Origin: Chryseolinea serpens
Lineage (GTDB): Bacteria > Bacteroidota > Bacteroidia > Cytophagales > Cyclobacteriaceae
Assembly (NCBI RefSeq): GCF_900129725.1
Contig: NZ_FQWQ01000001.1
Coordinates: 1,550,001-1,614,000, forward strand
Direction of reading: 5' to 3'
DNA length: 64,000 nucleotides
Part shown: positions 1-64,000 of the stretch, piece after piece
Numbering within the stretch: position 1 is the stretch's first letter
Layout of the letters: every line of letters begins with the position of its first letter
Made by a program: the position numbers and the translations under genes
The notes under the pieces: model-generated
Databases searched by the model: none
The model's input: only the letters and a program-made list of their open reading frames with translations
What the model was told of the DNA's origin: nothing

Positions 1-2922
1 GGGGTCGCTGGTTTGCAGATAATCGTTCACGATAATGCCCCTCCCCGACTCAATGCCGGCCTCCAGCGCAAACTCGATATTCGGGCGCGTGCCCACGGCA
101 TACACAATGGCATTCACCTGGATCTCCTTGCCGCTGCGCAACTGTGGTACCAGCATCTCGGTCGCTTCATCAAATAAGACAGATTGCACCTGGTCGTTCA
201 TGTACACCACAATGCCGCTCTCTTCGATAAACTCCAGGAGCAACTCCCCGGCTACCTGGTCCACCTGGCGTTCCATGAGACGGCTGCTCATTTGCAAAAT
301 GGAAACCGAGATGTCTATTTCACGCAGGGAAACGGCAAGCTCCAAGCCCAACAATCCACCGCCCACAATGAGCACATGGCCTTTTGGTTTCAGGTGCGCT
401 TTCAGTCGGTCAGCATCCGGCCGGGTGCGCATGGTGAACACGCCGGGGAGCTTCACCGGGGCATCGTTGGGAACGTGTGCCCGCGTGCCGGTGGCCAGGA
501 TGAGTTTGTCGTAGGCATGGCGTTCGCCAAATCTATCGACGGCAATTTTTTCTTTCCGGTTGATCGCCACAATTTCATTCTCCAACTGCAACCGCACATT
601 CAGCGCTTCAAACTCGCCGTCCTGAAATTTCTGCAGGCGTTCCCAGGGCAGGTGTTCGTTCACATATTCCGGCAACAACACGCGGTTGTAGAATGGATAT
701 TTTTCTTTCGAGATCACGGTGATCTCGTCCTCCACGTTAAGGGAGCGATAGGTACAGATAAAACGATAGGCTGCAGCGCCCGCACCCACGACAAGGATTT
801 TCTCCGCCGGTCTACGGTAGGCATATACTTCGACGACCGAAAATTTAAAATCGGGTTCCTTCGAGATCGGGTCCACGCGCGAGCTGGTCACATTGTTTAC
901 GCGGGCCAGGTCGCTGGTCATGCTCTTGCCCCAATGCATGGGCATAAAGACCACGCCCGGTTTAATTTCTTCCGTGATCTTTGCACACACACGCGCCTCT
1001 CCATGTTCATTCTTGATCACCACCGGATCGCCTTCACGGATGTTCCGGGCGGCGGCATCAAAGGGATGGATCTCCAGGAAAGGCTTGTCGATGTGTTGAC
1101 GCAGGCGGTTCACCTTTCCCGTCTTCGTCATGGTGTGCCATTGATCGCGGATGCGGCCCGAAGTAAGGATGAGCGGATGCGTCGCGGTCGGCGGGTCCGA
1201 CAAATTTTCGGGTGCGTCGAGCGTAAAGAATTTTGCTTTTTTTGATGGGGTATAAAAGCGATGGTCTGTAAAAAGACGGGGCGTGCCACCATGCGTTTCA
1301 TCGGGCACCGGCCATTGCAGGGTGCCTTCGGTCTGCAGCCGTTCATAGGACAGCCCACTGATGTCGATGTTCGTTCCTTGGGTCAGCCTGGCGTGCTCGG
1401 CAAATATTTCCGCGGACGATGCAAAATCGAAACCGTGAAATCCCATGGCCTTGGCAAACGTGCAAAGGATCTCGCTGTCGGGACGGGCCTCGCCGGGGGG
1501 ATCCACAATTTTACGCAGGTGACTGATGCGGCGTTCGGAGTTGGTCATCGTTCCCTCTTTTTCAAAATGGCCTGCCGCGGGAAGTACGAGGTCGGCGTAA
1601 GCTACCGTGTCCGAAAGCCTGGAGATGTCCTGTACCACGACGAAGCGCGCGTTCTTCAACGCCGCCTCGGCGCGTTTGAGGTCGGGCAAACTCACCAGCG
1701 GGTTAGTGCAGATGATCCACACCGCTTTCAGGTCGCCGCGTTCCAGGGCTTCGATCATTTGGGTGGCCGTGTAGCCAGGCTTGTCCGAGATGGAGTCTAC
1801 ACCCCAGAACTCGGCCACTTCTTTTCGATGTTGTGGATTGGCAATCGTGCGGTGTGCCGCCAACATCGTGGCGAGACCGCCCACTTCGCGTCCACCCATG
1901 GCGTTGGGCTGGCCGGTGAGGGAAAACGGTCCCGAGCCGGGTTTGCCGATGTGGCCGGTGATGAGGTTTAGGCTGATCAGTGAGAAATTCTTTTTTACGC
2001 CGATCACACTTTGGTTCAGCCCCATCGCCCACAGCGTCAGAAATCCTTTTGAGGCCGCAATGTAGGAAGCCGCCAGCCGGATGTCGCTTTCTTTGACGTC
2101 GCAGTGGCGCGCGGCTTCGGCCACGGTGTATTGGAAAACCGAGGCGCGATATTCTTCGAAGCCTTCGGTGTGTTGGTTGATGAAATCATAGTCCACATCG
2201 CCGTTCTCGATGAGCACGCGGGCGATGGCGTTGTAGAGATAAATGTCGGTCCCGGGAAGGAGTTGCAAGTGCAAGTCGGCGTTGGCGCAGGTTTGGGTCT
2301 TGCGCGGGTCCACGATGATCAGCTTCACATCGGGGTTGGCTTGCTTGTGGGCCTCGATGCGTCGGAACAGGATGGGGTGGCACCACGCCGGGTTGGCGCC
2401 GGCGATGAGAAAACAATCGGCCAGTTCTACGTCGGCGTAGGAAACGGGCACGGCGTCTTCGCCCAGCATGTTGGTGTAGCCCGCCACGGCACTGCTCATG
2501 CACAGGCGCGAGTTGGTGTCGATGTTGTTGGTGCCGAGAAATCCTTTTACGAGTTTGTTGGCGACATAATACTCCTCGGTGAGGCACTGTCCAGAAACAT
2601 AAAAGCCTACGGAGTTGGGTCCGTAGGTTTTGATGAGGGAAGAGAACACGGCAGCGGCGCGTTGCATGGCCGTGTCCCACGAGACGCGCTCCATGGGATG
2701 GTGGCGACTTTTGCGCATCTCCGGATACAGCAGGCGGTCGCGCTTGTCGTGCATGGCGTGGTGCAGGTTCATGCCTTTGGAGCAGAGCATGCCGCGGTTC
2801 ACGGGGTGGTCTTTGTCGCCTTCCAGGGACAGGTTGTCGCGCCGCCCTTTTTTCACCACGATGCCGCAGCCTACGCCGCAGTAGGAGCATGTTGTCTTGT
2901 AGGTGTTCTTCGTGTCGTGCAT
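1..2922 (-). CDS. nasA: Assimilatory nitrate reductase fused to FAD/NAD(P) oxidoreductase (partial, cut by window edge)
   Basis: Reduces nitrate to nitrite in the cytoplasm. Starting at the ATG at 2922 the minus strand reads open for 974 codons to base 1, so the C-terminus lies outside the window. The N-terminus has the [4Fe-4S] motif CSYCGVGCG near residue 12. A Mo-bisMGD catalytic domain follows, with the likely Mo ligand Cys141 in SRLCMSSAV, then a molydopterin-binding C-terminal domain to about residue 680. In the same frame, from about residue 710, comes a pyridine-nucleotide/FAD oxidoreductase domain with dinucleotide motifs VVGAGAAAYRF and VGGGLLGLEL. In classical assimilatory systems the flavoprotein is a separate subunit (NasC-like); here it is fused, so electrons from NAD(P)H probably pass within one chain. 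The gene follows the nitrate transporter on the same strand. Family and frame continuity are clear; the true C-terminal length is unknown. Confidence 0.93.
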   Translation of the reverse strand, partial: MHDTKNTYKTTCSYCGVGCGIVVKKGRRDNLSLEGDKDHPVNRGMLCSKGMNLHHAMHDKRDRLLYPEMRKSRHHPMERVSWDTAMQRAAAVFSSLIKTYGPNSVGFYVSGQCLTEEYYVANKLVKGFLGTNNIDTNSRLCMSSAVAGYTNMLGEDAVPVSYADVELADCFLIAGANPAWCHPILFRRIEAHKQANPDVKLIIVDPRKTQTCANADLHLQLLPGTDIYLYNAIARVLIENGDVDYDFINQHTEGFEEYRASVFQYTVAEAARHCDVKESDIRLAASYIAASKGFLTLWAMGLNQSVIGVKKNFSLISLNLITGHIGKPGSGPFSLTGQPNAMGGREVGGLATMLAAHRTIANPQHRKEVAEFWGVDSISDKPGYTATQMIEALERGDLKAVWIICTNPLVSLPDLKRAEAALKNARFVVVQDISRLSDTVAYADLVLPAAGHFEKEGTMTNSERRISHLRKIVDPPGEARPDSEILCTFAKAMGFHGFDFASSAEIFAEHARLTQGTNIDISGLSYERLQTEGTLQWPVPDETHGGTPRLFTDHRFYTPSKKAKFFTLDAPENLSDPPTATHPLILTSGRIRDQWHTMTKTGKVNRLRQHIDKPFLEIHPFDAAARNIREGDPVVIKNEHGEARVCAKITEEIKPGVVFMPMHWGKSMTSDLARVNNVTSSRVDPISKEPDFKFSVVEVYAYRRPAEKILVVGAGAAAYRFICTYRSLNVEDEITVISKEKYPFYNRVLLPEYVNEHLPWERLQKFQDGEFEALNVRLQLENEIVAINRKEKIAVDRFGERHAYDKLILATGTRAHVPNDAPVKLPGVFTMRTRPDADRLKAHLKPKGHVLIVGGGLLGLELAVSLREIDISVSILQMSSRLMERQVDQVAGELLLEFIEESGIVVYMNDQVQSVLFDEATEMLVPQLRSGKEIQVNAIVYAVGTRPNIEFALEAGIESGRGIIVNDYLQTSDP

Positions 2923-2926
2923 GTGC

Positions 2927-2983
2927 GGTCGGGGCTAAAGCCCTTTCGAGTGTTGGTGTTATACCCCGGGCTAAAGCCCGGGG
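2927..2983. repeat. Two GGGCTAAAGCCC-type palindromes
   Basis: Between the transporter and the nitrate reductase lie two related palindromes: GGGCTAAAGCCC around 2932-2943 and a perfect 8-bp stem CCCCGGGC/GCCCGGGG with a TAAA loop at 2964-2983. There is no T-run on the exit side for the minus strand, so this looks more like an intergenic REP-like element or an mRNA-stabilising hairpin than a terminator. A degenerate relative occurs at 30475-30495. Confidence 0.6.
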
Positions 2984-3022
2984 TTATTGAGTTTATACTT
3001 CAGTAAAATTTCCGCATCGGTC

Positions 3023-4345
3023 TCAGGCGTTAACTTTTTCCATAGCAGGTTGCAATTCCGGCTGGCGTACTTCCAGGGTCTTGGGAAGACTCAACAGGAA
3101 GGCGACCACCGACACGCCCACCACCACCACACCGATGATGAACAGGCTTTCGCGATACGAGAGCGTTTCCGACTTGAAAAGAAATCCCGCCAACACGGCG
3201 CCCACATTTCCACCGGCCCCCACGATGCCCGACACCATGCCGATAGCCCGTTGATTTATAAAGGGTACCACAGAATAGGTTGCTCCATTAGACATCTTCA
3301 GGAACAATGCAAAACCAAGCATCACCGCAATGGCCAAAGGCAATACATCAATGGCAGAGAATAACATCAGCCCTAGCCCCTCCATAAGGAGGAATGCGCT
3401 GAGGATCACGATGCGGCCTTTCAATCCAAACTTGCGACCGGCCTTGTCGCCAAAGATGCCGCCAAGCGCGCGGGCAAAAATGTTCATCATACCGAACAAG
3501 CCGGCGATGATGCCCGCTTCTTTCAATCCCAAATGAAAATTGTCAACAAAATAAAGGGTAGCAATATTGTCGATGGTGATCTCGATGCCGAAACATGCAC
3601 CATAGGCCAGGAACAAAGCCCACACGCGATAGTCCTTGCAAACCGTCAGCAAGCTCTCGCCCGACTTGGCCTTGGCCTTGTAGTTTGGATCGGCCTTCCT
3701 CAAGTCGCTTAGATTTCCGGCGGGTGTATCTTGTGTACAGAAATAATAAACAAAGCCCATGATGAACAACGCCACACCCGGCACCACCATGGCATAGCGC
3801 CACGCGGAAGGTTCGAGATAGCCCATGCCCACGAAAGCGCCAAAGATCAGCGGCATCACGATGAGTGTCACACCGCCACCCATGTTTCCCCAACCGGCGG
3901 CGGTGGCATTGGCCGTGCCCACCACGTTGGGTGCGAACATCACCGACGTGTGATATTGGGTGATCACGAACGAAGCGCCGATCACACCAATGGCAAGCCG
4001 GAACAACAGGAACGATTCATAGCTGTTGCTCAATCCGATGAACATCACCGGCAGCGAACCGGCCAACAGCAAAATGGTATATGAAATGCGTGGCCCGATC
4101 TTGTCGCAAAGCCATCCGAACAACAACCGCGCAAAAATGGTGATGGACACCGAGGCGATGATGATGTTGCCGATCTGTGCTTTCGACAGGCCCAGGTCTT
4201 CGCGCACCACCGGCATGAGCGGCGCAATGCCAAACCAGCCAAAGAAACAAACAAAGAAGGTGATCCACGTAAGGTGGAAAGTGCGCATCGACACACTTTT
4301 GAAGTCCAACAGGTTGATGGAAGTGGAGGGCTGGGTTACTTGCAT
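3023..4345 (-). CDS. narK: MFS nitrate/nitrite transporter (NarK/NNP family)
   Basis: Inner-membrane transporter of 440 residues that brings nitrate into the cell, and may exchange or export nitrite, for the reductase encoded just downstream. It shows the MFS pattern of about 12 hydrophobic segments. The family-typical start region NLLDFKSVSMRTFHLTW supports the ATG at 4345. The NNP nitrate-signature-like stretch GWGNMGGGVTLIVMP lies near residues 145-160, and the MFS loop motif RLLFGWLCDKIGPR near residue 75. A NarL-geometry palindrome lies at 4395-4414 and a degenerate one abuts the start codon, so nitrate-responsive control by the neighbouring two-component system is likely (inference). 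The direction of transport cannot be read from sequence. Confidence 0.93.
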   Translation of the reverse strand: MQVTQPSTSINLLDFKSVSMRTFHLTWITFFVCFFGWFGIAPLMPVVREDLGLSKAQIGNIIIASVSITIFARLLFGWLCDKIGPRISYTILLLAGSLPVMFIGLSNSYESFLLFRLAIGVIGASFVITQYHTSVMFAPNVVGTANATAAGWGNMGGGVTLIVMPLIFGAFVGMGYLEPSAWRYAMVVPGVALFIMGFVYYFCTQDTPAGNLSDLRKADPNYKAKAKSGESLLTVCKDYRVWALFLAYGACFGIEITIDNIATLYFVDNFHLGLKEAGIIAGLFGMMNIFARALGGIFGDKAGRKFGLKGRIVILSAFLLMEGLGLMLFSAIDVLPLAIAVMLGFALFLKMSNGATYSVVPFINQRAIGMVSGIVGAGGNVGAVLAGFLFKSETLSYRESLFIIGVVVVGVSVVAFLLSLPKTLEVRQPELQPAMEKVNA

Positions 4346-4349
4346 TCTA

Positions 4350-4368
4350 TTACGTATTTGTTGCGTAA
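4350..4368. promoter_or_regulatory. Degenerate NarL-type palindrome next to narK start
   Basis: TTACGTA at 4350-4356 and TGCGTAA at 4362-4368 form an inverted pair with 5-bp spacing, one mismatch from the stronger sites nearby. It lies directly upstream of the narK start codon, where binding would interfere with transcription or translation. Confidence 0.4.
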
Positions 4369-4394
4369 TAAAAGTAAGTAAATTAGGTATAAGA

Positions 4395-4414
4395 TTTACG
4401 TAATAATACGTAAT
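4395..4414. promoter_or_regulatory. NarL-type 7-2-7 palindrome upstream of narK
   Basis: TTTACGTA-ATAA-TACGTAAT. Read as heptamers it is TACGTAA, 2-bp spacer, ATACGTA, which is the 7-2-7 geometry known for NarL in enterobacteria. It has the same layout as the sites at 10045-10064 and 10088-10107. It lies about 50 bp upstream of narK. A further half-site TACGTAA is at 4461-4467. Confidence 0.6.
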
Positions 4415-4467
4415 TATTTACTTAAACGAGTGCACTGAACCGGAAATCGTTTGCATAAACTACGTAA

Positions 4468-5133
4468 TTAAAGGAGATTTTCTTTAACGGTCTTATTCAC
4501 CATATCCACGGCGTTGTTCACGTCCAGTTTTTTCATGATGTTGAACCGGTGGGTCTCCACGGTGCGCACGCTTTTGCCCAAAGAATCGGCGATGTCCTTG
4601 TTGTGTTTTCCATCCACGACCATGCGCAAGATCTCTTTTTCCCGTTTGGTCAGGTGGTAGCGATCGTCCTTCGCTGCCGTCGCTGTTCCAGCCGTTGGTT
4701 TGGCGTGGAGCAGACGGTTGGCCAATACGTTTGACACGGCGCCGCTAAAATATTTGTGACCGCCATGGATCTGTTTCAGCGCTTTGATGAATTCGTTTTT
4801 GTCGGTGTCCTTCAGCAGGTAGCCATAGGCACCGGCATCCAGGGCCTGCAACACATATTCTTCCGAATCGTGCATGGAAAGGATCACCGCTTTCGTGTCG
4901 GGAGCATATTGCTTTAATTTTTCGGCTGCTTCCAGTCCCGTCATGTTGGGCATGCGGATGTCGAGCACGAGGATGTCGGGCCGCAGCGCCTTGGCCGATT
5001 CCAGGGCCTCGTTGCCATCGCCGGCCTCGCCTACTACATTAATAGACGACTCCGATTCCAGCATAGCCTTGATGCCGTTCCGCACCAGGACATGGTCGTC
5101 GGCAAGCACAATGTTTATTTTATTCATGGACAT
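4468..5133 (-). CDS. NarL/FixJ-family response regulator, probable nitrate regulator
   Basis: Cytoplasmic DNA-binding response regulator of 221 residues. The N-terminal receiver domain has the acidic pair in VLADDH, the phospho-acceptor Asp58 in LVLDIRMP and the conserved Lys in GYLLKD. The C-terminal LuxR-type HTH starts at LTKREKEILRMV and ends in VETHRFNIMKKL. It lies 23 bp downstream of the PilJ-type sensor kinase on the same strand, forming a kinase-regulator operon inside the nitrate cluster. By position it is the best candidate to bind the TACGTA palindromes near narK, nirB and cobA. That assignment is inference. An alternative start at the third codon is possible. Confidence 0.9.
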   Translation of the reverse strand: MSMNKINIVLADDHVLVRNGIKAMLESESSINVVGEAGDGNEALESAKALRPDILVLDIRMPNMTGLEAAEKLKQYAPDTKAVILSMHDSEEYVLQALDAGAYGYLLKDTDKNEFIKALKQIHGGHKYFSGAVSNVLANRLLHAKPTAGTATAAKDDRYHLTKREKEILRMVVDGKHNKDIADSLGKSVRTVETHRFNIMKKLDVNNAVDMVNKTVKENLL

Positions 5134-5156
5134 GGTTGTTCTTTCCCGTTTAAAAT

Positions 5157-7001
5157 TTATTCTTCCTGCAACACGGCGTTCTGCACCGGCACGGTCAACG
5201 CCACCGTCGTGCCCTGGCCCGGGGCCGATTGGATGTCGAGTTTTCCGTTGATGTATTCGGTGCGCTCATACATATTGAAAAAGCCTCTCCCCGACTCGAT
5301 GTTCATGCTGCGCGCTTCCACGATGCGCGCGTCAAATCCTTTGCCTTCATCTTTCACCACGATCAACAGTTGCTGGTCGTTGTGCTGCAACACCACTTCG
5401 ATGGTGTCGGCGCCGGAGTATTTAATAGCGTTGTTGATGGCCTCCTGGATGATGCGGAAGATGTTGTTCTCCACCTTCTGGGGCAATCGCTCCATTTCAC
5501 CCGTGGTTTTATAGACCAGCTTGATGTCGGTGAGCTTGGCGATCTCGTGGATAAAAACTTTCAGCGCCGCCTGCAAGCCATAGTCGCCCAGGACGGTCGG
5601 CTTGAGGTTGAAGGTGACGCGGCGCACTTCCTTGATCACGTCCTTGATGAGGTGGTCGGCGTCGGCGATCTTCTGGCTGGCGGTCTTGCCTTCCTTTACA
5701 TCGATGGATTCGATTTGATATTTGAGTGAGGTGAGCATCTGCCCGATGCCGTCGTGGATGTCCATCGCGATGCGTTTGCGTTCTTCCTCCTGTCCTTCGA
5801 GGATCAACACGGACCGGAACTTTTGCTGGTTGATGGTCTTCTCGATCTCGGCGCGGTTCTTCCGGTTCATGCGTTGCTCGGCCAGCTTGCGGTCGGTCAT
5901 GTCGCTGCCCAGCACCATCAGTTCCTCTACATTTCCCTGCGCGCCCAACACGGGTTGAATGACCAGGGCCACCCAACATTCCCGCGTCGCGCCCTGGAAG
6001 CGCAATTCTCCATGCCACGCGCTTCCCTCCGAGACCAGGTCCACCACTTCGTCCATCCAATCGTCGGCCAGTGCCATGCCCTGGAAGAGGTCGCTGAGAC
6101 GGCGCGCATGATCGACGGCGTGTTGCCCTAACAAAAGGGTGAATGCCTCCGAAACAAAGGTCACATTCCCCCCATGATCGGCCTTGGCATAGAGCCGCGG
6201 GTTCTCCACGGGTTCGTGGATCGTAGAAAGTTGTTCGTAGGATTTTTCCAGGGAGGCATATAACGCGCCCACTTCCGTGAGCAGCTTGCGCGAATTCTTT
6301 TCGGAGGCCCTCAACTTGTTCACCGTGCGACTCACCTGCCGCGCCGTGGGCCGGAAGATGAACAACACCTCGAGCGTGATCACAAACAGTGACACGAACA
6401 AGAGCAGGTATTCCATGCGCCGCAGCGCGTCGATCTTTTGGCCGGCTTCCCGCGCATATTGCCGCACCAACACATCCATGCCGGAAAGAAACCGGCCTTC
6501 CTGATTTAGGATGATCTGGATGTCGCTGTCGAGGGCAGCCAGGTTTGTCAGCGGGTGGGTCGCCAAAACGGCGCTGATGCGGACGGCGCTTTCGTAAAGT
6601 TTTGTGAAGGGATCGCGGATCTCTTCGAACAAGCCGGTTACGGTCGGGCTATTGTTGCCGGGGAGGTGGAGACTGTCGTTGCCTTCCTGGAGGCCTTCCT
6701 GGGAGATCTTCCACAGGTGCGCAGCTTCCTGCAGGTTGATGCGAAGCGTGTTTCGTTCTTTTTCGGTTTGATCCGCTTTTAACAGCAACACCGTTTTGGT
6801 GATCTTCTGGCTCAGCATGCGTTGCTTCCCCGCCACGTTCACTACCTGCGAGTCGCTGAACTGGTCGCGCAAATGCTGCTGGATCAGCACCTGGCCTACA
6901 ATCGAAATAATGGCAATAGCACTCAACGCCAGGATGTACCACGTACCCAGGCGGCTGAATTTTATCCTCGAATTGGCCCCAGACTGAAGATTTAAGTGCA
7001 T
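5157..7001 (-). CDS. NarX-like sensor histidine kinase (PilJ sensor, PAS, HisKA_3)
   Basis: Membrane sensor kinase of 614 residues. The first transmembrane helix is at about residues 21-40 and the second at about 196-216. They flank a periplasmic PilJ/NarX-type four-helix sensor with the characteristic stretch VVNVAGKQRMLSQK at residues 53-66, corresponding to the nitrate-binding P-box helix of NarX-type sensors. A PAS-like domain follows (about 265-375), then a HisKA_3 dimerisation domain with phospho-acceptor His416 in DIHDGIGQML. The HATPase domain has an N-box (NNAIKYSG) and G-boxes (DEGKGFD, GRGFFNMYER). It probably senses nitrate or nitrite outside the inner membrane and phosphorylates the regulator encoded next to it. 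The ligand is inferred from domain type and neighbourhood. Confidence 0.9.
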   Translation of the reverse strand: MHLNLQSGANSRIKFSRLGTWYILALSAIAIISIVGQVLIQQHLRDQFSDSQVVNVAGKQRMLSQKITKTVLLLKADQTEKERNTLRINLQEAAHLWKISQEGLQEGNDSLHLPGNNSPTVTGLFEEIRDPFTKLYESAVRISAVLATHPLTNLAALDSDIQIILNQEGRFLSGMDVLVRQYAREAGQKIDALRRMEYLLLFVSLFVITLEVLFIFRPTARQVSRTVNKLRASEKNSRKLLTEVGALYASLEKSYEQLSTIHEPVENPRLYAKADHGGNVTFVSEAFTLLLGQHAVDHARRLSDLFQGMALADDWMDEVVDLVSEGSAWHGELRFQGATRECWVALVIQPVLGAQGNVEELMVLGSDMTDRKLAEQRMNRKNRAEIEKTINQQKFRSVLILEGQEEERKRIAMDIHDGIGQMLTSLKYQIESIDVKEGKTASQKIADADHLIKDVIKEVRRVTFNLKPTVLGDYGLQAALKVFIHEIAKLTDIKLVYKTTGEMERLPQKVENNIFRIIQEAINNAIKYSGADTIEVVLQHNDQQLLIVVKDEGKGFDARIVEARSMNIESGRGFFNMYERTEYINGKLDIQSAPGQGTTVALTVPVQNAVLQEE

Positions 7002-7002
7002 A

Positions 7003-7022
7003 TACGTAGCAATTTACGCAAA
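7003..7022. promoter_or_regulatory. Weak TACGTA inverted pair upstream of the sensor kinase
   Basis: TACGTA at 7003-7008 and TACGCAAA at 7015-7022, spaced by 6 bp, directly abut the kinase start codon. This resembles the nitrate-cluster palindromes but with different spacing and one mismatch, so it may be an autoregulatory site or chance. Confidence 0.3.
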
Positions 7023-7055
7023 ATCTCGTCCCTATTTACTTAGCTGTACATACTT

Positions 7056-7088
7056 AAAAAAAGTGCCGCCCTGTCCTGAGGCGGCACT
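7056..7088 (-). terminator. Rho-independent terminator after nirD
   Basis: A perfect 9-bp stem AGTGCCGCC/GGCGGCACT (7062-7070 and 7080-7088) with a 9-nt loop. On the minus strand it is followed by a run of T residues. It lies just past the nirD stop codon and separates nirBD from the kinase operon. Confidence 0.85.
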
Positions 7089-7130
7089 ACCCCTAACGGA
7101 TATTATCCTAAACCTGACACCTAACGATAC

Positions 7131-7511
7131 TTATCGGGCGAATCCTATGTAAACAAAACCATCCTCCACCTTCACGGGAAAGACGGCGAGTTTTTCTTCT
7201 GTGGCATTGATGCATTCGCCGTTGCGCAGCGAAAATGTTTTCTTGTGAAAAGGGCACGCCACCTTGGGCTCCTCCCCTGCCGAACCGATCATGCCCCGCG
7301 ACAACACCATCTGCATCTTATGCGGGCAGAGGTTCTGACAGGCATACCATTCGTTGCGTCGGGAGAAATTGAAGACGGCGATTTGCTGGTCCTTGTATTT
7401 CACACAGGCCCCTCCATTCTCCGGGAAGTCGATCGTGCGGGCGGCTTTGTACCATACTTTGATGTCGCTTTCGGTGGTGGCCAGCGAGCGGATGTCGTTC
7501 AGTAATTCCAT
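7131..7511 (-). CDS. nirD: Nitrite reductase small subunit NirD (Rieske-type)
   Basis: Small subunit of the NAD(P)H-dependent assimilatory nitrite reductase, 126 residues, cytoplasmic. It has the Rieske [2Fe-2S] ligand pairs C-x-H in CPHKMQ and C-x-x-H in CPFHKK, so this copy may actually carry a cluster, unlike enterobacterial NirD proteins that have lost the ligands. It lies immediately downstream of nirB on the same strand and is followed by a strong terminator, so nirB-nirD form a two-gene unit. Length and fold match the family. Confidence 0.93.
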   Translation of the reverse strand: MELLNDIRSLATTESDIKVWYKAARTIDFPENGGACVKYKDQQIAVFNFSRRNEWYACQNLCPHKMQMVLSRGMIGSAGEEPKVACPFHKKTFSLRNGECINATEEKLAVFPVKVEDGFVYIGFAR

Positions 7512-7520
7512 GCGTTCTTG

Positions 7521-10013
7521 TTATTTTTTATTCCAGTCGGGCGGGCATTTCTGTCCGCGCATTTCCACGAACGACAGCGTGCTGTCGGTGCTGTCTTCGT
7601 TGATGAAGTGTTTGAATTGGGCGCGCAGGGCGGGGTCTTCCACCACCTTTTTCCATTCGCAGGCATAATTGGCGATGAGTTCGGCCATTTCTTTTTCCAG
7701 CGCTTCGCCGATGCCGAGGCTGTCGTTCACGATCACGTCGCGCAGGTATTCCAGACCGCCTTCCATTTTGTTGAGCCAGGTGGCGGTGCGGGTCAGCGGG
7801 TCGGCGGTGCGGATGTAGAACATGAGGAAGCGGTCCACCAGCTTCACGCACGTTTCGGTGTCCACGTCGGTCACCAACAATTTTGCGTGCTGGGGGCGCG
7901 AGCCGCCGTTGCCACACACATACAGGTTCCAGCCTTTCTCGGTGGCAATGATGCCAAAGTCCTTCGACTGCGCTTCGGCACATTCGCGAATGCATCCCGA
8001 CACGGCGCCTTTCAGTTTATGCGGAGCGCGTAATCCTTTGTAGCGGTCTTCGATATAGATGGCGAACGATACAGAGTCTTGCACACCATAGCGACACCAC
8101 GTGGAGCCAACGCAGCTTTTGATCGTGCGCAAGGCTTTGCCATAGGCGTGGCCACTTTCAAATCCTTCGTCGATCAGTTCTTCCCATATCTCGGGCAGTT
8201 GGTCCACACGGGCACCGAACATATCGATGCGCTGGCCGCCGGTGATCTTGGTATAGAGTCCATATTTTTCAGCGATGCGCCCGATGGCCATCAGCTTCTG
8301 CGGCGTGATCTCGCCCCCGGCAATGCGTGGAACTACGGAATAAGTGCCCCCGCGTTGAATGTTTGCCAGGAACCTGTCGTTGGTGTCCTGAATGGTGGCC
8401 TGCGACACAATGAGTTCGTTCCACGCGCTGGCCAGCAGCGAAGCCACCAGCGGCTTGCACACTTCGCAGCCATCGCCTTTGCCATGGCTGTCCAGCAGGG
8501 CGTCGTAGGTCTTTATGTTTTTTATTTTGACGATGTCGTATAGTTCCTGGCGCGTGTAGTCGAAATGTTCGCAGATGGATTTCTTTACCGTGTGTCCCAG
8601 CGATTCCAGCGTGATCTTGAGAATGTCGTTCACCATCGGCGTGCAGCCACCGCAGCCGGTGCAGGCTTTGGTCGAGCGCTTGAGGTCGTCGAGGGTCTTC
8701 ACGCCTTTTTCGGTGATCTGGAAAACGAGATCGCCTTTCGTGATGTTTTCACAGGCACAGATCTGGGCCGAGTCGGGCAGGTTCTTCACGCCCGCACCTT
8801 CTTCGCCTTTGCCCGGCGCTCCAATGATCAACGACTCGGGCTGTGCCGGCAGTGCCATCTTGTTGGCCGCCATCTGGTGGAACAGGTTGTATTGTTTGGC
8901 GTCGCCCACGAGGATGCCACCCAACAAATATTTTCCATCGGCCGATATGTTAATGCGCTTATATACCCCGTTGTGTTTGTCCTGGAAAGCAATGGGAATA
9001 CACCCCGGTGTTTCGCCGAGCGCGTCGCCAAAGCTGCCCACATCCACACCCATCAGCTTCAGTTTGGTGGACATGTCGAAGCCTTGAAAGGTCTTTGAGA
9101 AATCACCTGCGATCTGGCGCACCACGATGTCGGCCATTTCGTAGCCCGGGGCCACCAGGCCATACACCATGTTGTTGTGTACCGCCACTTCGCCGATGGC
9201 GAAAATATTTTCGTCGTTGGTTTGCAAAAAGTCGTTCACCACCACGCCACCGCGCGGATGCACTTCGAGGCCACATCCTTTTGCCACCTCGTCGCGGGGG
9301 CGGATGCCGGCGGAGATCACCAGCATTTCGATGGGAAGGAACGAGCCATCCACAAATTCAAGACCGTCCAGCTTGCCGTTGCCGGCGATCTCTTTGGTAC
9401 TCTTATTCAGGTGAACGGCAATGCCGAGTTGTGAAAGCTTGTGTTGCAGGATCACAGAACCCTGCTCATCGAGTTGCCGCGGCATGAGACGCGGGGCAAA
9501 CTCCACGATGTGGGTCTCCAACCCCAGGTCCACCAGCGCTTTGCCGGCTTCAAGCCCCAGCAGTCCGCCTCCCAACACCGCCGCGCGGGTCACTTTCTTT
9601 CCATAGTCAATGATCTGGTTCAGGTCTTCAATGGTGCGATACACAAACACGCCGTCGCGCTCCACGCCCTTCACATTAGGAACGAAGGGGCTGGACCCGG
9701 TGGCCAGCACCAGGTAATCGTAGCGGTCCGTTTTACCCGTATGGGTAGTGATGGTCTTTTGTTGCCGGTCTATTTCTGTCACCAGTTCGCCGGTGTGCAA
9801 TACAATATGGTGTTCCGCATACCACGATGCCGGCGCCATCAGAAGATCTTCGGCGGTTTTGCCGGAGAAAAAACTGGTGAGGTGCACCCGGTCATAGGCC
9901 GGCCTCGGCTCCTCTCCATACACGATCACTTCGGCAGCCACACCTTGCTTACGTAGCTTTTCACAAAACTTGTAGCCTACCATTCCATTCCCTACGACGA
10001 TGATACGTTTCAT
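7521..10013 (-). CDS. nirB: Nitrite reductase (NAD(P)H) large subunit NirB
   Basis: Reduces nitrite to ammonium in the cytoplasm, 830 residues from the ATG at 10013. Domains in order are: an FAD/NAD(P) oxidoreductase (start MKRIIVVGNGMVGYKFCEKL, second dinucleotide motif VLGGGLLGLEAG), a BFD-like [2Fe-2S] domain with CAC and CTGCGGC cysteines, then the ferredoxin-like and siroheme/[4Fe-4S] domains with ligand pairs C-x5-C in SCVGSTWC and C-x3-C in GCIREC. An upstream in-frame start at 10082 would extend the protein through the operator palindrome and add a non-homologous leader, so 10013 is preferred. It is divergent from cobA, which supplies its siroheme. Confidence 0.95.
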   Translation of the reverse strand: MKRIIVVGNGMVGYKFCEKLRKQGVAAEVIVYGEEPRPAYDRVHLTSFFSGKTAEDLLMAPASWYAEHHIVLHTGELVTEIDRQQKTITTHTGKTDRYDYLVLATGSSPFVPNVKGVERDGVFVYRTIEDLNQIIDYGKKVTRAAVLGGGLLGLEAGKALVDLGLETHIVEFAPRLMPRQLDEQGSVILQHKLSQLGIAVHLNKSTKEIAGNGKLDGLEFVDGSFLPIEMLVISAGIRPRDEVAKGCGLEVHPRGGVVVNDFLQTNDENIFAIGEVAVHNNMVYGLVAPGYEMADIVVRQIAGDFSKTFQGFDMSTKLKLMGVDVGSFGDALGETPGCIPIAFQDKHNGVYKRINISADGKYLLGGILVGDAKQYNLFHQMAANKMALPAQPESLIIGAPGKGEEGAGVKNLPDSAQICACENITKGDLVFQITEKGVKTLDDLKRSTKACTGCGGCTPMVNDILKITLESLGHTVKKSICEHFDYTRQELYDIVKIKNIKTYDALLDSHGKGDGCEVCKPLVASLLASAWNELIVSQATIQDTNDRFLANIQRGGTYSVVPRIAGGEITPQKLMAIGRIAEKYGLYTKITGGQRIDMFGARVDQLPEIWEELIDEGFESGHAYGKALRTIKSCVGSTWCRYGVQDSVSFAIYIEDRYKGLRAPHKLKGAVSGCIRECAEAQSKDFGIIATEKGWNLYVCGNGGSRPQHAKLLVTDVDTETCVKLVDRFLMFYIRTADPLTRTATWLNKMEGGLEYLRDVIVNDSLGIGEALEKEMAELIANYACEWKKVVEDPALRAQFKHFINEDSTDSTLSFVEMRGQKCPPDWNKK

Positions 10014-10044
10014 TGCAAACGATTTAAGTAATAAATGGACAAAT

Positions 10045-10064
10045 ATTACGTAATTATACGTATT
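10045..10064. promoter_or_regulatory. NarL-type 7-2-7 palindrome, nirB/cobA intergenic, site 1
   Basis: ATTACGTA-ATTA-TACGTATT; as heptamers TACGTAA, TT, ATACGTA. It lies about 32 bp upstream of nirB in the divergent nirB-cobA promoter region. Its centre is 43 bp from that of site 2, close to four helical turns, so dimers could sit on the same DNA face. Confidence 0.62.
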
Positions 10065-10087
10065 TAATGCCGTAGATAACAAATGTT

Positions 10088-10107
10088 TTTACGTATTATT
10101 ACGTAAA
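10088..10107. promoter_or_regulatory. NarL-type 7-2-7 palindrome, nirB/cobA intergenic, site 2
   Basis: TTTACGTA-TTAT-TACGTAAA, with perfect 8-bp arms; as heptamers TACGTAT, TA, TTACGTA. It lies 12 bp upstream of the cobA start codon. It differs from the enterobacterial NarL heptamer consensus TACYNMT only at position 4. Confidence 0.65.
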
Positions 10108-10119
10108 TATTTTAAACCT

Positions 10120-10893
10120 ATGGTCAAAGAAAGAAAGGTGATCATTATGGGAGCCGGCCCTGGCGATCCGGACCTGATCTCTGTTAAAGGCGTGAAAGCT
10201 CTGAAGCAAGCCGATGTCATATTATATGACGCCCTGGTGGCGCCCGAGCTGCTGGAATACGCAGCGCCCCAGTGTAAGCGCGTGTTTGTCGGAAAACGAA
10301 AAGGCAAAAAGGAATTTTCACAAGACGAGATCAATCAACTCATTGTCTTCTATGCCATTCGCCACGCCTGCGTGGTACGGCTAAAAGGCGGCGATCCTTT
10401 TGTTTTTGGCAGAGGGCATGAAGAGCTGGCCTACGTCACGCGGCGCGGATTGCGGGCCGAGATCATCCCGGGCATATCCAGTGCGTTGGCTGCACCGGCG
10501 TCCGTGGGTATTCCCCTGACCAAGCGGGGTGTGAATGAAAGTTTTTGGGTGGTCACAGGCACGTTGTCTTCGGGAGAGATCGGTCATGATCTTTTCCTGG
10601 CGGCGCAATCGTCGGCCACGGTCGTGGTGCTTATGGGGATGTCGCAATTGCCGGAGATCGCTGCGCTCATCAGCAAGGAACGCTCACCTGATGAACCCAT
10701 GGCGATCGTTCAAAATGCGACTACGATAAATCAAAAAAGTATCACAGCCTGTGCCTCCACCATCGTGGCGGAAGCCGCCCTGCAAGAGATCGGAACGCCT
10801 GCGGTGATCGTGATCGGCAAAGTCGTGACGGAACGCCTGCCACAGGTCTCACAATTTGTTTCTGTACATGCCGCAAAACCTTTAACACGCTGA
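10120..10893 (+). CDS. cobA: Uroporphyrinogen-III C-methyltransferase (siroheme synthesis)
   Basis: SAM-dependent methyltransferase, 257 residues, converting uroporphyrinogen III to precorrin-2, the first committed step to siroheme, the prosthetic group of NirB. The SUMT signatures are clear: GAGPGDPDLISVKG at the N-terminus, ADVILYDALV, and RLKGGDPFVFGRGHEE near residue 90. There is no fused CysG dehydrogenase/ferrochelatase domain, so those steps must be encoded elsewhere. It is divergent from nirB across a shared operator region and followed 3 bp later by the nitrate-reductase-associated gene. Confidence 0.95.
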   Translation: MVKERKVIIMGAGPGDPDLISVKGVKALKQADVILYDALVAPELLEYAAPQCKRVFVGKRKGKKEFSQDEINQLIVFYAIRHACVVRLKGGDPFVFGRGHEELAYVTRRGLRAEIIPGISSALAAPASVGIPLTKRGVNESFWVVTGTLSSGEIGHDLFLAAQSSATVVVLMGMSQLPEIAALISKERSPDEPMAIVQNATTINQKSITACASTIVAEAALQEIGTPAVIVIGKVVTERLPQVSQFVSVHAAKPLTR

Positions 10894-10896
10894 ACC

Positions 10897-11394
10897 ATGA
10901 CGGCACTCGCCATCGAATATTTCAAGTTTGAAGAAGATTTTGTCGAAGACAATGTCCGGTGCATCCCGATGATTGTCCGCTTTAAGCTCGACGCTTGTGG
11001 GGTGAAGTTGAAGCTGGCCGAGTGGAGCAAGTTTTCTCCCGAAGAACGGGAAGCCCTTGCGGTGGCGCCATGTCATTCGGAAGAGCAAACGGATCGCTAT
11101 CGCAGCTATTTGCAGCACCTCATCTGGTGGCGCACGGGCAACAAAGCCACGCCCATCGCCATTGGCGAAAATCCACCGTGGTCGGTGCTCTCGTCGATAC
11201 CGGAATTGCTATTGCAGAAACTTTATGAATGTGGCTATGCGATTTCGCTGGCACAATGGCAAGGCCTCAGCACGCTGCAACGCTTTGCCTTGTTGAAACT
11301 GAGCAGTTCGGGTCACGAGCACAAGAACCTCGCAAAAGCGTTGCAAGAGTTCAACCTGGTCAAAGACCCGGCGGCAGTTGATGCGGATAATTGA
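10897..11394 (+). CDS. Nitrate reductase associated protein
   Basis: A 165-residue cytoplasmic protein of the family called nitrate reductase associated protein, known from cyanobacterial nitrate operons and of undefined biochemical role. The family-like N-terminal block is visible: FKFEEDFVEDNVRCIPMIVR followed by KLDACGVKLKL. The start is 3 bp after the cobA stop, implying co-transcription and translational coupling. Its last 35 bp overlap the 3' end of the convergent mobA. The position among cobA, nirB and mobA supports a role in nitrate reductase maturation or function (inference). Confidence 0.85.
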   Translation: MTALAIEYFKFEEDFVEDNVRCIPMIVRFKLDACGVKLKLAEWSKFSPEEREALAVAPCHSEEQTDRYRSYLQHLIWWRTGNKATPIAIGENPPWSVLSSIPELLLQKLYECGYAISLAQWQGLSTLQRFALLKLSSSGHEHKNLAKALQEFNLVKDPAAVDADN

Positions 11395-11923
11395 TATTTT
11401 CAAAAAGCGTCGGATCCTCCATCGCGATGTGCTTCACTTCGGGCGAGCGTAAAAACGACCGGGGGCTGATGTTTCCTTCCTGCGCATTTTCCAACAAAAG
11501 CGGGAACGCTGCCGGCTCCCAGAGGGTGAGCAACGGTTCGGGCGCATTTTCGAGCGGATGAAGAAAACAGGTGGCCAAACGGTTTGGGTCGCGCTGTGAA
11601 AGCAGGGTTTGGAGGGCCCGGGAGGTGATGTTGGGCATATCGACGGCCACGACCAGCCAGGCTTTGTCCGGGTGCAGGGCGAAGGCGCTGAGGATGCCGT
11701 TTATGGGTCCGCCAAAATCATAGCGGTCGGGCAACGGATTTAGCTGTTTGGGAATTTCCTGCTCTTTGCGACAGGACGTGAACACGTTCTCGCAACAATC
11801 CGATAACAAATCGAATACGTATTGGCGCTGCGGCTTGCCCTCGTGGTAAGCAATCAGGGATTTGTCTTTCCCCATGCGCGTGCTTTTGCCGCCGGAGAGA
11901 ACCAGGCCGTAGGGAATGTTCAT
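11360..11923 (-). CDS. mobA: Molybdenum cofactor guanylyltransferase MobA
   Basis: A 187-residue nucleotidyltransferase that attaches GMP to molybdopterin to make the MGD cofactor needed by the nitrate reductase of this cluster. The GTP-binding signature LSGGKSTRMGKDKS lies at the N-terminus, and there is an acidic metal-binding stretch VAVDMPN near residue 95. The 3' end overlaps the convergent nitrate-reductase-associated gene by 35 bp. Length is typical for MobA. Confidence 0.92.
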   Translation of the reverse strand: MNIPYGLVLSGGKSTRMGKDKSLIAYHEGKPQRQYVFDLLSDCCENVFTSCRKEQEIPKQLNPLPDRYDFGGPINGILSAFALHPDKAWLVVAVDMPNITSRALQTLLSQRDPNRLATCFLHPLENAPEPLLTLWEPAAFPLLLENAQEGNISPRSFLRSPEVKHIAMEDPTLFENINYPHQLPPGL

Positions 11924-12071
11924 GGTGTTAATAAACGCATGTTCCGCTTCTCCTGCAAATCTGGATACCGTCCGAATACGTTGCCACGTAGCGGAATCGG
12001 CCGGTTCAGCGCGCTCCTTTCATATAAAAAAACCCGTTTTTTAGGCCCCGCGGTTGTACCTTCGCCTTACG

Positions 12072-15000
12072 ATGAATATTTCTGAGCTTAGCTTAAAGCG
12101 GCCCGTGCTGGCCGTGGTGATGAACGTCATCATTGTGATCTTTGGCGCCATTGGGTTCTCCTTCCTGGGCGTGCGCGACTATCCTGCCATTGATCCACCC
12201 AACATCAGCGTCCGCACTTCCTATTCGGGTGCGAATGCCGATATCATCGAATCCCAGATCACCGAGCCCCTCGAGAAATCTATCAACGGCATTGCCGGCA
12301 TCAAGAACATTTCGTCCAACTCCAGCCAGGGCGTCAGCAGCATCAACATCGAGTTCAATCTCGGCGTGGACCTGGAAGCGGCCGCCAACGACGTGCGCGA
12401 CAAAGTTTCGCAGGCCATGCGCCAACTGCCGCAGGATTTGGATGCTCCCCCCGAGGTATCGAAAGCAGATGCCGGTTCGGATTATATTATTTCAGTCTCC
12501 GTTCAGAGCAGCGCGCGCAATCAACTCGAGCTCACCGAATACGCTACAAACATTCTCATGGAACGGTTTCAAACCATTCCGGGTGTGAGCTACGTTCGCA
12601 TCCTCGGTGAAAAGAAATACGCGATGCGGATCTGGCTCGATCCCAGTAAACTCACCGCCTACAGCCTTACTCCACTGGATGTGCTGGACGCGTTGAACAA
12701 AGAGAACGTCGAATTGCCCTCCGGAAAAATTGCGGGCGATGCCACGGAACTCACGGTGCGCACCTTCGGCCGCTTGTTCTCCGAAGACGACTTCAACAAC
12801 GTGCGCATTAAGACGGGTCCGACCGGCTCGATTCGCTTGCGCGACGTGGGCAGCGCGGTGTTGGGTCCTGAAAACGAAGAGATCATGCTAAAGGGCCGGC
12901 TCGTGCCCATGATCGGCGTGGCCCTCATCCCCCTGCCCGGTTCGAACTATGTGGAGATCGCCGACGAATTTTACAAGCGCCTCGACAAGATCAAAAAAGA
13001 AGTTCCCAACGATATTACGCTGACCATCGCTACCGATCAAACGATCTTCATCACACGGTCGATCCACGAAGTACAGGAAACACTCATCCTATCCTTCCTC
13101 CTGGTCGTGTTGATCGTTTTCTTGTTCTTCAGAGATTTTATCATCGCCATACGCCCCCTGATCGATATCCCTGTGTCGCTCATCGCCACGTTTTTTATTA
13201 TGTATGTGGCAGGCTTCTCTATCAACGTGCTCACCATGCTGGGCATCGTGCTGGCCACCGGCCTGGTAGTGGACGATGGCATCGTGGTGACGGAGAATAT
13301 TTACAAGAAGCTGGAAGGCGGCATGAACAAGTTCAAGGCGGCCCGCGAAGGGTCGAAGGAAATTTACTTTGCCGTGATCTCCACGTCCATTACCCTGGCC
13401 GTGGTGTTCCTGCCCATCATCTTTATGCAGGGCTTTGTCGGACGTTTGTTCCGGGAGTTCGGGTTTGTGGTGGCCGGCGCTGTGTTGATCTCCTGCTTTG
13501 TGTCGTTGACCTTGACGCCCGTGCTGAGTGTGAAACTGACCCGTGATCACCGGAAGAAAACGAAGTTCTATACATTGACCGAACCGCTTTTCAACGGCAT
13601 GGAGAATGGCTATCGCCGATCGCTCACCGCCTTCATGAAAGTTCGTTGGGTGGGTGTCGTGATCATCGTGCTTTGCGTAGCCGGTTCCTACTTTATGATC
13701 AAGGTGTTGCCTTCGGAACTGGCGCCCCTGGAAGACCGCAACCAATTCCGGATGACAGTTTCGGCGCCGGAAGGGATGTCGTTCGAATACATGGATAAGT
13801 ACATCGACGGCCTCACAGAATTTGTGATGGACTCGGTGCCCGAAGCAAACATTGTGTACTCCATGGCGGGCAGCGCCGGCGGCGGAACCAGCGGCGGGGT
13901 CAATAGCGGTTTTGTGCGCACCTTCCTGAACGACCCCAACGAGCGTCAGCGTTCGCAGCAAGACGTTGTGAACATGATCAACAGAAACCTCTACCGGTTT
14001 CCGGCGGGCAAAGCGTTTGTTGCACAAGAGCAAACCATTTCCACGAATCGCCGCGCCGGCCAGCCCGTGCAGTTCGTGATCCAGAACAACAACTTTGAAA
14101 AGCTGACGGCCGCCCTGCCCAAGTTCCTGGAAGCTGCCGGCAACAACCCCACGCTACTGGGCGTGGACACCGACCTCAAATTTAACAAGCCCGAACTCCG
14201 CATCGTCATCAACCGCCTGAAAGCCACCGAACTCGGCGTGAGCGTGGCCGACATCTCGGAGACACTACGGTTGGCCTATAGCAACCTGCGCTTTGGCTAC
14301 TTCACCAAAGACGGCAAACAATACCAGGTGATCGGCCAGGTGGACCGCATCAACCGCGACGAACCCGACGACCTCAAAGCACTCTTTGTCCGCACCACGT
14401 CCGGCGACCTCATCTCGCTCGACAATGTGGTCACCATCGAAGAATCCACGACACCACCGGCCCTCTATCACTTCAACCGCTACCGCTCCGCCACCATCTC
14501 GTCGGGCCTGGCGCCCGGCAAAACCATTGGCGACGGCGTGAAAGCGATGCAAGAGATCGCCGCTACCGTGTTAGACGACAGCTTCACCACCTCGCTCAGC
14601 GGCTCGTCGCGCGACTACGCCGAAAGCTCAAGCAACACCGCATTTGCCTTTGTGCTGGCCCTGGTACTCATCTATCTCCTGCTGGCCGCGCAATTTGAAA
14701 GTTATATCGACCCGTTCGTGATCATGCTCACCGTGCCCCTGGCCATGACCGGAGCGTTCCTGGCCCTGCTCCTCTTCGGACAAACCATCAACATCTTCTC
14801 CGAGATCGGCATCATCATGCTCATCGGCCTCGTCACGAAAAACGGCATCCTCATTGTGGAATTCGCCAACCAAAAACGAGAAGAAGGCATGAACAAACTC
14901 GAGGCAGTGATCGAAGCCTCCAAACTAAGACTCCGCCCCATTCTCATGACCAGCCTCGCGATGGCGCTGGGATCTTTGCCGCTGGCGTTATCGCTGGGGG

Positions 15001-15182
15001 CTGCCTCCAGCAGCCGCGTGCCGTTGGGACTTGTTATTGTCGGCGGGGTGATCTTTTCGTTGATCCTTACTTTGTTTGTTATTCCTGCGATGTATTCGTT
15101 CCTGGCGCGGAAAAAGCGGCATCATGATCCTGAGGAAGAGGATGAGGCGATTGTCGAGAAGGATTTGGTTTACGAGGATTGA
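12072..15182 (+). CDS. RND efflux permease, HAE1/AcrB family (without adjacent adaptor)
   Basis: Inner-membrane proton-driven drug exporter of 1036 residues. The start ATG at 12072 gives MNISELSLKRPVLAVVMNVI, the typical first helix of the family; a TTG 18 bp upstream is less likely. The two-fold repeat of six helices is present. The proton-relay acidic pair is in LVVDDGIVVTENIYK (first half), and the matching second-half segment reads GLVTKNGILIVEFANQ. No adaptor or TolC gene is next to it: mobA lies upstream in the opposite direction and a repeat-rich spacer follows. It may use the adaptor encoded at 18.1 kb or one elsewhere. Confidence 0.93.
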   Translation: MNISELSLKRPVLAVVMNVIIVIFGAIGFSFLGVRDYPAIDPPNISVRTSYSGANADIIESQITEPLEKSINGIAGIKNISSNSSQGVSSINIEFNLGVDLEAAANDVRDKVSQAMRQLPQDLDAPPEVSKADAGSDYIISVSVQSSARNQLELTEYATNILMERFQTIPGVSYVRILGEKKYAMRIWLDPSKLTAYSLTPLDVLDALNKENVELPSGKIAGDATELTVRTFGRLFSEDDFNNVRIKTGPTGSIRLRDVGSAVLGPENEEIMLKGRLVPMIGVALIPLPGSNYVEIADEFYKRLDKIKKEVPNDITLTIATDQTIFITRSIHEVQETLILSFLLVVLIVFLFFRDFIIAIRPLIDIPVSLIATFFIMYVAGFSINVLTMLGIVLATGLVVDDGIVVTENIYKKLEGGMNKFKAAREGSKEIYFAVISTSITLAVVFLPIIFMQGFVGRLFREFGFVVAGAVLISCFVSLTLTPVLSVKLTRDHRKKTKFYTLTEPLFNGMENGYRRSLTAFMKVRWVGVVIIVLCVAGSYFMIKVLPSELAPLEDRNQFRMTVSAPEGMSFEYMDKYIDGLTEFVMDSVPEANIVYSMAGSAGGGTSGGVNSGFVRTFLNDPNERQRSQQDVVNMINRNLYRFPAGKAFVAQEQTISTNRRAGQPVQFVIQNNNFEKLTAALPKFLEAAGNNPTLLGVDTDLKFNKPELRIVINRLKATELGVSVADISETLRLAYSNLRFGYFTKDGKQYQVIGQVDRINRDEPDDLKALFVRTTSGDLISLDNVVTIEESTTPPALYHFNRYRSATISSGLAPGKTIGDGVKAMQEIAATVLDDSFTTSLSGSSRDYAESSSNTAFAFVLALVLIYLLLAAQFESYIDPFVIMLTVPLAMTGAFLALLLFGQTINIFSEIGIIMLIGLVTKNGILIVEFANQKREEGMNKLEAVIEASKLRLRPILMTSLAMALGSLPLALSLGAASSSRVPLGLVIVGGVIFSLILTLFVIPAMYSFLARKKRHHDPEEEDEAIVEKDLVYED

Positions 15183-15198
15183 GGGTTTTGATGTCGCC

Positions 15199-15268
15199 GT
15201 TGTTGGTGTCTTTCACCAGGAACGCATTCAGCATCCTGTCGCCGTTGTTGGTGTTCTTCACCAACAAC
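15199..15268. repeat. Two GTTGTTGG-family hairpins
   Basis: A degenerate copy lies at 15199-15223 (right arm mutated) and a perfect copy at 15244-15268, with arms GTTGTTGGTG and CACCAACAAC around the loop TTCTT. Both are preceded by the same GTCGCC or CGCC context and followed by a shared CATTCAGCATCC-type flank, so a longer unit was duplicated. Confidence 0.8.
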
Positions 15269-15358
15269 TCATTCAGCATCCCACCACTTTTTAGTGAACG
15301 CCATATACGGGTACGGGTACAATTCCAACCCAGCACCATTCCAATGTCCAAATACCCC

Positions 15359-15389
15359 GGTTGTTGGCGTTCCGCCAACAACCTTTTTT
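15359..15389 (+). terminator. Hairpin repeat acting as likely terminator
   Basis: An 11-bp stem GGTTGTTGGCG/CGCCAACAACC with loop TTC (15359-15383) is followed by six T residues. It belongs to the GTTGTTGG hairpin family but has the form of a rho-independent terminator for the upstream RND permease, 177 bp past its stop codon. Confidence 0.6.
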
Positions 15390-15480
15390 CAGCATCCCCG
15401 CGTAATCTGAAGACATGGTGCACTGAATAGACCATGCAAAAAAACGCCACATCACATTCTGTGGTGATTTTTGCGCGCCC

Positions 15481-15926
15481 TCTTATTGATGATGGGGGGC
15501 ACACCGAAAGGGAGATTGTTGGTGGGACACCAACAACCGGGGTGGGAATCATCGGATGGGAATGGGTATGATCGTGGAGCGGGGCATAAACAGGAACTTA
15601 TCAAGGGGGATTGGTGGTGGGGTGATCATCCGATTCATGGGGGATGTACACCGAGTGGAGTTGTTGGTGAAGAACACCAACAACGGCGGCAGGATGTGGC
15701 CGGTCTTATTAATGATGGGGGCACACCGAAAGGAGGTTGTTGGTGGGACACCAACAACCGGGGTGGGAATCATCGGAATGGGATGGGGTTGATCGTGGAA
15801 CGGGGCATAAACAGGAACTCATCAATGGGGATTGGTGGTGGGGCGAATCACCCGATTCATGGGGGATGCACACCGAATGGGGTTGTTGGTGAAGAACACC
15901 AACAACGGCGGGGGCGTTATTCAGCA
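15481..15926. repeat. Tandem duplication of a 223-bp unit carrying two hairpins each
   Basis: Copy 1 begins at 15481 (TCTTATTGATGATGGGG) and copy 2 at 15704 (TCTTATTAATGATGGGG). The copies are nearly colinear, with scattered substitutions and small indels. Each unit contains two GTTGTTGG hairpins: one with a GGA loop (15515-15538; 15735-15759) and one with an AAGAA loop (15660-15684; 15882-15906). The only long open frame across it is repetitive Gly/His/Trp-rich translation and is not taken as a gene. Confidence 0.8.
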
Positions 15927-16021
15927 AACGTGTGCGGGTGCCTTTGGAGGGGCTTAAATCGCCTTTCACAAAAATAGTTGCTGTTTGGGGTGGGAATCGG
16001 GAACGGAATGCCGTTGGTTTC

Positions 16022-16041
16022 GTTTAACAATTTTGTTAAAC
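16022..16041. promoter_or_regulatory. TetR-type operator palindrome
   Basis: GTTTAACAA-TT-TTGTTAAAC, perfect 9-bp arms, 11 bp upstream of the TetR start codon. Size, symmetry and position fit autoregulation of the efflux operon by the TetR protein encoded directly downstream. Confidence 0.65.
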
Positions 16042-16052
16042 ATAAAAGATAA

Positions 16053-16712
16053 GTGAGTACAATTCCCGAAGCCCAGACGGAGGCCGTGATCAAAGAGAAA
16101 GCCAAATCGCTGTTTTTTCAGAAAGGCTTTTTGAACGCGACTACCCAGGAGATTGCCGACGAGGCCGGCGTCAACCGGGCCCTGATACACTATTATTTCC
16201 GTTCGCGCGACCAATTGATGGACACGCTGCTGGAGGAGGCCGTCAATGAGAAGCGCGAAAAGGCGCGTGCCGTGCTGTCGTCGGCGTTGCCGTTCCGGGA
16301 GAAGATCAGCCTGTATATCGACATCGTGGTGGAGTATGGGTTGAAATACCCTTTCCTCGAGAATTTCATCATCACGGAAACGGCGCGTAACCCCGAGAAA
16401 GTGAAGGTGTTGTGCCAGACCAAGATCAAGTCGAGCGACCTGATCCGGAAAGACCTCGAAGAGGAGATCGCCAAGGGACGGTTGCTGCCCATCACGGCCG
16501 AGCATTTTGTGATCAACCTGATCTCGTTGTGTAACTATCCCCTGTTAGCCAAAACCGTTTTGCAGAATATGCACGGCATGAGCGACACCGCTTACCGAAA
16601 ATTTTTGCAGGACCGAAAAGAAATTATTTATCACGCCATATTTCATGAACCTCTGCCCCGCATCACCCGTAAAGAAGAGCATCCTCATCATCCTAAACCC
16701 GCTAAACAATAA
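16053..16712 (+). CDS. TetR/AcrR-family transcriptional regulator
   Basis: A 219-residue regulator. The N-terminal TetR HTH spans about residues 10-56 and contains KSLFFQKGFLNATTQEIADE and the recognition helix segment NRALIHYYFRSRDQL. The C-terminal ligand-binding region is variable. The start is GTG at 16053, chosen because the next in-frame starts would cut the HTH. It is first in an operon with a TolC-type protein, adaptor and RND permease, so it most likely represses this pump until an inducer binds. A palindrome just upstream is the probable operator. Confidence 0.92.
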   Translation: MSTIPEAQTEAVIKEKAKSLFFQKGFLNATTQEIADEAGVNRALIHYYFRSRDQLMDTLLEEAVNEKREKARAVLSSALPFREKISLYIDIVVEYGLKYPFLENFIITETARNPEKVKVLCQTKIKSSDLIRKDLEEEIAKGRLLPITAEHFVINLISLCNYPLLAKTVLQNMHGMSDTAYRKFLQDRKEIIYHAIFHEPLPRITRKEEHPHHPKPAKQ

Positions 16713-16731
16713 TAGAACGACGCAATCCCTT

Positions 16732-18078
16732 ATGTACCACCCAACGCAAACAAAACGAAAACTGATTCATTGGCTCCTGGCGCCGGCCTTGCTCCTCTCC
16801 GTGGTGGCGAGGGCTCAGCAGCAGCCACCGCAGGACAGCCTCTTACAAAACCCCACCCTCGACAAGGTGGTGGAATATGCCCTCACGCATCAACCCCAGG
16901 TGCAGCAAGCCTTGGCCGATCAGGAAATCACCGACCGGATCATCCAGGGCAAACTGGCGGATTGGTATCCTCAACTGAATTTCAACGCCAACTATCAGCG
17001 AAACATCGATCTGCAAACCAGCATCATCGGTGGTAACCCGATCAAGTTTGGTGTCAACAACACCTCGTCGCTGCAATTCACCGGCACGCAGACCATCTTC
17101 AACCGCGATGTGCTGCTGGCCCGGAGCACGGCTTCCAAGGTGAGGATCCAGGCCAGTCAGAACACCAGCGCTAACAAGATCGACGTGGTGGTCAATGTCA
17201 CGAAGGCTTTCTATGATGTGCTGGCCACCTCCCAGCAGATCCGCGTAGGCGAAGAAGACATCATCCGCCTGCAACGCAGCCTCAAGGATGCCACCGCGCA
17301 ATACAACGCCGGCGTTGCGGACAAGACCGACTACAAACGCGCCACCATCCTGCTGGCCAACGCCAAGGCTACGCTGAAAACCAACCAGGAGATGCTGGTC
17401 TATAAACAAGAGCTGCTGAAAACACTCATGGGCTACCCGGTGAAGGGCGGGCTTGAAATTGCCTACGACACCCTCCAGATGGAACGCGAGATCGAACTGG
17501 ACACCACGCAGACCCTATCCTATGCAAGCCACATCGACTATAAATTGATGATCACGCAACGCGAACTGCAGGAAGCCAACGTGAAATACGCCTGGTGGGG
17601 TTTCATTCCTTCGCTGAATGCTTTTGGTGCCTATTTTATGAACTACCAAAACAACAACTTCGGTGAGCTCTATAACCAGCGGTATCCCAACTCCTATGTG
17701 GGCGCCACGTTCTCCTTCCCCATTTTCCAGGGCATGAAACGCGTAGCCAAAATACAGGAACAACGGTGGACGCTGCGCAAGCTGGACTGGTCGGTAAAGA
17801 ACCTGGAAAGCAATCTCAGCACGGAGTACACCCGTTCGCTGGCGGCCTACAAGAGCAACCTGGCCACCTACCTGGCCTTGAAAGAAAATGTGGATCTTGC
17901 CCGCGAGGTCTACGACGTCATTCAACTCCAATATAAAAGCGGCATACGCGCCTACCTCGACGTGACGGTGGCCGAAACGGATCTGCGCACGGCGCGCATC
18001 AACTATTTCAACGCGCTGTACCAGGTGCTGGCCAGCAAGATTGACGTACAAAGAGCTTTAGGACAAATCAACTATTAA
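16732..18078 (+). CDS. TolC-family outer membrane efflux protein
   Basis: Outer-membrane channel of a tripartite pump, 448 residues from the ATG at 16732. An upstream in-frame start would overlap the tetR end and precede the signal peptide. The signal sequence is MYHPTQTKRKLIHW followed by a hydrophobic stretch ending near ARAQ. The two OEP repeats are visible: TLDKVVEYALTHQPQVQQA at the start of the first, and the long heptad-rich helices around residues 150-225 and 360-445. It lies 19 bp past the tetR stop and 18 bp before the adaptor gene. Confidence 0.9.
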   Translation: MYHPTQTKRKLIHWLLAPALLLSVVARAQQQPPQDSLLQNPTLDKVVEYALTHQPQVQQALADQEITDRIIQGKLADWYPQLNFNANYQRNIDLQTSIIGGNPIKFGVNNTSSLQFTGTQTIFNRDVLLARSTASKVRIQASQNTSANKIDVVVNVTKAFYDVLATSQQIRVGEEDIIRLQRSLKDATAQYNAGVADKTDYKRATILLANAKATLKTNQEMLVYKQELLKTLMGYPVKGGLEIAYDTLQMEREIELDTTQTLSYASHIDYKLMITQRELQEANVKYAWWGFIPSLNAFGAYFMNYQNNNFGELYNQRYPNSYVGATFSFPIFQGMKRVAKIQEQRWTLRKLDWSVKNLESNLSTEYTRSLAAYKSNLATYLALKENVDLAREVYDVIQLQYKSGIRAYLDVTVAETDLRTARINYFNALYQVLASKIDVQRALGQINY

Positions 18079-18096
18079 TTCAAATCTTCTCCCTAT

Positions 18097-19230
18097 ATGT
18101 TATTGAACACATTACAACGCTATACAATGCTAAGCCTCTTGCTGGTGGCCGCGGCCTGTGGTAAGAAAAATCAGCAAGGTCAACAAGGGCCGCCCGCCGT
18201 GAACGTGGTGGTGAAACCTTCCACGACAACGGATGCTATTTATTATGAAGAGTATCCCGCGGTGGTTCGTGCCCTCAATGAAACGGAATTGCGTGCACAA
18301 GTGAATGGCTATATCACCGCCATCCATTTCACGGAAGGCTCGAAAGTGCACAAAGGACAGAAACTCTATTCCATCGATCAGCAACAATACGAGGCCACCT
18401 ACGAGCAGGCGCAGGCCAACCTGAAAGTGCAGGAGGCCAACCTCGATAAAGCACAGAAGGACGTGGAGCGCTATCGCGAGCTGAACAAGAGCGATGCCAT
18501 CGCCAAACAACAAGTGGACTATGCCGAGGCCACCTATGCTGCGGCACAACGCCAGGTGGATGCCGCCAAGGCGGCCATGCGCAGTGTGCAGACCAACGTG
18601 CGCTACTCAACCATCAGCGCACCGTTCGATGGCACCATCGGCATCTCTAATGTGCGTTTGGGCGCAGCGGTCTCCGCCGGTCAAACCTTGCTGAACACGA
18701 TCTCGTCTGATGATCCCATCGCCGCTGATATCGCCGTGGATCAAAGGGAGATCCTTCGCTTCACACAACTCTTTGCCCGAAAAGGTGTGAAAGGTGATTC
18801 CACTTTCCGCCTCGCGGTGGGAACAGATCTGTATCCGGAACCCGGACACATCAGCGTGATCGATCGCGCCGTGGATCCGCAAACCGGTTCCATCAAAATG
18901 CGTTTGGTGTTCCCGAACCACGATCACCTGCTCCGGTCTGGGATGAGCGCTACCCTGCGTGTGCTGGCCTCGTCGGCCAAGTCCATTGTCATACCCTACA
19001 AGGCGGTGACCGAACAACTGGGTGAGTTCTATGTCTACGTGCTGGCCGACAGCAACAAGGTGACACAGCGCAAAGTCGTGCTGGGCACCCAGGTGGGCAA
19101 AGACATCGTCATCAAAAGCGGTCTCAGCGAGAATGAGTCCGTGGTGGTGGAAGGGGTTCAAAACCTTCGCGAAGGATCGGTGGTAAACACCGCGCCTCCG
19201 GCTGCCGCCGCCACTGCCAAAACAAAATGA
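18097..19230 (+). CDS. RND efflux periplasmic adaptor (membrane fusion protein)
   Basis: Periplasmic adaptor of 377 residues linking permease and TolC. It has a lipoprotein signal with probable lipidated Cys21 in VAAACGKK. Next come a first barrel/lipoyl half with NGYITAIHFTEGSKVHKGQ, a long alpha-hairpin rich in Gln, Ala and Glu (about residues 95-170), the returning lipoyl half STISAPFDGTIG, and a beta-barrel with membrane-proximal domain. It sits between the tolC-like and permease genes with short spacers, and ends in an Ala-rich tail. Confidence 0.92.
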   Translation: MLLNTLQRYTMLSLLLVAAACGKKNQQGQQGPPAVNVVVKPSTTTDAIYYEEYPAVVRALNETELRAQVNGYITAIHFTEGSKVHKGQKLYSIDQQQYEATYEQAQANLKVQEANLDKAQKDVERYRELNKSDAIAKQQVDYAEATYAAAQRQVDAAKAAMRSVQTNVRYSTISAPFDGTIGISNVRLGAAVSAGQTLLNTISSDDPIAADIAVDQREILRFTQLFARKGVKGDSTFRLAVGTDLYPEPGHISVIDRAVDPQTGSIKMRLVFPNHDHLLRSGMSATLRVLASSAKSIVIPYKAVTEQLGEFYVYVLADSNKVTQRKVVLGTQVGKDIVIKSGLSENESVVVEGVQNLREGSVVNTAPPAAAATAKTK

Positions 19231-19255
19231 CCCGTATAACCTTACAGAAGAATCC

Positions 19256-22200
19256 ATGATAGCAGATGTATTTATAAAGAGACCCGTCACCGCCATCGTC
19301 ATATCGGTCGTGCTCGTCTTGGTGGGCCTCATTGCCATGAGCACGCTGCCCATCTCGCAATACCCCGACATCACACCGCCCACGGTTTCCATCACCGGTA
19401 TCTATACCGGGGCGGACGCGCAGACGGTGGAACAGACCACCACCACGGCCATCGAGACGCAGGTGAACGGAACCCCGGGCATGATGTACATGTCCAGCAA
19501 CAGTACGGGTAGCGGGCAAAGCGCGATCACCGTAACGTTCGACATCGGTACGAACATCGACATCGCTACACTCGACGTGCAAAACCGCGTGAGTGTGGCC
19601 GAGCCGACGTTGCCCGAACTGGTACGCCGTCTCGGTGTTACCGTGCGGAAACGCAACCCCAGCATCTTCCTGGTGCTCGCGTTGTATTCCCCAAATGGCA
19701 CGCACGACGCTACCTTCATCGGCAACTTCGCCAACATCTATTTGAAAGATGCCTTGCTTCGCGTGAAAGGTGTGGGTGATATCGTGTCGCTTGGCGATGA
19801 CTTCGGTATGCGCATTTGGCTCAACCCCGAAAAGCTCGCCAGCCTCAACATGACCCCGGCCGAAGTCACGGCTGCCCTCACCGAACAAAACCTGCAGATT
19901 GCTGCAGGCTCGATTGGCGGCAACCCGCAACGAAACGTTCAGGCTTTTGAATACAACGTGCTCACGAATAGCCGCATCAACAAGAAAGAAGATTTCGAGA
20001 ACATCGTTGTGCGCACGAACCCTGCACAAGGTAACCTGGTGTACCTGAAAGATGTGGCGCGCGTAGAGCTGGCCAAGTTCAACTATGGCAACAACCCTTT
20101 TGTGGATGGCAAACGCGGCGCCTTCATGCTGCTGTACCTCGCTCCGGGTGCCAACGCGCTCACGACCAACGAAGGCGTGATGTCCGTGTTGGGTGAACTG
20201 AAAAAGAACTTTCCGAAAGACATCGATTATCTTATTCCGTTGGAGACCACTTCCGTGGTACAAGTATCCATCGAGGAAGTAATCACCACCCTGCTGGAAG
20301 CGCTCACGCTCGTGATCATCGTAGTGTTCCTCTTCCTGCAGAACTGGCGCGCCACGCTCATTCCCGTGTTGGCCATTCCCGTTTCGCTGATCGGTACATT
20401 CATCTTCTTTATACCCTTGGGCTTCACGATCAATACCCTTACGCTGTTTGCTTTCGTGTTGGCCATCGGTATTGTGGTGGACGATGCCATTGTGGTGGTG
20501 GAAGCCATACAGCACAATATGGATCATGAGAAGCTTTCGCCGAAGGACGCGACCGTGAAGGCTATGAAAGATATTTCCGGTCCCGTAATCGCCATCGCCC
20601 TGATCCTCGCCGCCGTGTTTGTGCCGGTGGGATTTGTGCCGGGCATTGTGGGCAAGCTCTATCAGCAATTTGCCATCACCATTGCCGTGTCGGTGATCAT
20701 CTCCGCCTTTGTGGCCTTGTCGCTGACCCCGGCGTTGTCGATGCTCATGCTGAAGCCTGCCAAGAAAGAAGAAGAGAAAAATTTCCTCGACCATTTCTTT
20801 GATCGCTTCAACAACGGGTTCAACAAACTGTCGCATTCGTATACACGCGGTGTGAACTCCTGGATCAAACGCACACCCTATGTCATCGTGATGATGATCT
20901 GCTTGTTTGCCGGTCTCTACATCCTGTTTAAAAACAAACCCACGGGCTTTATTCCTACGGAAGACGAAAAGCGTGTGATGGTGACCTACGAATTGCCGGA
21001 GGGAACTTCCACCACGCGCAGCATCGAGCTGATGCAGGAGATCCAAAGCCGTATTCGCAGTCTCCCTGCCGTGAAAGTGGTGGGTGGTCTGGCCGGTTTG
21101 AACATCCTTACGTTCTCCAACAAATCGAATGCGGGCACCGTGTTTGTGAACCTGAAGCACTGGGATGAGCGCGATCCGAAAACCGAGAGCGTGCCCGCCG
21201 TGATGGCCGAGATCCAACGACGCACCGCCGACATTAAGGAAGCGCGTATCCTCGCCATCTCGCCGCCGGCTATTCCGGGCTTGGGTCAATCGTCGGGTTT
21301 CACGTTTGAATTGCAGCAGACCACCAGCACGGACGACATCCGTAAATTTGAAGCTACGATGCGTCAATTCCTGGGCGCCGTCAACCAGCGTCCCGAGATC
21401 GCCGTGGCCTACTCCTTCTTCACCGCCCGCACACCCGGCTACCAGGTGGACATCGACAAGGAGCGCGCCAAGAAACTCGGCGTGAACGTGGCCGAAGCCT
21501 ACAACACATTGTCGACCTTGTTGGGAAGTGCCTACGTGAACGACTTCAACATCTATGGCCGGAACTTTCGCGTGGTGGCCCAGGCCGACACACTCTTTCG
21601 CAGAAACATTGCCGACGTCGGCAACTACCGCGTTCGAAACAGCGCCGGGGGCATGGTGCCGCTTAGCGCCATCATCACCTCGAAAGTGATTGAGACCCCT
21701 GCGAACATCACGCACTTCAACCTGTATCGCACGGCCGAGATCATGGGGGCTGCCAAACCCGGCTACAGCAGTGGCCAGGCCATCGAGGCCCTGCGTGAAG
21801 TGGCCGCCCAAGTGCTGCCGGCCGGCTACAGCTATGAATTCTCCGGTATGAGCCGCGAAGAGATCAAGGCGGGTAACAGCACCGGTATCATCTTCGCCAT
21901 CTCGATCGTATTTGTGTTCCTCTTCCTGGCCGCACTGTACGAAAGCTGGTCGGTGCCGTTCTCGGTCTTGTTTGCCGTGCCCATCGGTGCGTTCGGATCC
22001 ATCCTAACCCTCACGTTCCTGCCCAGCCTGACCAATAACATCTATGCGCAGATCGGGTTGATCACGCTCATTGGACTGGCGGCGAAGAACGCCATCCTGA
22101 TCGTGGAGTTTGCTAAGGAACGCGTTGACCGTGGAATGGACATCGTTGCTGCCACGCTCGAAGCTGTGCAGTTGCGTCTACGTCCCATCATCATGACATC

Positions 22201-22405
22201 GCTTGCCTTCATCCTCGGAGTGTTGCCGCTGGCCTTCTCGTCGGGTGCCGGTGCTGAAGCGCGCAAGACGATTGGTTGGACGGTGGCCGGGGGTATGCTC
22301 GCCGCCAGTTCACTCGCCATCTTCGTGGTGCCGGTGTTGTTCGTATTCATCACTAAGATCGCTTTCCGCAGAAGAGAAAGAAAAGCTGCCCTGGAAGCGT
22401 CTTAA
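19256..22405 (+). CDS. RND efflux permease, HAE1/AcrB family
   Basis: Inner-membrane multidrug exporter of 1049 residues. The N-terminal helix region MIADVFIKRPVTAIVISVVL is typical. The proton-relay Asp pair is in GIVVDDAIVVVEAIQHNM, and the second-half counterpart is GLAAKNAILIVEFAKERV. Two large periplasmic porter/docking loops are present. It is the last gene of the tetR-tolC-adaptor-permease operon, 25 bp after the adaptor, and is closed by a terminator. It shares only family-level features with the lone permease at 12-15 kb. Confidence 0.95.
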   Translation: MIADVFIKRPVTAIVISVVLVLVGLIAMSTLPISQYPDITPPTVSITGIYTGADAQTVEQTTTTAIETQVNGTPGMMYMSSNSTGSGQSAITVTFDIGTNIDIATLDVQNRVSVAEPTLPELVRRLGVTVRKRNPSIFLVLALYSPNGTHDATFIGNFANIYLKDALLRVKGVGDIVSLGDDFGMRIWLNPEKLASLNMTPAEVTAALTEQNLQIAAGSIGGNPQRNVQAFEYNVLTNSRINKKEDFENIVVRTNPAQGNLVYLKDVARVELAKFNYGNNPFVDGKRGAFMLLYLAPGANALTTNEGVMSVLGELKKNFPKDIDYLIPLETTSVVQVSIEEVITTLLEALTLVIIVVFLFLQNWRATLIPVLAIPVSLIGTFIFFIPLGFTINTLTLFAFVLAIGIVVDDAIVVVEAIQHNMDHEKLSPKDATVKAMKDISGPVIAIALILAAVFVPVGFVPGIVGKLYQQFAITIAVSVIISAFVALSLTPALSMLMLKPAKKEEEKNFLDHFFDRFNNGFNKLSHSYTRGVNSWIKRTPYVIVMMICLFAGLYILFKNKPTGFIPTEDEKRVMVTYELPEGTSTTRSIELMQEIQSRIRSLPAVKVVGGLAGLNILTFSNKSNAGTVFVNLKHWDERDPKTESVPAVMAEIQRRTADIKEARILAISPPAIPGLGQSSGFTFELQQTTSTDDIRKFEATMRQFLGAVNQRPEIAVAYSFFTARTPGYQVDIDKERAKKLGVNVAEAYNTLSTLLGSAYVNDFNIYGRNFRVVAQADTLFRRNIADVGNYRVRNSAGGMVPLSAIITSKVIETPANITHFNLYRTAEIMGAAKPGYSSGQAIEALREVAAQVLPAGYSYEFSGMSREEIKAGNSTGIIFAISIVFVFLFLAALYESWSVPFSVLFAVPIGAFGSILTLTFLPSLTNNIYAQIGLITLIGLAAKNAILIVEFAKERVDRGMDIVAATLEAVQLRLRPIIMTSLAFILGVLPLAFSSGAGAEARKTIGWTVAGGMLAASSLAIFVVPVLFVFITKIAFRRRERKAALEAS

Positions 22406-22459
22406 CAACGCGTGCCCAGTGTAGACATGACTTGATTTAATTTTTAAGGTCAATAAAAA

Positions 22460-22493
22460 AATCCCGGAGTATTCGCTCCGGGATTTTCTTTTT
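22460..22493. terminator. Bidirectional terminator between efflux operon and aldo/keto reductase
   Basis: A 10-bp stem AATCCCGGAG/CTCCGGGATT with loop TATTCG, flanked by an A-run on the left and a T-rich run on the right. It serves the convergent operon ends on both strands. Confidence 0.88.
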
Positions 22494-22524
22494 ATAACCA
22501 GCTAGTTCATCTTTCATTCACCGT

Positions 22525-23475
22525 TCACCATGCGCTGGCTTTGTCCAGTTTGGCAATGGCCTCGGCACTTAGTTTCAACTCCGTCGCCTTTACAAAGGCG
22601 TTCAACTGTTCCAGGCTTGTGGCGCTGGCAATCGGGGCCGTGACCGACGGACGCGCCAGGAGCCACGCCAACGCAATGCTAGCCTGGGATGTTTGGTATT
22701 CACCGGCAATTTCGTCGAGCGCTTTCAAAATGTTCAGGCCCCGGGGGTTCAGGTATTTGGCCATGCCGCCACCGCGGGCACTTTTTGTGAAATCGCTTTC
22801 CGAACGGTATTTGCCGGTGAGAAACCCAGCGGCCAGGGAATAGTAGTTGATCACGCCCAGCCCATGTTTTTGACATAGCGGCTCGAGTTCTTTTTCAAAA
22901 CCTTCGCGGGCATACAGATTGTATTCGGGTTGGTACGTTTCATAGCGCGGATAGCCATGCCGCTGGCTCGCCTCCAGGGCGGCCTGCAAACGCGCGGCCG
23001 TGAAGTTGGATGCGCCGATGGCCCGTACCTTCCCTTGTTTGACCAATTGCGCGTAGGCTTCGAGGGTTTCTTCAACGGGTGTTTCTATCACGTCCCAATG
23101 GGTTTGATAAAGGTCGATATGATCGGTTTGGAGGCGGCGTAACGAATTTTCAACGGCTTGTAGAATATGGGCTTTCGAAATATCTTTTTTGCCCTGCCCC
23201 ATGTCGCCACCCGCCTTTGTGGCCACCACCACTTGTGCGCGGTTGCCGCGTTTCTTCATCCAGTGGCCGATGATGGTTTCGGATTCGCCGCCGGCGTTGC
23301 CGGGCTTCCAACGGGAGTAGACATCGGCCGTGTCGATAAAATTGAAGCCGGCCCCTACAAATGCATCGAGCAGTTGAAAGGAGGCAGCTTCGTCCAATGT
23401 CCAGCCGAAAACATTTCCGCCAAAGGTCAAGGGTGCCACCGCGATCCCGGATTTACCTAATGTTCGTTTTTGCAT
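22525..23475 (-). CDS. Aldo/keto reductase
   Basis: NADPH-dependent oxidoreductase with a TIM-barrel fold, 316 residues, cytoplasmic. The catalytic tetrad is visible: Asp in FIDTADVY, Tyr in the same segment, Lys in ATKAG and His in YQTHWD. The C-terminal cofactor region ALAWLLARPSVTAPIASATS matches the family. It belongs to the potassium-channel-beta/YajO-like branch that acts on small aldehydes. The true substrate cannot be read. It stands alone between convergent and divergent neighbours. Confidence 0.92.
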   Translation of the reverse strand: MQKRTLGKSGIAVAPLTFGGNVFGWTLDEAASFQLLDAFVGAGFNFIDTADVYSRWKPGNAGGESETIIGHWMKKRGNRAQVVVATKAGGDMGQGKKDISKAHILQAVENSLRRLQTDHIDLYQTHWDVIETPVEETLEAYAQLVKQGKVRAIGASNFTAARLQAALEASQRHGYPRYETYQPEYNLYAREGFEKELEPLCQKHGLGVINYYSLAAGFLTGKYRSESDFTKSARGGGMAKYLNPRGLNILKALDEIAGEYQTSQASIALAWLLARPSVTAPIASATSLEQLNAFVKATELKLSAEAIAKLDKASAW

Positions 23476-23823
23476 GTCATTTGAGATTATGCGCTCAAGG
23501 TAAAAAAAACGTTTGTCCGTCTGCTCACCTTGCCGTTTTTCTTAGCCTCAAATTTTTATCCGAATGACTGTCAGTAAGGCTCATCGCAACGTTCCGCTTC
23601 AAGGTATTTGTTGCCGGATGCAACGGGCTGTTGTCTTTCAACCGAAGCTTCCCCCGGCGGTCCATCCAAACCCTGCACAACTTCGTCCCGACCATCCCAA
23701 ATTAACTTTCAAAAAAAGGCCTTGCCTCTTGATAACTTAAAAAAATAATGGTCAATTGTAACAGATTCCCCAACGTGGCCGCCAGCGGCATGCGGACGGA
23801 AGGGATCCTAACTGCTCCCCGCC
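23476..23823. other. Intergenic region without recognised gene
   Basis: About 350 bp between the divergent aldo/keto reductase and phytase-like genes, presumably carrying both promoters. An A/T-rich stretch is at 23700-23760. No conserved open frame, RNA or strong hairpin is seen. Confidence 0.5.
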
Positions 23824-24912
23824 ATGATAAACCGTTTGCTCCCCGTCCTGGCCTGCTCCCTGCTCCTCGCCTGCGGTCACCAACAACACACTGCCGAAGT
23901 AGCGACCGACGCCATCAGGCCCCCCGTCATCACCGACAATGTGCTCTACACGGCCAGCACCCCTGCCCTGTGGATCAACCCCATCAACCCGGAACAAAGC
24001 CTCATCCTCGGCACGGACAGCGACACGAACGGTGGACTCTATGCTTTTGGCCTCCAGGGAAAGATGCAGAAAGAGCGTTGTGTTATCCCCCTGAAACAAC
24101 CCCACAGTGTCGACGTAGCCTATGGCTTTGCGCTGGGCGACTCCACGGTCGACATGGCCATCGTCACCGAAGCCACCACGCAACGCCTACGCGCCTTTCG
24201 CCTTCCGGGCATGAAACCAATCGACGGCGGCGGCATGCCCGTCTTTGAAGGAGAAACCGGCGAAGGCTTTCGCGAACCTGGTGCCATGGCATTATACAAA
24301 CAACCCTCCACCGGAAAACTCTATGCCTTTGTGGCCCGCAAAAACGGCCCGACGGATGGCGGCTTTGTGTGGCAATATTTGTTGGAAAATAAATCCGGTA
24401 CGCTCAGCGCATCGGTGGTCAGGAAGTTTGGAACCTATAGCGGCGAGAAAGGCGTATTCGCCATGGCTGTTGATCCTGCTCTTGGCTATGTGTATTACAC
24501 CGATGCCGGCATTGGCGTGAGAAAATATTACGCCGACCCTGAAAAAGGCAATGATGAGCTCGCTTTGTTTGCCAACACAGACTTTGCCGAGAACCAGAGC
24601 GGCGTGGCGATCTATCCGGCCAGTGACCATTCGGGGTACATTCTCGTCAGCGACCAACAGGCCAATCGCCTTCATATCTTTTCCCGCGAAGGCGCCGCTG
24701 GCAACCCGCATCAGCACACCTTGATCAAGAGCGTTAATATCGCCACGCTGGAAAGTACCGGGTCCATAGTTTCGACTGCTCCGTTGAATCCTACTTTTAA
24801 GTCGGGTTTGTTTGTCGCGGGGTCGTTAGACCGGACGTTTCATTTGTACCGGTGGGAGGACATTGCGGGGAAGGAGTTGAAGGTGGTGGTGGATTCGGTT
24901 AAGGTGCAGTGA
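23824..24912 (+). CDS. Beta-propeller phytase-like lipoprotein, signature motifs altered
   Basis: Secreted lipoprotein of 362 residues with probable lipidated Cys17 in SLLLACGHQ. The whole length follows the beta-propeller phytase pattern: TPALWINPINPEQSLILGTD, VDVAYGF, the AMAVDPALGYVYYTD blade and a final blade with SLDRTFHLYRW. True enzymes of this family release phosphate from calcium phytate. Here, however, the classical signature DA-x-DDPA-W reads as ST at the paired Asp (residues 45-46), and NNVD-x-R reads HSVDVA (94-99), replacing likely Ca/phosphate-binding residues. It may therefore be a divergent or inactive family member. It stands alone. Confidence 0.8.
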   Translation: MINRLLPVLACSLLLACGHQQHTAEVATDAIRPPVITDNVLYTASTPALWINPINPEQSLILGTDSDTNGGLYAFGLQGKMQKERCVIPLKQPHSVDVAYGFALGDSTVDMAIVTEATTQRLRAFRLPGMKPIDGGGMPVFEGETGEGFREPGAMALYKQPSTGKLYAFVARKNGPTDGGFVWQYLLENKSGTLSASVVRKFGTYSGEKGVFAMAVDPALGYVYYTDAGIGVRKYYADPEKGNDELALFANTDFAENQSGVAIYPASDHSGYILVSDQQANRLHIFSREGAAGNPHQHTLIKSVNIATLESTGSIVSTAPLNPTFKSGLFVAGSLDRTFHLYRWEDIAGKELKVVVDSVKVQ

Positions 24913-25116
24913 TCTTGCAATGCTCCAAGTCCTTACCGCACCAAAGGTCAAATTCTAAAAGTGCTACCTATTATTGTAACAAAAACTATAGGCCGCCAAG
25001 TCCCTTCACAAAAGACGAATCCTGTTCACTAACCGGATGAGCAAACTATCGTGTCCCCACGTGTAATGTAACATAGTTTTTTTAAACAATTTTAGTCCAG
25101 CCTCTACGCACCTTTC

Positions 25117-25147
25117 TTTGAATTTTTTCCTGTTTCCGATACTTTTA
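25117..25147 (+). promoter_or_regulatory. Possible Bacteroidota-type promoter for the candidate cluster
   Basis: TTTG at 25117-25120, a 19-bp spacer and TACTTTTA at 25140-25147. This is one base from the Bacteroidota -33/-7 consensus TTTG/TAnnTTTG with normal spacing. It lies about 200 bp upstream of the winged-helix gene. Confidence 0.35.
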
Positions 25148-25196
25148 GATATCGTTATAGGAATAGATTGGTTGCCCTGATATTACGTGTAGCAGC

Positions 25197-25257
25197 CGAG
25201 TTGGCTTTCAATGTAACCCTCACCGCCGACGACCACCAACTCGACTACAGTTTTTTT
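25197..25257 (+). promoter_or_regulatory. Leader inverted repeat with T-run (possible attenuator)
   Basis: Perfect 8-bp arms CGAGTTGG (25197-25204) and CCAACTCG (25236-25243) separated by 31 nt, followed 6 nt later by a run of seven T residues. In a transcript from the putative promoter this would form a long-loop hairpin before the first gene. Confidence 0.3.
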
Positions 25258-25349
25258 CCCTCAGAGTTTCGCGCATCTCAATGTATTGTTTCACGCCTAA
25301 CGAGAAAATTTTAATGCCCAAAAACTGAGTACCACAACGATAGCAACCT

Positions 25350-25550
25350 ATGAACTTTCTCATCTACAGCGAACGGCTAGCCTATCTACACGATCTGGCA
25401 GTTAAAGGCGGATTGAGATCCCCCGAACAATTGTGCGCAAAATTCGAGTGCTCGGAACGAACTATAAGAAGAATGATCCATCATTTGCGGCAGCGGGGCG
25501 TGCACATCGAGTATGATAAAAAGAGAAAAAAATATATTGTATCGAATTAG
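25350..25550 (+). CDS. Small stand-alone winged-helix DNA-binding protein
   Basis: A 66-residue protein consisting almost only of an HTH_11/DeoR-type winged helix: a first helix around ERLAYLHDLAV, the HTH itself in SPEQLCAKFECSERTIRRMI, and a wing with HIEYDKKRKKYIV. There is no effector domain. It lies 62 bp upstream of the terpene-cyclase-like gene on the same strand and is the first gene of the candidate peptide cluster, so it is a plausible local regulator (inference). Short free HTH proteins of this type are common in Bacteroidota. Confidence 0.7.
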   Translation: MNFLIYSERLAYLHDLAVKGGLRSPEQLCAKFECSERTIRRMIHHLRQRGVHIEYDKKRKKYIVSN

Positions 25551-25612
25551 CGGGACATGTTTTGTCCGTCAAAGAAGTTTTCTTAGCGCCTGGAAAAGAT
25601 AATAACGTTACC

Positions 25613-27520
25613 ATGAAATATCTCGTTGAAAAATTCCTGGAAAACCCACGCCGATCATACCTAAAGGAGTCACTGCTGAATTCTGCAACGAACAAGAAGC
25701 ACTTGATCTACTTTACCATTGTTGACGACCTCCAAAAATTGTTTTCGGATTTACCCGAAACCGAGCTACAAAGGCTAGCCTTTATTAACTACAGTTATTT
25801 TAGGGGTGTTCTTCTCATCGACTCCGTGGCCGACGGTGACTCGAATAGCCCGGGAAAGGCAATGTTTGAGGCTATGGCCCTTATAGAAGCATCGCTCCAG
25901 GAGCTGGCGTGGCTAATTGACGCCGATAGCGCATTTTGGCCAAAGTATAATCATTCAAAGACGCAATATGCGCAGGCCGTCATGTTGGAGAAAAAAATTT
26001 CCAGTCAAGGCCCACCGATAGATAAAAGTCTCTTCGAAACCATTTATGAAGGTAAATCGGCAACGCTTGCTTACAACTTGATCGATGCGCTAGATGCCCT
26101 GGGTAAAACTTCCCATATCGAACGGGTGAATTCCCTCAAGCTACTTTTAAAACACATCCATTTGGCCTATCAGTTCAAGGATGACATCGATGACTTCAAA
26201 TCTGACCTCGCAAAGTCCCAATACACGTATGCCATTCACCTGGTCAATTCAAGCCTGCAAGCCCTGGGACATCAATCCGGTAACGACTTCAAATACAAGT
26301 ATTTGTTCACATCTGGAATTGCCCAGACGCTTTTGCAAGAATCCACTCATCATTTCCATCGTGCACTAGCCATAGCGCAGGAGCTTGATCTTAACATGTT
26401 CTGTTCTCATATCCAATCAGAGCTTCACTTATGCCGTGCGCAGGTGTCTGAAATCAATGCTTTGATCTACAAAACAAAGGTTAAGTTATCGAAGAGTTCG
26501 CTTCCTCTATTAACGAAAGGAGCCTCAGCCCTCGACGAGCAATTAAAGTTGTCTATCGAAAAGGCAACAGAGTATCTCTTTCAAAACACCACGCCAAACG
26601 GTCAGTGGGAAGACTTCCTGACCAGCGCCGGGCTAAGCAACTATTGGGTCACAGCCTACACGTATTACCATTTGATCAAGCACAACATAAAAGTACCCTT
26701 CAAACCATCGCTTGAAGGGTCTTTTAACGATACGCTCGTTTCTGATGGCGACACGTTGACTTTTACCATTGCCGCCCTTGCCCTCCATGAGACAGAAAAC
26801 CCCTCTTCGCAGTTAAAGAAGCATCTAGACCAATGGTTATTATTCAGACAGCCGGATGGAGGCTGGGCTACCTATGTCGACAAAGCGATGTTGCGCTCGA
26901 GGCTGAAACTGGACGACGAAATAAGCGTTGCTGGATGGATCCGTTCTAAACCCTGTGTCACAGCGGCGGCCTGCTGTGTCCTCGGCAGTTTTGCTGATCT
27001 CAAAAAAGAAAGAATCGCGGCCGAACAATATTTACTTGCGTGTCAGCATGCTGAAGGTTTTTGGGAATCCTATTGGTGGACCAGCGACATATACGCAACC
27101 TCCTGGGCCATACAAGCCTTAAACGATCGGCCGGGCTACACACAACAGTGTGAAAAAGCACTTTCCTGGTTAACAGGCACCAGAAATCATGAGAAAGGCT
27201 TTTGGAGCGACGACCATACAAATCTTCCAAACCCATTTTACACGGCATTGGCCGTTCAGGCTATTTTGGCCACGAAGAAAAACCTCAAAGATCTTGTTCA
27301 GTCCATACAATGGCTTTTACAACAACAAAAAGTCGACGGCAGCTGGCCTTCGACCCGAATCCTGGCCATCCCAGCAACCAACGTTCTTCATCGCGCCGAA
27401 GTCAAATCATGGCGAAACAGTTCATTTGGCGTGAATACACTTGTTGATGACCACAATCGCATTTTTACCACCGTTACTGCGCTAGGCGCTCTGTTAGCAT
27501 GGAAACACAGTCATTCATAA
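25613..27520 (+). CDS. Isoprenyl-diphosphate-synthase-like domain fused to terpene-cyclase-like domain
   Basis: A 635-residue two-domain protein; the ATG at 25613 is chosen, as an upstream TTG gives no recognisable extension. Residues about 30-290 look like a class I isoprenoid enzyme: the first aspartate motif region VLLIDSVADGD has D70, D74 and D76, and the second, YQFKDDIDDF, has D190, D191 and D194, followed by SDLAKSQYTYAI. Residues about 300-635 look like a terpene cyclase/prenyltransferase alpha-barrel. They have a DxDT motif (D378, D380) where class II cyclases have DxDD, and QW-like repeats DGGW (415-418), EGFW and DGSW (575-578). ComQ, which prenylates a Trp of ComX, shares the first fold. 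The overlap with an M50/RRE gene and the precursor-like peptides downstream suggest peptide isoprenylation, but a free terpene product is also possible. Confidence 0.72.
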   Translation: MKYLVEKFLENPRRSYLKESLLNSATNKKHLIYFTIVDDLQKLFSDLPETELQRLAFINYSYFRGVLLIDSVADGDSNSPGKAMFEAMALIEASLQELAWLIDADSAFWPKYNHSKTQYAQAVMLEKKISSQGPPIDKSLFETIYEGKSATLAYNLIDALDALGKTSHIERVNSLKLLLKHIHLAYQFKDDIDDFKSDLAKSQYTYAIHLVNSSLQALGHQSGNDFKYKYLFTSGIAQTLLQESTHHFHRALAIAQELDLNMFCSHIQSELHLCRAQVSEINALIYKTKVKLSKSSLPLLTKGASALDEQLKLSIEKATEYLFQNTTPNGQWEDFLTSAGLSNYWVTAYTYYHLIKHNIKVPFKPSLEGSFNDTLVSDGDTLTFTIAALALHETENPSSQLKKHLDQWLLFRQPDGGWATYVDKAMLRSRLKLDDEISVAGWIRSKPCVTAAACCVLGSFADLKKERIAAEQYLLACQHAEGFWESYWWTSDIYATSWAIQALNDRPGYTQQCEKALSWLTGTRNHEKGFWSDDHTNLPNPFYTALAVQAILATKKNLKDLVQSIQWLLQQQKVDGSWPSTRILAIPATNVLHRAEVKSWRNSSFGVNTLVDDHNRIFTTVTALGALLAWKHSHS

Positions 27521-28677
27521 AAGTACTGAAAGATGTCTCGGTACACCCCTTCGACAAAAGCCGGTGGGTGGCTTCCACTCCCGGGGGAAGAAATTTCCTC
27601 ATCAATGAAAAAACTTCATTACTCTTAGCAACCTTAAGCAACTCATCAAACGCTGAAGAGGCGTGTAAAAAGTTTAACGAAAGGTCAAAAAATCATTTAT
27701 CGTATCCGCTCTTTGAAGAAATAGCGACGGGATTGGCTAGAAAATTTGATACAAATGGGAACACTGAAAAGGCCGGCTATCTTTCATTAAAAATTGAGTT
27801 ACTAAGTGCCAAGCTCATCGGGCGAATAGCCCAGCCGATTACGCGTGCCTTCCGATTGGTACCATTCCTATTCATCGCCGTGTTCTCATTAACCATAGTA
27901 TCCTACTCATTGGCCACCGATCCGCTTGCACAGGAAGCCCCCGTAACGAATCAGGGCTTGGCTCTTCCTGTTATCCTCGTGTGGTTCTCGCTGTTCGTGC
28001 ACGAACTTGGTCATATTGCGGCTTGCCGAAGTTTTGGGATCAGGCACGGAGGTGTCGGCGTTGGGTTCTATTTTATTATTCCCGTGGTATATGCCGACAT
28101 TACTCAGATCTGGACGGGTTCAAAGTTATGCAGGATAATTACAAATCTGGCCGGCGTGTTTATGGAAGTGGCGTATGCTGCTGTGCTATGCCTGATGAGT
28201 CTGTACAGTAGCAATCCTGTTTATGTTTCGGCCGCCCTTGTCATTTGCCTCAAAGCGCTCCTGGAGCTCAACCCATTTGTGCGATTTGATGGGTACTGGC
28301 TGCTGTGCGACATTACCAATACACCTAACCTGATGAACCGGGCGACGTTGCAGTTAAAATCCGTTTTTCAGTGGCCGCCTAAACTTCAGCCTTCGATGAC
28401 TTCGTTACTGATTTTCTGCTATGGCGTTGTCAATTATGTCTTTGCCGGTGCCTACATGGGATACATTCTTTCTACGCACTTCGTATCCGTCATAGAATTC
28501 CCCCAACGACTATTTCTAGTTGTGCGAAAAGCGCTGCTTTGGGAACTTCAGTTTACCGATTTGAAACAGGAAATGGTTCTGTTGATGCTATTCTATATTT
28601 TGATTTACAACACCCTGAAGAGAATTATCAGGTCTCTTATAAAGAAACAGCTGTCACCAAGAGGATTGTTGGAGTGA
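27499..28677 (+). CDS. M50-family metalloprotease with N-terminal PqqD/RRE-like region
   Basis: A membrane zinc protease-like protein of 392 residues. The zinc site is HELGH (H168, H172) with the third ligand probably D264 in NPFVRFDGYW, the pattern of YydH/SkfC-type M50 proteins found in peptide-modification clusters. Residues about 12-82 precede the first membrane helix and resemble a PqqD-type winged helix (RNFLINEKTSLLLATL, then EEACKKFNE), the fold used as a RiPP recognition element. About six hydrophobic segments follow from residue 118. The start codon overlaps the end of the cyclase-like gene by 22 bp, so the two are translationally coupled. Its likely job is to bind and cleave the small peptides encoded downstream (inference). 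Confidence 0.8.
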   Translation: METQSFIKVLKDVSVHPFDKSRWVASTPGGRNFLINEKTSLLLATLSNSSNAEEACKKFNERSKNHLSYPLFEEIATGLARKFDTNGNTEKAGYLSLKIELLSAKLIGRIAQPITRAFRLVPFLFIAVFSLTIVSYSLATDPLAQEAPVTNQGLALPVILVWFSLFVHELGHIAACRSFGIRHGGVGVGFYFIIPVVYADITQIWTGSKLCRIITNLAGVFMEVAYAAVLCLMSLYSSNPVYVSAALVICLKALLELNPFVRFDGYWLLCDITNTPNLMNRATLQLKSVFQWPPKLQPSMTSLLIFCYGVVNYVFAGAYMGYILSTHFVSVIEFPQRLFLVVRKALLWELQFTDLKQEMVLLMLFYILIYNTLKRIIRSLIKKQLSPRGLLE

Positions 28678-28731
28678 GATTTTCTTGTGTGAAAACGAAT
28701 AAATCATTCCGAAACTTTAAATTTAAACAAG

Positions 28732-28893
28732 ATGGAAAGTAAAACCGATGTATCGAAAAATGAGCACCTCGAGCTGGCGAAGGCTTTTGCCGTTGAAGAG
28801 CTTGAAGAAAGACTCGAATTTGGATCGTGGAGTTTGTCGGCCGAGGCCAGTTCGAACGGAACGGCCACGGCCAAAGCAACCTTCACATTCTAA
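28732..28893 (+). CDS. Precursor-like peptide 1 (53 residues)
   Basis: A 53-residue open frame starting at ATG 28732, 54 bp after the protease gene. From residue 15 to 50 it aligns without gaps to the peptide encoded next: a charged leader-like helix EELEERLEFG (22-31), then S-W-S-LSAE around Trp33, then SNGTATAKAT (41-50), ending F-T-F. It has no Cys, and the C-terminal half is rich in Ser, Thr, Ala and Gly. Two adjacent paralogues with a conserved acidic first half and a small polar second half next to an RRE-type protein are typical of RiPP precursors. The real cleavage site and any modification are unknown; Gly31-Ser32 is one candidate boundary. Confidence 0.75.
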   Translation: MESKTDVSKNEHLELAKAFAVEELEERLEFGSWSLSAEASSNGTATAKATFTF

Positions 28894-28934
28894 AGAATCA
28901 AAAAAAGTACTAAACATCTAATCTAACATTCAAA

Positions 28935-29099
28935 ATGGAAAATCAAATCAAACAAAAGGAAACAACGGCAATCGATCTTGCAAGAGTTTTCGAGATCGAA
29001 GAATTGGAAGAGAGACTTGAGTTCGGAACCTGGACGCTTTCTGCTGAAGGCAACTCAAACGGAACGGCCACCGCCAAGGCTACCTGGTCCTCTAAATAG
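28935..29099 (+). CDS. Precursor-like peptide 2 (54 residues)
   Basis: A 54-residue open frame from ATG 28935, 41 bp after peptide 1 and clearly its paralogue. It has identical EELEERLEFG at 22-31, T-W-T-LSAE with the conserved Trp33, and identical SNGTATAKAT at 41-50, then W-S-S-K. Residues 1-14 differ freely between the two, as do positions 39-40, while 41-50 are identical, so selection acts on both the second part of the leader and the putative core. Position 51 is aromatic in both (Phe or Trp). A hairpin follows directly after the stop codon. Confidence 0.75.
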   Translation: MENQIKQKETTAIDLARVFEIEELEERLEFGTWTLSAEGNSNGTATAKATWSSK

Positions 29100-29108
29100 T
29101 TTCTTAAT

Positions 29109-29131
29109 GGGCAGGATGAAAATTCCTGCCC
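29109..29131 (+). terminator. Hairpin after the peptide genes (weak terminator or processing stem)
   Basis: An 8-bp stem GGGCAGGA/TCCTGCCC with a 7-nt loop, starting 10 bp after the second peptide stop. It is followed by CCTTTCAAA rather than a clean T-run, so it may only partly terminate. It could raise the yield of peptide mRNA relative to the gene downstream. Confidence 0.55.
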
Positions 29132-29156
29132 CCTTTCAAATACAAAACAATGACTT

Positions 29157-30362
29157 GTGAAAAATTACATCAACCTCCTTCTTTTCATCTATCCCACATG
29201 TGTCTTCGGGCAAATCACCATTGAAGGTACCGTGCAGGACAGGCAAAACGCCCCGGTCGCCTATGCCAGCATCAGTTATGTGAATGGAAAAGGGGGCACC
29301 ATTAGCAACGAATTGGGGCAGTTCGTGCTTACCGTTCCCGCATTGCCTGTCGAACTGGAAGTGTCGCATGTGTCCTTTCTGAGGAGCAGCTATACGGTGC
29401 AAGATCCGGCACCAAAGATCACTATCTTTTTGGAACCTGCCGTTCATTACCTGACCGAAGTGACCGTCGATGGTAACGAAGCCGTGAGCATCATAAAACA
29501 GGCCTACGACCGTGCCGTGCAAGACAAACAAGTCTTTCAATACGGCAAGGCATTCTATCGTCAAACATCATTCGTAGATTCATCGCCGATCGAATTACTC
29601 GAAGCCTTCTACGATACTCGTTTCACTAACAATGGCATCGACACCTGGCGAATAACGCAGGGACGGTTTGCTAAAAGACCCATCAAGGGAAGCCTGGACT
29701 TTCTAAATTTTTCGGCGTACACCTCTCTTTCCGGAGTCTACCAGGAAACATCCAAAAAAATTCTTCTGCCCCTAAGCCGCGAAGGGCTCAATCAATACGA
29801 CTTCGAGATCACAAATACCTACAATGCTGAAGACGGTGACCTGGTGGCGATTACCTGCAAGCCCCACCCCACGCTAGCGAAGCCTGCATTTGAAGGTCTT
29901 CTCTTCATCGACCGCAAAAGCAACCGAATCATGAAAATGATCGGAAAAGTGGCATTAGGAAGCCAGGGTGTAGAATTGACATTCAACCACAAGCCGTTAC
30001 CCTATCAAAACCTGGTGCTGACTACCGAAATCGTATATCAAAAAACGCTTGCAAGCCAATTCGCCCTGTCGTACATAAGAATGGGGCTCGAAGTTACTTA
30101 TACCATAGAAGAAATAACACACACCGCATCGGCCAGATCCCTATGCACGGTCTACACCTATGACGCCTCCTTGAGCAATTCCCGATTCAAAAAAGTATCG
30201 AAAAACACAAACGACCTAAAGACAATCAAAGGCGCTGGGTATAATGCAGCCTTCTGGAAGGACAATCCTATTGTCAAGCGCACGCCCATTGAGCAAGGAA
30301 TTATCGAATCCTTCGAGGCAGAAGGTGCTTTTGGAAATTATCAGCCAGGCGATCAGGATTGA
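29157..30362 (+). CDS. Secreted CarboxypepD_reg-like domain protein
   Basis: A 401-residue exported protein beginning at GTG 29157, the first possible start after an in-frame stop. The signal peptide is MKNYINLLLFIYPTCVFG. A CarboxypepD_reg-like beta-sandwich (about residues 20-100) contains GTVQDRQNAPVAYASISYV and NELGQFVLTV. The remaining 300 residues are a beta-rich region of unknown function, seen with this domain in many Bacteroidota surface proteins. It is the last gene of the candidate peptide cluster. It could be a self-protection, receptor or export-linked component, but sequence alone does not tell. Confidence 0.7.
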   Translation: MKNYINLLLFIYPTCVFGQITIEGTVQDRQNAPVAYASISYVNGKGGTISNELGQFVLTVPALPVELEVSHVSFLRSSYTVQDPAPKITIFLEPAVHYLTEVTVDGNEAVSIIKQAYDRAVQDKQVFQYGKAFYRQTSFVDSSPIELLEAFYDTRFTNNGIDTWRITQGRFAKRPIKGSLDFLNFSAYTSLSGVYQETSKKILLPLSREGLNQYDFEITNTYNAEDGDLVAITCKPHPTLAKPAFEGLLFIDRKSNRIMKMIGKVALGSQGVELTFNHKPLPYQNLVLTTEIVYQKTLASQFALSYIRMGLEVTYTIEEITHTASARSLCTVYTYDASLSNSRFKKVSKNTNDLKTIKGAGYNAAFWKDNPIVKRTPIEQGIIESFEAEGAFGNYQPGDQD

Positions 30363-30784
30363 CCAGCGACATCGAACATCCATCGCTTGACCATACGACT
30401 GCCTTCAAACTTTTATAGTCACGTTCTGAAAACGCGTTGCCAACGCCTTCTATGACGATTGTGTTTTTCATTTACCCCAGGTCAAAGCCAGGGCTATTAT
30501 TTTATTTTGTTCGCTATAGAATTTACATAAATGTTCAACGTCACCATAAAACATAAGACATCACAGCCTCCTTCCTCCTTAAAAAATCACCTCGAAATAT
30601 AAAATCACTGCAAAAAAAATACTATAATTACTTAGCCTTCTAATGACGAGTATTTTGCAAAAAACCTCTCCTATGAAGGCTACAAAAATCCCACCCCTGC
30701 CGGCACTTCGATTTCAATGCAAACGGCTCTGCAGAAAAAGTCGCAAAAGTCTCCATTTCAAAGCAATTCAAATCACGATTTCAA
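30363..30784. other. Intergenic region with a degenerate palindrome
   Basis: An AT-rich 422-bp gap. A palindrome of the GGGCTAAAGCCC type, CCCCAGGTCAAAGCCAGGG, lies near 30475-30493. In the frame of the next gene the sequence is open from 30677 but has no ATG, GTG or TTG before 30785. No other gene is supported. Confidence 0.5.
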
Positions 30785-31753
30785 ATGGAGCCGTCAGCCG
30801 AACAATATCGCTGGGTTAATGCCGTAGTGGCCGCTAAGGGATATCCGGCCGAAGTGCATTCAGGATATCTGGCTCGCGACAAAACACTCCTCGCCGTTCT
30901 CCCAAAAACAGGCGTCATAAACGACGGGTGGCACACGCCGGGAACCTCGCTCCTTTCCAGTGGTATCGGCGTCCCCTCGGAACTGTTCATTACATGGTTG
31001 TCCTACGCAGAAAAGAAATTCTGGAGGTTGGAAACACCACTGGATGCCGGCTTGATCGAGCAACTCTTTAAGAATAAATTTGCTAATTTAAGCCCCACCA
31101 ACGACCCACTTCCCGCTGAAAGCTACAATCGCATAGTCATAGCCGTGGCTCCCGGAGGCATTGTCTCCGTATTTTTAAGAGGCACTCTCCGATGTATTGA
31201 AGTGGGACATTTCCAGGCCGTGGAAACGTTCGTAGCGGCGAACGATTTCTACGACAATCCATTCCGCGATAATCAAGAACAATTTTTTAATCGGTGGTAT
31301 GACCATGTCGTACCTTTCGAAACAAAGGAATATCTAAAAACAAATTGTCTCCTCCCTTACACGCATTGGAGTCTCTTCCGGAAAAAGTATAACTACAGAT
31401 TTATTCTCCAGTTCTATAAAATGGACAACGAGACGCAGCGCCATTGTCTCTATCTAAACGGCGAAGAAGAACAAATTCCAGGTAGTGGGTTAAACGGCTA
31501 TGCCGTCCGTCCGCTACCCTGGAAAATAGATTTCGCATTCACAAAGATGAAGCGGTGGGTGGACGCCGAATTCGACCCTTCGGAATTATTAGAAGTTTTC
31601 CATGAAATCGACAAAGGAAGGCCAGGTTATATGCCCATTGATGTCGTCGGCGATCATCACATGAAGTTCAGCGCACATTACGAAGGGCAGGTTTTTCCCT
31701 TGACGAGGGTTAAAATCGGATTGTGGCTCATCAATCGATTCAAAATGCATTAA
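30785..31753 (+). CDS. DUF2931-like protein
   Basis: A 322-residue protein resembling the DUF2931 family of Bacteroidota proteins of unknown function. Family-like blocks are YPAEVHSGYL, VPSELFITWLSYAEKKFW and IVIAVAPGGIVSVFLRG. Most relatives are lipoproteins, but no signal peptide is visible from the ATG at 30785. The upstream sequence stays open in frame to 30677 without a normal start codon, so the N-terminus may be lost or may use a rare start. Base composition appears AT-rich like the peptide cluster before it. It is followed by a strong terminator. Confidence 0.65.
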   Translation: MEPSAEQYRWVNAVVAAKGYPAEVHSGYLARDKTLLAVLPKTGVINDGWHTPGTSLLSSGIGVPSELFITWLSYAEKKFWRLETPLDAGLIEQLFKNKFANLSPTNDPLPAESYNRIVIAVAPGGIVSVFLRGTLRCIEVGHFQAVETFVAANDFYDNPFRDNQEQFFNRWYDHVVPFETKEYLKTNCLLPYTHWSLFRKKYNYRFILQFYKMDNETQRHCLYLNGEEEQIPGSGLNGYAVRPLPWKIDFAFTKMKRWVDAEFDPSELLEVFHEIDKGRPGYMPIDVVGDHHMKFSAHYEGQVFPLTRVKIGLWLINRFKMH

Positions 31754-31897
31754 AACCTATCACTCTTCGGAATGGGCCGTACAAAAAAGGTCTCCCCGTT
31801 CCTATAAAAAAATCACCACTGCAAATTCATTTCAGTACCGTGTTGCATCTTGCCGCCGATGGGTTGCACCATCATTTCGCTATATTTTTATTCTAGG

Positions 31898-31925
31898 GGC
31901 TACCAAGAAATTGGTAGCCTTTTTT
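31898..31925 (+). terminator. Rho-independent terminator
   Basis: A 9-bp stem GGCTACCAA/TTGGTAGCC with loop GAAA, followed by six T residues, about 145 bp after the DUF2931-like gene. It closes the AT-rich segment. Confidence 0.9.
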
Positions 31926-32073
31926 ATGCCGATTAACCCAACCTGCGGCAATGGCGACAAACGCCTTTTGTCGTGTGACACCTTGATGTATCCTGCGCAA
32001 CACCGGCTTGGTCTAAAAATCGAGCATCCGATGTGATTTGTGTCTTACTTGATGGTTGCAAAGAAATCAACCC

Positions 32074-32541
32074 ATGGCCACCTTCATTCTCCACATAAAT
32101 CAAACTTCCCGCGAAGTAGACGTCGATCCTCAGATGCCGCTCCTCTGGGTGATCCGCGATTTCCTGGGCCTGACCGGCACCAAGTATGGCTGCGGCATCG
32201 CGCAGTGTGGCGCCTGCACGGTGCACCTGGATGGCAAAGCAGTTCGCTCGTGTTCTATCCCTATGTCGGCGGTGGGTGCTAAGAACATCACCACCATCGA
32301 AGGCCTCTCGCCCAACGGCCAGCATGCGTTGCAGCGCGCGTGGCAGCAGGAGGATGTTCCACAGTGCGGCTATTGCCAGGCGGGGCAGATCATGACCGCT
32401 GCCGCGTTCTTAGAACAGCAGCCTCACCCTACCGACGACGACATCACCCGCGCCATGTCGGGCAACCTCTGCCGCTGCGGCACCTACCTACGCATTCATG
32501 CCGCCATAAAAAGAGCCGCATCCCAAACCACAACACCATGA
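32074..32541 (+). CDS. iorA: Isoquinoline 1-oxidoreductase-type alpha subunit ((2Fe-2S) protein)
   Basis: Small iron-sulfur subunit (155 residues) of a molybdenum hydroxylase. The start ATG at 32074 gives [10 protein letters not shown]; a TTG 18 bp upstream is less likely. The N-terminal plant-type ferredoxin domain has CGIAQCGAC plus a fourth Cys in RSCSIPM. The C-terminal helical domain has the second [2Fe-2S] site, CGYCQAG and NLCRCGTY. It passes electrons from the Mo subunit to an external acceptor. It overlaps the large-subunit gene by 4 bp (ATGA), so the two are translationally coupled. The true substrate is unknown. Confidence 0.92.
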
Positions 32542-34712
32542 AGCGCCGCGATTTCATCCGCACGTCGGCCCTGGCCGGCGGTGGTCTGCTCCTCTCCTTC
32601 CATGCCATGGCCAGGTACATCGACGGCAAGCCCGTGGCGACAGACAGCGATGTGCTGGGCGATTACGTGAAGATCACACCGCAAGGCGATGTGTTGTTTC
32701 AGTTTGTGAAACACGAAATGGGTCAGGGTGTTTCCACGGCTATGGCCCAGATACTAGCCGAAGAGTTGTGTGCCGACTGGGAACGCGTGAAGATCGAATT
32801 CCCCATGGCGGATAAAAAGTTTGAACACGACACGGGCGGCAGTTGCACCATGATCTACCAGTGGGACAGGCTCCGTTTGGCGGGGGCCGTTGCGCGCCAG
32901 ATGCTTGTCGAGGCTGCGGCCCGTCAATGGAACACGCCGGCCGCGAACTGTTACGCAGCACATCACGAGGTGATCAACAAAACCACCTCCCAACGCCTTG
33001 GCTTTGGCGCGCTGGCCAGTGCTGCGGGCAAGCTGGCACCGCCCCCGGAGGCCACGCTGAAGGACAAACGTGACTTCCAGATCATTGGTCAACCTAAACC
33101 CGCCAAACTCATCCCCGACATTGTAACCGGGCAACTGAAATATGGCATCGATGTGAACGTGCCGGGCATGCTCTATGCCGTGATCGCCCGGTGCCCGGTG
33201 TTCAAGGGGCAGTTGAAAGGTTTTGATGCTACGAACGCGTTGAAAGTGAAAGGCGTGAAAAAAGTCTTCACCACAAAACCAATCGCGGGCCTGCAACTGG
33301 AATCGCCCTACATGCCCCACGACATCCGCGAAGGCGTGGTGGTGGTGGCCGATTCTTTTTGGGCTGCACGCAAGGGACGAGACCTGCTCAAGATCGAATG
33401 GGATGAAGGGCCAAACGCAAAATACAACACCGAAGATTTCGAAGCGCTCGCCGCCGAGCATGCGCTCCACCGAACCGACCCCACGGGCTACACCGGCGAC
33501 GAAAATGCGGTGGCCGACGTTGGCCACGTCCGCAAGACGCTGCGCGCCTCTTACGTGTTCCCGCACCAGATCCACGCCTGCATGGAGCCCCTCAACTGCA
33601 CAGCCCATAGCCATCCCGATGGGTGCGAGCTCTGGCTGGGCACGCAAGCGCCTCACCTGATCGTGTTTGAATTGAACCGCGTGTTCCGCTTTGCGGAAGA
33701 CAAGATCAAAATTCATCTTCTCCCTTCCGGCGGTGGCTTTGGAAGACGGTATTATCCCGACATGGCGGTCGAGGCTGCTTTCATCTCCAAAGAAGCCGGC
33801 CATGTTCCGGTGAAAATGATCTGGACCCGCGAAGACGATCACCTGCACAATCTTGGTCATTTGTTTCAACACCTGGAATACCAGGTGGGTCTCGACAAAG
33901 ACAACAAGCTTTACGCCTGGTACGAAAAAGAGATCCGCACCTACACCTGGGGTGCCAAATATGCCGATCCCCAACTGCCCTTTATGGGCTATAACATTCC
34001 CAACATCCGCTACGATTTCGAGGACATGATCCAACAAGAGCTTGTGCAGTCTTCGGCCTGGCGGGGTGTGGTGGGCCATGGTCGTTTTTATCACGAATGC
34101 TTCATCGACGAAATTGCGGCCGACCAAAAAATAGATCCTTACCAATTCCGGTTGTCGCTTTTGCGAAATGATGACGTGTATGTGGGTGATCCTATTCCTG
34201 TTTCGGGTTCGCGCCTGCGCCGGGTGCTTACGTTGGCCGCTGAGAAAGCGAAGTGGGGCAAGGCATTGCCCGCAGGTCAGGGCATGGGCATGGCCGTGTG
34301 CATTTATGGCGGGAGCTATGTGGCGGTGATTGCCGAGGTGACGGTGCGCGATCATCAATTGCGTGTCGACAAGGTTACCATCGGTGTGGACTGCGGCAAG
34401 GTGATCAATCCCTCGGGAACCTCCAACCAGATCACGGGTGGGATTGTGTGGAGTCTCACCGCCTTATTCTACGGCGGGCTTCCTATAAAAAACGGGCGGG
34501 CGGTCTATTCCAATTTTCATCAAAACAAATTGTTGCGGATGAACGAGTGTCCTGCGATGGAGGTCCACTTTGTGGAGACGGACGAAGAGCGGCCTGGAGG
34601 CGTAGGCGAGATCTCGAGTGCGTTGGGAGTACCGGCGGTGCTGAATGCGATCTTTGCAGCTACGGGAAAGCGGATCCGCAAAGTGCCTTTGCGGGCCGAC
34701 GCTTTTGCCTGA
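32538..34712 (+). CDS. iorB: Isoquinoline 1-oxidoreductase-type beta subunit (Mo hydroxylase)
   Basis: Molybdopterin-binding large subunit of 724 residues. The start ATG overlaps the small-subunit stop and gives [19 protein letters not shown], a twin-arginine signal, so the enzyme works in the periplasm. The xanthine-dehydrogenase/aldehyde-oxidase fold is visible: the [12 protein letters not shown] cofactor segment, [28 protein letters not shown], and the catalytic Glu near the C-terminus in [14 protein letters not shown]. It presumably oxidises an aldehyde or N-heterocycle. The cofactor type for this family is MCD, so mobA of the nitrate cluster is not its direct partner. Confidence 0.93.
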
Positions 34713-34720
34713 ACACTTTC

Positions 34721-35233
34721 TTATCGCCTTTTCCGGATGCGGTCTTTGTTTTCTTCAATCAACAAAGTGATAGCACCTGCGGCCGCCCGGAGGCCTTCAT
34801 AGAATTTTTTCTCTCTGAACCGGGGTGCCATAAGTTTAAGGTTTATTCGTTCTGCTTTCTCGTTGGTAAGGATCCGCTCCAGTCCCCACCCTACTTCAAT
34901 GCGCATCTCCTTGTTGCGCAGGGCCACGGTGATCAAAACGCCATCATAATATTGATCCCGGCCCAGGCTCATTTCGTTCAACTTGTTGAGGGAATATTTT
35001 TCGATGGCCACGCCGTTCAGGCTATCGAGGGTGACAATGGCCAACTGTGACCCCACCTTGCGCTCCAGTTCCTGCACGATCCAGAAAAGCCTGGTTTCCT
35101 CATCGGTTGTCAAAAGGTTGGCGCCATCCATCACCCGGTCTTCCATTTTGGTTGGCTCCTCAGACGTTCCACAGGAGGTTTGCAACAAGCAGGGCAATAG
35201 AAAAAGAATGGCATACAGAAGTCTTGTGATCAT
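34721..35233 (-). CDS. TPM-domain lipoprotein
   Basis: A 170-residue exported lipoprotein with probable lipidated Cys21 in LLQTSCGTS. The mature part is a single TPM (TLP18.3/Psb32/MOLO-1) domain: VMDGANLLTTDEETRL, GSQLAIVTLDSLNG, YDGVLITVALRNKEMRIEVGWGLE. Such domains occur in bacterial surface proteins, and some have phosphatase activity, but the function here is unknown. It lacks the C-terminal membrane helix and Gly-rich tail seen in many TPM proteins. It is preceded by another exported gene with a 20-bp gap on the same strand. Confidence 0.82.
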   Translation of the reverse strand: MITRLLYAILFLLPCLLQTSCGTSEEPTKMEDRVMDGANLLTTDEETRLFWIVQELERKVGSQLAIVTLDSLNGVAIEKYSLNKLNEMSLGRDQYYDGVLITVALRNKEMRIEVGWGLERILTNEKAERINLKLMAPRFREKKFYEGLRAAAGAITLLIEENKDRIRKRR

Positions 35234-35253
35234 AGGAAAATTTCTTTAGCGGA

Positions 35254-35793
35254 TCAATCATAGGATCCCACATAGTGCATTCCCACCAGGATATCGTCTC
35301 TAAACTCCAACGTCAATTCACCGGAGTCCGGAGTTTCCAATGTCACGTAATGGGGAATGGATTTGATGTTGTATTGTTTCAGGAGCGCCATCACTTCGGC
35401 CTTGTGCTGGCCGGTCTTTATGCCGTGACGGGTTTTGAAAAGGTCGGTCTTTACACTCGCGGTCAATACAAAATTGCCTTTTTGCCCTTCGCTGGTTTCC
35501 CATTTGTAGAGGTTGAACTCGTTGGCGCCAAAGGCCAGCGTGAAGACGGTATCTATTTGCTCCACCTGCAAGTTATGGGTCGATTGTTTGGAGATGGTGG
35601 GTTTCTGTTTGATGTGGGTGGTGAGGTAGGTCAGCGGATCGTTGCCCAGGGCGAAGGGATCGGGCGAGAGCCTTTCATCCTGGATCACCAGGGTGTCGCC
35701 TTCCTGGAAAACGGTGCCTTGCTGTGCCCATAAGGGAATGATGAGCACGCACATGCTCATTCCGATCCATAGCTTCCCGAAAAAATTTCTCAT
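35254..35793 (-). CDS. Exported protein of unknown function
   Basis: A 179-residue protein with a signal peptide (MRNFFGKLWIGMSMCVLIIP, cleavage near LWAQ). I do not recognise the mature region. It contains FALGANEFNLYKWE-like beta-strand patterns and a C-terminal segment, LLKQYNIKSIPHYVTLE then LTLEFRDDILVGM, that suggests an SmpA/BamE-like or other small periplasmic fold, though this is uncertain. It is co-directional with the TPM lipoprotein and probably co-transcribed. Confidence 0.65.
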   Translation of the reverse strand: MRNFFGKLWIGMSMCVLIIPLWAQQGTVFQEGDTLVIQDERLSPDPFALGNDPLTYLTTHIKQKPTISKQSTHNLQVEQIDTVFTLAFGANEFNLYKWETSEGQKGNFVLTASVKTDLFKTRHGIKTGQHKAEVMALLKQYNIKSIPHYVTLETPDSGELTLEFRDDILVGMHYVGSYD

Positions 35794-35933
35794 AACGAAA
35801 CATCAAGCCAGCGGGCAATTTTGTTAGTGCCGCCTTTGTTATAAGGCTAAAATACCACTTTGGTTTGACGCGGCCAAGGCTTCCGTGAAAGCCTGAGTGC
35901 TACAAAAATGTCGGTGTTTTGAGTTTTGGGTGC

Positions 35934-36164
35934 TTACCAGTGCGCCTGTCTTCTCCTTTGCTTTGTCCGGTCGTAAAGAAATACACCCACAAAAGGGAGG
36001 AATAAAATGATCAGCGTCCATTTCCATTTGTTGGATCGCTTGCTTTTTGTTTTCAGATCATATAAGTGGGGGATGATATATGCCAGGTGAGCCAGTATAA
36101 AAATAGAAATCAAAATTCCCTTCGGTCCCATAAATCGTCGTAGTGCGCTTCTTTTCGCTTTCAA
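35934..36164 (-). CDS. Small two-helix membrane protein (PLDc_N-like)
   Basis: A 76-residue protein with two hydrophobic segments (GILISIFILAHLAYIIPHLY and WTLIILFLPFVGVFLYD) separated by a basic loop. The second segment, with W-x5-P-x-x-G-x-x-x-Y, resembles the short PLDc_N domain found alone in many Bacteroidota membrane proteins. The N-terminus is strongly basic. Function is unknown. A later start at Met12 is possible. Confidence 0.5.
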   Translation of the reverse strand: MKAKRSALRRFMGPKGILISIFILAHLAYIIPHLYDLKTKSKRSNKWKWTLIILFLPFVGVFLYDRTKQRRRQAHW

Positions 36165-36339
36165 ATAACAGCATTACGGCAAATAAGTTTCGAAAGTATT
36201 TGTTAAGGATCGATAAACATTTGTTCATCGCGGAAACGCTGTCTCCACAAACGTTTTCCCACGTATATCGGCGATTTGAGGCGGTGGAAAAACTACACCA
36301 GCGGTGTGGTGGTGTATGGGAAATGGGATACGGTGGATA

Positions 36340-36720
36340 GGGAAAATCTTGGCTTCGAGTGAAAATGCATCACCGCACGGATTTGGATGGGCTATCCGCG
36401 GGATTCCTTGGATTTCGTGTGAAGCCAGAGATAGCTTGTGCCTGCGGAATGACGTGCTTTGAGGAACGCGCGGCAGTCCACGTCATGTCGCAGGCACAAG
36501 CGTTTTAAATACCTACGCCCGCGATTCAAGACATCCCGAATTTCGAAAGCACTGAAATTGGATAAGCCGCACACGAATTAAAACGAAACCCGGTAAACAC
36601 CGAAAGTGCCCACCAATCCATCACCACACAGATTCGGTGCGCTATCCACGGGATTCCTTGGGCCACAGACGAAGATCGAGGGAACGTGTGCCTGCGGAAT
36701 GACGTGCTTTGAGGCCCGTG
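36340..36720. repeat. Intergenic repeat of the 260-bp family, about 1.5 copies
   Basis: It shares with 46.4-47.2 kb the blocks CTATCC(A/G)CGGGATTCCTTGG, TGTGCCTGCGGAATGACGTG and CAAGACATCCCGAATT(T/C)CGA. It contains an inverted repeat with 22-bp arms (36435-36456 and 36479-36500, two mismatches) around a 22-nt loop. The short open frames here are repeat translation, not genes. Confidence 0.8.
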
Positions 36721-36775
36721 CAGTTAGTACTTCATCGTGTTGCGGGCTATGCCGGCTAAAATCCTGAACGCCAGA

Positions 36776-38086
36776 TCATTTTTTAGTAAACATCCGGGTC
36801 CAGACGAAATCGCCGACCTTTTTTCCTTGGATCGCGCCTTGTTCGCAGGCGTCGCGGAAATGGATGCCGCCGTACAGCCTGGATATTGCGGCCTCTTCGG
36901 CGGCTTGTTGGAACGAGGTGAATTTCCGTTCGGGTAGGCCGAAAAATATTTCGGAACTGTCGGTGTAGGCAAAGCCATCTCCAAAAAAACGTGTCAATAC
37001 CACGGCCACTGCCGCCGACGCAACGCTATGGCCGCTGGTATATTCGGGGAAGGGAGGTGTCTGCAGCAAGGGGCGCCATGCGGGATCCATCAGTTTATTG
37101 ATGGCGGCTTCCGGCCGGATGCGATCGCTGCCATATTTCTCCTGCCAGCAACTGATAAACGCATCATGCAACGTGAGGGCCACGACGGTGTGGATCAGGA
37201 TGGCCGAATCAAGGGAAACGCCGGTCTGGCGGCAGGCAATACCGGTAATGCCCATCCAATGTCCGCCGGGGGAGATCTTCTTCAACCCGATGGCCATGTG
37301 CCCCGAGTAGCTAACGGCAAACGGATTGCAATCCCAGAAGCTGGCAATGGCGCGTTGTTCGATCGTCAGGTGCTGACCGGTAACATAGACCTCTTTCATC
37401 TGACGGTAGAATGCGCTGGTGGTGTCTTTGCTATAGGGAGTGGGTTGTGCGGGGGCGAATTGCGCGGCGGAGTCCAGGAAAAAGGGAACAATGGTTTTCC
37501 ATTGGGGCTCCACGGCCGCCATATATTCCGGCGGTGTAGGGAACCAATGCCCTTCTTCTTTTTGGGGTTTATAGCGCGTGTAGGTGCTCAGCTGGTTGTA
37601 ATGATCGGCACGCGCTAAGGCCACCACCTGTGCGGCAATCCCTTGCGAGTAGGTCACGAGGCCTGTCACCTGGGAGGTTGAGAGTTTGCGTTTCGTTTTG
37701 AAGTATTGAATGAGTTTTTTCTGTTTCTCCTCCAGCAAATAGCCGGAAGGCATCAATTGCCTGCCCACTTCCAACATGGTATAGAGCGAACAGAAGGCCG
37801 TGTTCCCTTTTGCCGGCGCGGTTGCGGCCGACATTTTCCATCTCAAATGCAGATCGGGCAACGTCCCCTGACTCATGGCCGAGGCTTCGTAGGCGCCCAG
37901 CATTGCATAAGCATAAAAACGACTCGCTGCCGGCGGATTTGCTACGTCGTGCAGCATCACCTCCGAAAGATTGAAGACATGGTCCGTCAACAACTGAACA
38001 TCTTCGTGACGTCGGTCATTTTTCTGAGCAAAGGACGTGATCGAAAGCAAAATTCCCAGGAGGGCAAAGTATCGGCGCAGTTTCAT
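36776..38086 (-). CDS. Vanadium-dependent haloperoxidase-like PAP2 protein
   Basis: A 436-residue exported enzyme with a signal peptide ending near ITSFAQ. The vanadate/phosphate pocket residues of vanadium haloperoxidases are all in register: K317 and R324 in EKYGSDRIRP, S351-G352-H353 in EYTSGHS, and R403 and H409 in SRLYGGIHF. Spacings K+7R and R+6H match the family. It could halogenate organic matter with H2O2 and halide, or act as an acid phosphatase, since the folds share this site. Its start codon overlaps the CRTAC1-like stop (ATGA), so the two are translationally coupled. Confidence 0.85.
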   Translation of the reverse strand: MKLRRYFALLGILLSITSFAQKNDRRHEDVQLLTDHVFNLSEVMLHDVANPPAASRFYAYAMLGAYEASAMSQGTLPDLHLRWKMSAATAPAKGNTAFCSLYTMLEVGRQLMPSGYLLEEKQKKLIQYFKTKRKLSTSQVTGLVTYSQGIAAQVVALARADHYNQLSTYTRYKPQKEEGHWFPTPPEYMAAVEPQWKTIVPFFLDSAAQFAPAQPTPYSKDTTSAFYRQMKEVYVTGQHLTIEQRAIASFWDCNPFAVSYSGHMAIGLKKISPGGHWMGITGIACRQTGVSLDSAILIHTVVALTLHDAFISCWQEKYGSDRIRPEAAINKLMDPAWRPLLQTPPFPEYTSGHSVASAAVAVVLTRFFGDGFAYTDSSEIFFGLPERKFTSFQQAAEEAAISRLYGGIHFRDACEQGAIQGKKVGDFVWTRMFTKK

Positions 38087-41000
38087 TTCTTGCGAAGTTT
38101 ATAATTGGTAATGCCCACATTGTTCACGCCCAGCAACAGGTAGTTGTCCTGGCCGGCGCGGATCATCTCCAGCGATTTCACGTCGCCGACAAACGTCAGC
38201 CCCGATTCTCCCTGCGGCACATAGCGAAAGTTTCCTTTGCCATCGCCGGCCAGCAGTTGGCCGAAGTTGGCATCGATCACCCCCATGCGAATGCGGATCG
38301 AGCTTTGGTTGCCTGCGGCAATCAGGTCCATGTGGCCGTCGCCGTTGAAGTCGGTGAGTGCAAAAGCATAGAGGGGTGCAAATTGGGCTTGCGTGGGCAA
38401 GGCGTGTGGCACCAGTTTTTGGGAGGTGTTTTCCAGGTAGACACTTTCCAGCGTTTCGGCTTTCAAGATCGTGGCGTCCTTCAATTCGGTGTTGGTGAAG
38501 ATGTCGTTCAATTGGGCATCGGCATAGGAGGCATAGCTGGTGAACTTCTTGCGCATGCTATACATCTGGTCCAGGAGTTCGTCGCGGGTGGGGAATGGGT
38601 AGGGTTTTCCTTGCAGATAGTAGACCAGGATCGGGTCGATAGATCCGTTGTTGTCAAAATCTTTATACACGAGTGTGAGTGGTTCTGTGGGGCTGGCGTG
38701 CAGCTGCGTATTCAACCCGAGGTTGCCGGCGATGATGTCGTCGTCGCCGTCGCCGTCGAAGTCATAGACAATCATTTTGTTCCACAAGCCTGTGGCGGGG
38801 CGATCGAAGAATTTGTCGGTACTCCGCACCAGCCGCTTCCCTCCTTCGTTCACGTACACTTCTATGGCCATAAATTCGCCAATCACGACGAGGTCTTCCC
38901 AGCGATCGCCATTGATATCGAGCCAAGCCGCATCCGTCACCATCCCGATGTGCGACAATCCCGGCGCGACGGCGTCGGCTACATTTTCAAATTTTCCATT
39001 CTGGTTTCGCAACAAGAAACTTTCCGGCGTGGCAGGATATTTTCCGGGGATGACCCGGCCGCCCAGAAAAATATCCAGGTCGCCATCGTGATCAAAATCT
39101 TTTGCGGCGATGCACGATTTGCTCACGCGCACGTCGGGCAGCGCCGAGGCGAGGGTAAAATTTCCTTTGCCATCGTTGAGATAAAGGCGGTCTTGTAGCG
39201 CGTCGGCTTTTTCTTTGTATTCGTTGTAGCCACCGCTGACGATATAAAGATCAGCATCCTTGTCGCCATCCACATCGAGAAAGAGCGCATCGGAGTCCGT
39301 GAATTTCTTCCCGAGGACCGGACTCGCGACTTCGTTGAACGAGCCCGCTGGATTTTGAACAAACAGTTTTCCAGGGTTGTCTTCCGTCCCCCCCACAAAC
39401 ACATCGGTGAGGCCATCGCCGTTCACATCGGCTGTGGCCATCACGGGCCCGCAGGCCGTGAGCATGGTGAGCAACAGAGGCTGGCGTTTGAAATCGTTAA
39501 AGCCCGCCTCCACGTGGGCGTAGTTCACCAGGGGATCCGTTGCTTCAAAGACCGGGTTGGGATGGGCGGCGGGTGGGCGGACGGCCTTTGCGTTTCCATC
39601 TTCCTTTATCATCAGGAATTGATCTGCTTTCACTTGTCGCAAAGTTTCCTGTTTCCCCGAAGGCCAGATGACGGCAATGGAGTCTACCACGCCGATCTTC
39701 CCCAATCCCACATGCATGCGATCGCTTACGGCGGATTGAAAACCGCGCGCGGGAACATGTTCCTGGTATTGTATTTTGTCGCCCGTATAAAATTTCACCT
39801 TGGCACCAATGGCCCTCGTATTCATTCCACTTCCCGCCAGTGAAACCTGCAGGAAATGCAGGTCGGGATGTTGTTCGCGTGAGAGGTTTTTGAAGATGGA
39901 GGCGGTGGCATTTTCGTTGTTCACCACCAGGTCCAGGTCGCCGTCGTTGTCCAGGTCTGCGTAGGCAGCGCCGTTCGAAAAGTTTGGGGCACCAAAGCCC
40001 CAGGCTTTGCTCACATCGGTGAACGTGAGGTCGCCGTTGTTGCGATAGGCATAGTCGTGCACGGGCGTCGAGGTCATCGTGCTGACCAGGTGGAAGGTGT
40101 CGGCTTTTTCGTTTGCTTTTAGTTTCTCAAAATAATAGTCGCCTTTGTATTTCAGGAAGTCGCGGTTTGTATAGTCGCGGAAATAGCCGTTGGTGATGAA
40201 GAGGTCTTTCCAGCCATCGTTGTCATAGTCGGCCAGCAGCGGCGCCCAGCTCCAATCGGTTTTCGAAACACCGGCGAGTTGGCCGATCTCACTATAGGTG
40301 CCGTTGCCGTTGTTCAGGTGCAGCATGTTGCGCATGTTCTGAAAATAGAAGCCGTTCATGACCATCAGGGCATACTGCTCATAGTTCTCCGGGCCGTAGA
40401 GCAGTTTTTGGCGGTGGTTGTCTTCCGGCAGCATGTCGACGGTGAAGATGTCGGGCCAGGCATCGTTGTTGATGTCGCTCACGTCGCAGCCCATCGAGAA
40501 GTAGGAAATGTGCTGCATGTATTCCGTCATGCGGTCGGTGAAGGTGCCGTCGCCGTTGTTGATGTAGACATAATCGGGTTCAACGTAGTCGTTGGAGACA
40601 TACATGTCCATCCAGCCATCCTTGTTGATATCGGCCACCGTGATGCCCAGACCAAAGCCCAGTGGATTGCCCTTGACGCCGGCTGCTTCGCTCACGTCTT
40701 TGAAGTGGCCGTTGTCGTTCCGGAAAAGTTTATGACCGGCGTAGGGATCGCGCGTTTGTTTTGCTTTGGCGTATTCGAATTCGCGGATCACGACCACGTT
40801 GTGATTGAGCAGATACATGTCCAGGTCGCCGTCGTTGTCGTAGTCAAAGAAAGATGCGTGGGTGGAGTAGCCCGGGTCGTCCAGGCCGTATTCAGCCGCG
40901 CGTTCGGTGAAGGTGAGATCTTTGTTATTGATAAAAAGTTTATTGCGTCTTTTTTCGGGATCGCCTTTGCCGGAATAACAAACATAGAGATCGAGGTATC

Positions 41001-41376
41001 CATCGCCATTCACATCGGCCATGGTCACACCGGTTTTCCAGGGTACGTCGCAGCTCACTCCTGCGGCTTTGGCGATCTCCTTGAATTTAAAATTTCCCTG
41101 GTTGATGTAGAGTGCGTTCGGCTTCATGTTGGCCGTGAAATAGAGGTCGTCGAGGCCATCGTTGTTCACGTCGCCTACGGCCACGCCGCCGCCGTTAAAA
41201 AAATACTCATAGGTGAGCACGTTCGACTTCGGGGTTTCTTCCAGCATGTTCCGGAAGGTCACTCCCGTTTTTTGCAAGGGCAGCGATTCGAACAAAGGGG
41301 TTTGCGCTGATGTGAGAGCGGGACAAAAAATCAGCGGGAGGGCAAGAAAAAAAAGCTGTCGATGCAGGCTTTTCAT
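38083..41376 (-). CDS. CRTAC1-type FG-GAP/ASPIC-UnbV repeat protein
   Basis: A large exported protein of 1097 residues from ATG 41376, where the signal peptide begins (MKSLHRQLFFLALPLIFCP); an in-frame start 11 codons upstream adds only polar residues. It carries many FG-GAP/VCBS calcium-binding repeats with D-x-N/D-x-D-G cores (GVAVGDVNNDGLDDLYFTAN and similar). A mid-protein ASPIC/UnbV domain has GAKVKFYTGDKIQYQE and VIWPSGKQETL, followed by a second propeller. It is probably on the cell surface. It is the first gene of a two-gene unit with the haloperoxidase-like enzyme and paralogous to the protein at 43.1-46.4 kb. Confidence 0.92.
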   Translation of the reverse strand: MKSLHRQLFFLALPLIFCPALTSAQTPLFESLPLQKTGVTFRNMLEETPKSNVLTYEYFFNGGGVAVGDVNNDGLDDLYFTANMKPNALYINQGNFKFKEIAKAAGVSCDVPWKTGVTMADVNGDGYLDLYVCYSGKGDPEKRRNKLFINNKDLTFTERAAEYGLDDPGYSTHASFFDYDNDGDLDMYLLNHNVVVIREFEYAKAKQTRDPYAGHKLFRNDNGHFKDVSEAAGVKGNPLGFGLGITVADINKDGWMDMYVSNDYVEPDYVYINNGDGTFTDRMTEYMQHISYFSMGCDVSDINNDAWPDIFTVDMLPEDNHRQKLLYGPENYEQYALMVMNGFYFQNMRNMLHLNNGNGTYSEIGQLAGVSKTDWSWAPLLADYDNDGWKDLFITNGYFRDYTNRDFLKYKGDYYFEKLKANEKADTFHLVSTMTSTPVHDYAYRNNGDLTFTDVSKAWGFGAPNFSNGAAYADLDNDGDLDLVVNNENATASIFKNLSREQHPDLHFLQVSLAGSGMNTRAIGAKVKFYTGDKIQYQEHVPARGFQSAVSDRMHVGLGKIGVVDSIAVIWPSGKQETLRQVKADQFLMIKEDGNAKAVRPPAAHPNPVFEATDPLVNYAHVEAGFNDFKRQPLLLTMLTACGPVMATADVNGDGLTDVFVGGTEDNPGKLFVQNPAGSFNEVASPVLGKKFTDSDALFLDVDGDKDADLYIVSGGYNEYKEKADALQDRLYLNDGKGNFTLASALPDVRVSKSCIAAKDFDHDGDLDIFLGGRVIPGKYPATPESFLLRNQNGKFENVADAVAPGLSHIGMVTDAAWLDINGDRWEDLVVIGEFMAIEVYVNEGGKRLVRSTDKFFDRPATGLWNKMIVYDFDGDGDDDIIAGNLGLNTQLHASPTEPLTLVYKDFDNNGSIDPILVYYLQGKPYPFPTRDELLDQMYSMRKKFTSYASYADAQLNDIFTNTELKDATILKAETLESVYLENTSQKLVPHALPTQAQFAPLYAFALTDFNGDGHMDLIAAGNQSSIRIRMGVIDANFGQLLAGDGKGNFRYVPQGESGLTFVGDVKSLEMIRAGQDNYLLLGVNNVGITNYKLRKK

Positions 41377-41530
41377 GAGGGCAAAGGGTTCAGGCTGGTT
41401 GTCGTACAAGATAACATAGATTCGTCCATAAGGTATCCTGCCGATGAGTTTTTTTTGGAAAAAAGTAGCGGTTCTTTGCCGTAAAATGTGATCTTTGATA
41501 AGCCCGCTTTTTGGGCTTTATCCTTTGCCT
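41377..41530. promoter_or_regulatory. Divergent promoter region of the two FG-GAP operons
   Basis: 154 bp separate the minus-strand CRTAC1 gene and the plus-strand PQQ-propeller gene. A hairpin AAGCCC/GGGCTT with a T-rich loop (41500-41518) lies 12 bp before the plus-strand start and could mask its translation start. No clear operator is seen. Confidence 0.4.
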
Positions 41531-43066
41531 ATGCCGCGTGTTCCTGGTGTGTGTTTTCGCCCGCTTTGCTGCTACGGATTTGCGGTGGTGATGAGCTGTC
41601 TGCTCATGGGTTGCGGAAGGCGAAAAAGTGAAGTGGTGTGGACCAAAGATATCGGCACCATCGGCTCACAATCATCGCCGCGCGCGGCCGACCTCGATGG
41701 CGACGGTGTGCTGGACCTGGTAATGGGAGCCGGCAAAAATGAATTTCAAAAAAGCGATCACGGCATCATCGCCCTGAATGGAAAAACCGGCGAACTCCTG
41801 TGGAAGCAAACCGCAACCGATCAGGTCTATGGCTCGGCCACCTTCTGCGACATCAATGCCGACGGCACCCCCGACATTTTCATCGGAGGCCGCTCCCCTC
41901 ACCTCAAAGCGCTGGATGGCAAAACGGGCTCCATGCTTTGGGAGTATCACGTCGCGGACCATGCGCAGGATTCCATTTTAAAATATGCGCGGTTCAATTT
42001 CAACAACAGCGTGCTCGTGCCCGATCAAAACGATGATGGCATCAGAGACCTCCTCACCGTGAACGGCGGCAACGCAGCGGCCGCGCCCGACACGGAGAAG
42101 GACCGCTACCCGGGCGTGCTGATGCTTTTTGACAGCAAAACCGGAAACATCCTGGCCGCCGACACCATGCCCGATGGCAAAGAGTCTTATATGTCGCCCG
42201 TTTGCTTTTCGCAACCGGGAAGCAACGATCTCACCCTCATCTTTGGTACCGGCGGCGAAACCATCAACGGCCATCTATACGCAGGCCACCTGCAAGATCT
42301 CCTGCAACACCGGCTCGCCAACGCCACCCCCATTGCGACCGAAACGGGTCATGGCTTTATTGCCCCACCCTCGATCGCCGACATCAACGCCGACGGTTAT
42401 CGCGACATCGTGGCCATCACGCACGGCAGTACAATCGTGGCGATCGATGGCAAGACCCTCCAACCACTGTGGACCCAATCCGTCAAGGGCACGGAGTGCA
42501 GCAATAGCTTTGCCGTGGGATATTTCACCGACGATGAGGTTCCCGATTTTTTTACGTTTGTAAGCCGCGGCCAGTGGCCCAACAGTGCCGGCTCGCGCCA
42601 GGTGCTCATCGACGGCAAAACCGGCGCGATCGCCTATACGGACTCCATCGGCTGTACGGGTTTTTCATCGCCCGTGGTCTATGATCTCAACCGCGACGGC
42701 CGCGATGAGGTCATCATCAGCGTGAATGAATTCGACTGTGCGTTGGGTTTTGCCGGCAAGACCCCACCGGTGATGGAAAACAAACTCATTGCCATCGACT
42801 TTAGCAAAAGCGCCGTGCAGGTGATCGACCAAACCAAAGGGTTCAAGAACATTTTCTCCACCCCCTGGATCGGAGACCTCGACGGCGACGGCTACCTGGA
42901 CATTGTGCATTGCCAGTATTATCACCATGGTGATCTTTTACTGTTTTTAGGAACCCGCATCAAACGCATCGCTACACCCATCCGGGTGAAAACACCCGTT
43001 CGATGGGGCGCCTACATGGGAACTTTTGGCGATGGCATCTTCGACGGCGACCACATAACCCCGTAA
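41531..43066 (+). CDS. Exported PQQ-like/FG-GAP beta-propeller lipoprotein
   Basis: A 511-residue lipoprotein from ATG 41531, with lipidated Cys28 in CLLMGCGRR; a TTG 36 bp upstream is rejected because it precedes the signal sequence. The mature part mixes PQQ-like blades (IIALNGKTGELLWKQ, LKALDGKTGSMLWEY, IVAIDGKTLQPLWTQ) with FG-GAP calcium loops (AADLDGDGVLDLVMG, IADINADGYRDIV). No dehydrogenase residues are evident, so it is likely a structural or binding propeller. It is followed 5 bp later by the second CRTAC1 gene, so they form an operon. Confidence 0.87.
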   Translation: MPRVPGVCFRPLCCYGFAVVMSCLLMGCGRRKSEVVWTKDIGTIGSQSSPRAADLDGDGVLDLVMGAGKNEFQKSDHGIIALNGKTGELLWKQTATDQVYGSATFCDINADGTPDIFIGGRSPHLKALDGKTGSMLWEYHVADHAQDSILKYARFNFNNSVLVPDQNDDGIRDLLTVNGGNAAAAPDTEKDRYPGVLMLFDSKTGNILAADTMPDGKESYMSPVCFSQPGSNDLTLIFGTGGETINGHLYAGHLQDLLQHRLANATPIATETGHGFIAPPSIADINADGYRDIVAITHGSTIVAIDGKTLQPLWTQSVKGTECSNSFAVGYFTDDEVPDFFTFVSRGQWPNSAGSRQVLIDGKTGAIAYTDSIGCTGFSSPVVYDLNRDGRDEVIISVNEFDCALGFAGKTPPVMENKLIAIDFSKSAVQVIDQTKGFKNIFSTPWIGDLDGDGYLDIVHCQYYHHGDLLLFLGTRIKRIATPIRVKTPVRWGAYMGTFGDGIFDGDHITP

Positions 43067-43071
43067 GCATC

Positions 43072-46000
43072 GTGCAACCCTTGCCAACATCATCAAAAAC
43101 AAGAACCCACCTCCCCTTCCTCCTGCTCCTGCTCTTGTGCAGCGGCTGCGACAAGAAGGAAGCCTCAACACCTGCCGCTGCAACGGACAAGACCACACCC
43201 CTCTTCACGTTACTTGGCGCGGACGTGACCGGCATCGGCTTTGTGAACAAGGTGGTGGACGAGGAGAAGTTCAACGTCCTCACCTACCGCAACTTCTACA
43301 ACGGCGGCGGCGTGGCCATCGGCGACATCAACAACGATGGGCTACCGGATATTTATTTCACCTCCAACCAGGACAAGAATAAACTGTATCTCAACAAAGG
43401 CCATTTTGTTTTTGAAGACATCACCGACAAAGCCGGCGTGGCGGGAACAAAAGTCTGGAGCACGGGCGTGACCATGGCCGACGTGAACGCGGACGGATGG
43501 CTCGACATCTACGTGTGTAATTCCGGCGACGTTGACGGCGCCTTTCGCGAGAACGAACTCTTCATCAACAACGGCAACGGCTCTTTCACCGAAAAAGCAA
43601 AAGCCTATAACCTCAACAACGAAGGCTATTCCACTCATGCCGCCTTCTTTGACTACGACCAGGACGGCGACCTGGACTGCTACATCCTCAACAACAGTTT
43701 CAAAGACCCCGCCCGCATCGAGCTCTACAGCAAGATGCGCGAACACGCCGATCCGGGTGGCGACAAGCTGATGCGCAACGACGGCGAGAAGTTCACCGAC
43801 GTCACCCGCGAGGCGGGCATCTACAGCAGCGCCGTGGGCTTTGGTTTGGGGGTGGCCGTGAGCGATGTGAACAACGATCGCTTACCGGATATCTATGTGA
43901 GTAATGACTTTTGGGAGCGTGACTATCTCTACATCAACCAGGGCCATGGCAAATTCCACGAAGAACTGATCGACCGCATCGACTATTGCTCCGTCTCCAG
44001 CATGGGTGCCGACATCGCCGACCTCAACAACGACGGCAGCCCCGAGATCTTCACCACCGACATGTTGCCTGCCGACAACTACCGGCTCAAAGCCACCATC
44101 GCCTTCGACCCCTATCACCTGGAAGACACTAAATATCGTGCAAACTACCATTATCAAATGGTGCAGAATTGTCTCCACCTCAACGATGGCCACGGCTTCT
44201 TCCAGGAGATTGCCCTGCAAGCCGGCGTTTCGGCCACGGACTGGAGTTGGGGCGCGCTCATTTTTGATTTTGAGAACGACGGGCGCAAAGACATCTTTGT
44301 GAGCAACGGCATCCAACGCGACATCATGTCGATGGACTTCCGCGAGTTCATTGGTGATGCTCAGAAAAAGAATGAGGTCATCAGCCGTCGTGGGAAATTT
44401 GATTACCGCGATTTCATTACCCTCATTCCCTCGCATCCGCTGGCAAACTATGCATTTGAAAATACCGGCGACTGGTATTTTCAAAACAAGGCGCAGGTGC
44501 TGGGATTGGCACAGCCCTCTTTCAGCAATGGATCGTCCTACGCCGACCTGGATGCCGACGGCGACCTGGACCTGGTGGTGAGCAATATCAACACGCCTTG
44601 TTTTGTCTATCGGAACGAAACAAACACAAAAGAAAAGAATCACTATCTGAAGACGACATTCAAAGGACCGGCGCGCGATCCGTTTGGCATCGGTGCGCAA
44701 GTGACATTGCAAATGGGCAAGCAAATCATGACGTTGCAAAATTTCAATACGCGCGGTTTTCAAAGCAGCATTGAGCCCTCGCTGCTCTTTGGGTTAGGAC
44801 AAACCGATCGCATCGACACACTCACGGTGATATGGCCCGACGGCAAGAAGGAAACCCTCGCGCAAGTGAAGGCCGATCAATCGCTCACGCTTGACTATGC
44901 GAAGGCAATTGTGGCCCCGGCAAAGCAGTCAGCAAATCAAGCCAGCAACGCTTTTAAAGACGTCAGCGCGCAAGTGCTCCACGGCGACGCCACGCACCAT
45001 GAAAATCGCCACAACGACTTCGATCAGGAAATTTTGCTGACGCGGATGTTGTCTACCGAAGGCCCACGCCTGGTAACTGGCGATGTGAACCACGACGGCA
45101 AAGATGACTTCGTCCTGCTCGGCGCGGCGGGCGACCCGTGTAAATTGTTTCTCCAAAAAAGTGACGGCACATTCCAGTCCAAACCCACCCCGGCGTTTAT
45201 AAACGACAAGAAATTTGAAAGCACCTGTGGCGCCTTCTTCGACCAGGATGCCGACGGCGATCTCGACCTCATGATCGGCTCGGGAGGAAACGAACCCGAA
45301 ATGGATCGCTCCAATTTCCTGGTGCGCTGTTACAAAAACGATGGCAAAGGAAACTTCTCCCCCAACCCTACGGCCATCCCCCAACTCATCGGCAATTTCT
45401 CCACCCTCCTCGCCGAAGATTTTGATCACGACGGCCATGCAGAAATCTTCCTGGGCGCACGCGCCGTGCCGGGTAACTACGGCCTGCCTCCGCAAAGTTA
45501 TTTGCTCAAGTACGACCGCGGCGAATGGCTCAACATCGCGCTCCCCTCCCTGGGCAACGTGGGCATGGTGACCGACGCCGCCTGGGCCGACATCAACGGC
45601 GACGGCTTCAAAGAACTCGTTGTGGTCGGCGATTGGATGGCCATCCACGTCTTCAAAAACGACAAAGGCCTGCTCACCGACCCCGACACCGTGCCCCACA
45701 GCACGGGCTGGTGGAACCGCATCCACGCCGCCGACCTCGACAAAGATGGCGACCTGGATTTCGTGGTGGGCAACTGGGGCCTCAACACAAAATTCAAAGC
45801 TTCGACCACCCGCCCCGTCGCGATGTATGTCAACGACTTCGACGACAACGGCAAAAGCGAGCCCATCATCACCTGGTATCCACCACTCGACACCATCCCC
45901 TATCCCTTCGTGTCCAAACTGGAACTGACCAGTCAATTGCCTGCCCTGCGAAAAAGCATTCTCAAATACGCCGACTACGCCACCAAGACCTACGACTCCC

Positions 46001-46413
46001 TTTTTCCCGCCGCCATCCGCGAACGCTCGCTGGTGTATAAAGTCGAAACACTAGAAAGCGCCATCCTTTGGAATGAAGGAACAACCTTCAGGCTGGCACC
46101 GCTGCCCAAAGAAGCACAAGTCGCTCCCGTCTTCGCCATCCTGGCCGATGACCTCGACCAGGACGGTGCGATCGACTTGTGGCTTGGTGGAAATTTCTAT
46201 GCTCTTAAACCTCAAGCCGGTCGCCATGACGCCAGTCGCGGGGTGTTCATGAAAGGCAATGGAACGTCGTTCACGTATCAAGCCCAGGAGCATACGTCGC
46301 TTTATTTGAGAAGGGAAGTGCGCGATGCTGCGGTTATTAATACGGCGCAAGGCAAACGGATTTTTGTCGCGCGTAACAATGCTTCCGTACTCGTATTTCG
46401 CAAGCGCGACTAA
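43072..46413 (+). CDS. CRTAC1-type FG-GAP/ASPIC-UnbV lipoprotein
   Basis: A 1113-residue surface lipoprotein. GTG at 43072, 5 bp after the previous stop, is chosen because it directly precedes the signal sequence (PFLLLLLLCSGC, lipidated Cys26). The ATG at 43003 would overlap the upstream gene and add an arginine-rich leader. It has FG-GAP repeats throughout (GVAIGDINNDGLPDIYFTSN, GVTMADVNADGWLDIYVCNS) and an ASPIC/UnbV domain with GAQVTLQMGKQIMTLQN and VIWPDGKKETL. It is paralogous to the minus-strand protein at 38.1-41.4 kb, with the same order of domains. It ends against a long repeat region. Confidence 0.9.
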   Translation: MQPLPTSSKTRTHLPFLLLLLLCSGCDKKEASTPAAATDKTTPLFTLLGADVTGIGFVNKVVDEEKFNVLTYRNFYNGGGVAIGDINNDGLPDIYFTSNQDKNKLYLNKGHFVFEDITDKAGVAGTKVWSTGVTMADVNADGWLDIYVCNSGDVDGAFRENELFINNGNGSFTEKAKAYNLNNEGYSTHAAFFDYDQDGDLDCYILNNSFKDPARIELYSKMREHADPGGDKLMRNDGEKFTDVTREAGIYSSAVGFGLGVAVSDVNNDRLPDIYVSNDFWERDYLYINQGHGKFHEELIDRIDYCSVSSMGADIADLNNDGSPEIFTTDMLPADNYRLKATIAFDPYHLEDTKYRANYHYQMVQNCLHLNDGHGFFQEIALQAGVSATDWSWGALIFDFENDGRKDIFVSNGIQRDIMSMDFREFIGDAQKKNEVISRRGKFDYRDFITLIPSHPLANYAFENTGDWYFQNKAQVLGLAQPSFSNGSSYADLDADGDLDLVVSNINTPCFVYRNETNTKEKNHYLKTTFKGPARDPFGIGAQVTLQMGKQIMTLQNFNTRGFQSSIEPSLLFGLGQTDRIDTLTVIWPDGKKETLAQVKADQSLTLDYAKAIVAPAKQSANQASNAFKDVSAQVLHGDATHHENRHNDFDQEILLTRMLSTEGPRLVTGDVNHDGKDDFVLLGAAGDPCKLFLQKSDGTFQSKPTPAFINDKKFESTCGAFFDQDADGDLDLMIGSGGNEPEMDRSNFLVRCYKNDGKGNFSPNPTAIPQLIGNFSTLLAEDFDHDGHAEIFLGARAVPGNYGLPPQSYLLKYDRGEWLNIALPSLGNVGMVTDAAWADINGDGFKELVVVGDWMAIHVFKNDKGLLTDPDTVPHSTGWWNRIHAADLDKDGDLDFVVGNWGLNTKFKASTTRPVAMYVNDFDDNGKSEPIITWYPPLDTIPYPFVSKLELTSQLPALRKSILKYADYATKTYDSLFPAAIRERSLVYKVETLESAILWNEGTTFRLAPLPKEAQVAPVFAILADDLDQDGAIDLWLGGNFYALKPQAGRHDASRGVFMKGNGTSFTYQAQEHTSLYLRREVRDAAVINTAQGKRIFVARNNASVLVFRKRD

Positions 46414-47223
46414 CGTCATGTCGCAGGCACGAGTGTTTTAAATGCCTGTGCCCGCAGGCAGTCCTTCGTCATGTCGCAGGCACAAGTTTTTTAGATGCCT
46501 ACGCCAGAAGTTCAAGACATCCCGAATTCCGAAAGCACTGAACCTGGATAGCCTGCGCACGAACTAAAACGATTTTGAAATACATCACCACACGGATCCA
46601 ATGTGTATCCACGGGATTCCTTGGGCCACATGCGAAGCTCGAGGAAACTTGTGCCTGCGGAATGACGTGCTTTGATCCACGCGCAGCAGTCCTTCGTCAT
46701 GTCGCAGGCACGAGTTTTTTAGATGCCTACGCCAGAAGTTCAAGACATCCCGAATTCCGAGAGCACTGAGCGTGGATAGCCCGCGCACGAACTAAAACGA
46801 AACCCGAGAAACACCGACAGCCGCAGCCCCGATTTGAAATGCATCACCACACGGATCCAATGTGCTATCCACGGGATTCCTTGGGCCACCTGCGAAGCTC
46901 GAGGAAACTTGTGCCTGCGGAATGACGTGCCTCGATCAACGTGCAGCAGTCCTTCGTCATGTCGCAGGCACGAGTTTTCTAAATGCCTACGCCAGAAGTT
47001 CAAGACATCCCGAATTCCGAGAGCAATGAACCAGGATAGCCCGCGCACGAACTAAAACGAATACCGGCAAACACCGACAGCCGCACCCCGATTTGAAATA
47101 CATCACCACACGGATCCAATGTGCTATCCACGGGATTCCTTGGGCCACATGCGAAGCTCGAGGAAACTTGTGCCTGCGGAATGACGTGCTTTGATCGACG
47201 CGCAGCAGTCCTTCGTCATGTCG
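46414..47223. repeat. Tandem intergenic repeat, about three 228-260-bp units
   Basis: The anchor TCCTTCGTCATGTCG occurs at 46462, 46690, 46950 and 47209, giving units of 228, 260 and 259 bp and a partial end; a further half-copy begins at 46414. Each unit holds an inverted repeat, CTTGTGCCTGCG-like on the left and CGTCATGTCGCAGGCAC-like on the right (for example 46648-46667 and 46695-46714). It is the same family as 36.4 kb. Short frames inside (Arg/His-rich) are repeat translation. Confidence 0.88.
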
Positions 47224-47240
47224 GGGCGAAACCAACACAA

Positions 47241-47270
47241 AAAAAGCCGTCTCGAATGAGACGGCTTTTT
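47241..47270. terminator. Bidirectional terminator after the SusD gene
   Basis: A 13-bp stem AAAAAGCCGTCTC/GAGACGGCTTTTT with loop GAAT. The A- and T-runs on the two sides make it usable from either strand. It lies 22 bp beyond the susD stop. Confidence 0.9.
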
Positions 47271-47291
47271 GAATTATGCACGAACGGGGAT

Positions 47292-48911
47292 CTAATCCGG
47301 TCCTCCAGCCCACCACACTTTGGTCGTGTAGAGGTTGGGTGATGTTGAACCTTCGCTAAATTTCGGGTTGCCGGCCACTTCTTCATTCGGATATCTAAGT
47401 CGCTGAGGAATCGTTCCACCAGTGATGTTACCCGGGTAGTTGGTTGGGATCAGGACCGGGAAACCGGTTCTTCTCCAATCCGACCAGGCTTCCCACCAGT
47501 TCAGGAATTTGCTCGCCCACATTTGCTCTCCGATCATCTCAAGTTTTTGCTGGGTGGTGCCGGCATACGGATAGGTGGCCAGGTAGGTAGTCACCTTTGC
47601 GTCGGAGACCACTAGCGAAGCATCATACGGCGTGTACATTTGCATGGCAGCCTTCACACCAGCTTCATAGTGTTCCTGCGCATCGCCGGGAGTAAGACCA
47701 CCCAGGTTGCGCTCTGCCGCCTCGGCCATCAGGAACTCCGCTTCCGCATAGTTCATGAGCATATACGGTTCATCGTTGTCCAGCATCAAGGGGTTGATCT
47801 TGGAATAGGTCACATCTTGATCAACGGGTTTGGGAGCGTTTTCGTAAACCTGGAGACCGGCGGCATCATAGCCGTTAGGCATGCCCTTTTGTTTCAGAGG
47901 ATCGGTCGTGATGGGCGTCCATTTCGGAGGAACCCAATCGCCGATGCCACCGCTGATGATCATCAACCGTGGATCGTCATCCGCAACGTCGTTGAGGTCG
48001 GTGCCCTTCAGCCAATCGACAAACGTCTTGCTTAGGAAGGTAGGCTGTCCACCATCGCCAGGATAGAACGCACGGCTGATACCGTTTTGGTTCACCCATT
48101 GGCTGGGGGTCAGGGCCATCGGTACCCATACGTTATCGTCGTTGCTTTCGAAGACACCACCGGCAACTGCTTTTCCTACGTAGGTTGCGGCCGTGGCAGC
48201 ATCCACATTCGAAATGCGCATGGCCAGACGCAACATCAGCGTATAGCCAAGCTTTTTCCATTTTGCAATGTCGCCATCGAAGTACAGGTCAGCGGCGCCA
48301 AAGCCTTCATCCGGATTGGCATCACTAAGGGCTGCAGAAGCTTCGTCGAGCTCCTTCAACAGGTCGGCATAGATATCCTTTTGCTTGTCATACTTAGGGA
48401 AGTAGATCTTATCCACGCCCTGAAGCGCTTCGCTATATGGAACGCTTCCGTAATAGTCCGTGAGCCTGTGGAAAAGAAAGGCACGCAGGATACGAGCCGC
48501 TTGGCGAAGGTTTAGGTTTTTACCCTCGGCCCAGCCACCGGTGTCGGTTTGTTTTAGAATGATACTCAGGTTGTTCAATTCGTCGCCGTAGATGAATTGA
48601 AACGGTGCACTGGCGGTTTCTGCATTGTCGGTGTACTTATCGCCCGGAGCAATTCCGCCGCCGGCATTGGCAAGCTGCTGTATGGCATAAGAGCACATCC
48701 CGATATTCGTGCGCCAGTCGATGTAGCGATTGTCACCTGCCGAGCCGCCCGAAGCCGAGCCCAGCTGCGCGGAGGTGAGTAAGAAATTCAAATTGAGTTC
48801 GTCAACATATTGCGGCGCGGTATTCATGTTATGCAAAGAGTCAGTGTCGCATCCAGCGACAAAAACGGCTGCGAGGATCACCGTTAGACAGTATTTATGT
48901 AATTGCTTCAT
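47292..48911 (-). CDS. SusD/RagB-family outer membrane nutrient-binding lipoprotein
   Basis: A 539-residue surface lipoprotein with lipidated Cys21 in FVAGCDTDS. It has the alpha-helical TPR-like SusD fold, with SusD-type blocks LRQAARILRAFLFHRLTDYYG and the C-terminal WWEAWSDWRRTGFP. It caps the TonB-dependent SusC barrel encoded 16 bp upstream and selects the imported ligand. No glycoside hydrolase, sulfatase or peptidase lies next to the pair, so the substrate cannot be predicted. Confidence 0.93.
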   Translation of the reverse strand: MKQLHKYCLTVILAAVFVAGCDTDSLHNMNTAPQYVDELNLNFLLTSAQLGSASGGSAGDNRYIDWRTNIGMCSYAIQQLANAGGGIAPGDKYTDNAETASAPFQFIYGDELNNLSIILKQTDTGGWAEGKNLNLRQAARILRAFLFHRLTDYYGSVPYSEALQGVDKIYFPKYDKQKDIYADLLKELDEASAALSDANPDEGFGAADLYFDGDIAKWKKLGYTLMLRLAMRISNVDAATAATYVGKAVAGGVFESNDDNVWVPMALTPSQWVNQNGISRAFYPGDGGQPTFLSKTFVDWLKGTDLNDVADDDPRLMIISGGIGDWVPPKWTPITTDPLKQKGMPNGYDAAGLQVYENAPKPVDQDVTYSKINPLMLDNDEPYMLMNYAEAEFLMAEAAERNLGGLTPGDAQEHYEAGVKAAMQMYTPYDASLVVSDAKVTTYLATYPYAGTTQQKLEMIGEQMWASKFLNWWEAWSDWRRTGFPVLIPTNYPGNITGGTIPQRLRYPNEEVAGNPKFSEGSTSPNLYTTKVWWAGGPD

Positions 48912-48927
48912 GGTCTTTCGGTTTAAA

Positions 48928-51900
48928 TTAGAAGGTTACTCTCAAATTGAAGCCATACGTTCTCGTGGGCGGCACGCCAAAATAATCCAAACCTTGTGCG
49001 TTGTTGCTGGTATAGGACGATTCCGGATCAATGTTCTCTGCGTTCTTATATAGAATCGCCAGGTTGCGTGCAACAAAGGAAAGCGAGACCGTTTGGAATG
49101 GAGTTTTTTGTAACATGACTTTGGGTATGCTGTAACCAAAGGTTACCTGTCTCAATTTGATAAAGGATGCATCGTATACAAAATGATCTTGTGCACGTTC
49201 ACCCAACTGAGACCAATAGTTTTGCGCCTCACCGGGTGCCAGGTTTCTGTCGATAGGCTCTTGTGTCACGTTGCCAGCGTCATCTACAAGTTCTTGAACA
49301 CCTTTGACATGGAGGGGTGCCTCGCCATCCCTTCCCGCCAGCGTTTGTTTGTGGAAGCCGGCTTCCGTCATCCGCACGTTCGTGCCCGAGTAGATCTTGC
49401 CACCGGATTTGAAGTCGATGAGGAACGTCAGATTGAATTGCTTGTACGTAAACGAGTTGTTCAATCCTCCCGTGAAGTTAGGAACACCCGAGCCCAGGAT
49501 TTGGTAAGTATTGTCCGTTAGTGGTGCACCGTCTTTGTCGTAGATCAACTGTCCGTCGGCTGTGGTTCTTTGCTTAAGTCCCGTTAAGGTACCAAACGGC
49601 TGCCCTACGATCTGGCTGACATACACCGTCCTGGTGCGGGGCTCTTCAATGTTGAAAACCGTGGTTCCCGGTATGAGGGATACAATTTTACTATTGTTTT
49701 TCGCAAAGTTCAGGGACACATCCCACGTTAGGTTACCACGGAGAGGCTGGCCGGTGAGCAAGAGTTCAACGCCTTTATTCGTCAGTTGGCCCAGGTTCAC
49801 CGAAGTGGTTCCAAAACCTGACGCTCTCGAAATCGGAGCATTCAGGATATCGTCCGTTGTTTTTTGAGAATAGTATGTTAAATCCATACCGAGTCTGTTC
49901 TCAAAGAATCGCACGTCCAAACCGAATTCTGTTTCGGTAGAGGTGTAGGGCACGAGGTCGGGGTTATTCAGGTTTCCATTATTCGTGGTTGTCGCGGAAG
50001 AATAATATCCCAAGGGCCGGCTAAGGTGTGTCAGACCTGTGGTGTATTGTGTAATGGTGCTATAGGGGTCGACTGAAAAAGCACTACCCACTTGCCCCCA
50101 CGAAGCCCTCACTTTGCCGAAACTTAACCAGGTGGGCAGACCCGTGAACGCGTCGGAGAAGACAAACGATGCTCCGATGGACGGGTAACTGATCGAATTG
50201 ATTCTCGGCGTGAGTACCGAAAACCAATCGTTGCGAATCGTACCGGTCACGTATAGAACGTTGTTCCATGATATTTCTGCGGATCCAAACAGTGAGTTTA
50301 TACCCGACTTTCTATAATCATAGTTGAACGTTTTCGAAGCCGCGTTATTGATAGCCGCTAAGAAAGGTGTATTGAAGCCGTTGCCGACGGCATCGGTTTT
50401 TTCATATTCCCGCGTCATTTTGTTGCCGCCTCCAAACACGTTGACACCTATTTTGCCATAGGTTTTGTTAAAACCAACGATGTATTCCAGGTTGATCTCA
50501 CGCTGGCGTGCCTCATATTCGGTGAGCGCACCGCCGAGTTGATAGCCTGTTCCTTCCGGTGTGAGTTGCGAGCCGCGTTTCGTTGACCAGTCCATACCGC
50601 CTTTCACCTGCGCATAGAGGAAATCGGTGATGTCATAACGCAATTGGCCAGAGGCGATAATGCGGTCGCGCATATCGGTGTTTTTAAATTGGTAGGCTGC
50701 CCAATAGGGATTTTGTCCCCACAAGTTGGAAGAACCCTGCAATTCCTGGCCGTTACTTTTACCATCCAGCGGCACAGGACCATCCGCATAAACCGCACCT
50801 GGTTTGTTGGGATCACCCTTGTACTCGTCAATATTGTAGTCATTATTGATATAATAGACGGATTGAATGCCGTTGCCCGGAGAATCGGAAACATTGGGAC
50901 GGTTTTTTGCCTTCTCGTTGGAGTACATGATCTTCGTCGTCAGGGTTAATTTTTTGCCAAACTTCGAGTTCGAAGCCAGCGAGAGATTCACCCTGTCAAA
51001 ACCGGAATTGGGGATCACGCTCTTACTATTCAGATTGGACATCGAAAAACGGAAATTCTGTGTTTCGCTGCCTCCTGAAAATGCAAGGCTATTGGTGAAT
51101 GACGTTCCTGTCCTATAGAATTTGTCCCACTGGTCTCCCTGATAGGAATACGGGTGAGCCTTTCCGTCGAAATGATAAACGGTGGAACCATCCAATTTGG
51201 GACCCCAGGCCTGGTCATACCATCCGTTGTCAAAAGCGGTTTGAACATCCTCCGGATTGCTTGCTTTGGTAGACACGCGGTTGGCGAGAGAACCAACGCC
51301 GGTATAAGCGCCGGAACCATAACTGTGTTGCCAGTCGGTCAGGTTGTAAATTTTCTCAAATACAAAGTTGGAATTGAACTCAATACCCACCCCCTTACGT
51401 GCACTTCCTTTTTTGGTGGTGATGAGAATAACACCTTGGGCGGCCCGGGCACCGTAGAGAGCTCCCGCGCTAGCGCCCTTCAAGATGGTCATCGATTGGA
51501 TGTCGTCCGGGCTGATGCTGCTTGTGCCATCGCCCTGATCGCCGCCGCCCCATACTCCGGCCTGACCGTAGTTGGTGTTATCCATGGGTATACCATCAAT
51601 AACATACAGGGGCTGGTTATTTGTGTTCGTGCCAATGGACTTCGCGCCGCGGATAACAACGCGCGAGGATCCCGCGGGACCGGTGGCGATCTTGGTCACG
51701 TTCACGCCGGCCACACGACCAGCCAAACCGTTGACCATGCTGTTTTCGCGGGCTTGTGTGAAGTTGTCGCCGCTCACTTGCGTAACCGACGATTGCAGGG
51801 CTTTGGTGTTTCTTTCAATACCGAGAGCGGTCACCACCACTTCACTGAGTTGCTTTACATCGCTTTCCAGTTTTACGTCGATGGCGGTTCGCGCTCCGAC

Positions 51901-52161
51901 TTCAACTTCCTGCGTTGCATAGCCGATAAAGGAAACCACGAGTGTTGCGTTTCCCTCTGGCACTGCAATGGCGTACTTACCGTCGCTGTCGGTGGTTGTA
52001 CCGGCTGACGTACCTTTTACAATGACATTGACCCCGGGCATCCCAGAGCCATTCTCATCCGTGATTGTCCCGGTCACAGTCCGGTTCTGCGCCAGTGCCA
52101 TGGAGGTGAACAGTAGTAGCATGGCTATTGGCAGCCCCATGCTCCTGTAGAGTTTTTTCAT
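48928..52161 (-). CDS. SusC/RagA-family TonB-linked outer membrane protein
   Basis: A TonB-dependent outer-membrane transporter of 1077 residues. In order: a signal peptide (ends near SMALAQ), a CarboxypepD_reg domain (VTGTITDENGSGMPGVNVIV), the TonB-box-adjacent segment LSEVVVTALGIERNTKALQ, the plug domain (LYVIDGIPMDN, SISPDDIQSMTILKGASAGA) and the 22-strand barrel, ending in an aromatic-terminated strand (YGFNLRVTF). It is paired with susD downstream. No sigma/anti-sigma regulators are adjacent, so control is from elsewhere. Confidence 0.95.
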   Translation of the reverse strand: MKKLYRSMGLPIAMLLLFTSMALAQNRTVTGTITDENGSGMPGVNVIVKGTSAGTTTDSDGKYAIAVPEGNATLVVSFIGYATQEVEVGARTAIDVKLESDVKQLSEVVVTALGIERNTKALQSSVTQVSGDNFTQARENSMVNGLAGRVAGVNVTKIATGPAGSSRVVIRGAKSIGTNTNNQPLYVIDGIPMDNTNYGQAGVWGGGDQGDGTSSISPDDIQSMTILKGASAGALYGARAAQGVILITTKKGSARKGVGIEFNSNFVFEKIYNLTDWQHSYGSGAYTGVGSLANRVSTKASNPEDVQTAFDNGWYDQAWGPKLDGSTVYHFDGKAHPYSYQGDQWDKFYRTGTSFTNSLAFSGGSETQNFRFSMSNLNSKSVIPNSGFDRVNLSLASNSKFGKKLTLTTKIMYSNEKAKNRPNVSDSPGNGIQSVYYINNDYNIDEYKGDPNKPGAVYADGPVPLDGKSNGQELQGSSNLWGQNPYWAAYQFKNTDMRDRIIASGQLRYDITDFLYAQVKGGMDWSTKRGSQLTPEGTGYQLGGALTEYEARQREINLEYIVGFNKTYGKIGVNVFGGGNKMTREYEKTDAVGNGFNTPFLAAINNAASKTFNYDYRKSGINSLFGSAEISWNNVLYVTGTIRNDWFSVLTPRINSISYPSIGASFVFSDAFTGLPTWLSFGKVRASWGQVGSAFSVDPYSTITQYTTGLTHLSRPLGYYSSATTTNNGNLNNPDLVPYTSTETEFGLDVRFFENRLGMDLTYYSQKTTDDILNAPISRASGFGTTSVNLGQLTNKGVELLLTGQPLRGNLTWDVSLNFAKNNSKIVSLIPGTTVFNIEEPRTRTVYVSQIVGQPFGTLTGLKQRTTADGQLIYDKDGAPLTDNTYQILGSGVPNFTGGLNNSFTYKQFNLTFLIDFKSGGKIYSGTNVRMTEAGFHKQTLAGRDGEAPLHVKGVQELVDDAGNVTQEPIDRNLAPGEAQNYWSQLGERAQDHFVYDASFIKLRQVTFGYSIPKVMLQKTPFQTVSLSFVARNLAILYKNAENIDPESSYTSNNAQGLDYFGVPPTRTYGFNLRVTF

Positions 52162-52639
52162 ACGGGTTAGATTTAGGTGGACAGTTAACTATAAAGACCA
52201 AAAATGGTTTCGTGTTAATGTCTTGAAATGATCCTTTCAACCTAATCCCAACTAGTCAATCCTCGCGCGATTCATTTCAAGATGCCTTGCGGCAATGCCT
52301 GAGAACAAGCCTATGAGAATGCTAACAGATATTCTTTCGCTCCACTTTGTTATAATGCGCCGGGCTGGGGGTCCCCGAAAACGATGATTTAACTTATGAA
52401 AAAAGGATCAGATAAACAAACCGAAAAAGTAAACGTTTGCGCGCACACGACGGCCCAGGACGGTTTTTGAAAAAAAAGGAATACCAGGCAAAGCACACGC
52501 GCACACCCCGGAAAGGACCATCAAAAACCAATATTTTGGAGTTTGAAATTCTCCAGGCGCGAGCAGGATGCGCTCCGGAAAACCATCAAAAAAAAAGAAA
52601 AATTCAATAATGATCAGCGGTTCATTGCGATGGAAATAC
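52162..52639. other. Intergenic region upstream of susC
   Basis: About 480 bp between the susC start and the monooxygenase stop, presumably with the susC promoter and leader. It includes low-complexity A-runs near 52468-52480 and 52589-52606. No gene, operator or terminator is confidently seen. Confidence 0.5.
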
Positions 52640-54184
52640 TTAACGACGATTGAACCAGTGCGCCGCTATCTTCTGGAGTTGGCTGAAATCTGCGCCGTTA
52701 TCAGAAGCCCAGGCGATAATTCCATCCGGGCGTATCAACGCGGCACTTACGTCCAGTGGGTCTTTAGCGCGACCTGAAATGTACTTGACCCGGTCGCCAT
52801 ATTCACTCGCGAAAGTTTTTAGTGAAGCATTCCCATCAAAATCAAGCAGGATCCCCTGGCCATCGTGCATGAGCTCGCCAAGGCATGTGCCGTCTTCGAA
52901 CTCGAAGTTGGGAACGCTGTAGCCTGTTAATGGGTGGTTGCCCTCGAGAGGGTAGCGTGTGAAAACGCCCCACACCCGTCCGGCAAAATAGGTGGCGCCG
53001 TCGCGTGTTTGGATGAGGTCGCGGACAACGGCGTTTAGTGCGCGCGCATGGGGGTCGGGTTTCATGATAGCCACCTGAGCGCGTGACCAATCCAACACCT
53101 GCGCACCGATGGGATACCGTTCGGTGTAATAACTGTCCAGCAAGCCTTCCGGCGCTTTCTCCCGGAGCGTTGCGGCGAGCTTCCAGCCGAGGTTCATGGC
53201 ATCACCTAATCCCAGGTTAAGTCCCTGGCCTCCCAGCGGTGCATGAATGTGCGCGGCATCGCCCGCTAAAAGGATCCGTCCGTTACGATAGGTCTTGGCC
53301 TGTCGTGACCGGTCGGTCCAGGTGGTCGCCATGTGTAGGGCGCTGATCGTGACGTCGGTGTTCGAGACGCGGCGCAGCACCTGTTGCAGGTGTTCAAGGG
53401 TGATGGGCATGTCTGAACTGTGAAATGCTCCGCCATCAAAATCTTGTATGAGTACGTAGCCGGGCTGAGATTGCAAGTACATCCCGGTGGCGGTCACGTT
53501 TCTACCCGGGCGGAGTTTCTCCGGGTCGGCCATGTCAACCAGCGTGGTGTAACCGGTAAATTCCGGTTCCGTGCCGGCGAACTCAATACCGGCCGCCTTC
53601 CGAACAACGCTTCGACTACCATCGCACCCCACGAGCCACTTGCATTGAAAAAATTGATCGCCGGACTGAACCGTTACGGTATTCCCGGTTTGATGAACAT
53701 CAGTAACAGCAAGTCCGCGCTTGATCTCCACACCCAAGGCGGTGACGCGGCGCGTCAGCACCGTTTCTATCTCCTGTATTTCGGAAATTAAACTTGTTTC
53801 GGTCGAGCTTGGGAGGCGATACATCCACTGGGACGTGTCAACGTCGCCTTCCTGAAATGGAATGCCGGCAAAGTGTCCCACTTGTCGTTGAGCACCCTGC
53901 TTGGCGTTTTGGTGGGGGTTTTTAAGACGTTTGTGTAGTTCGAGTTCTTTGAGCAATCCGCGCCGGTAAAGGGCTTCAATGGTTGGTGCTGAGAGTCCCC
54001 GGATCCCGAAAGGAATTTGCTTTAAAGGCGAGTGGGGATCCGTTGCCTTCTCCAATACCAGGACGGAGCATTTGGCCAACGCCAGTTCACAGGCGAGGAA
54101 CAAACCTACAGGCCCTGCGCCGGAAATGATTACATCGTGAAGGAAATTTGGTGTGGTGTTTTTGTTTTTAAGTGTTTCTGTCAT
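52640..54184 (-). CDS. FAD-dependent aromatic monooxygenase (PheA/TfdB-type)
   Basis: Flavoprotein hydroxylase of 514 residues. It has an N-terminal Rossmann motif GAGPVGLFLACELA and the second FAD motif GDAAHIHAPLGGQGLNLGLGD (about residue 290). A C-terminal thioredoxin-like tail, ALIRPDGIIAWASD, is typical of phenol hydroxylase/RdmE-type enzymes. It probably uses NAD(P)H and O2 to hydroxylate an aromatic or polyketide-like substrate. It lies 39 bp downstream of an AraC-type regulator on the same strand, which may control it. Confidence 0.9.
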   Translation of the reverse strand: MTETLKNKNTTPNFLHDVIISGAGPVGLFLACELALAKCSVLVLEKATDPHSPLKQIPFGIRGLSAPTIEALYRRGLLKELELHKRLKNPHQNAKQGAQRQVGHFAGIPFQEGDVDTSQWMYRLPSSTETSLISEIQEIETVLTRRVTALGVEIKRGLAVTDVHQTGNTVTVQSGDQFFQCKWLVGCDGSRSVVRKAAGIEFAGTEPEFTGYTTLVDMADPEKLRPGRNVTATGMYLQSQPGYVLIQDFDGGAFHSSDMPITLEHLQQVLRRVSNTDVTISALHMATTWTDRSRQAKTYRNGRILLAGDAAHIHAPLGGQGLNLGLGDAMNLGWKLAATLREKAPEGLLDSYYTERYPIGAQVLDWSRAQVAIMKPDPHARALNAVVRDLIQTRDGATYFAGRVWGVFTRYPLEGNHPLTGYSVPNFEFEDGTCLGELMHDGQGILLDFDGNASLKTFASEYGDRVKYISGRAKDPLDVSAALIRPDGIIAWASDNGADFSQLQKIAAHWFNRR

Positions 54185-54223
54185 AAGGATGATTGAAACA
54201 CAAAATTCCGGAATGCTCCCGCG

Positions 54224-55042
54224 CTAGGCTTGTAGAAACGCGACAAAATCATTCCCCAAAACGCGTTTCTCTTTTTTTCCTTTCCTGGCAAATGCGGCGG
54301 GTGTAGTGCCGCTGTAGCGTTTGAATTCCCGGCTGAGGTGAGGTTGATCTGTATAGCCAAACTCGTGGGCTAAAGCGGCAAGGTTGGAATCGGGATAAAG
54401 CCATAGTTGGTTTCGTACCTGTTCAAAGCGCATCAGTCCAGACACGTCTTTAACACTGTGACCAGCAGATTGCTTGAACTTCCTTTCCAATGTCCGAACC
54501 GTTGCATGCGCGGCCGCCGCTACCTGGCTTACCGGCAGCGTGCCATTTGCTTCCCGCATGGCAACGCCCGCTTTGAATAGCATGCTGTCCATAGCAACGC
54601 GCGACCGCGCGTTCAGGAAATACTGCTTCACGTGCGTGAGCGCGTCATCTCTCCTACCCGCTTGAATCAATTCATTCAACGCCGGTTGAAGTTGGGCGAT
54701 GGGATGCTCAAAGATGCGCACGCTGTCCTTACCCGACGGCAGTCCGAGCAAATCGAACACGGTCCAGGGGAAGCATCGGATGCCGATAATTTCTAAAACG
54801 TTTCTTGCGTAAAAAATAACAGGCTGATTGAGTAGTCCCATCATAAACGGTGATGGCAAGGGCTGCAAGCTTCCCTTGTCAGAGATGCTACAGCCGCTTC
54901 CAAAATGGAAAATAATTTCAGCATAGCCATCCGGCATTACCTCAAAGCTCGATTGTGATTCCCCGTAGTCTCTTCGGTTGTACCAAAAGCACTTTATGGT
55001 GTCCCGCAGTTCTTGAGGAGGTTCAAATTCTTGGTGCTGCAT
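54224..55042 (-). CDS. AraC-family transcriptional regulator
   Basis: A 272-residue regulator. The N-terminal ligand/unknown domain (about residues 1-150) is of the DUF6597 type: EPPQELRDTIKCFWYNR, then PDGYAEIIFHFG. The C-terminal AraC double HTH (about 160-265) has VRTLERKFKQSAGHSVKDVSG and the second HTH LAALAHEFGYTDQPHLSREFKRYSGTTP (shown in part). It likely regulates the monooxygenase gene downstream. The inducer is unknown. Confidence 0.9.
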   Translation of the reverse strand: MQHQEFEPPQELRDTIKCFWYNRRDYGESQSSFEVMPDGYAEIIFHFGSGCSISDKGSLQPLPSPFMMGLLNQPVIFYARNVLEIIGIRCFPWTVFDLLGLPSGKDSVRIFEHPIAQLQPALNELIQAGRRDDALTHVKQYFLNARSRVAMDSMLFKAGVAMREANGTLPVSQVAAAAHATVRTLERKFKQSAGHSVKDVSGLMRFEQVRNQLWLYPDSNLAALAHEFGYTDQPHLSREFKRYSGTTPAAFARKGKKEKRVLGNDFVAFLQA

Positions 55043-55556
55043 TTTTTAAAGGTAGCATATTTGATTGTCACCTAAAAAGTCTGACCGCATCGGCGGCTTG
55101 CGTTCTAGTCACTTTATCCTATTCCACAAGGTGTGGTTGAAAAATGAGTGAGGAAGCTGTGTTGTTGGAGAAGAACTCCAACAACGGCACTCCAACAACG
55201 GCACTCAATCAGCGGCGTGGTCTTCAACAATGGTGTGGTGAATTTTTTAGGTGTTATTTGGGTTTTAAGTAAAAATGACTCGCTACTTAATCGCCAAACC
55301 TATCGCCGGCTGCACAACGCAGGCACCTTAAAAAAGTTTTAAAGTGTAGACCAGTCCGGCAAGTCTGCCGACAAACGTCTTGCAAACATCCCCCAGCCCA
55401 GACGTGATCCCCCCGAATACAACTGCCTAAATCTGAGACGTGAAAAAAAATCACGTCATGCTTAGAGGAGAATGACTTGCTGCCGCTGATAAAATAGCGC
55501 GGAGCAGCGGGTGACTTTACCACAAAAAATTCATCCTAAGAGAAAGGAAGAAGCTT
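55043..55556. other. Intergenic region with one GTTGTTGG hairpin
   Basis: 514 bp without a supported gene. It contains a hairpin of the GTTGTTGG family at 55161-55185 (arms GTTGTTGGAG/CTCCAACAAC, loop AAGAA), followed by two short direct repeats of GGCACTCCAACAAC-like sequence. The promoter of the secreted-protein gene should lie near 55450-55540. Confidence 0.6.
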
Positions 55557-56918
55557 ATGAAAACCTTAAATAGAAATTTAAAAATGCTTATGCTGTCGTT
55601 CATGGTCATGGCGGCTACAAGTCTTTCGTTTGCGCAGGGAATGGTGGACAGTCTTTCACAAGATGAAAGCCAGATCATCTCTGCCATTGCTCCTTATTCC
55701 AGCGATATGCGTGCGGCCATCCTTGATGTCGCTCAATATCCGCAGGTGTTGGTAAAGCTGGAGAGGGTACAGTCCCGCACCAGCCAGTCGTTCCAGGATC
55801 TTATTGCATCGTATCCGCGTGAAGAGCAGGAGAAGTTCTACCAGGTAACGCGCTTCCCGGAGCTGACCAACACGCTGACCAGCGGCAACCGGAAAAGCGT
55901 CGACGAGGTGAAGGCACTGTTGAAGGACTATCCTGAAAACATACAACAACAAATCCTGGCGGTGTACCAGGATCACTTCAATGACCTGGTGAAGATCAAC
56001 GACATCTATCAAACCTCGCAAGCCACGGTCGACAAGCTCACCGCCAAATATCCGGCCCAGGTGCAGCAAGATTTCAAGAAGGTGATCGAGACACCCGATG
56101 TCATGAACTTGTTGACCGACCACATCGATCTTACAGTAAGCCTGGGCGAATCCTATAAAAACAATCCCGGCGCCGTCACACAACAGCTCGATGATTTGAA
56201 CAAACAACTGACCGACCAGGATGCAAAAGATCTGCAAGAATATAAGGACGCTGTGGCCAAGGATCCGAAACTCCAGACCGAAATGAAACAAGCGGCCGGC
56301 GAGTTCGCGCAACAGTACGACCAGGATGATACCAATCCCACCTACGTCGCCAACAATTCCTACGACAACTATCCTTATCCCTACTGGTACGGCTATCCGT
56401 ATTGGTATACGAGCCCGATGTGGTATCCGACACCGTTCTATTATCAGACCGGCTTTTACTATGGTCCCGGTGGAGGTCTTGTTGTGGTAGGACTGCCCTC
56501 GCGGTTTTATGCGAACTGGTTTTTCGGATATGGCTACCATCGCTATCCGGGGCTGTATAATCACTACAATGCTTACTACAATATTCACCGGACCGATATT
56601 ATCCGGCGGAATGTGTTTCGTGGATTCAACAATGCGGCCTACAGTCACTTTTCCGGCGCGAACCGGCCGGTAGTCACCGGTGGTCGCAACCGGCCCACGG
56701 CACCTGCGGCAAGCCATCAAAACGCACGGGTGGTTAGTCCTGCGCGATCAAGCAGTCATGTGAATCAGATGAATGTGAGGCCGGGGAATTTTAATACACG
56801 TGGGTACGAGCATTTTAATGCCAGCTCATTTCATAGTTCCGGATGGCAGGGTGTCCGGGGTGGTGGTTTTAGTGGTGGCGGCGGCTTTCACGGTGGGGGT
56901 ATGCACGGACGGCGGTGA
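55557..56918 (+). CDS. Exported Tyr/Trp- and Gly/His-rich protein of unknown function
   Basis: A 453-residue exported protein; the signal peptide ends at SLSFAQG. Three regions are visible: residues about 25-255 are helical and polar with repeated YP-x-x-x-Q-type helices (for example RFPELTNTLTSGN, DYPENIQQQILAVY); about 270-330 are extremely aromatic (YPYWYGYPYWYTSPMWYP); and the C-terminal 130 residues are Asn/His/Arg/Ser-rich, ending in Gly/His repeats (GGGFSGGGGFHGGGMHG). The layout recalls DUF3300-like envelope proteins, but I cannot assign a family. An adhesive or surface-coating role is only a guess. Confidence 0.75.
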   Translation: MKTLNRNLKMLMLSFMVMAATSLSFAQGMVDSLSQDESQIISAIAPYSSDMRAAILDVAQYPQVLVKLERVQSRTSQSFQDLIASYPREEQEKFYQVTRFPELTNTLTSGNRKSVDEVKALLKDYPENIQQQILAVYQDHFNDLVKINDIYQTSQATVDKLTAKYPAQVQQDFKKVIETPDVMNLLTDHIDLTVSLGESYKNNPGAVTQQLDDLNKQLTDQDAKDLQEYKDAVAKDPKLQTEMKQAAGEFAQQYDQDDTNPTYVANNSYDNYPYPYWYGYPYWYTSPMWYPTPFYYQTGFYYGPGGGLVVVGLPSRFYANWFFGYGYHRYPGLYNHYNAYYNIHRTDIIRRNVFRGFNNAAYSHFSGANRPVVTGGRNRPTAPAASHQNARVVSPARSSSHVNQMNVRPGNFNTRGYEHFNASSFHSSGWQGVRGGGFSGGGGFHGGGMHGRR

Positions 56919-57024
56919 CATGTGCATTGGGGAACTGCGGAGAAGGTCAACCCTTCTCCGCGGTTTCGCCTTGTAGCGAAGCGCGGACCTGGTTTTTACT
57001 ATATTGTTGTAACCTTCCAAAGAT

Positions 57025-57279
57025 ATGTCACGAATCGTTACTCTTGTTTTGATCTTGCAAGTCGCCTCCGGGGCGACTTTGGCGCATGGCTACGGCATGG
57101 GTGAGCGCCATTCGGATACTGAAATTCATGCGGGGTTTCACGCTAAGAAACGGCATCATAAAAGGAGCGTGAAACGGGTGAGACATAAGTTTAAAGAAGA
57201 GGGGTATGTTTATGATGATGTCTCTGCCAGGGTACTCAAACGCCTCAACCTATTGTTAGTAATTTATGGGATCTTTTAG
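57025..57279 (+). CDS. Possible small exported basic protein
   Basis: An 84-residue frame starting at ATG 57025 with a plausible signal peptide (MSRIVTLVLILQVASGATLA) and a His/Lys/Arg-rich mature part (KKRHHKRSVKRVRHKFKEEG), ending in a hydrophobic stretch. It lies 106 bp after the aromatic-rich secreted protein on the same strand. No family is recognised. The frame could be fortuitous, so it is listed with low confidence. Confidence 0.35.
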   Translation: MSRIVTLVLILQVASGATLAHGYGMGERHSDTEIHAGFHAKKRHHKRSVKRVRHKFKEEGYVYDDVSARVLKRLNLLLVIYGIF

Positions 57280-57348
57280 ATCCGTCAGAGACGAAAGCAG
57301 CAACAAGCCTAAATGGCCCACGATGAAGCGGGCGAGCGTTTACCCCCC

Positions 57349-57368
57349 GCCCCGACTGGCGTCGGGGC
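57349..57368. terminator. GC-rich hairpin between convergent genes
   Basis: A perfect 8-bp stem GCCCCGAC/GTCGGGGC with loop TGGC. No strong T-run follows, so termination efficiency is uncertain. It lies between the small exported frame and the convergent response regulator. Confidence 0.45.
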
Positions 57369-57417
57369 GACCCCCTTGGAACGGGGTTGGATACCGGGCG
57401 GCAAAAATAAACCTCGT

Positions 57418-58050
57418 CTAAATTAACTTCTCCAGGTTCGCTTTCGCGATCGCTTCGGATTTGCTGTTTACCTGCAGCTTGGAGTAGATGTTTTTGATGT
57501 GGGTTTTCGCGGTCTCCTTGCTGATGAACAGCTCTTCGGAGATTTGCGTGTACGTCTTACCTTCGGAGATCAACTGGAGGATCTCCGTTTCGCGTTTTGT
57601 TAGAGGGGAATTGGGGTTCACGTGGAAGTTGTCTATGACCATACGGGCGATACGACTGCTCATGGGGGCTCCGCCTTTCACGATCTCGTCGAGCGCGCTC
57701 AGCAGTTCCATATAATTGGCGCTCTTCGTGATGTAGCCACTGGCGCCGGCCTTGAGGGCCTCGAAGACAAGTTCACTGTCTTCATAGACCGAGACCATAA
57801 TGATGTCGGTGTGGGGGCTTTTATCTTTGATAACTTTGGTGCCGTGGATCCCATTCACACCGGGAAGTTCGATGTCCATGAGCACGATCTCGGGTTTGTC
57901 GCGGTTCAGGTTGGCGATGGCGTCTTCGGCCGAGCCGTAGGCGTTCACAACCATAAACTTCTGGGAGCTGTTCACGATCAGGGTGAAGCTGTTGCGGATT
58001 TCCTGATCGTCTTCCACGATCATCACGCGTTTTTTAAATGGCAAGCCCAT
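57418..58050 (-). CDS. NarL/FixJ-family response regulator
   Basis: A 210-residue two-component regulator: a receiver domain with acidic pair VEDD, phospho-acceptor Asp59 in VLMDIELPG and conserved Lys in YITKSAN, and a LuxR-type HTH beginning LTKRETEILQLISEGK and ending TAKTHIKNIYSKLQV. Its start overlaps the end of the sensor kinase gene by 17 bp, so they are translationally coupled. Likely targets are nearby, perhaps the divergent FtsX-type permease (inference). Confidence 0.93.
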   Translation of the reverse strand: MGLPFKKRVMIVEDDQEIRNSFTLIVNSSQKFMVVNAYGSAEDAIANLNRDKPEIVLMDIELPGVNGIHGTKVIKDKSPHTDIIMVSVYEDSELVFEALKAGASGYITKSANYMELLSALDEIVKGGAPMSSRIARMVIDNFHVNPNSPLTKRETEILQLISEGKTYTQISEELFISKETAKTHIKNIYSKLQVNSKSEAIAKANLEKLI

Positions 58051-61006
58051 ATTTCAGTGTTTTAGTGAGTTTAAAATTGAGAATGATCTTCGTTCCTTCG
58101 TTCCTCGCACTTTGTATACGTAAAACAGCATTGATCCTGCTGGCCCGATCGCGAATATTTTGTAGTCCGTTGGATTTTTCGATGTCCTCCGTGGCAAATC
58201 CAACGCCGTCGTCCTCAAAACAGATCTCGAAGCCGGTACTTTCGTCGCGCTTCAGGGAAAGGGCCACGTTGCACGCACCCGAGTATTTAAAGGCATTGGT
58301 CATCGCCTCCTTGAAGATGAGGTTGGCCTCGCGGCTAAAACCATAGGGCAGCTTTATTTTTTCGCGCACTTCGTTGTAGGCCCTGAAGTTGATCTCCTTT
58401 TCCTCGAACAGCTTCTCGCCAAAATCGCGGATGTGGATGAAGAGCTTGGACAACTCGTCGTTCACGGGGTCGATAGACCAAATGAAATCGCGCGTGCCGT
58501 TGTACAGGTATTTGGCAGAATCCTCCACCTTCGTATAAAGGTCGTGGCCATTGGCGTAGCCGTTGCCATTGCCATTGCTGGTGCTGTTGAGTTTGAGCAG
58601 GCTCACGTAGTTGATGATGCGCGTGAGTTGGTTGCCCATTTCGTCGTGAAAGTCGCGGGCAATCTCTTTGCGCAGGTTGTCTTGCTCTTTCTGGCGGATG
58701 CGTTCCAGCATCATCACCCGGTTCACGCGTTGTTTCACGCGCAGGTAAAGGATGAGGGTCACCAGGCCACCCACCAGGATGAACATGCCCAGCAAAAAGC
58801 TGGCCGTCCGGTAGAAGGGTGTGCGGATGGTGAAGGCGTAGGCAATGCGGGTGTCGGCCCAACTGCCTTCGTTGTTGGTGCTCATCACACGGAAGGTGTA
58901 GTCGCCGGGAGGCAGGTTGCTATACGTTACCATGTCCTGGGCCGAGGGTTGCGACCAGGTCTTGTCGAAGTTCTCCAGGATGTATTTGAATTTTACCGAC
59001 TTGGAGTAATGCTTGTCCACCCGGTTAAATGTGAAGGTGAGGTGGTTCTTGTCGGGGGGCATCGACGGGTTGTAGGGGATCTTGAAAAATCCGAATGTGC
59101 TGTCGCTGTATTGTCGCGGCGAGTATTCGCCGTAGAGGATCTCCACGTTGGTGAGGTGCACGTCGAAGGAGCGGGGCCGGTCGGTGCTGTGATCGTTAAA
59201 TTCATAGAGTCCATCCACGAGGCCAAAGTATTTTTCTTTGGGACTGATATAGAATGCATTTTGATTGGTCTCCACCCCGGTCAGGCCGTTGTCGTAGTCG
59301 AAGTGCAGGTTCTCTACGAGATCAAAACGTTTGTCGAGCTTGATGCGGTTGATGCCTTTTTCGGTGCCGATCCAGGTGTAGCCTTTTTCATCGGGGGCGG
59401 CAAAGTAGATGAAGTCAGAGGCGAGGCCGTCGCGGGTGGTGATGAGTTTGCGCACGTCGCTGTAGGGTTTGATCACCATCAGCCCCGATCCTCCGGTGCC
59501 CAACAACAAAAGCGAGTCGCGGTAGCTGTTGATGCTCAGTACCGACGTGTTCACGATCTCGGGCAACGGCAGCTTGCCGATCTTGCCGTGTTGCAAGGTG
59601 TTCACCCCGATCTCGGTGCCGATGAAGAGGGTTTGTGCCTTGCGGTCATAAAGGATCGTCCAGATGCCGTTGGTATACAGGCCATCCTTCGTGGAGTAGT
59701 TGGTAAAGGTCTTGCCATCGAAATAGCTGAGGCCGTTGCCGGTGCCCACGTACACGCCGCGGCCATCAAATGCGAGCGAGGTCACGGCCCAGCCGGGCAG
59801 GCCGTCTTCGCGGGAGTACCACTGAAAGCCGTCGCGCTCTTTGTTGTATTTGCCAAGGCCCGATGCGGAGCCTACCCAGATCGTGCCATCCGGTGCCTCC
59901 TTCACGGTGGTGATGGTGTTGCGCGTGGGTTCTTTCGGGTCGACATAGGATCGTATTTTGCCATGGCGGATCTTCCAGAGGCCCTTGGCCATCGTACCGA
60001 TCCACCGGGCGCCATCCCGATCGTTGAGGATCGTCATGACGCCACGCAGGTTGTCGGAGCTGCAGCGCTTGAAATCCTGGCGGTAGTATTTGTAGAGGCC
60101 CCGGCCATCGGATGCAAACCACGTGTTGCCTTCGGAGTCCACCAACGCCTGGTAGATGCTCACGTCTTTCAACACGGTGTCACGTTTGATCTCCGTACCC
60201 TGCATCGTTTCCTTTAGCAGATTACTGCCACCCACGGTCCAGAACACGTCGCTCTTGTCGTCGTGGAGCAGCACAAAGTTGGGCATGTCCCAGTCCAGCT
60301 TTTCTACTTTTCTGGTCTTGATGTTGACCTTGTACATGCCATTGGCCGAACGGAACAGCACATCGCGTTTGTAGTTGAAGAGGTTATAGATCTTGCCCAC
60401 TTCCTGGCCGGCCGCGAACGTGTACCGCTCCTTTCCCGATTGGATGATGAACAGGCCATCGCTGGTGAACGAACAAATCTCACCCGACGGCGCGCGGTGT
60501 GATCCCCACACCTGGTAGTCTCTGTAGAGTGGCTTTTCCCAATAGTAAGCCGAGTCTTGATAAATTTTGCTGGCCATGCCGCTGTTGCTGAGCATGAACA
60601 CAGTGTCGCCCAGCATATAGATGCGGCGCATCTGGCGGTCGGTGAGCAATTGTTGTGGTGCCTGGAAGCGTTTGAATTCAAGACCATTGAAGCGGGTCAC
60701 GCCGCGGGGGTGCAAGATCCAGAGGTTGTCGTGACGATCGAAGCGGAGGCCTACCACCTGGTTGGCCAGCAGGCCGTCGAGCGTGGTGTATACTTTAAAT
60801 TCACGGCCATCATAGCGGGCCAGGCCACCTCCCGTGGTGCCCACCCAGAGGTAGCCGTTCTTGTCTTCCAAAATGCCCATCACCTGCGATTGGGGCAGGC
60901 CGTCGATGGCGGTGTAGTTGCGGGTGGAATAAAACGTGTCGTCCTGGGCGCGGAGCGCAATGGCGGAAAGGCAGCAGAAAATTATGGTGATGCAGACCCT
61001 GGACAT
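58034..61006 (-). CDS. Propeller/Y_Y_Y sensor histidine kinase
   Basis: A membrane sensor kinase of 990 residues from ATG 61006, where the signal peptide begins (MSRVCITIIFCCLSAIALRA); an in-frame start 46 codons upstream adds a polar leader. The periplasmic part carries two-component-regulator propeller repeats (GYLWVGTTGGGLARYDG, GTIWVGSASGLGKYN and many more) and a Y_Y_Y domain (KYILENFDKTWS, then SNLPPGDYTFRVMS). One membrane helix is at about residue 775. The HisKA_3-type site FHDEMGNQL and a HATPase domain with NAFKYSG and DDGVGF follow. There is no fused receiver; the partner regulator is encoded directly downstream. Confidence 0.93.
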   Translation of the reverse strand: MSRVCITIIFCCLSAIALRAQDDTFYSTRNYTAIDGLPQSQVMGILEDKNGYLWVGTTGGGLARYDGREFKVYTTLDGLLANQVVGLRFDRHDNLWILHPRGVTRFNGLEFKRFQAPQQLLTDRQMRRIYMLGDTVFMLSNSGMASKIYQDSAYYWEKPLYRDYQVWGSHRAPSGEICSFTSDGLFIIQSGKERYTFAAGQEVGKIYNLFNYKRDVLFRSANGMYKVNIKTRKVEKLDWDMPNFVLLHDDKSDVFWTVGGSNLLKETMQGTEIKRDTVLKDVSIYQALVDSEGNTWFASDGRGLYKYYRQDFKRCSSDNLRGVMTILNDRDGARWIGTMAKGLWKIRHGKIRSYVDPKEPTRNTITTVKEAPDGTIWVGSASGLGKYNKERDGFQWYSREDGLPGWAVTSLAFDGRGVYVGTGNGLSYFDGKTFTNYSTKDGLYTNGIWTILYDRKAQTLFIGTEIGVNTLQHGKIGKLPLPEIVNTSVLSINSYRDSLLLLGTGGSGLMVIKPYSDVRKLITTRDGLASDFIYFAAPDEKGYTWIGTEKGINRIKLDKRFDLVENLHFDYDNGLTGVETNQNAFYISPKEKYFGLVDGLYEFNDHSTDRPRSFDVHLTNVEILYGEYSPRQYSDSTFGFFKIPYNPSMPPDKNHLTFTFNRVDKHYSKSVKFKYILENFDKTWSQPSAQDMVTYSNLPPGDYTFRVMSTNNEGSWADTRIAYAFTIRTPFYRTASFLLGMFILVGGLVTLILYLRVKQRVNRVMMLERIRQKEQDNLRKEIARDFHDEMGNQLTRIINYVSLLKLNSTSNGNGNGYANGHDLYTKVEDSAKYLYNGTRDFIWSIDPVNDELSKLFIHIRDFGEKLFEEKEINFRAYNEVREKIKLPYGFSREANLIFKEAMTNAFKYSGACNVALSLKRDESTGFEICFEDDGVGFATEDIEKSNGLQNIRDRASRINAVLRIQSARNEGTKIILNFKLTKTLKYGLAI

Positions 61007-61166
61007 ACGGAACACTTTGCAAAGTACGGGCTTCTCCCCTTCCCCGTTATACCCCGTGTGGCGGGATAATTTTTCGGGGCCTTTCCGGTACTTTAATGAC
61101 CGGAGGGTGCAACCTCGTCCATGGTTTTGAAGTCTTAGCATCATATTTCCCTAAAATCCCAGCTTT

Positions 61167-63572
61167 ATGTTCCGAAACTACCTTCTCATCAGTTTACGAA
61201 GTTTGCGAAAACATCGTTCTTATTCCATGATAAATATTGCCGGCCTGGGGCTGGGATTGGCTGCCTGCTTGCTGCTGGTGACCTGGATCGTGCACGAACT
61301 GAGCTACGACAAGTTTCACCAACAAGCTGCACGCATCTACCGGTCATCGCTGGAATACAGTTTTGGGGGACAAACGGCCAAGACCGCCGTCTCGCCAACG
61401 GCCCTGCTGCCTACGCTGGAAAAAAACTTTGCCGAAGTGGAAGCCGGCGTGCGTCTATACAATCCATCATCCTGGAATCCTTTCATCGTCCGCCGCGGCG
61501 AGACGCTTTTCCAGGAAGGAAAATTCTTTTATGCCGATAGCACCTTCTTCAAGATCTTTTCCTTCCCGCTGATCGCCGGCAACGCCACCACCGCGCTCAC
61601 CCAACCCAACTCCGTTGTGCTCACCCGCACGACGGCAAAAAAATATTTTGGTGAGGAAGATCCCATGGGAAAAACGCTCCAGGTCAATAACGACAAGGAA
61701 TATATCGTCACCGGTGTGATGGAGGATGTGCCGAGCAACTCCTTGCTGCAATTCGATTTTGTCGGCTCGTTCGCTTCGCTGGCCGCAGCCAAAGAACAGA
61801 TCTGGTGGAGCGCCAACTATCAAACCTTCGTGCTACTGGCGCCCGGCACCAATGTACGGGCACTTACCGATAAAACCTCCGAGCTGGTCAAGAAGGCGCT
61901 CGCCAGCGAGCTCACCAATCCCGGCGACTATGTGAAATACAATTTCTTCCCGCTCACCGATATTTATCTCCGTTCTGACATGAATGAAAATCAGCCCGTG
62001 GGCAGCATTCAGTATGTCTATATTTTTGGTGTCATCGCCTTTCTTGTGCTGAGCATCGCCTGTATCAACTACGTGAACCTGGCCACAGCGCGCGCGGCCG
62101 ATCGCGCGAAGGAAGTGGGTATCCGCAAAGTGATCGGGGCCATGCGTAAGCAACTGTTCACCCAGTTCATCGGCGAATCCATCATCATCACGCTGCTGGC
62201 CCTCGCAGTGGCGTTCCTCCTCTCACGGTTGGCTTTGCCGGCGTTCGAAACCATCACCGGAAAATCATTCGCCGCTAAACTTTTGTACAGCACGCCGTTT
62301 GTGAGCGCGGCCGTGGTCATGGCACTGGTCATCGCTTTTGTGGCGGGAGCTTATCCCGCGTTGGCCATCACATCGTTTAAACCGGTGAGCGTGCTCAAGG
62401 GAAATTTTAAAACATCGGGCAAAGGCGTGTGGCTGCGAAAAAGCCTGGTGGTGTTCCAGTTCTGCATTTCCATCATGCTCATCGTGGGCACCATGGTGGT
62501 GATCCGCCAACTGGACTATCTGCAAGCGAAAAAGCTGGGTTATCAAAAAGAAAATACCGTCATCCTCCCGCTCGATCACCAGACCGAAAAAGTATTCCCC
62601 GCCCTGAAGTCCGAGTTGCTTCGAAGCGGCGTCGTGGCGTCGGTAGCGCGCGCTACGGAATCGCCCATCGCTATCAAGGGCGGCTACTCCATCAACCTGC
62701 AACAAGGCAGCACCAACGCGCAAGGCATGATCGTCACGGCCATGGCCATCGACGACGAATTTATCCCCACGCTCGGCGTCACCCTGATCGCCGGCCGCAA
62801 CTTCACCGAGGCCGACATGCAAAAAACAAAAGCCGACACCACGGGCAACAGCTACACCTTCATCGTCAACGAATCCACCCTGCACGAACTCTCCCTCGAT
62901 ATGGAGAAGGCCGTAGGCACTAAAGTGGGCCTGAACGGACGCAATGGTGAGATCATCGGTGTGGCAAAGGATTTTCACTTCGCACCGCTCCACCAAAAGA
63001 TCTCACCCCTGGTGTTGTTCACCGAAGAAAACCAATACAGCTACATCTTCGCCAAGCTGAAAGGCACCGACACCCCCGCCGCCCTCGCACAAATGAAAAA
63101 GGTCTGCCAAACCCTCACCCCACACCGCCCCTTCGAATACACCTTCCTCGACCAGGACTATGCCGCCCTCTATCAAAACGAACAACGCATGCGCACGCTC
63201 AGCACCACCTTCGCCGGCCTCACCGTAGTGATCGCCTGCCTGGGATTGCTCGGACTGGTCTCATTCTCCGCCGCACAGAAGACAAAAGAGATTGGCATCC
63301 GCAAAGTGTTGGGCGCCACCGCCTCCAGCATCGTGTTGCTGATCACAAGAGATTTCACACGACTGGTGTTGCTCGCGATCGTCGTGGGGATTCCGTTAGC
63401 CTATTGGGTGATGAGCCAATGGCTGAACGACTTTGCCTACAAGACAGACATCGGCATCTGGCCCATCGTCACCTCGGCGGCAATGTGTCTGCTCATCGCC
63501 TATGGCACCGCGGCATTCCAGGCGATCAAGGCCGCGCTTATTAATCCGGCGGATACCTTGCGAAACGAATAG
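61167..63572 (+). CDS. FtsX/MacB-like ABC transporter permease
   Basis: Inner-membrane permease of 801 residues with the duplicated FtsX layout: an N-terminal helix (MFRNYLLISLRSLRKHRSYS), a MacB-type periplasmic core, three helices around residues 280-400, a second helix-core unit from about 430, and three C-terminal helices. The family motif KEVGIRKVIGA, repeated as KEIGIRKVLGA, marks both FtsX domains. There is no ATPase gene alongside; in Bacteroidota such permeases often work with a distant MacB-type ATPase to export peptides or lipids, or in mechanotransmission. It is divergent from the sensor kinase, which may control it. Confidence 0.92.
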   Translation: MFRNYLLISLRSLRKHRSYSMINIAGLGLGLAACLLLVTWIVHELSYDKFHQQAARIYRSSLEYSFGGQTAKTAVSPTALLPTLEKNFAEVEAGVRLYNPSSWNPFIVRRGETLFQEGKFFYADSTFFKIFSFPLIAGNATTALTQPNSVVLTRTTAKKYFGEEDPMGKTLQVNNDKEYIVTGVMEDVPSNSLLQFDFVGSFASLAAAKEQIWWSANYQTFVLLAPGTNVRALTDKTSELVKKALASELTNPGDYVKYNFFPLTDIYLRSDMNENQPVGSIQYVYIFGVIAFLVLSIACINYVNLATARAADRAKEVGIRKVIGAMRKQLFTQFIGESIIITLLALAVAFLLSRLALPAFETITGKSFAAKLLYSTPFVSAAVVMALVIAFVAGAYPALAITSFKPVSVLKGNFKTSGKGVWLRKSLVVFQFCISIMLIVGTMVVIRQLDYLQAKKLGYQKENTVILPLDHQTEKVFPALKSELLRSGVVASVARATESPIAIKGGYSINLQQGSTNAQGMIVTAMAIDDEFIPTLGVTLIAGRNFTEADMQKTKADTTGNSYTFIVNESTLHELSLDMEKAVGTKVGLNGRNGEIIGVAKDFHFAPLHQKISPLVLFTEENQYSYIFAKLKGTDTPAALAQMKKVCQTLTPHRPFEYTFLDQDYAALYQNEQRMRTLSTTFAGLTVVIACLGLLGLVSFSAAQKTKEIGIRKVLGATASSIVLLITRDFTRLVLLAIVVGIPLAYWVMSQWLNDFAYKTDIGIWPIVTSAAMCLLIAYGTAAFQAIKAALINPADTLRNE

Positions 63573-64000
63573 TCATGAAATTCATGTTGGTGAAGAGCAC
63601 ATAACGGCATCCCCATCGCCGTTGTTGGTGTTCTTCACCAACAACCCATTCGGACTCGTGCCGTTGTAATTCAGCAACAAATACATGGACCTCCATTGGG
63701 TCGTGCAGTACACTCCATGATGCTCGCCATCCAATGTTGTTGGTGAAGAACACCAACAACGGCGGGGGGCATTGGCCTGTGCTGGTTCCCCACCAACAAA
63801 ACATCGCGCCGCGCCACCACCTTTCGGTGTCCCCGCCAACATTTTTAATCCCCACACCCATTTGTTGGCGTTCCGCCAACAAATCTCTTAATCCTTGCCA
63901 TCCCTCCCCTATGGCCACCGGCACACAACAAACCCCAATGACCACCAAGCATTTACACAACCCCCACCCTCATCGAAGCGCCAACCCAGTTTTAAAAAAA
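63573..64000. repeat. Intergenic cluster of GTTGTTGG hairpins
   Basis: At least three hairpins of the family lie here: 63621-63645 (loop TTCTT), 63736-63760 (loop AAGAA) and 63861-63883 (arms TTTGTTGGCG/CGCCAACAAA, loop TTC), plus a half-copy near 63790. There is no supported gene. The region runs off the right edge of the window. Confidence 0.8.

Follow-up and report, generated by a model that had tools for sequence, protein, structure and literature searches.

What is encoded by two short tandem reading frames of 53 and 54 codons, here called A1 and A2? The frames lie in a 64,000-nucleotide stretch of Chryseolinea serpens DNA (the window), and a preliminary description made from the peptides alone had guessed at a small core behind an acidic leader and at a modified Trp, naming neither enzymes, protease nor family, with the surrounding operon not part of its reading. 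This guess is now supported by the neighboring genes and by relatives in other genomes, and A1 and A2 are very probably the precursor genes of a RiPP operon.

Both frames were found on the plus strand where they had been placed, each with an ATG start. Within the gap-free match claimed for residues 15-50, 28 of 36 positions are identical (30 identities over residues 1-53), and the BLOSUM62 score of A1 vs. A2 is 157, compared with a best of 34 among 20,000 shuffles, thus ruling out a chance likeness. The stretches EELEERLEFG, (S/T)W(S/T)LSAE and SNGTATAKAT are common to the two peptides as described, and Trp33 is fixed in the pair. Two further remarks held for the pair but not for the family: Cys, absent from A1 and A2, occurs in 13 of 30 cores, and the aromatic at position 51 (Phe in A1; W51, a second Trp, in A2) is Leu in a paralogue on another contig. 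The comparison of synonymous with non-synonymous changes that had been proposed showed that A1 and A2 differ mostly at third codon positions; because differences at codon positions 1, 2 and 3 number 4, 6 and 23 over residues 15-50, with a dN of 0.148 and saturated dS over the same residues, the data indicate that A1 and A2 are coding genes under purifying selection. This codon-position pattern favors the plus-strand frames, and overlapping frames on either strand were set aside. For the precursor of a Pedobacter pair (L018/L021), dN was 0.016 and dS 0.32. A Pfam match of A1 to the TscA antitoxin (E 0.042, 14.5 bits vs. a cut-off of 27) was judged to be spurious, and A2 had none; no Pfam model reached its cut-off on the 2 precursors and no NCBIfam model did so on 5.

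The two frames are the fourth and fifth genes of a six-gene run on the plus strand (25350-30362), with spacings of 11, -22, 54, 41 and 57 bases, the order being a small HTH protein, a 652-residue protein, a 392-residue membrane protein, A1, A2 and a 401-residue CarboxypepD_reg protein (see table). Relatives of the HTH gene adjoin the fusion gene in L011/L023, L013/L029, L019 and L080, while a relative of the CarboxypepD_reg protein, the N-terminus of which resembles a signal peptide as judged by eye, was present in 13 of the 22 loci of the contig scan described below. Simple promoter and terminator scans were near shuffle level (10 vs. 8.0 and 8 vs. 7.1), and the Bacteroidota -33/-7 pattern had no match upstream of the operon.

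Table. Features of the six-gene run, in window coordinates.
Feature	Position	Strand	Basis
Small HTH protein, 66 aa, first gene of run	25350..25550	+	Pfam HTH_11 E 4.6e-6
Fused prenyltransferase (P)/class II terpene cyclase (C), 652 aa, TTG start	25562..27520	+	MstE E 3.5e-23
P domain, residues ~40-305, trans-prenyl-synthase fold	25679..26476	+	Profile, Foldseek
First Asp-rich motif D87-x3-D91	25820..25834	+	Invariant in 23/23 aligned fusions
Second Asp-rich motif Q204-xx-DDxxD211	26171..26194	+	D207, D208, D211 in 23/23; Q204 in 21/23
C domain, residues ~322-652, MstE-like class II terpene cyclase	26525..27517	+	Sequence, profile, Foldseek
D395-G-D397	26744..26752	+	D395, D397 in 22/23 aligned fusions; absent in L027
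Intramembrane site-2-type metalloprotease, RRE-like N-terminal domain, 392 aa	27499..28677	+	NCBIfam, Pfam, model
RRE/PqqD-like domain, residues 3-87, three strands and three helices	27505..27759	+	VIA Z 5.8-7.0, moderate evidence
HExxH zinc motif H168-H172	28000..28014	+	H168, E169, H172 in 22/22 aligned relatives
Second metal-site motif N258-P-x4-D264	28270..28290	+	D264 in 22/22; N258, P259 in at least 90%
Precursor peptide A1, 53 aa	28732..28893	+	ATG start; gap-free pair alignment, codon pattern
A1 leader motif EELEERLE, residues 22-29	28795..28818	+	Conservation among 30 precursors
A1 Trp33, proposed acceptor	28828..28830	+	Trp in 30/30 cores
Precursor peptide A2, 54 aa	28935..29099	+	ATG start; gap-free pair alignment, codon pattern
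A2 leader motif EELEERLE, residues 22-29	28998..29021	+	Conservation among 30 precursors
A2 Trp33, proposed acceptor	29031..29033	+	Second Trp = residue 51
CarboxypepD_reg protein, 401 aa, GTG start	29157..30362	+	Pfam CarbopepD_reg_2 E 2.4e-9

In profile searches, the 652-residue protein matched MstE at E 8.2e-54 and its best trans-prenyl synthase at E 5.2e-5; its predicted model had a pLDDT of 88.3. As a single sequence the P domain matched trans-prenyl synthases weakly (Pfam 18.7 bits vs. a cut-off of 27); its profile matched 4jxy, 4lob and others at residues 133-216, and Foldseek on the predicted model retrieved 3aqb, 4jyx and 2dh4 with E values in the 1e-4 range. The C domain of the same model matched MstE in Foldseek at E 6.7e-17, with D397 aligning to MstE D109, which is mutated to N in 6sbe and to A in 6sbd; at the position of MstE Y157 the window fusion has Arg.

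The 392-residue membrane protein (predicted model pLDDT 88.1) matched Pfam Peptidase_M50 above cut-off, and its best NCBIfam model was daptide_HExxH (E 1.1e-25), at 90.6 bits under the cut-off of 300. Foldseek on this model yielded no match under 0.001; with VIA-align, a site-2 protease fold was recognized at residues ~100-375 of the predicted model (Z 9.5-9.8). The N-terminal domain matched 5wgg, 6jx3, 5sxy and 5v1u over 73-82 residues (Z 7.0 for 5wgg, 6.0 for lasso B1, 6.0 for PqqD and 5.8 for TbiB1 with leader), values in the 5.8-7.0 range where chance matches are possible according to the warning of the tool. A Pfam PqqD match was found in 2 of 22 relatives of the protease. There is thus moderate evidence, from the model, for an RRE-like domain that would fit the conserved leader.

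Based on gene layout, domain identities, catalytic motifs, the conserved Trp, co-occurrence and purifying selection, as read from sequence and predicted structure, and by analogy with ChrPC/NctPC and the daptides, we consider it likely that the P domain prenylates Trp33, that the C domain cyclizes the chain on the peptide and that the RRE-bearing protease removes the leader. We surmise the following steps: 1) the leader (residues 1 to ~31, with the motif EELEERLE) would recruit the maturation proteins; 2) the P domain would place a long prenyl group, probably C15-C20, on Trp33; 3) the C domain would protonate and then cyclize this prenyl chain on the peptide; 4) the membrane protease would bind the leader via its RRE-like domain and cut near residues 30-32; 5) cleavage would free a core of ~22 residues starting close to the modified Trp; and 6) the secreted CarboxypepD_reg protein would probably handle, display or respond to the product outside the cytoplasm. 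What we infer in this scheme is that Trp is the acceptor, how long the chain is, that it is cyclized, where the leader is cut, what the last gene does and any biological activity. The predicted cut near residues 30-32 would fall where the preliminary description had expected peptide fragments to begin.

The proposed functions were weighed against related loci. A scan of genome contigs yielded 24 loci, 22 of which (L015-L036) carry the fusion and two (L037 and L038, left out of the counts) the cyclase part alone; the pairs L011/L023, L012/L028 and L013/L029, which lie on equally long contigs, hold the same genes and each was counted once. With further loci from relatives, the enzymes total 31 fusions, the one in the window included, and three P-only proteins. 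Titles of the scan loci are those of Bacteroidota except for L031, titled Zambryskibacteria, which may be mis-binned.

Variation in the cyclase half bears on a reading in which P prenylates Trp33 and C is a structural or binding partner, the product being a linear prenyl or a ComX-type ring-closed Trp. We regard this as unlikely. It gains from two Hymenobacter plasmids on which a P-only enzyme is followed by the protease and Trp-bearing precursors, and from a fused protein of Hymenobacter piscis (L027, 6980-8956) with no DxD motif at the corresponding position and a cyclase half that may be inactive; against it, all but one of the 23 aligned fusions retain the catalytic Asp of their C domain, and five further fusions (L074, L075, L077, L078 and L080) carry a DxDD-type motif instead, as read by eye. 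These five scored 42-73 bits against the MstE-type C profile vs. 249-363 for the others. Because the DxDD label, set by eye before tree building, requires at least two changes on the P-domain tree, cyclase partners seem to have been exchanged among the fusions. The P-only plasmid genes (L081 5947-8274 of NZ_CP040937.1 and L082 6001-8597 of NZ_CP053909.1) are annotated as encoding hypothetical proteins.

The choice of Trp as the acceptor in our preferred pathway was examined with 30 distinct precursors from the scan loci, the window, the orphan locus described below and the loci of relatives, with starts set downstream of the ORF start for L013, L015 (two) and L027 (two). Conservation in these peptides is concentrated in the leader, with F19, L24, R27 and E29 invariant and E22, E23, E25 and W33 present in at least 90%. 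Trp occurs in all 30 cores and nowhere among 838 leader residues. A second alternative holds that the fused enzyme acts on another core residue (Ser, Thr, Tyr or Cys), Trp being kept, e.g. for recognition. While Thr, Ser and Gly abound in the cores, no residue except Trp is found in all 30 of them (Ser in 28, Thr in 27, Gly in 26 and Cys in 13), and the characterized trans-IDS-like peptide prenyltransferases, as covered in section 9 of a review (PMC13290415), all target Trp. Once the phylum loci were added, Trp was present in the core of 43/43 precursors from genomes with a fusion, with the first Trp 3-8 residues past the leader motif in 39. A leader-only profile, blind to Trp, found no Trp-less precursor among frames of up to 130 residues at the loci supplied to it; the 30 precursors from which it was built are recovered by construction, and its next match (E 0.16) also contains Trp. 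A single locus, L079 (G367; 132-830 and 3271-4221), clearly departs from the Trp rule and also speaks for the second alternative; here a P-only enzyme lies beside two Cys-rich, Trp-less precursor-like frames, the first of which may be cut by the contig start; a different acceptor residue is possible at this locus. For the fused enzymes as a group, we consider a non-Trp acceptor to be very unlikely. In L075 (3319-4364; G414), six precursors stand in tandem, and Trp follows the leader motif by 3-4 residues in each.

The position of Trp may also vary with a residue of the enzyme. The Gln before the second Asp-rich motif is missing in 3 of 34 enzymes (L033, L036 and L072), which are the three with Trp far from the leader (3/3 vs. 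0/28), near and distal labels having been set by eye before the tree was built. Recognizing that these enzymes form a single group on long branches (support 93/85, not starred), we think that absence of Gln together with a distal Trp may be one event, or else a false join, of which the tree program warns. Gln at this place is common in ordinary trans-prenyl synthases too and is therefore no proof of Trp specificity. A link of this Gln to Trp recognition is drawn in the relevant part of the review (PMC13290415).

The gene set is also kept across loci. In all 22 scan loci, fusion and protease genes are direct neighbors, the protease gene of L016 being truncated where its contig ends, and 20 of these loci yielded a precursor; in the other two, L016 and L017, no precursor was found, and the contigs end in or just after the protease gene. 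Among 146 relatives, five match the 652-residue protein at E 1e-8, with G139 doing so in the cyclase half alone, and strong precursor matches (E <1e-10) occur in exactly the four with full fusions; the tally of four with both and none with one alone holds when full fusions and strong precursor matches are counted, and weak precursor-profile matches (E 0.003-0.04) occur in three relatives lacking the fusion (G122, G046 and G031). Among 395 genomes of the phylum at E 0.001, the fusion profile has matches in 11 and the precursor profile in 9, with 8 genomes having both, three the enzyme only (G192, G195 and G367) and one the precursor only (G464, E 8e-4); these counts derive from scored candidates, which in many genomes were a part of the first-look candidates, and the co-occurrence has a Fisher p of 1e-13 with kinship ignored. 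Local profiles revealed precursor-like frames in two of the enzyme-only genomes, G195 (E 8.7e-6) and, with a weak E of 0.034, G367, and G192 has a cyclase-only stretch with a stop. Because five other genomes of the window's genus harbor neither fusion nor precursor, the system is sporadic in its distribution, as judged from the genomes compared.

A stand-alone MstE-like cyclase gene was observed in a short gene run of G139 (L014, 9055-10170), a genome in which a profile search found no member of the precursor family. A third alternative, in which the product of the fused enzyme is a small terpenoid in free form and the peptides belong to an unrelated leader/protease system beside it, might be suggested by this cyclase-only gene and the small-molecule substrates of MstE and drimenyl-type cyclases (from structure titles). 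It is very unlikely and the least probable reading, given that many genomes have the combination of precursor, fusion and protease and that gene order differs between loci while the set is kept.

Twelve loci were added later, and the protease is present in 10 of them (absent in L071 and L076). The precursors found at related loci are open frames, free of the stops or frameshifts in both frames that the preliminary description had named as counting against it; breaks were seen in neighboring enzyme genes of some relatives, with a stop interrupting the fusion gene of L071 (4049-6037; G158) and the protease gene of L073 (3207-4395; G214) lying in two overlapping frames, which reflects either decay or sequencing error.

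Some clusters carry additional genes. Radical SAM proteins follow the protease in L036 (10077-12677), L033 (10038-11444) and L032 (10045-11394), identified by Pfam in L036 and by similarity to L036 in the other two, and L036 also has a cytochrome P450 after the protease; because of these genes, the peptides of such clusters may undergo extra modifications. MauE/DoxX-type membrane proteins are encoded in L015 (10957-11862), L020 (11610-12047) and L024 (11653-12576), as judged by Pfam in L020 and L024 and by similarity in L015. The cores of these three loci hold 2-4 Cys, which suggests disulfide handling; other loci with Cys in the core are devoid of MauE/DoxX proteins.

The genome of the window harbors a third precursor on another contig (L003, 12388-13957, contig C8), with a CarboxypepD_reg gene of its own downstream, which has 49% identity to that of the window, and a 41-residue remnant of a protease gene upstream. 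No fusion gene lies beside it, and only one was found in this genome. A decarboxylase-like gene further upstream, recognized by eye, was not counted in, with the protease remnant lying between. We surmise that the locus is probably an old partial duplication; its intact leader suggests that the orphan peptide may be served in trans.

How does this operon relate to known systems? By analogy, the window locus is filed with the already known kind of RiPP in which a fused enzyme yields a cyclized isoprenoid, as with ChrPC and NctPC. Hubrich et al. in 2024 are said to have reported on fused prenyltransferase-terpene cyclase maturases and cyclized geranylgeranyl groups. Two such fused enzymes are named in the part of the review that treats them (PMC13290415): ChrPC, whose trans-IDS-like P domain uses C10-C20 donors on an internal Trp and whose C domain cyclizes the prenyl, and NctPC, with C20 transfer, an MstE-like C domain and a P domain of alpha-beta-beta-alpha fold. 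Measured against that account, which for ChrPC was a comparison by description and not by sequence, leader type or protease, the window enzyme resembles both in joining prenyltransferase and class II cyclase in one protein and in the Trp in the core of its co-encoded precursor; its P domain, which has the trans-IDS fold and the two Asp-rich motifs, is like that of ChrPC and unlike the alpha-beta-beta-alpha fold of NctPC, while its C domain is MstE-like as in NctPC. MstE itself shares the fold and catalytic Asp of the window C domain but is a single domain and, from structure titles, acts on a prenylated dihydroxybenzoate. Among the full-text passages covered by our literature search, which did not extend to that of Hubrich et al., we recognized no description of these Bacteroidota loci.

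In daptides, according to the portion of the report that deals with maturation (PMC10036551), an RRE-fused intramembrane peptidase removes the leader and ELExMEAP stands directly before the core; an intramembrane M50 protease in epipeptide maturation, as the corresponding part of a second report has it (PMC10885120), is a further precedent. The window operon, as far as that portion goes, may be daptide-like in the joining of a putative RRE-like domain to an intramembrane site-2 protease, with daptide_HExxH below cut-off, and it has an EL(E)-type leader motif directly before the core, a motif similar in kind only. It differs in that 1) ELExMEAP is absent, EELEERLE being followed by F/M/N/T and others; 2) there is no invariant C-terminal Thr, A1 ending in Phe and A2 in Lys; and 3) the proteins of the run 25350-30362 include no decarboxylase, aminotransferase or methyltransferase, with a prenyltransferase/cyclase instead. 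With ComQ/ComX, as the review describes it, the operon may share a trans-IDS-like enzyme, compared by fold and not with the ComQ sequence, that acts on the Trp of a short ribosomal precursor; it differs in the fused cyclase and RRE-protease and in the lack of a receptor kinase family among the operon proteins scanned. The protease is also related to YydH/LiaK (EpeP-type; NCBIfam E 3.8e-15, 56.2 bits, below the cut-off of 225), but no radical SAM family, as in epipeptides, was found among the same proteins. On these features, we did not class the operon with the daptides, the epipeptides or the ComQX systems.

What appears to be new is the wider pattern of exchanged cyclases, P-only plasmids, a shared leader and protease, and an orphan precursor. 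We tentatively raise the possibility of a RiPP chassis centered on Bacteroidota, in which a common ELE leader and RRE-site-2 protease would be combined with swappable cyclases (P partnered by an MstE-like cyclase, a DxDD cyclase or, on plasmids, none), with the place of Trp tracked by a P residue and orphan precursors served in trans by a distant locus. The attachment of ring-forming terpenes to ribosomal peptides has come to light recently, and to this chemistry the window and its relatives add 31 fusions and three P-only enzymes, most of them with precursor genes small enough for size cut-offs to miss. These loci offer natural comparisons, i.e. two cyclase types or none, a near vs. a distal Trp, and Trp vs. 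no Trp, which bear on the choice of acceptor and on the product of each cyclase, and such leader-guided enzymes might be redirected by changes in the core.
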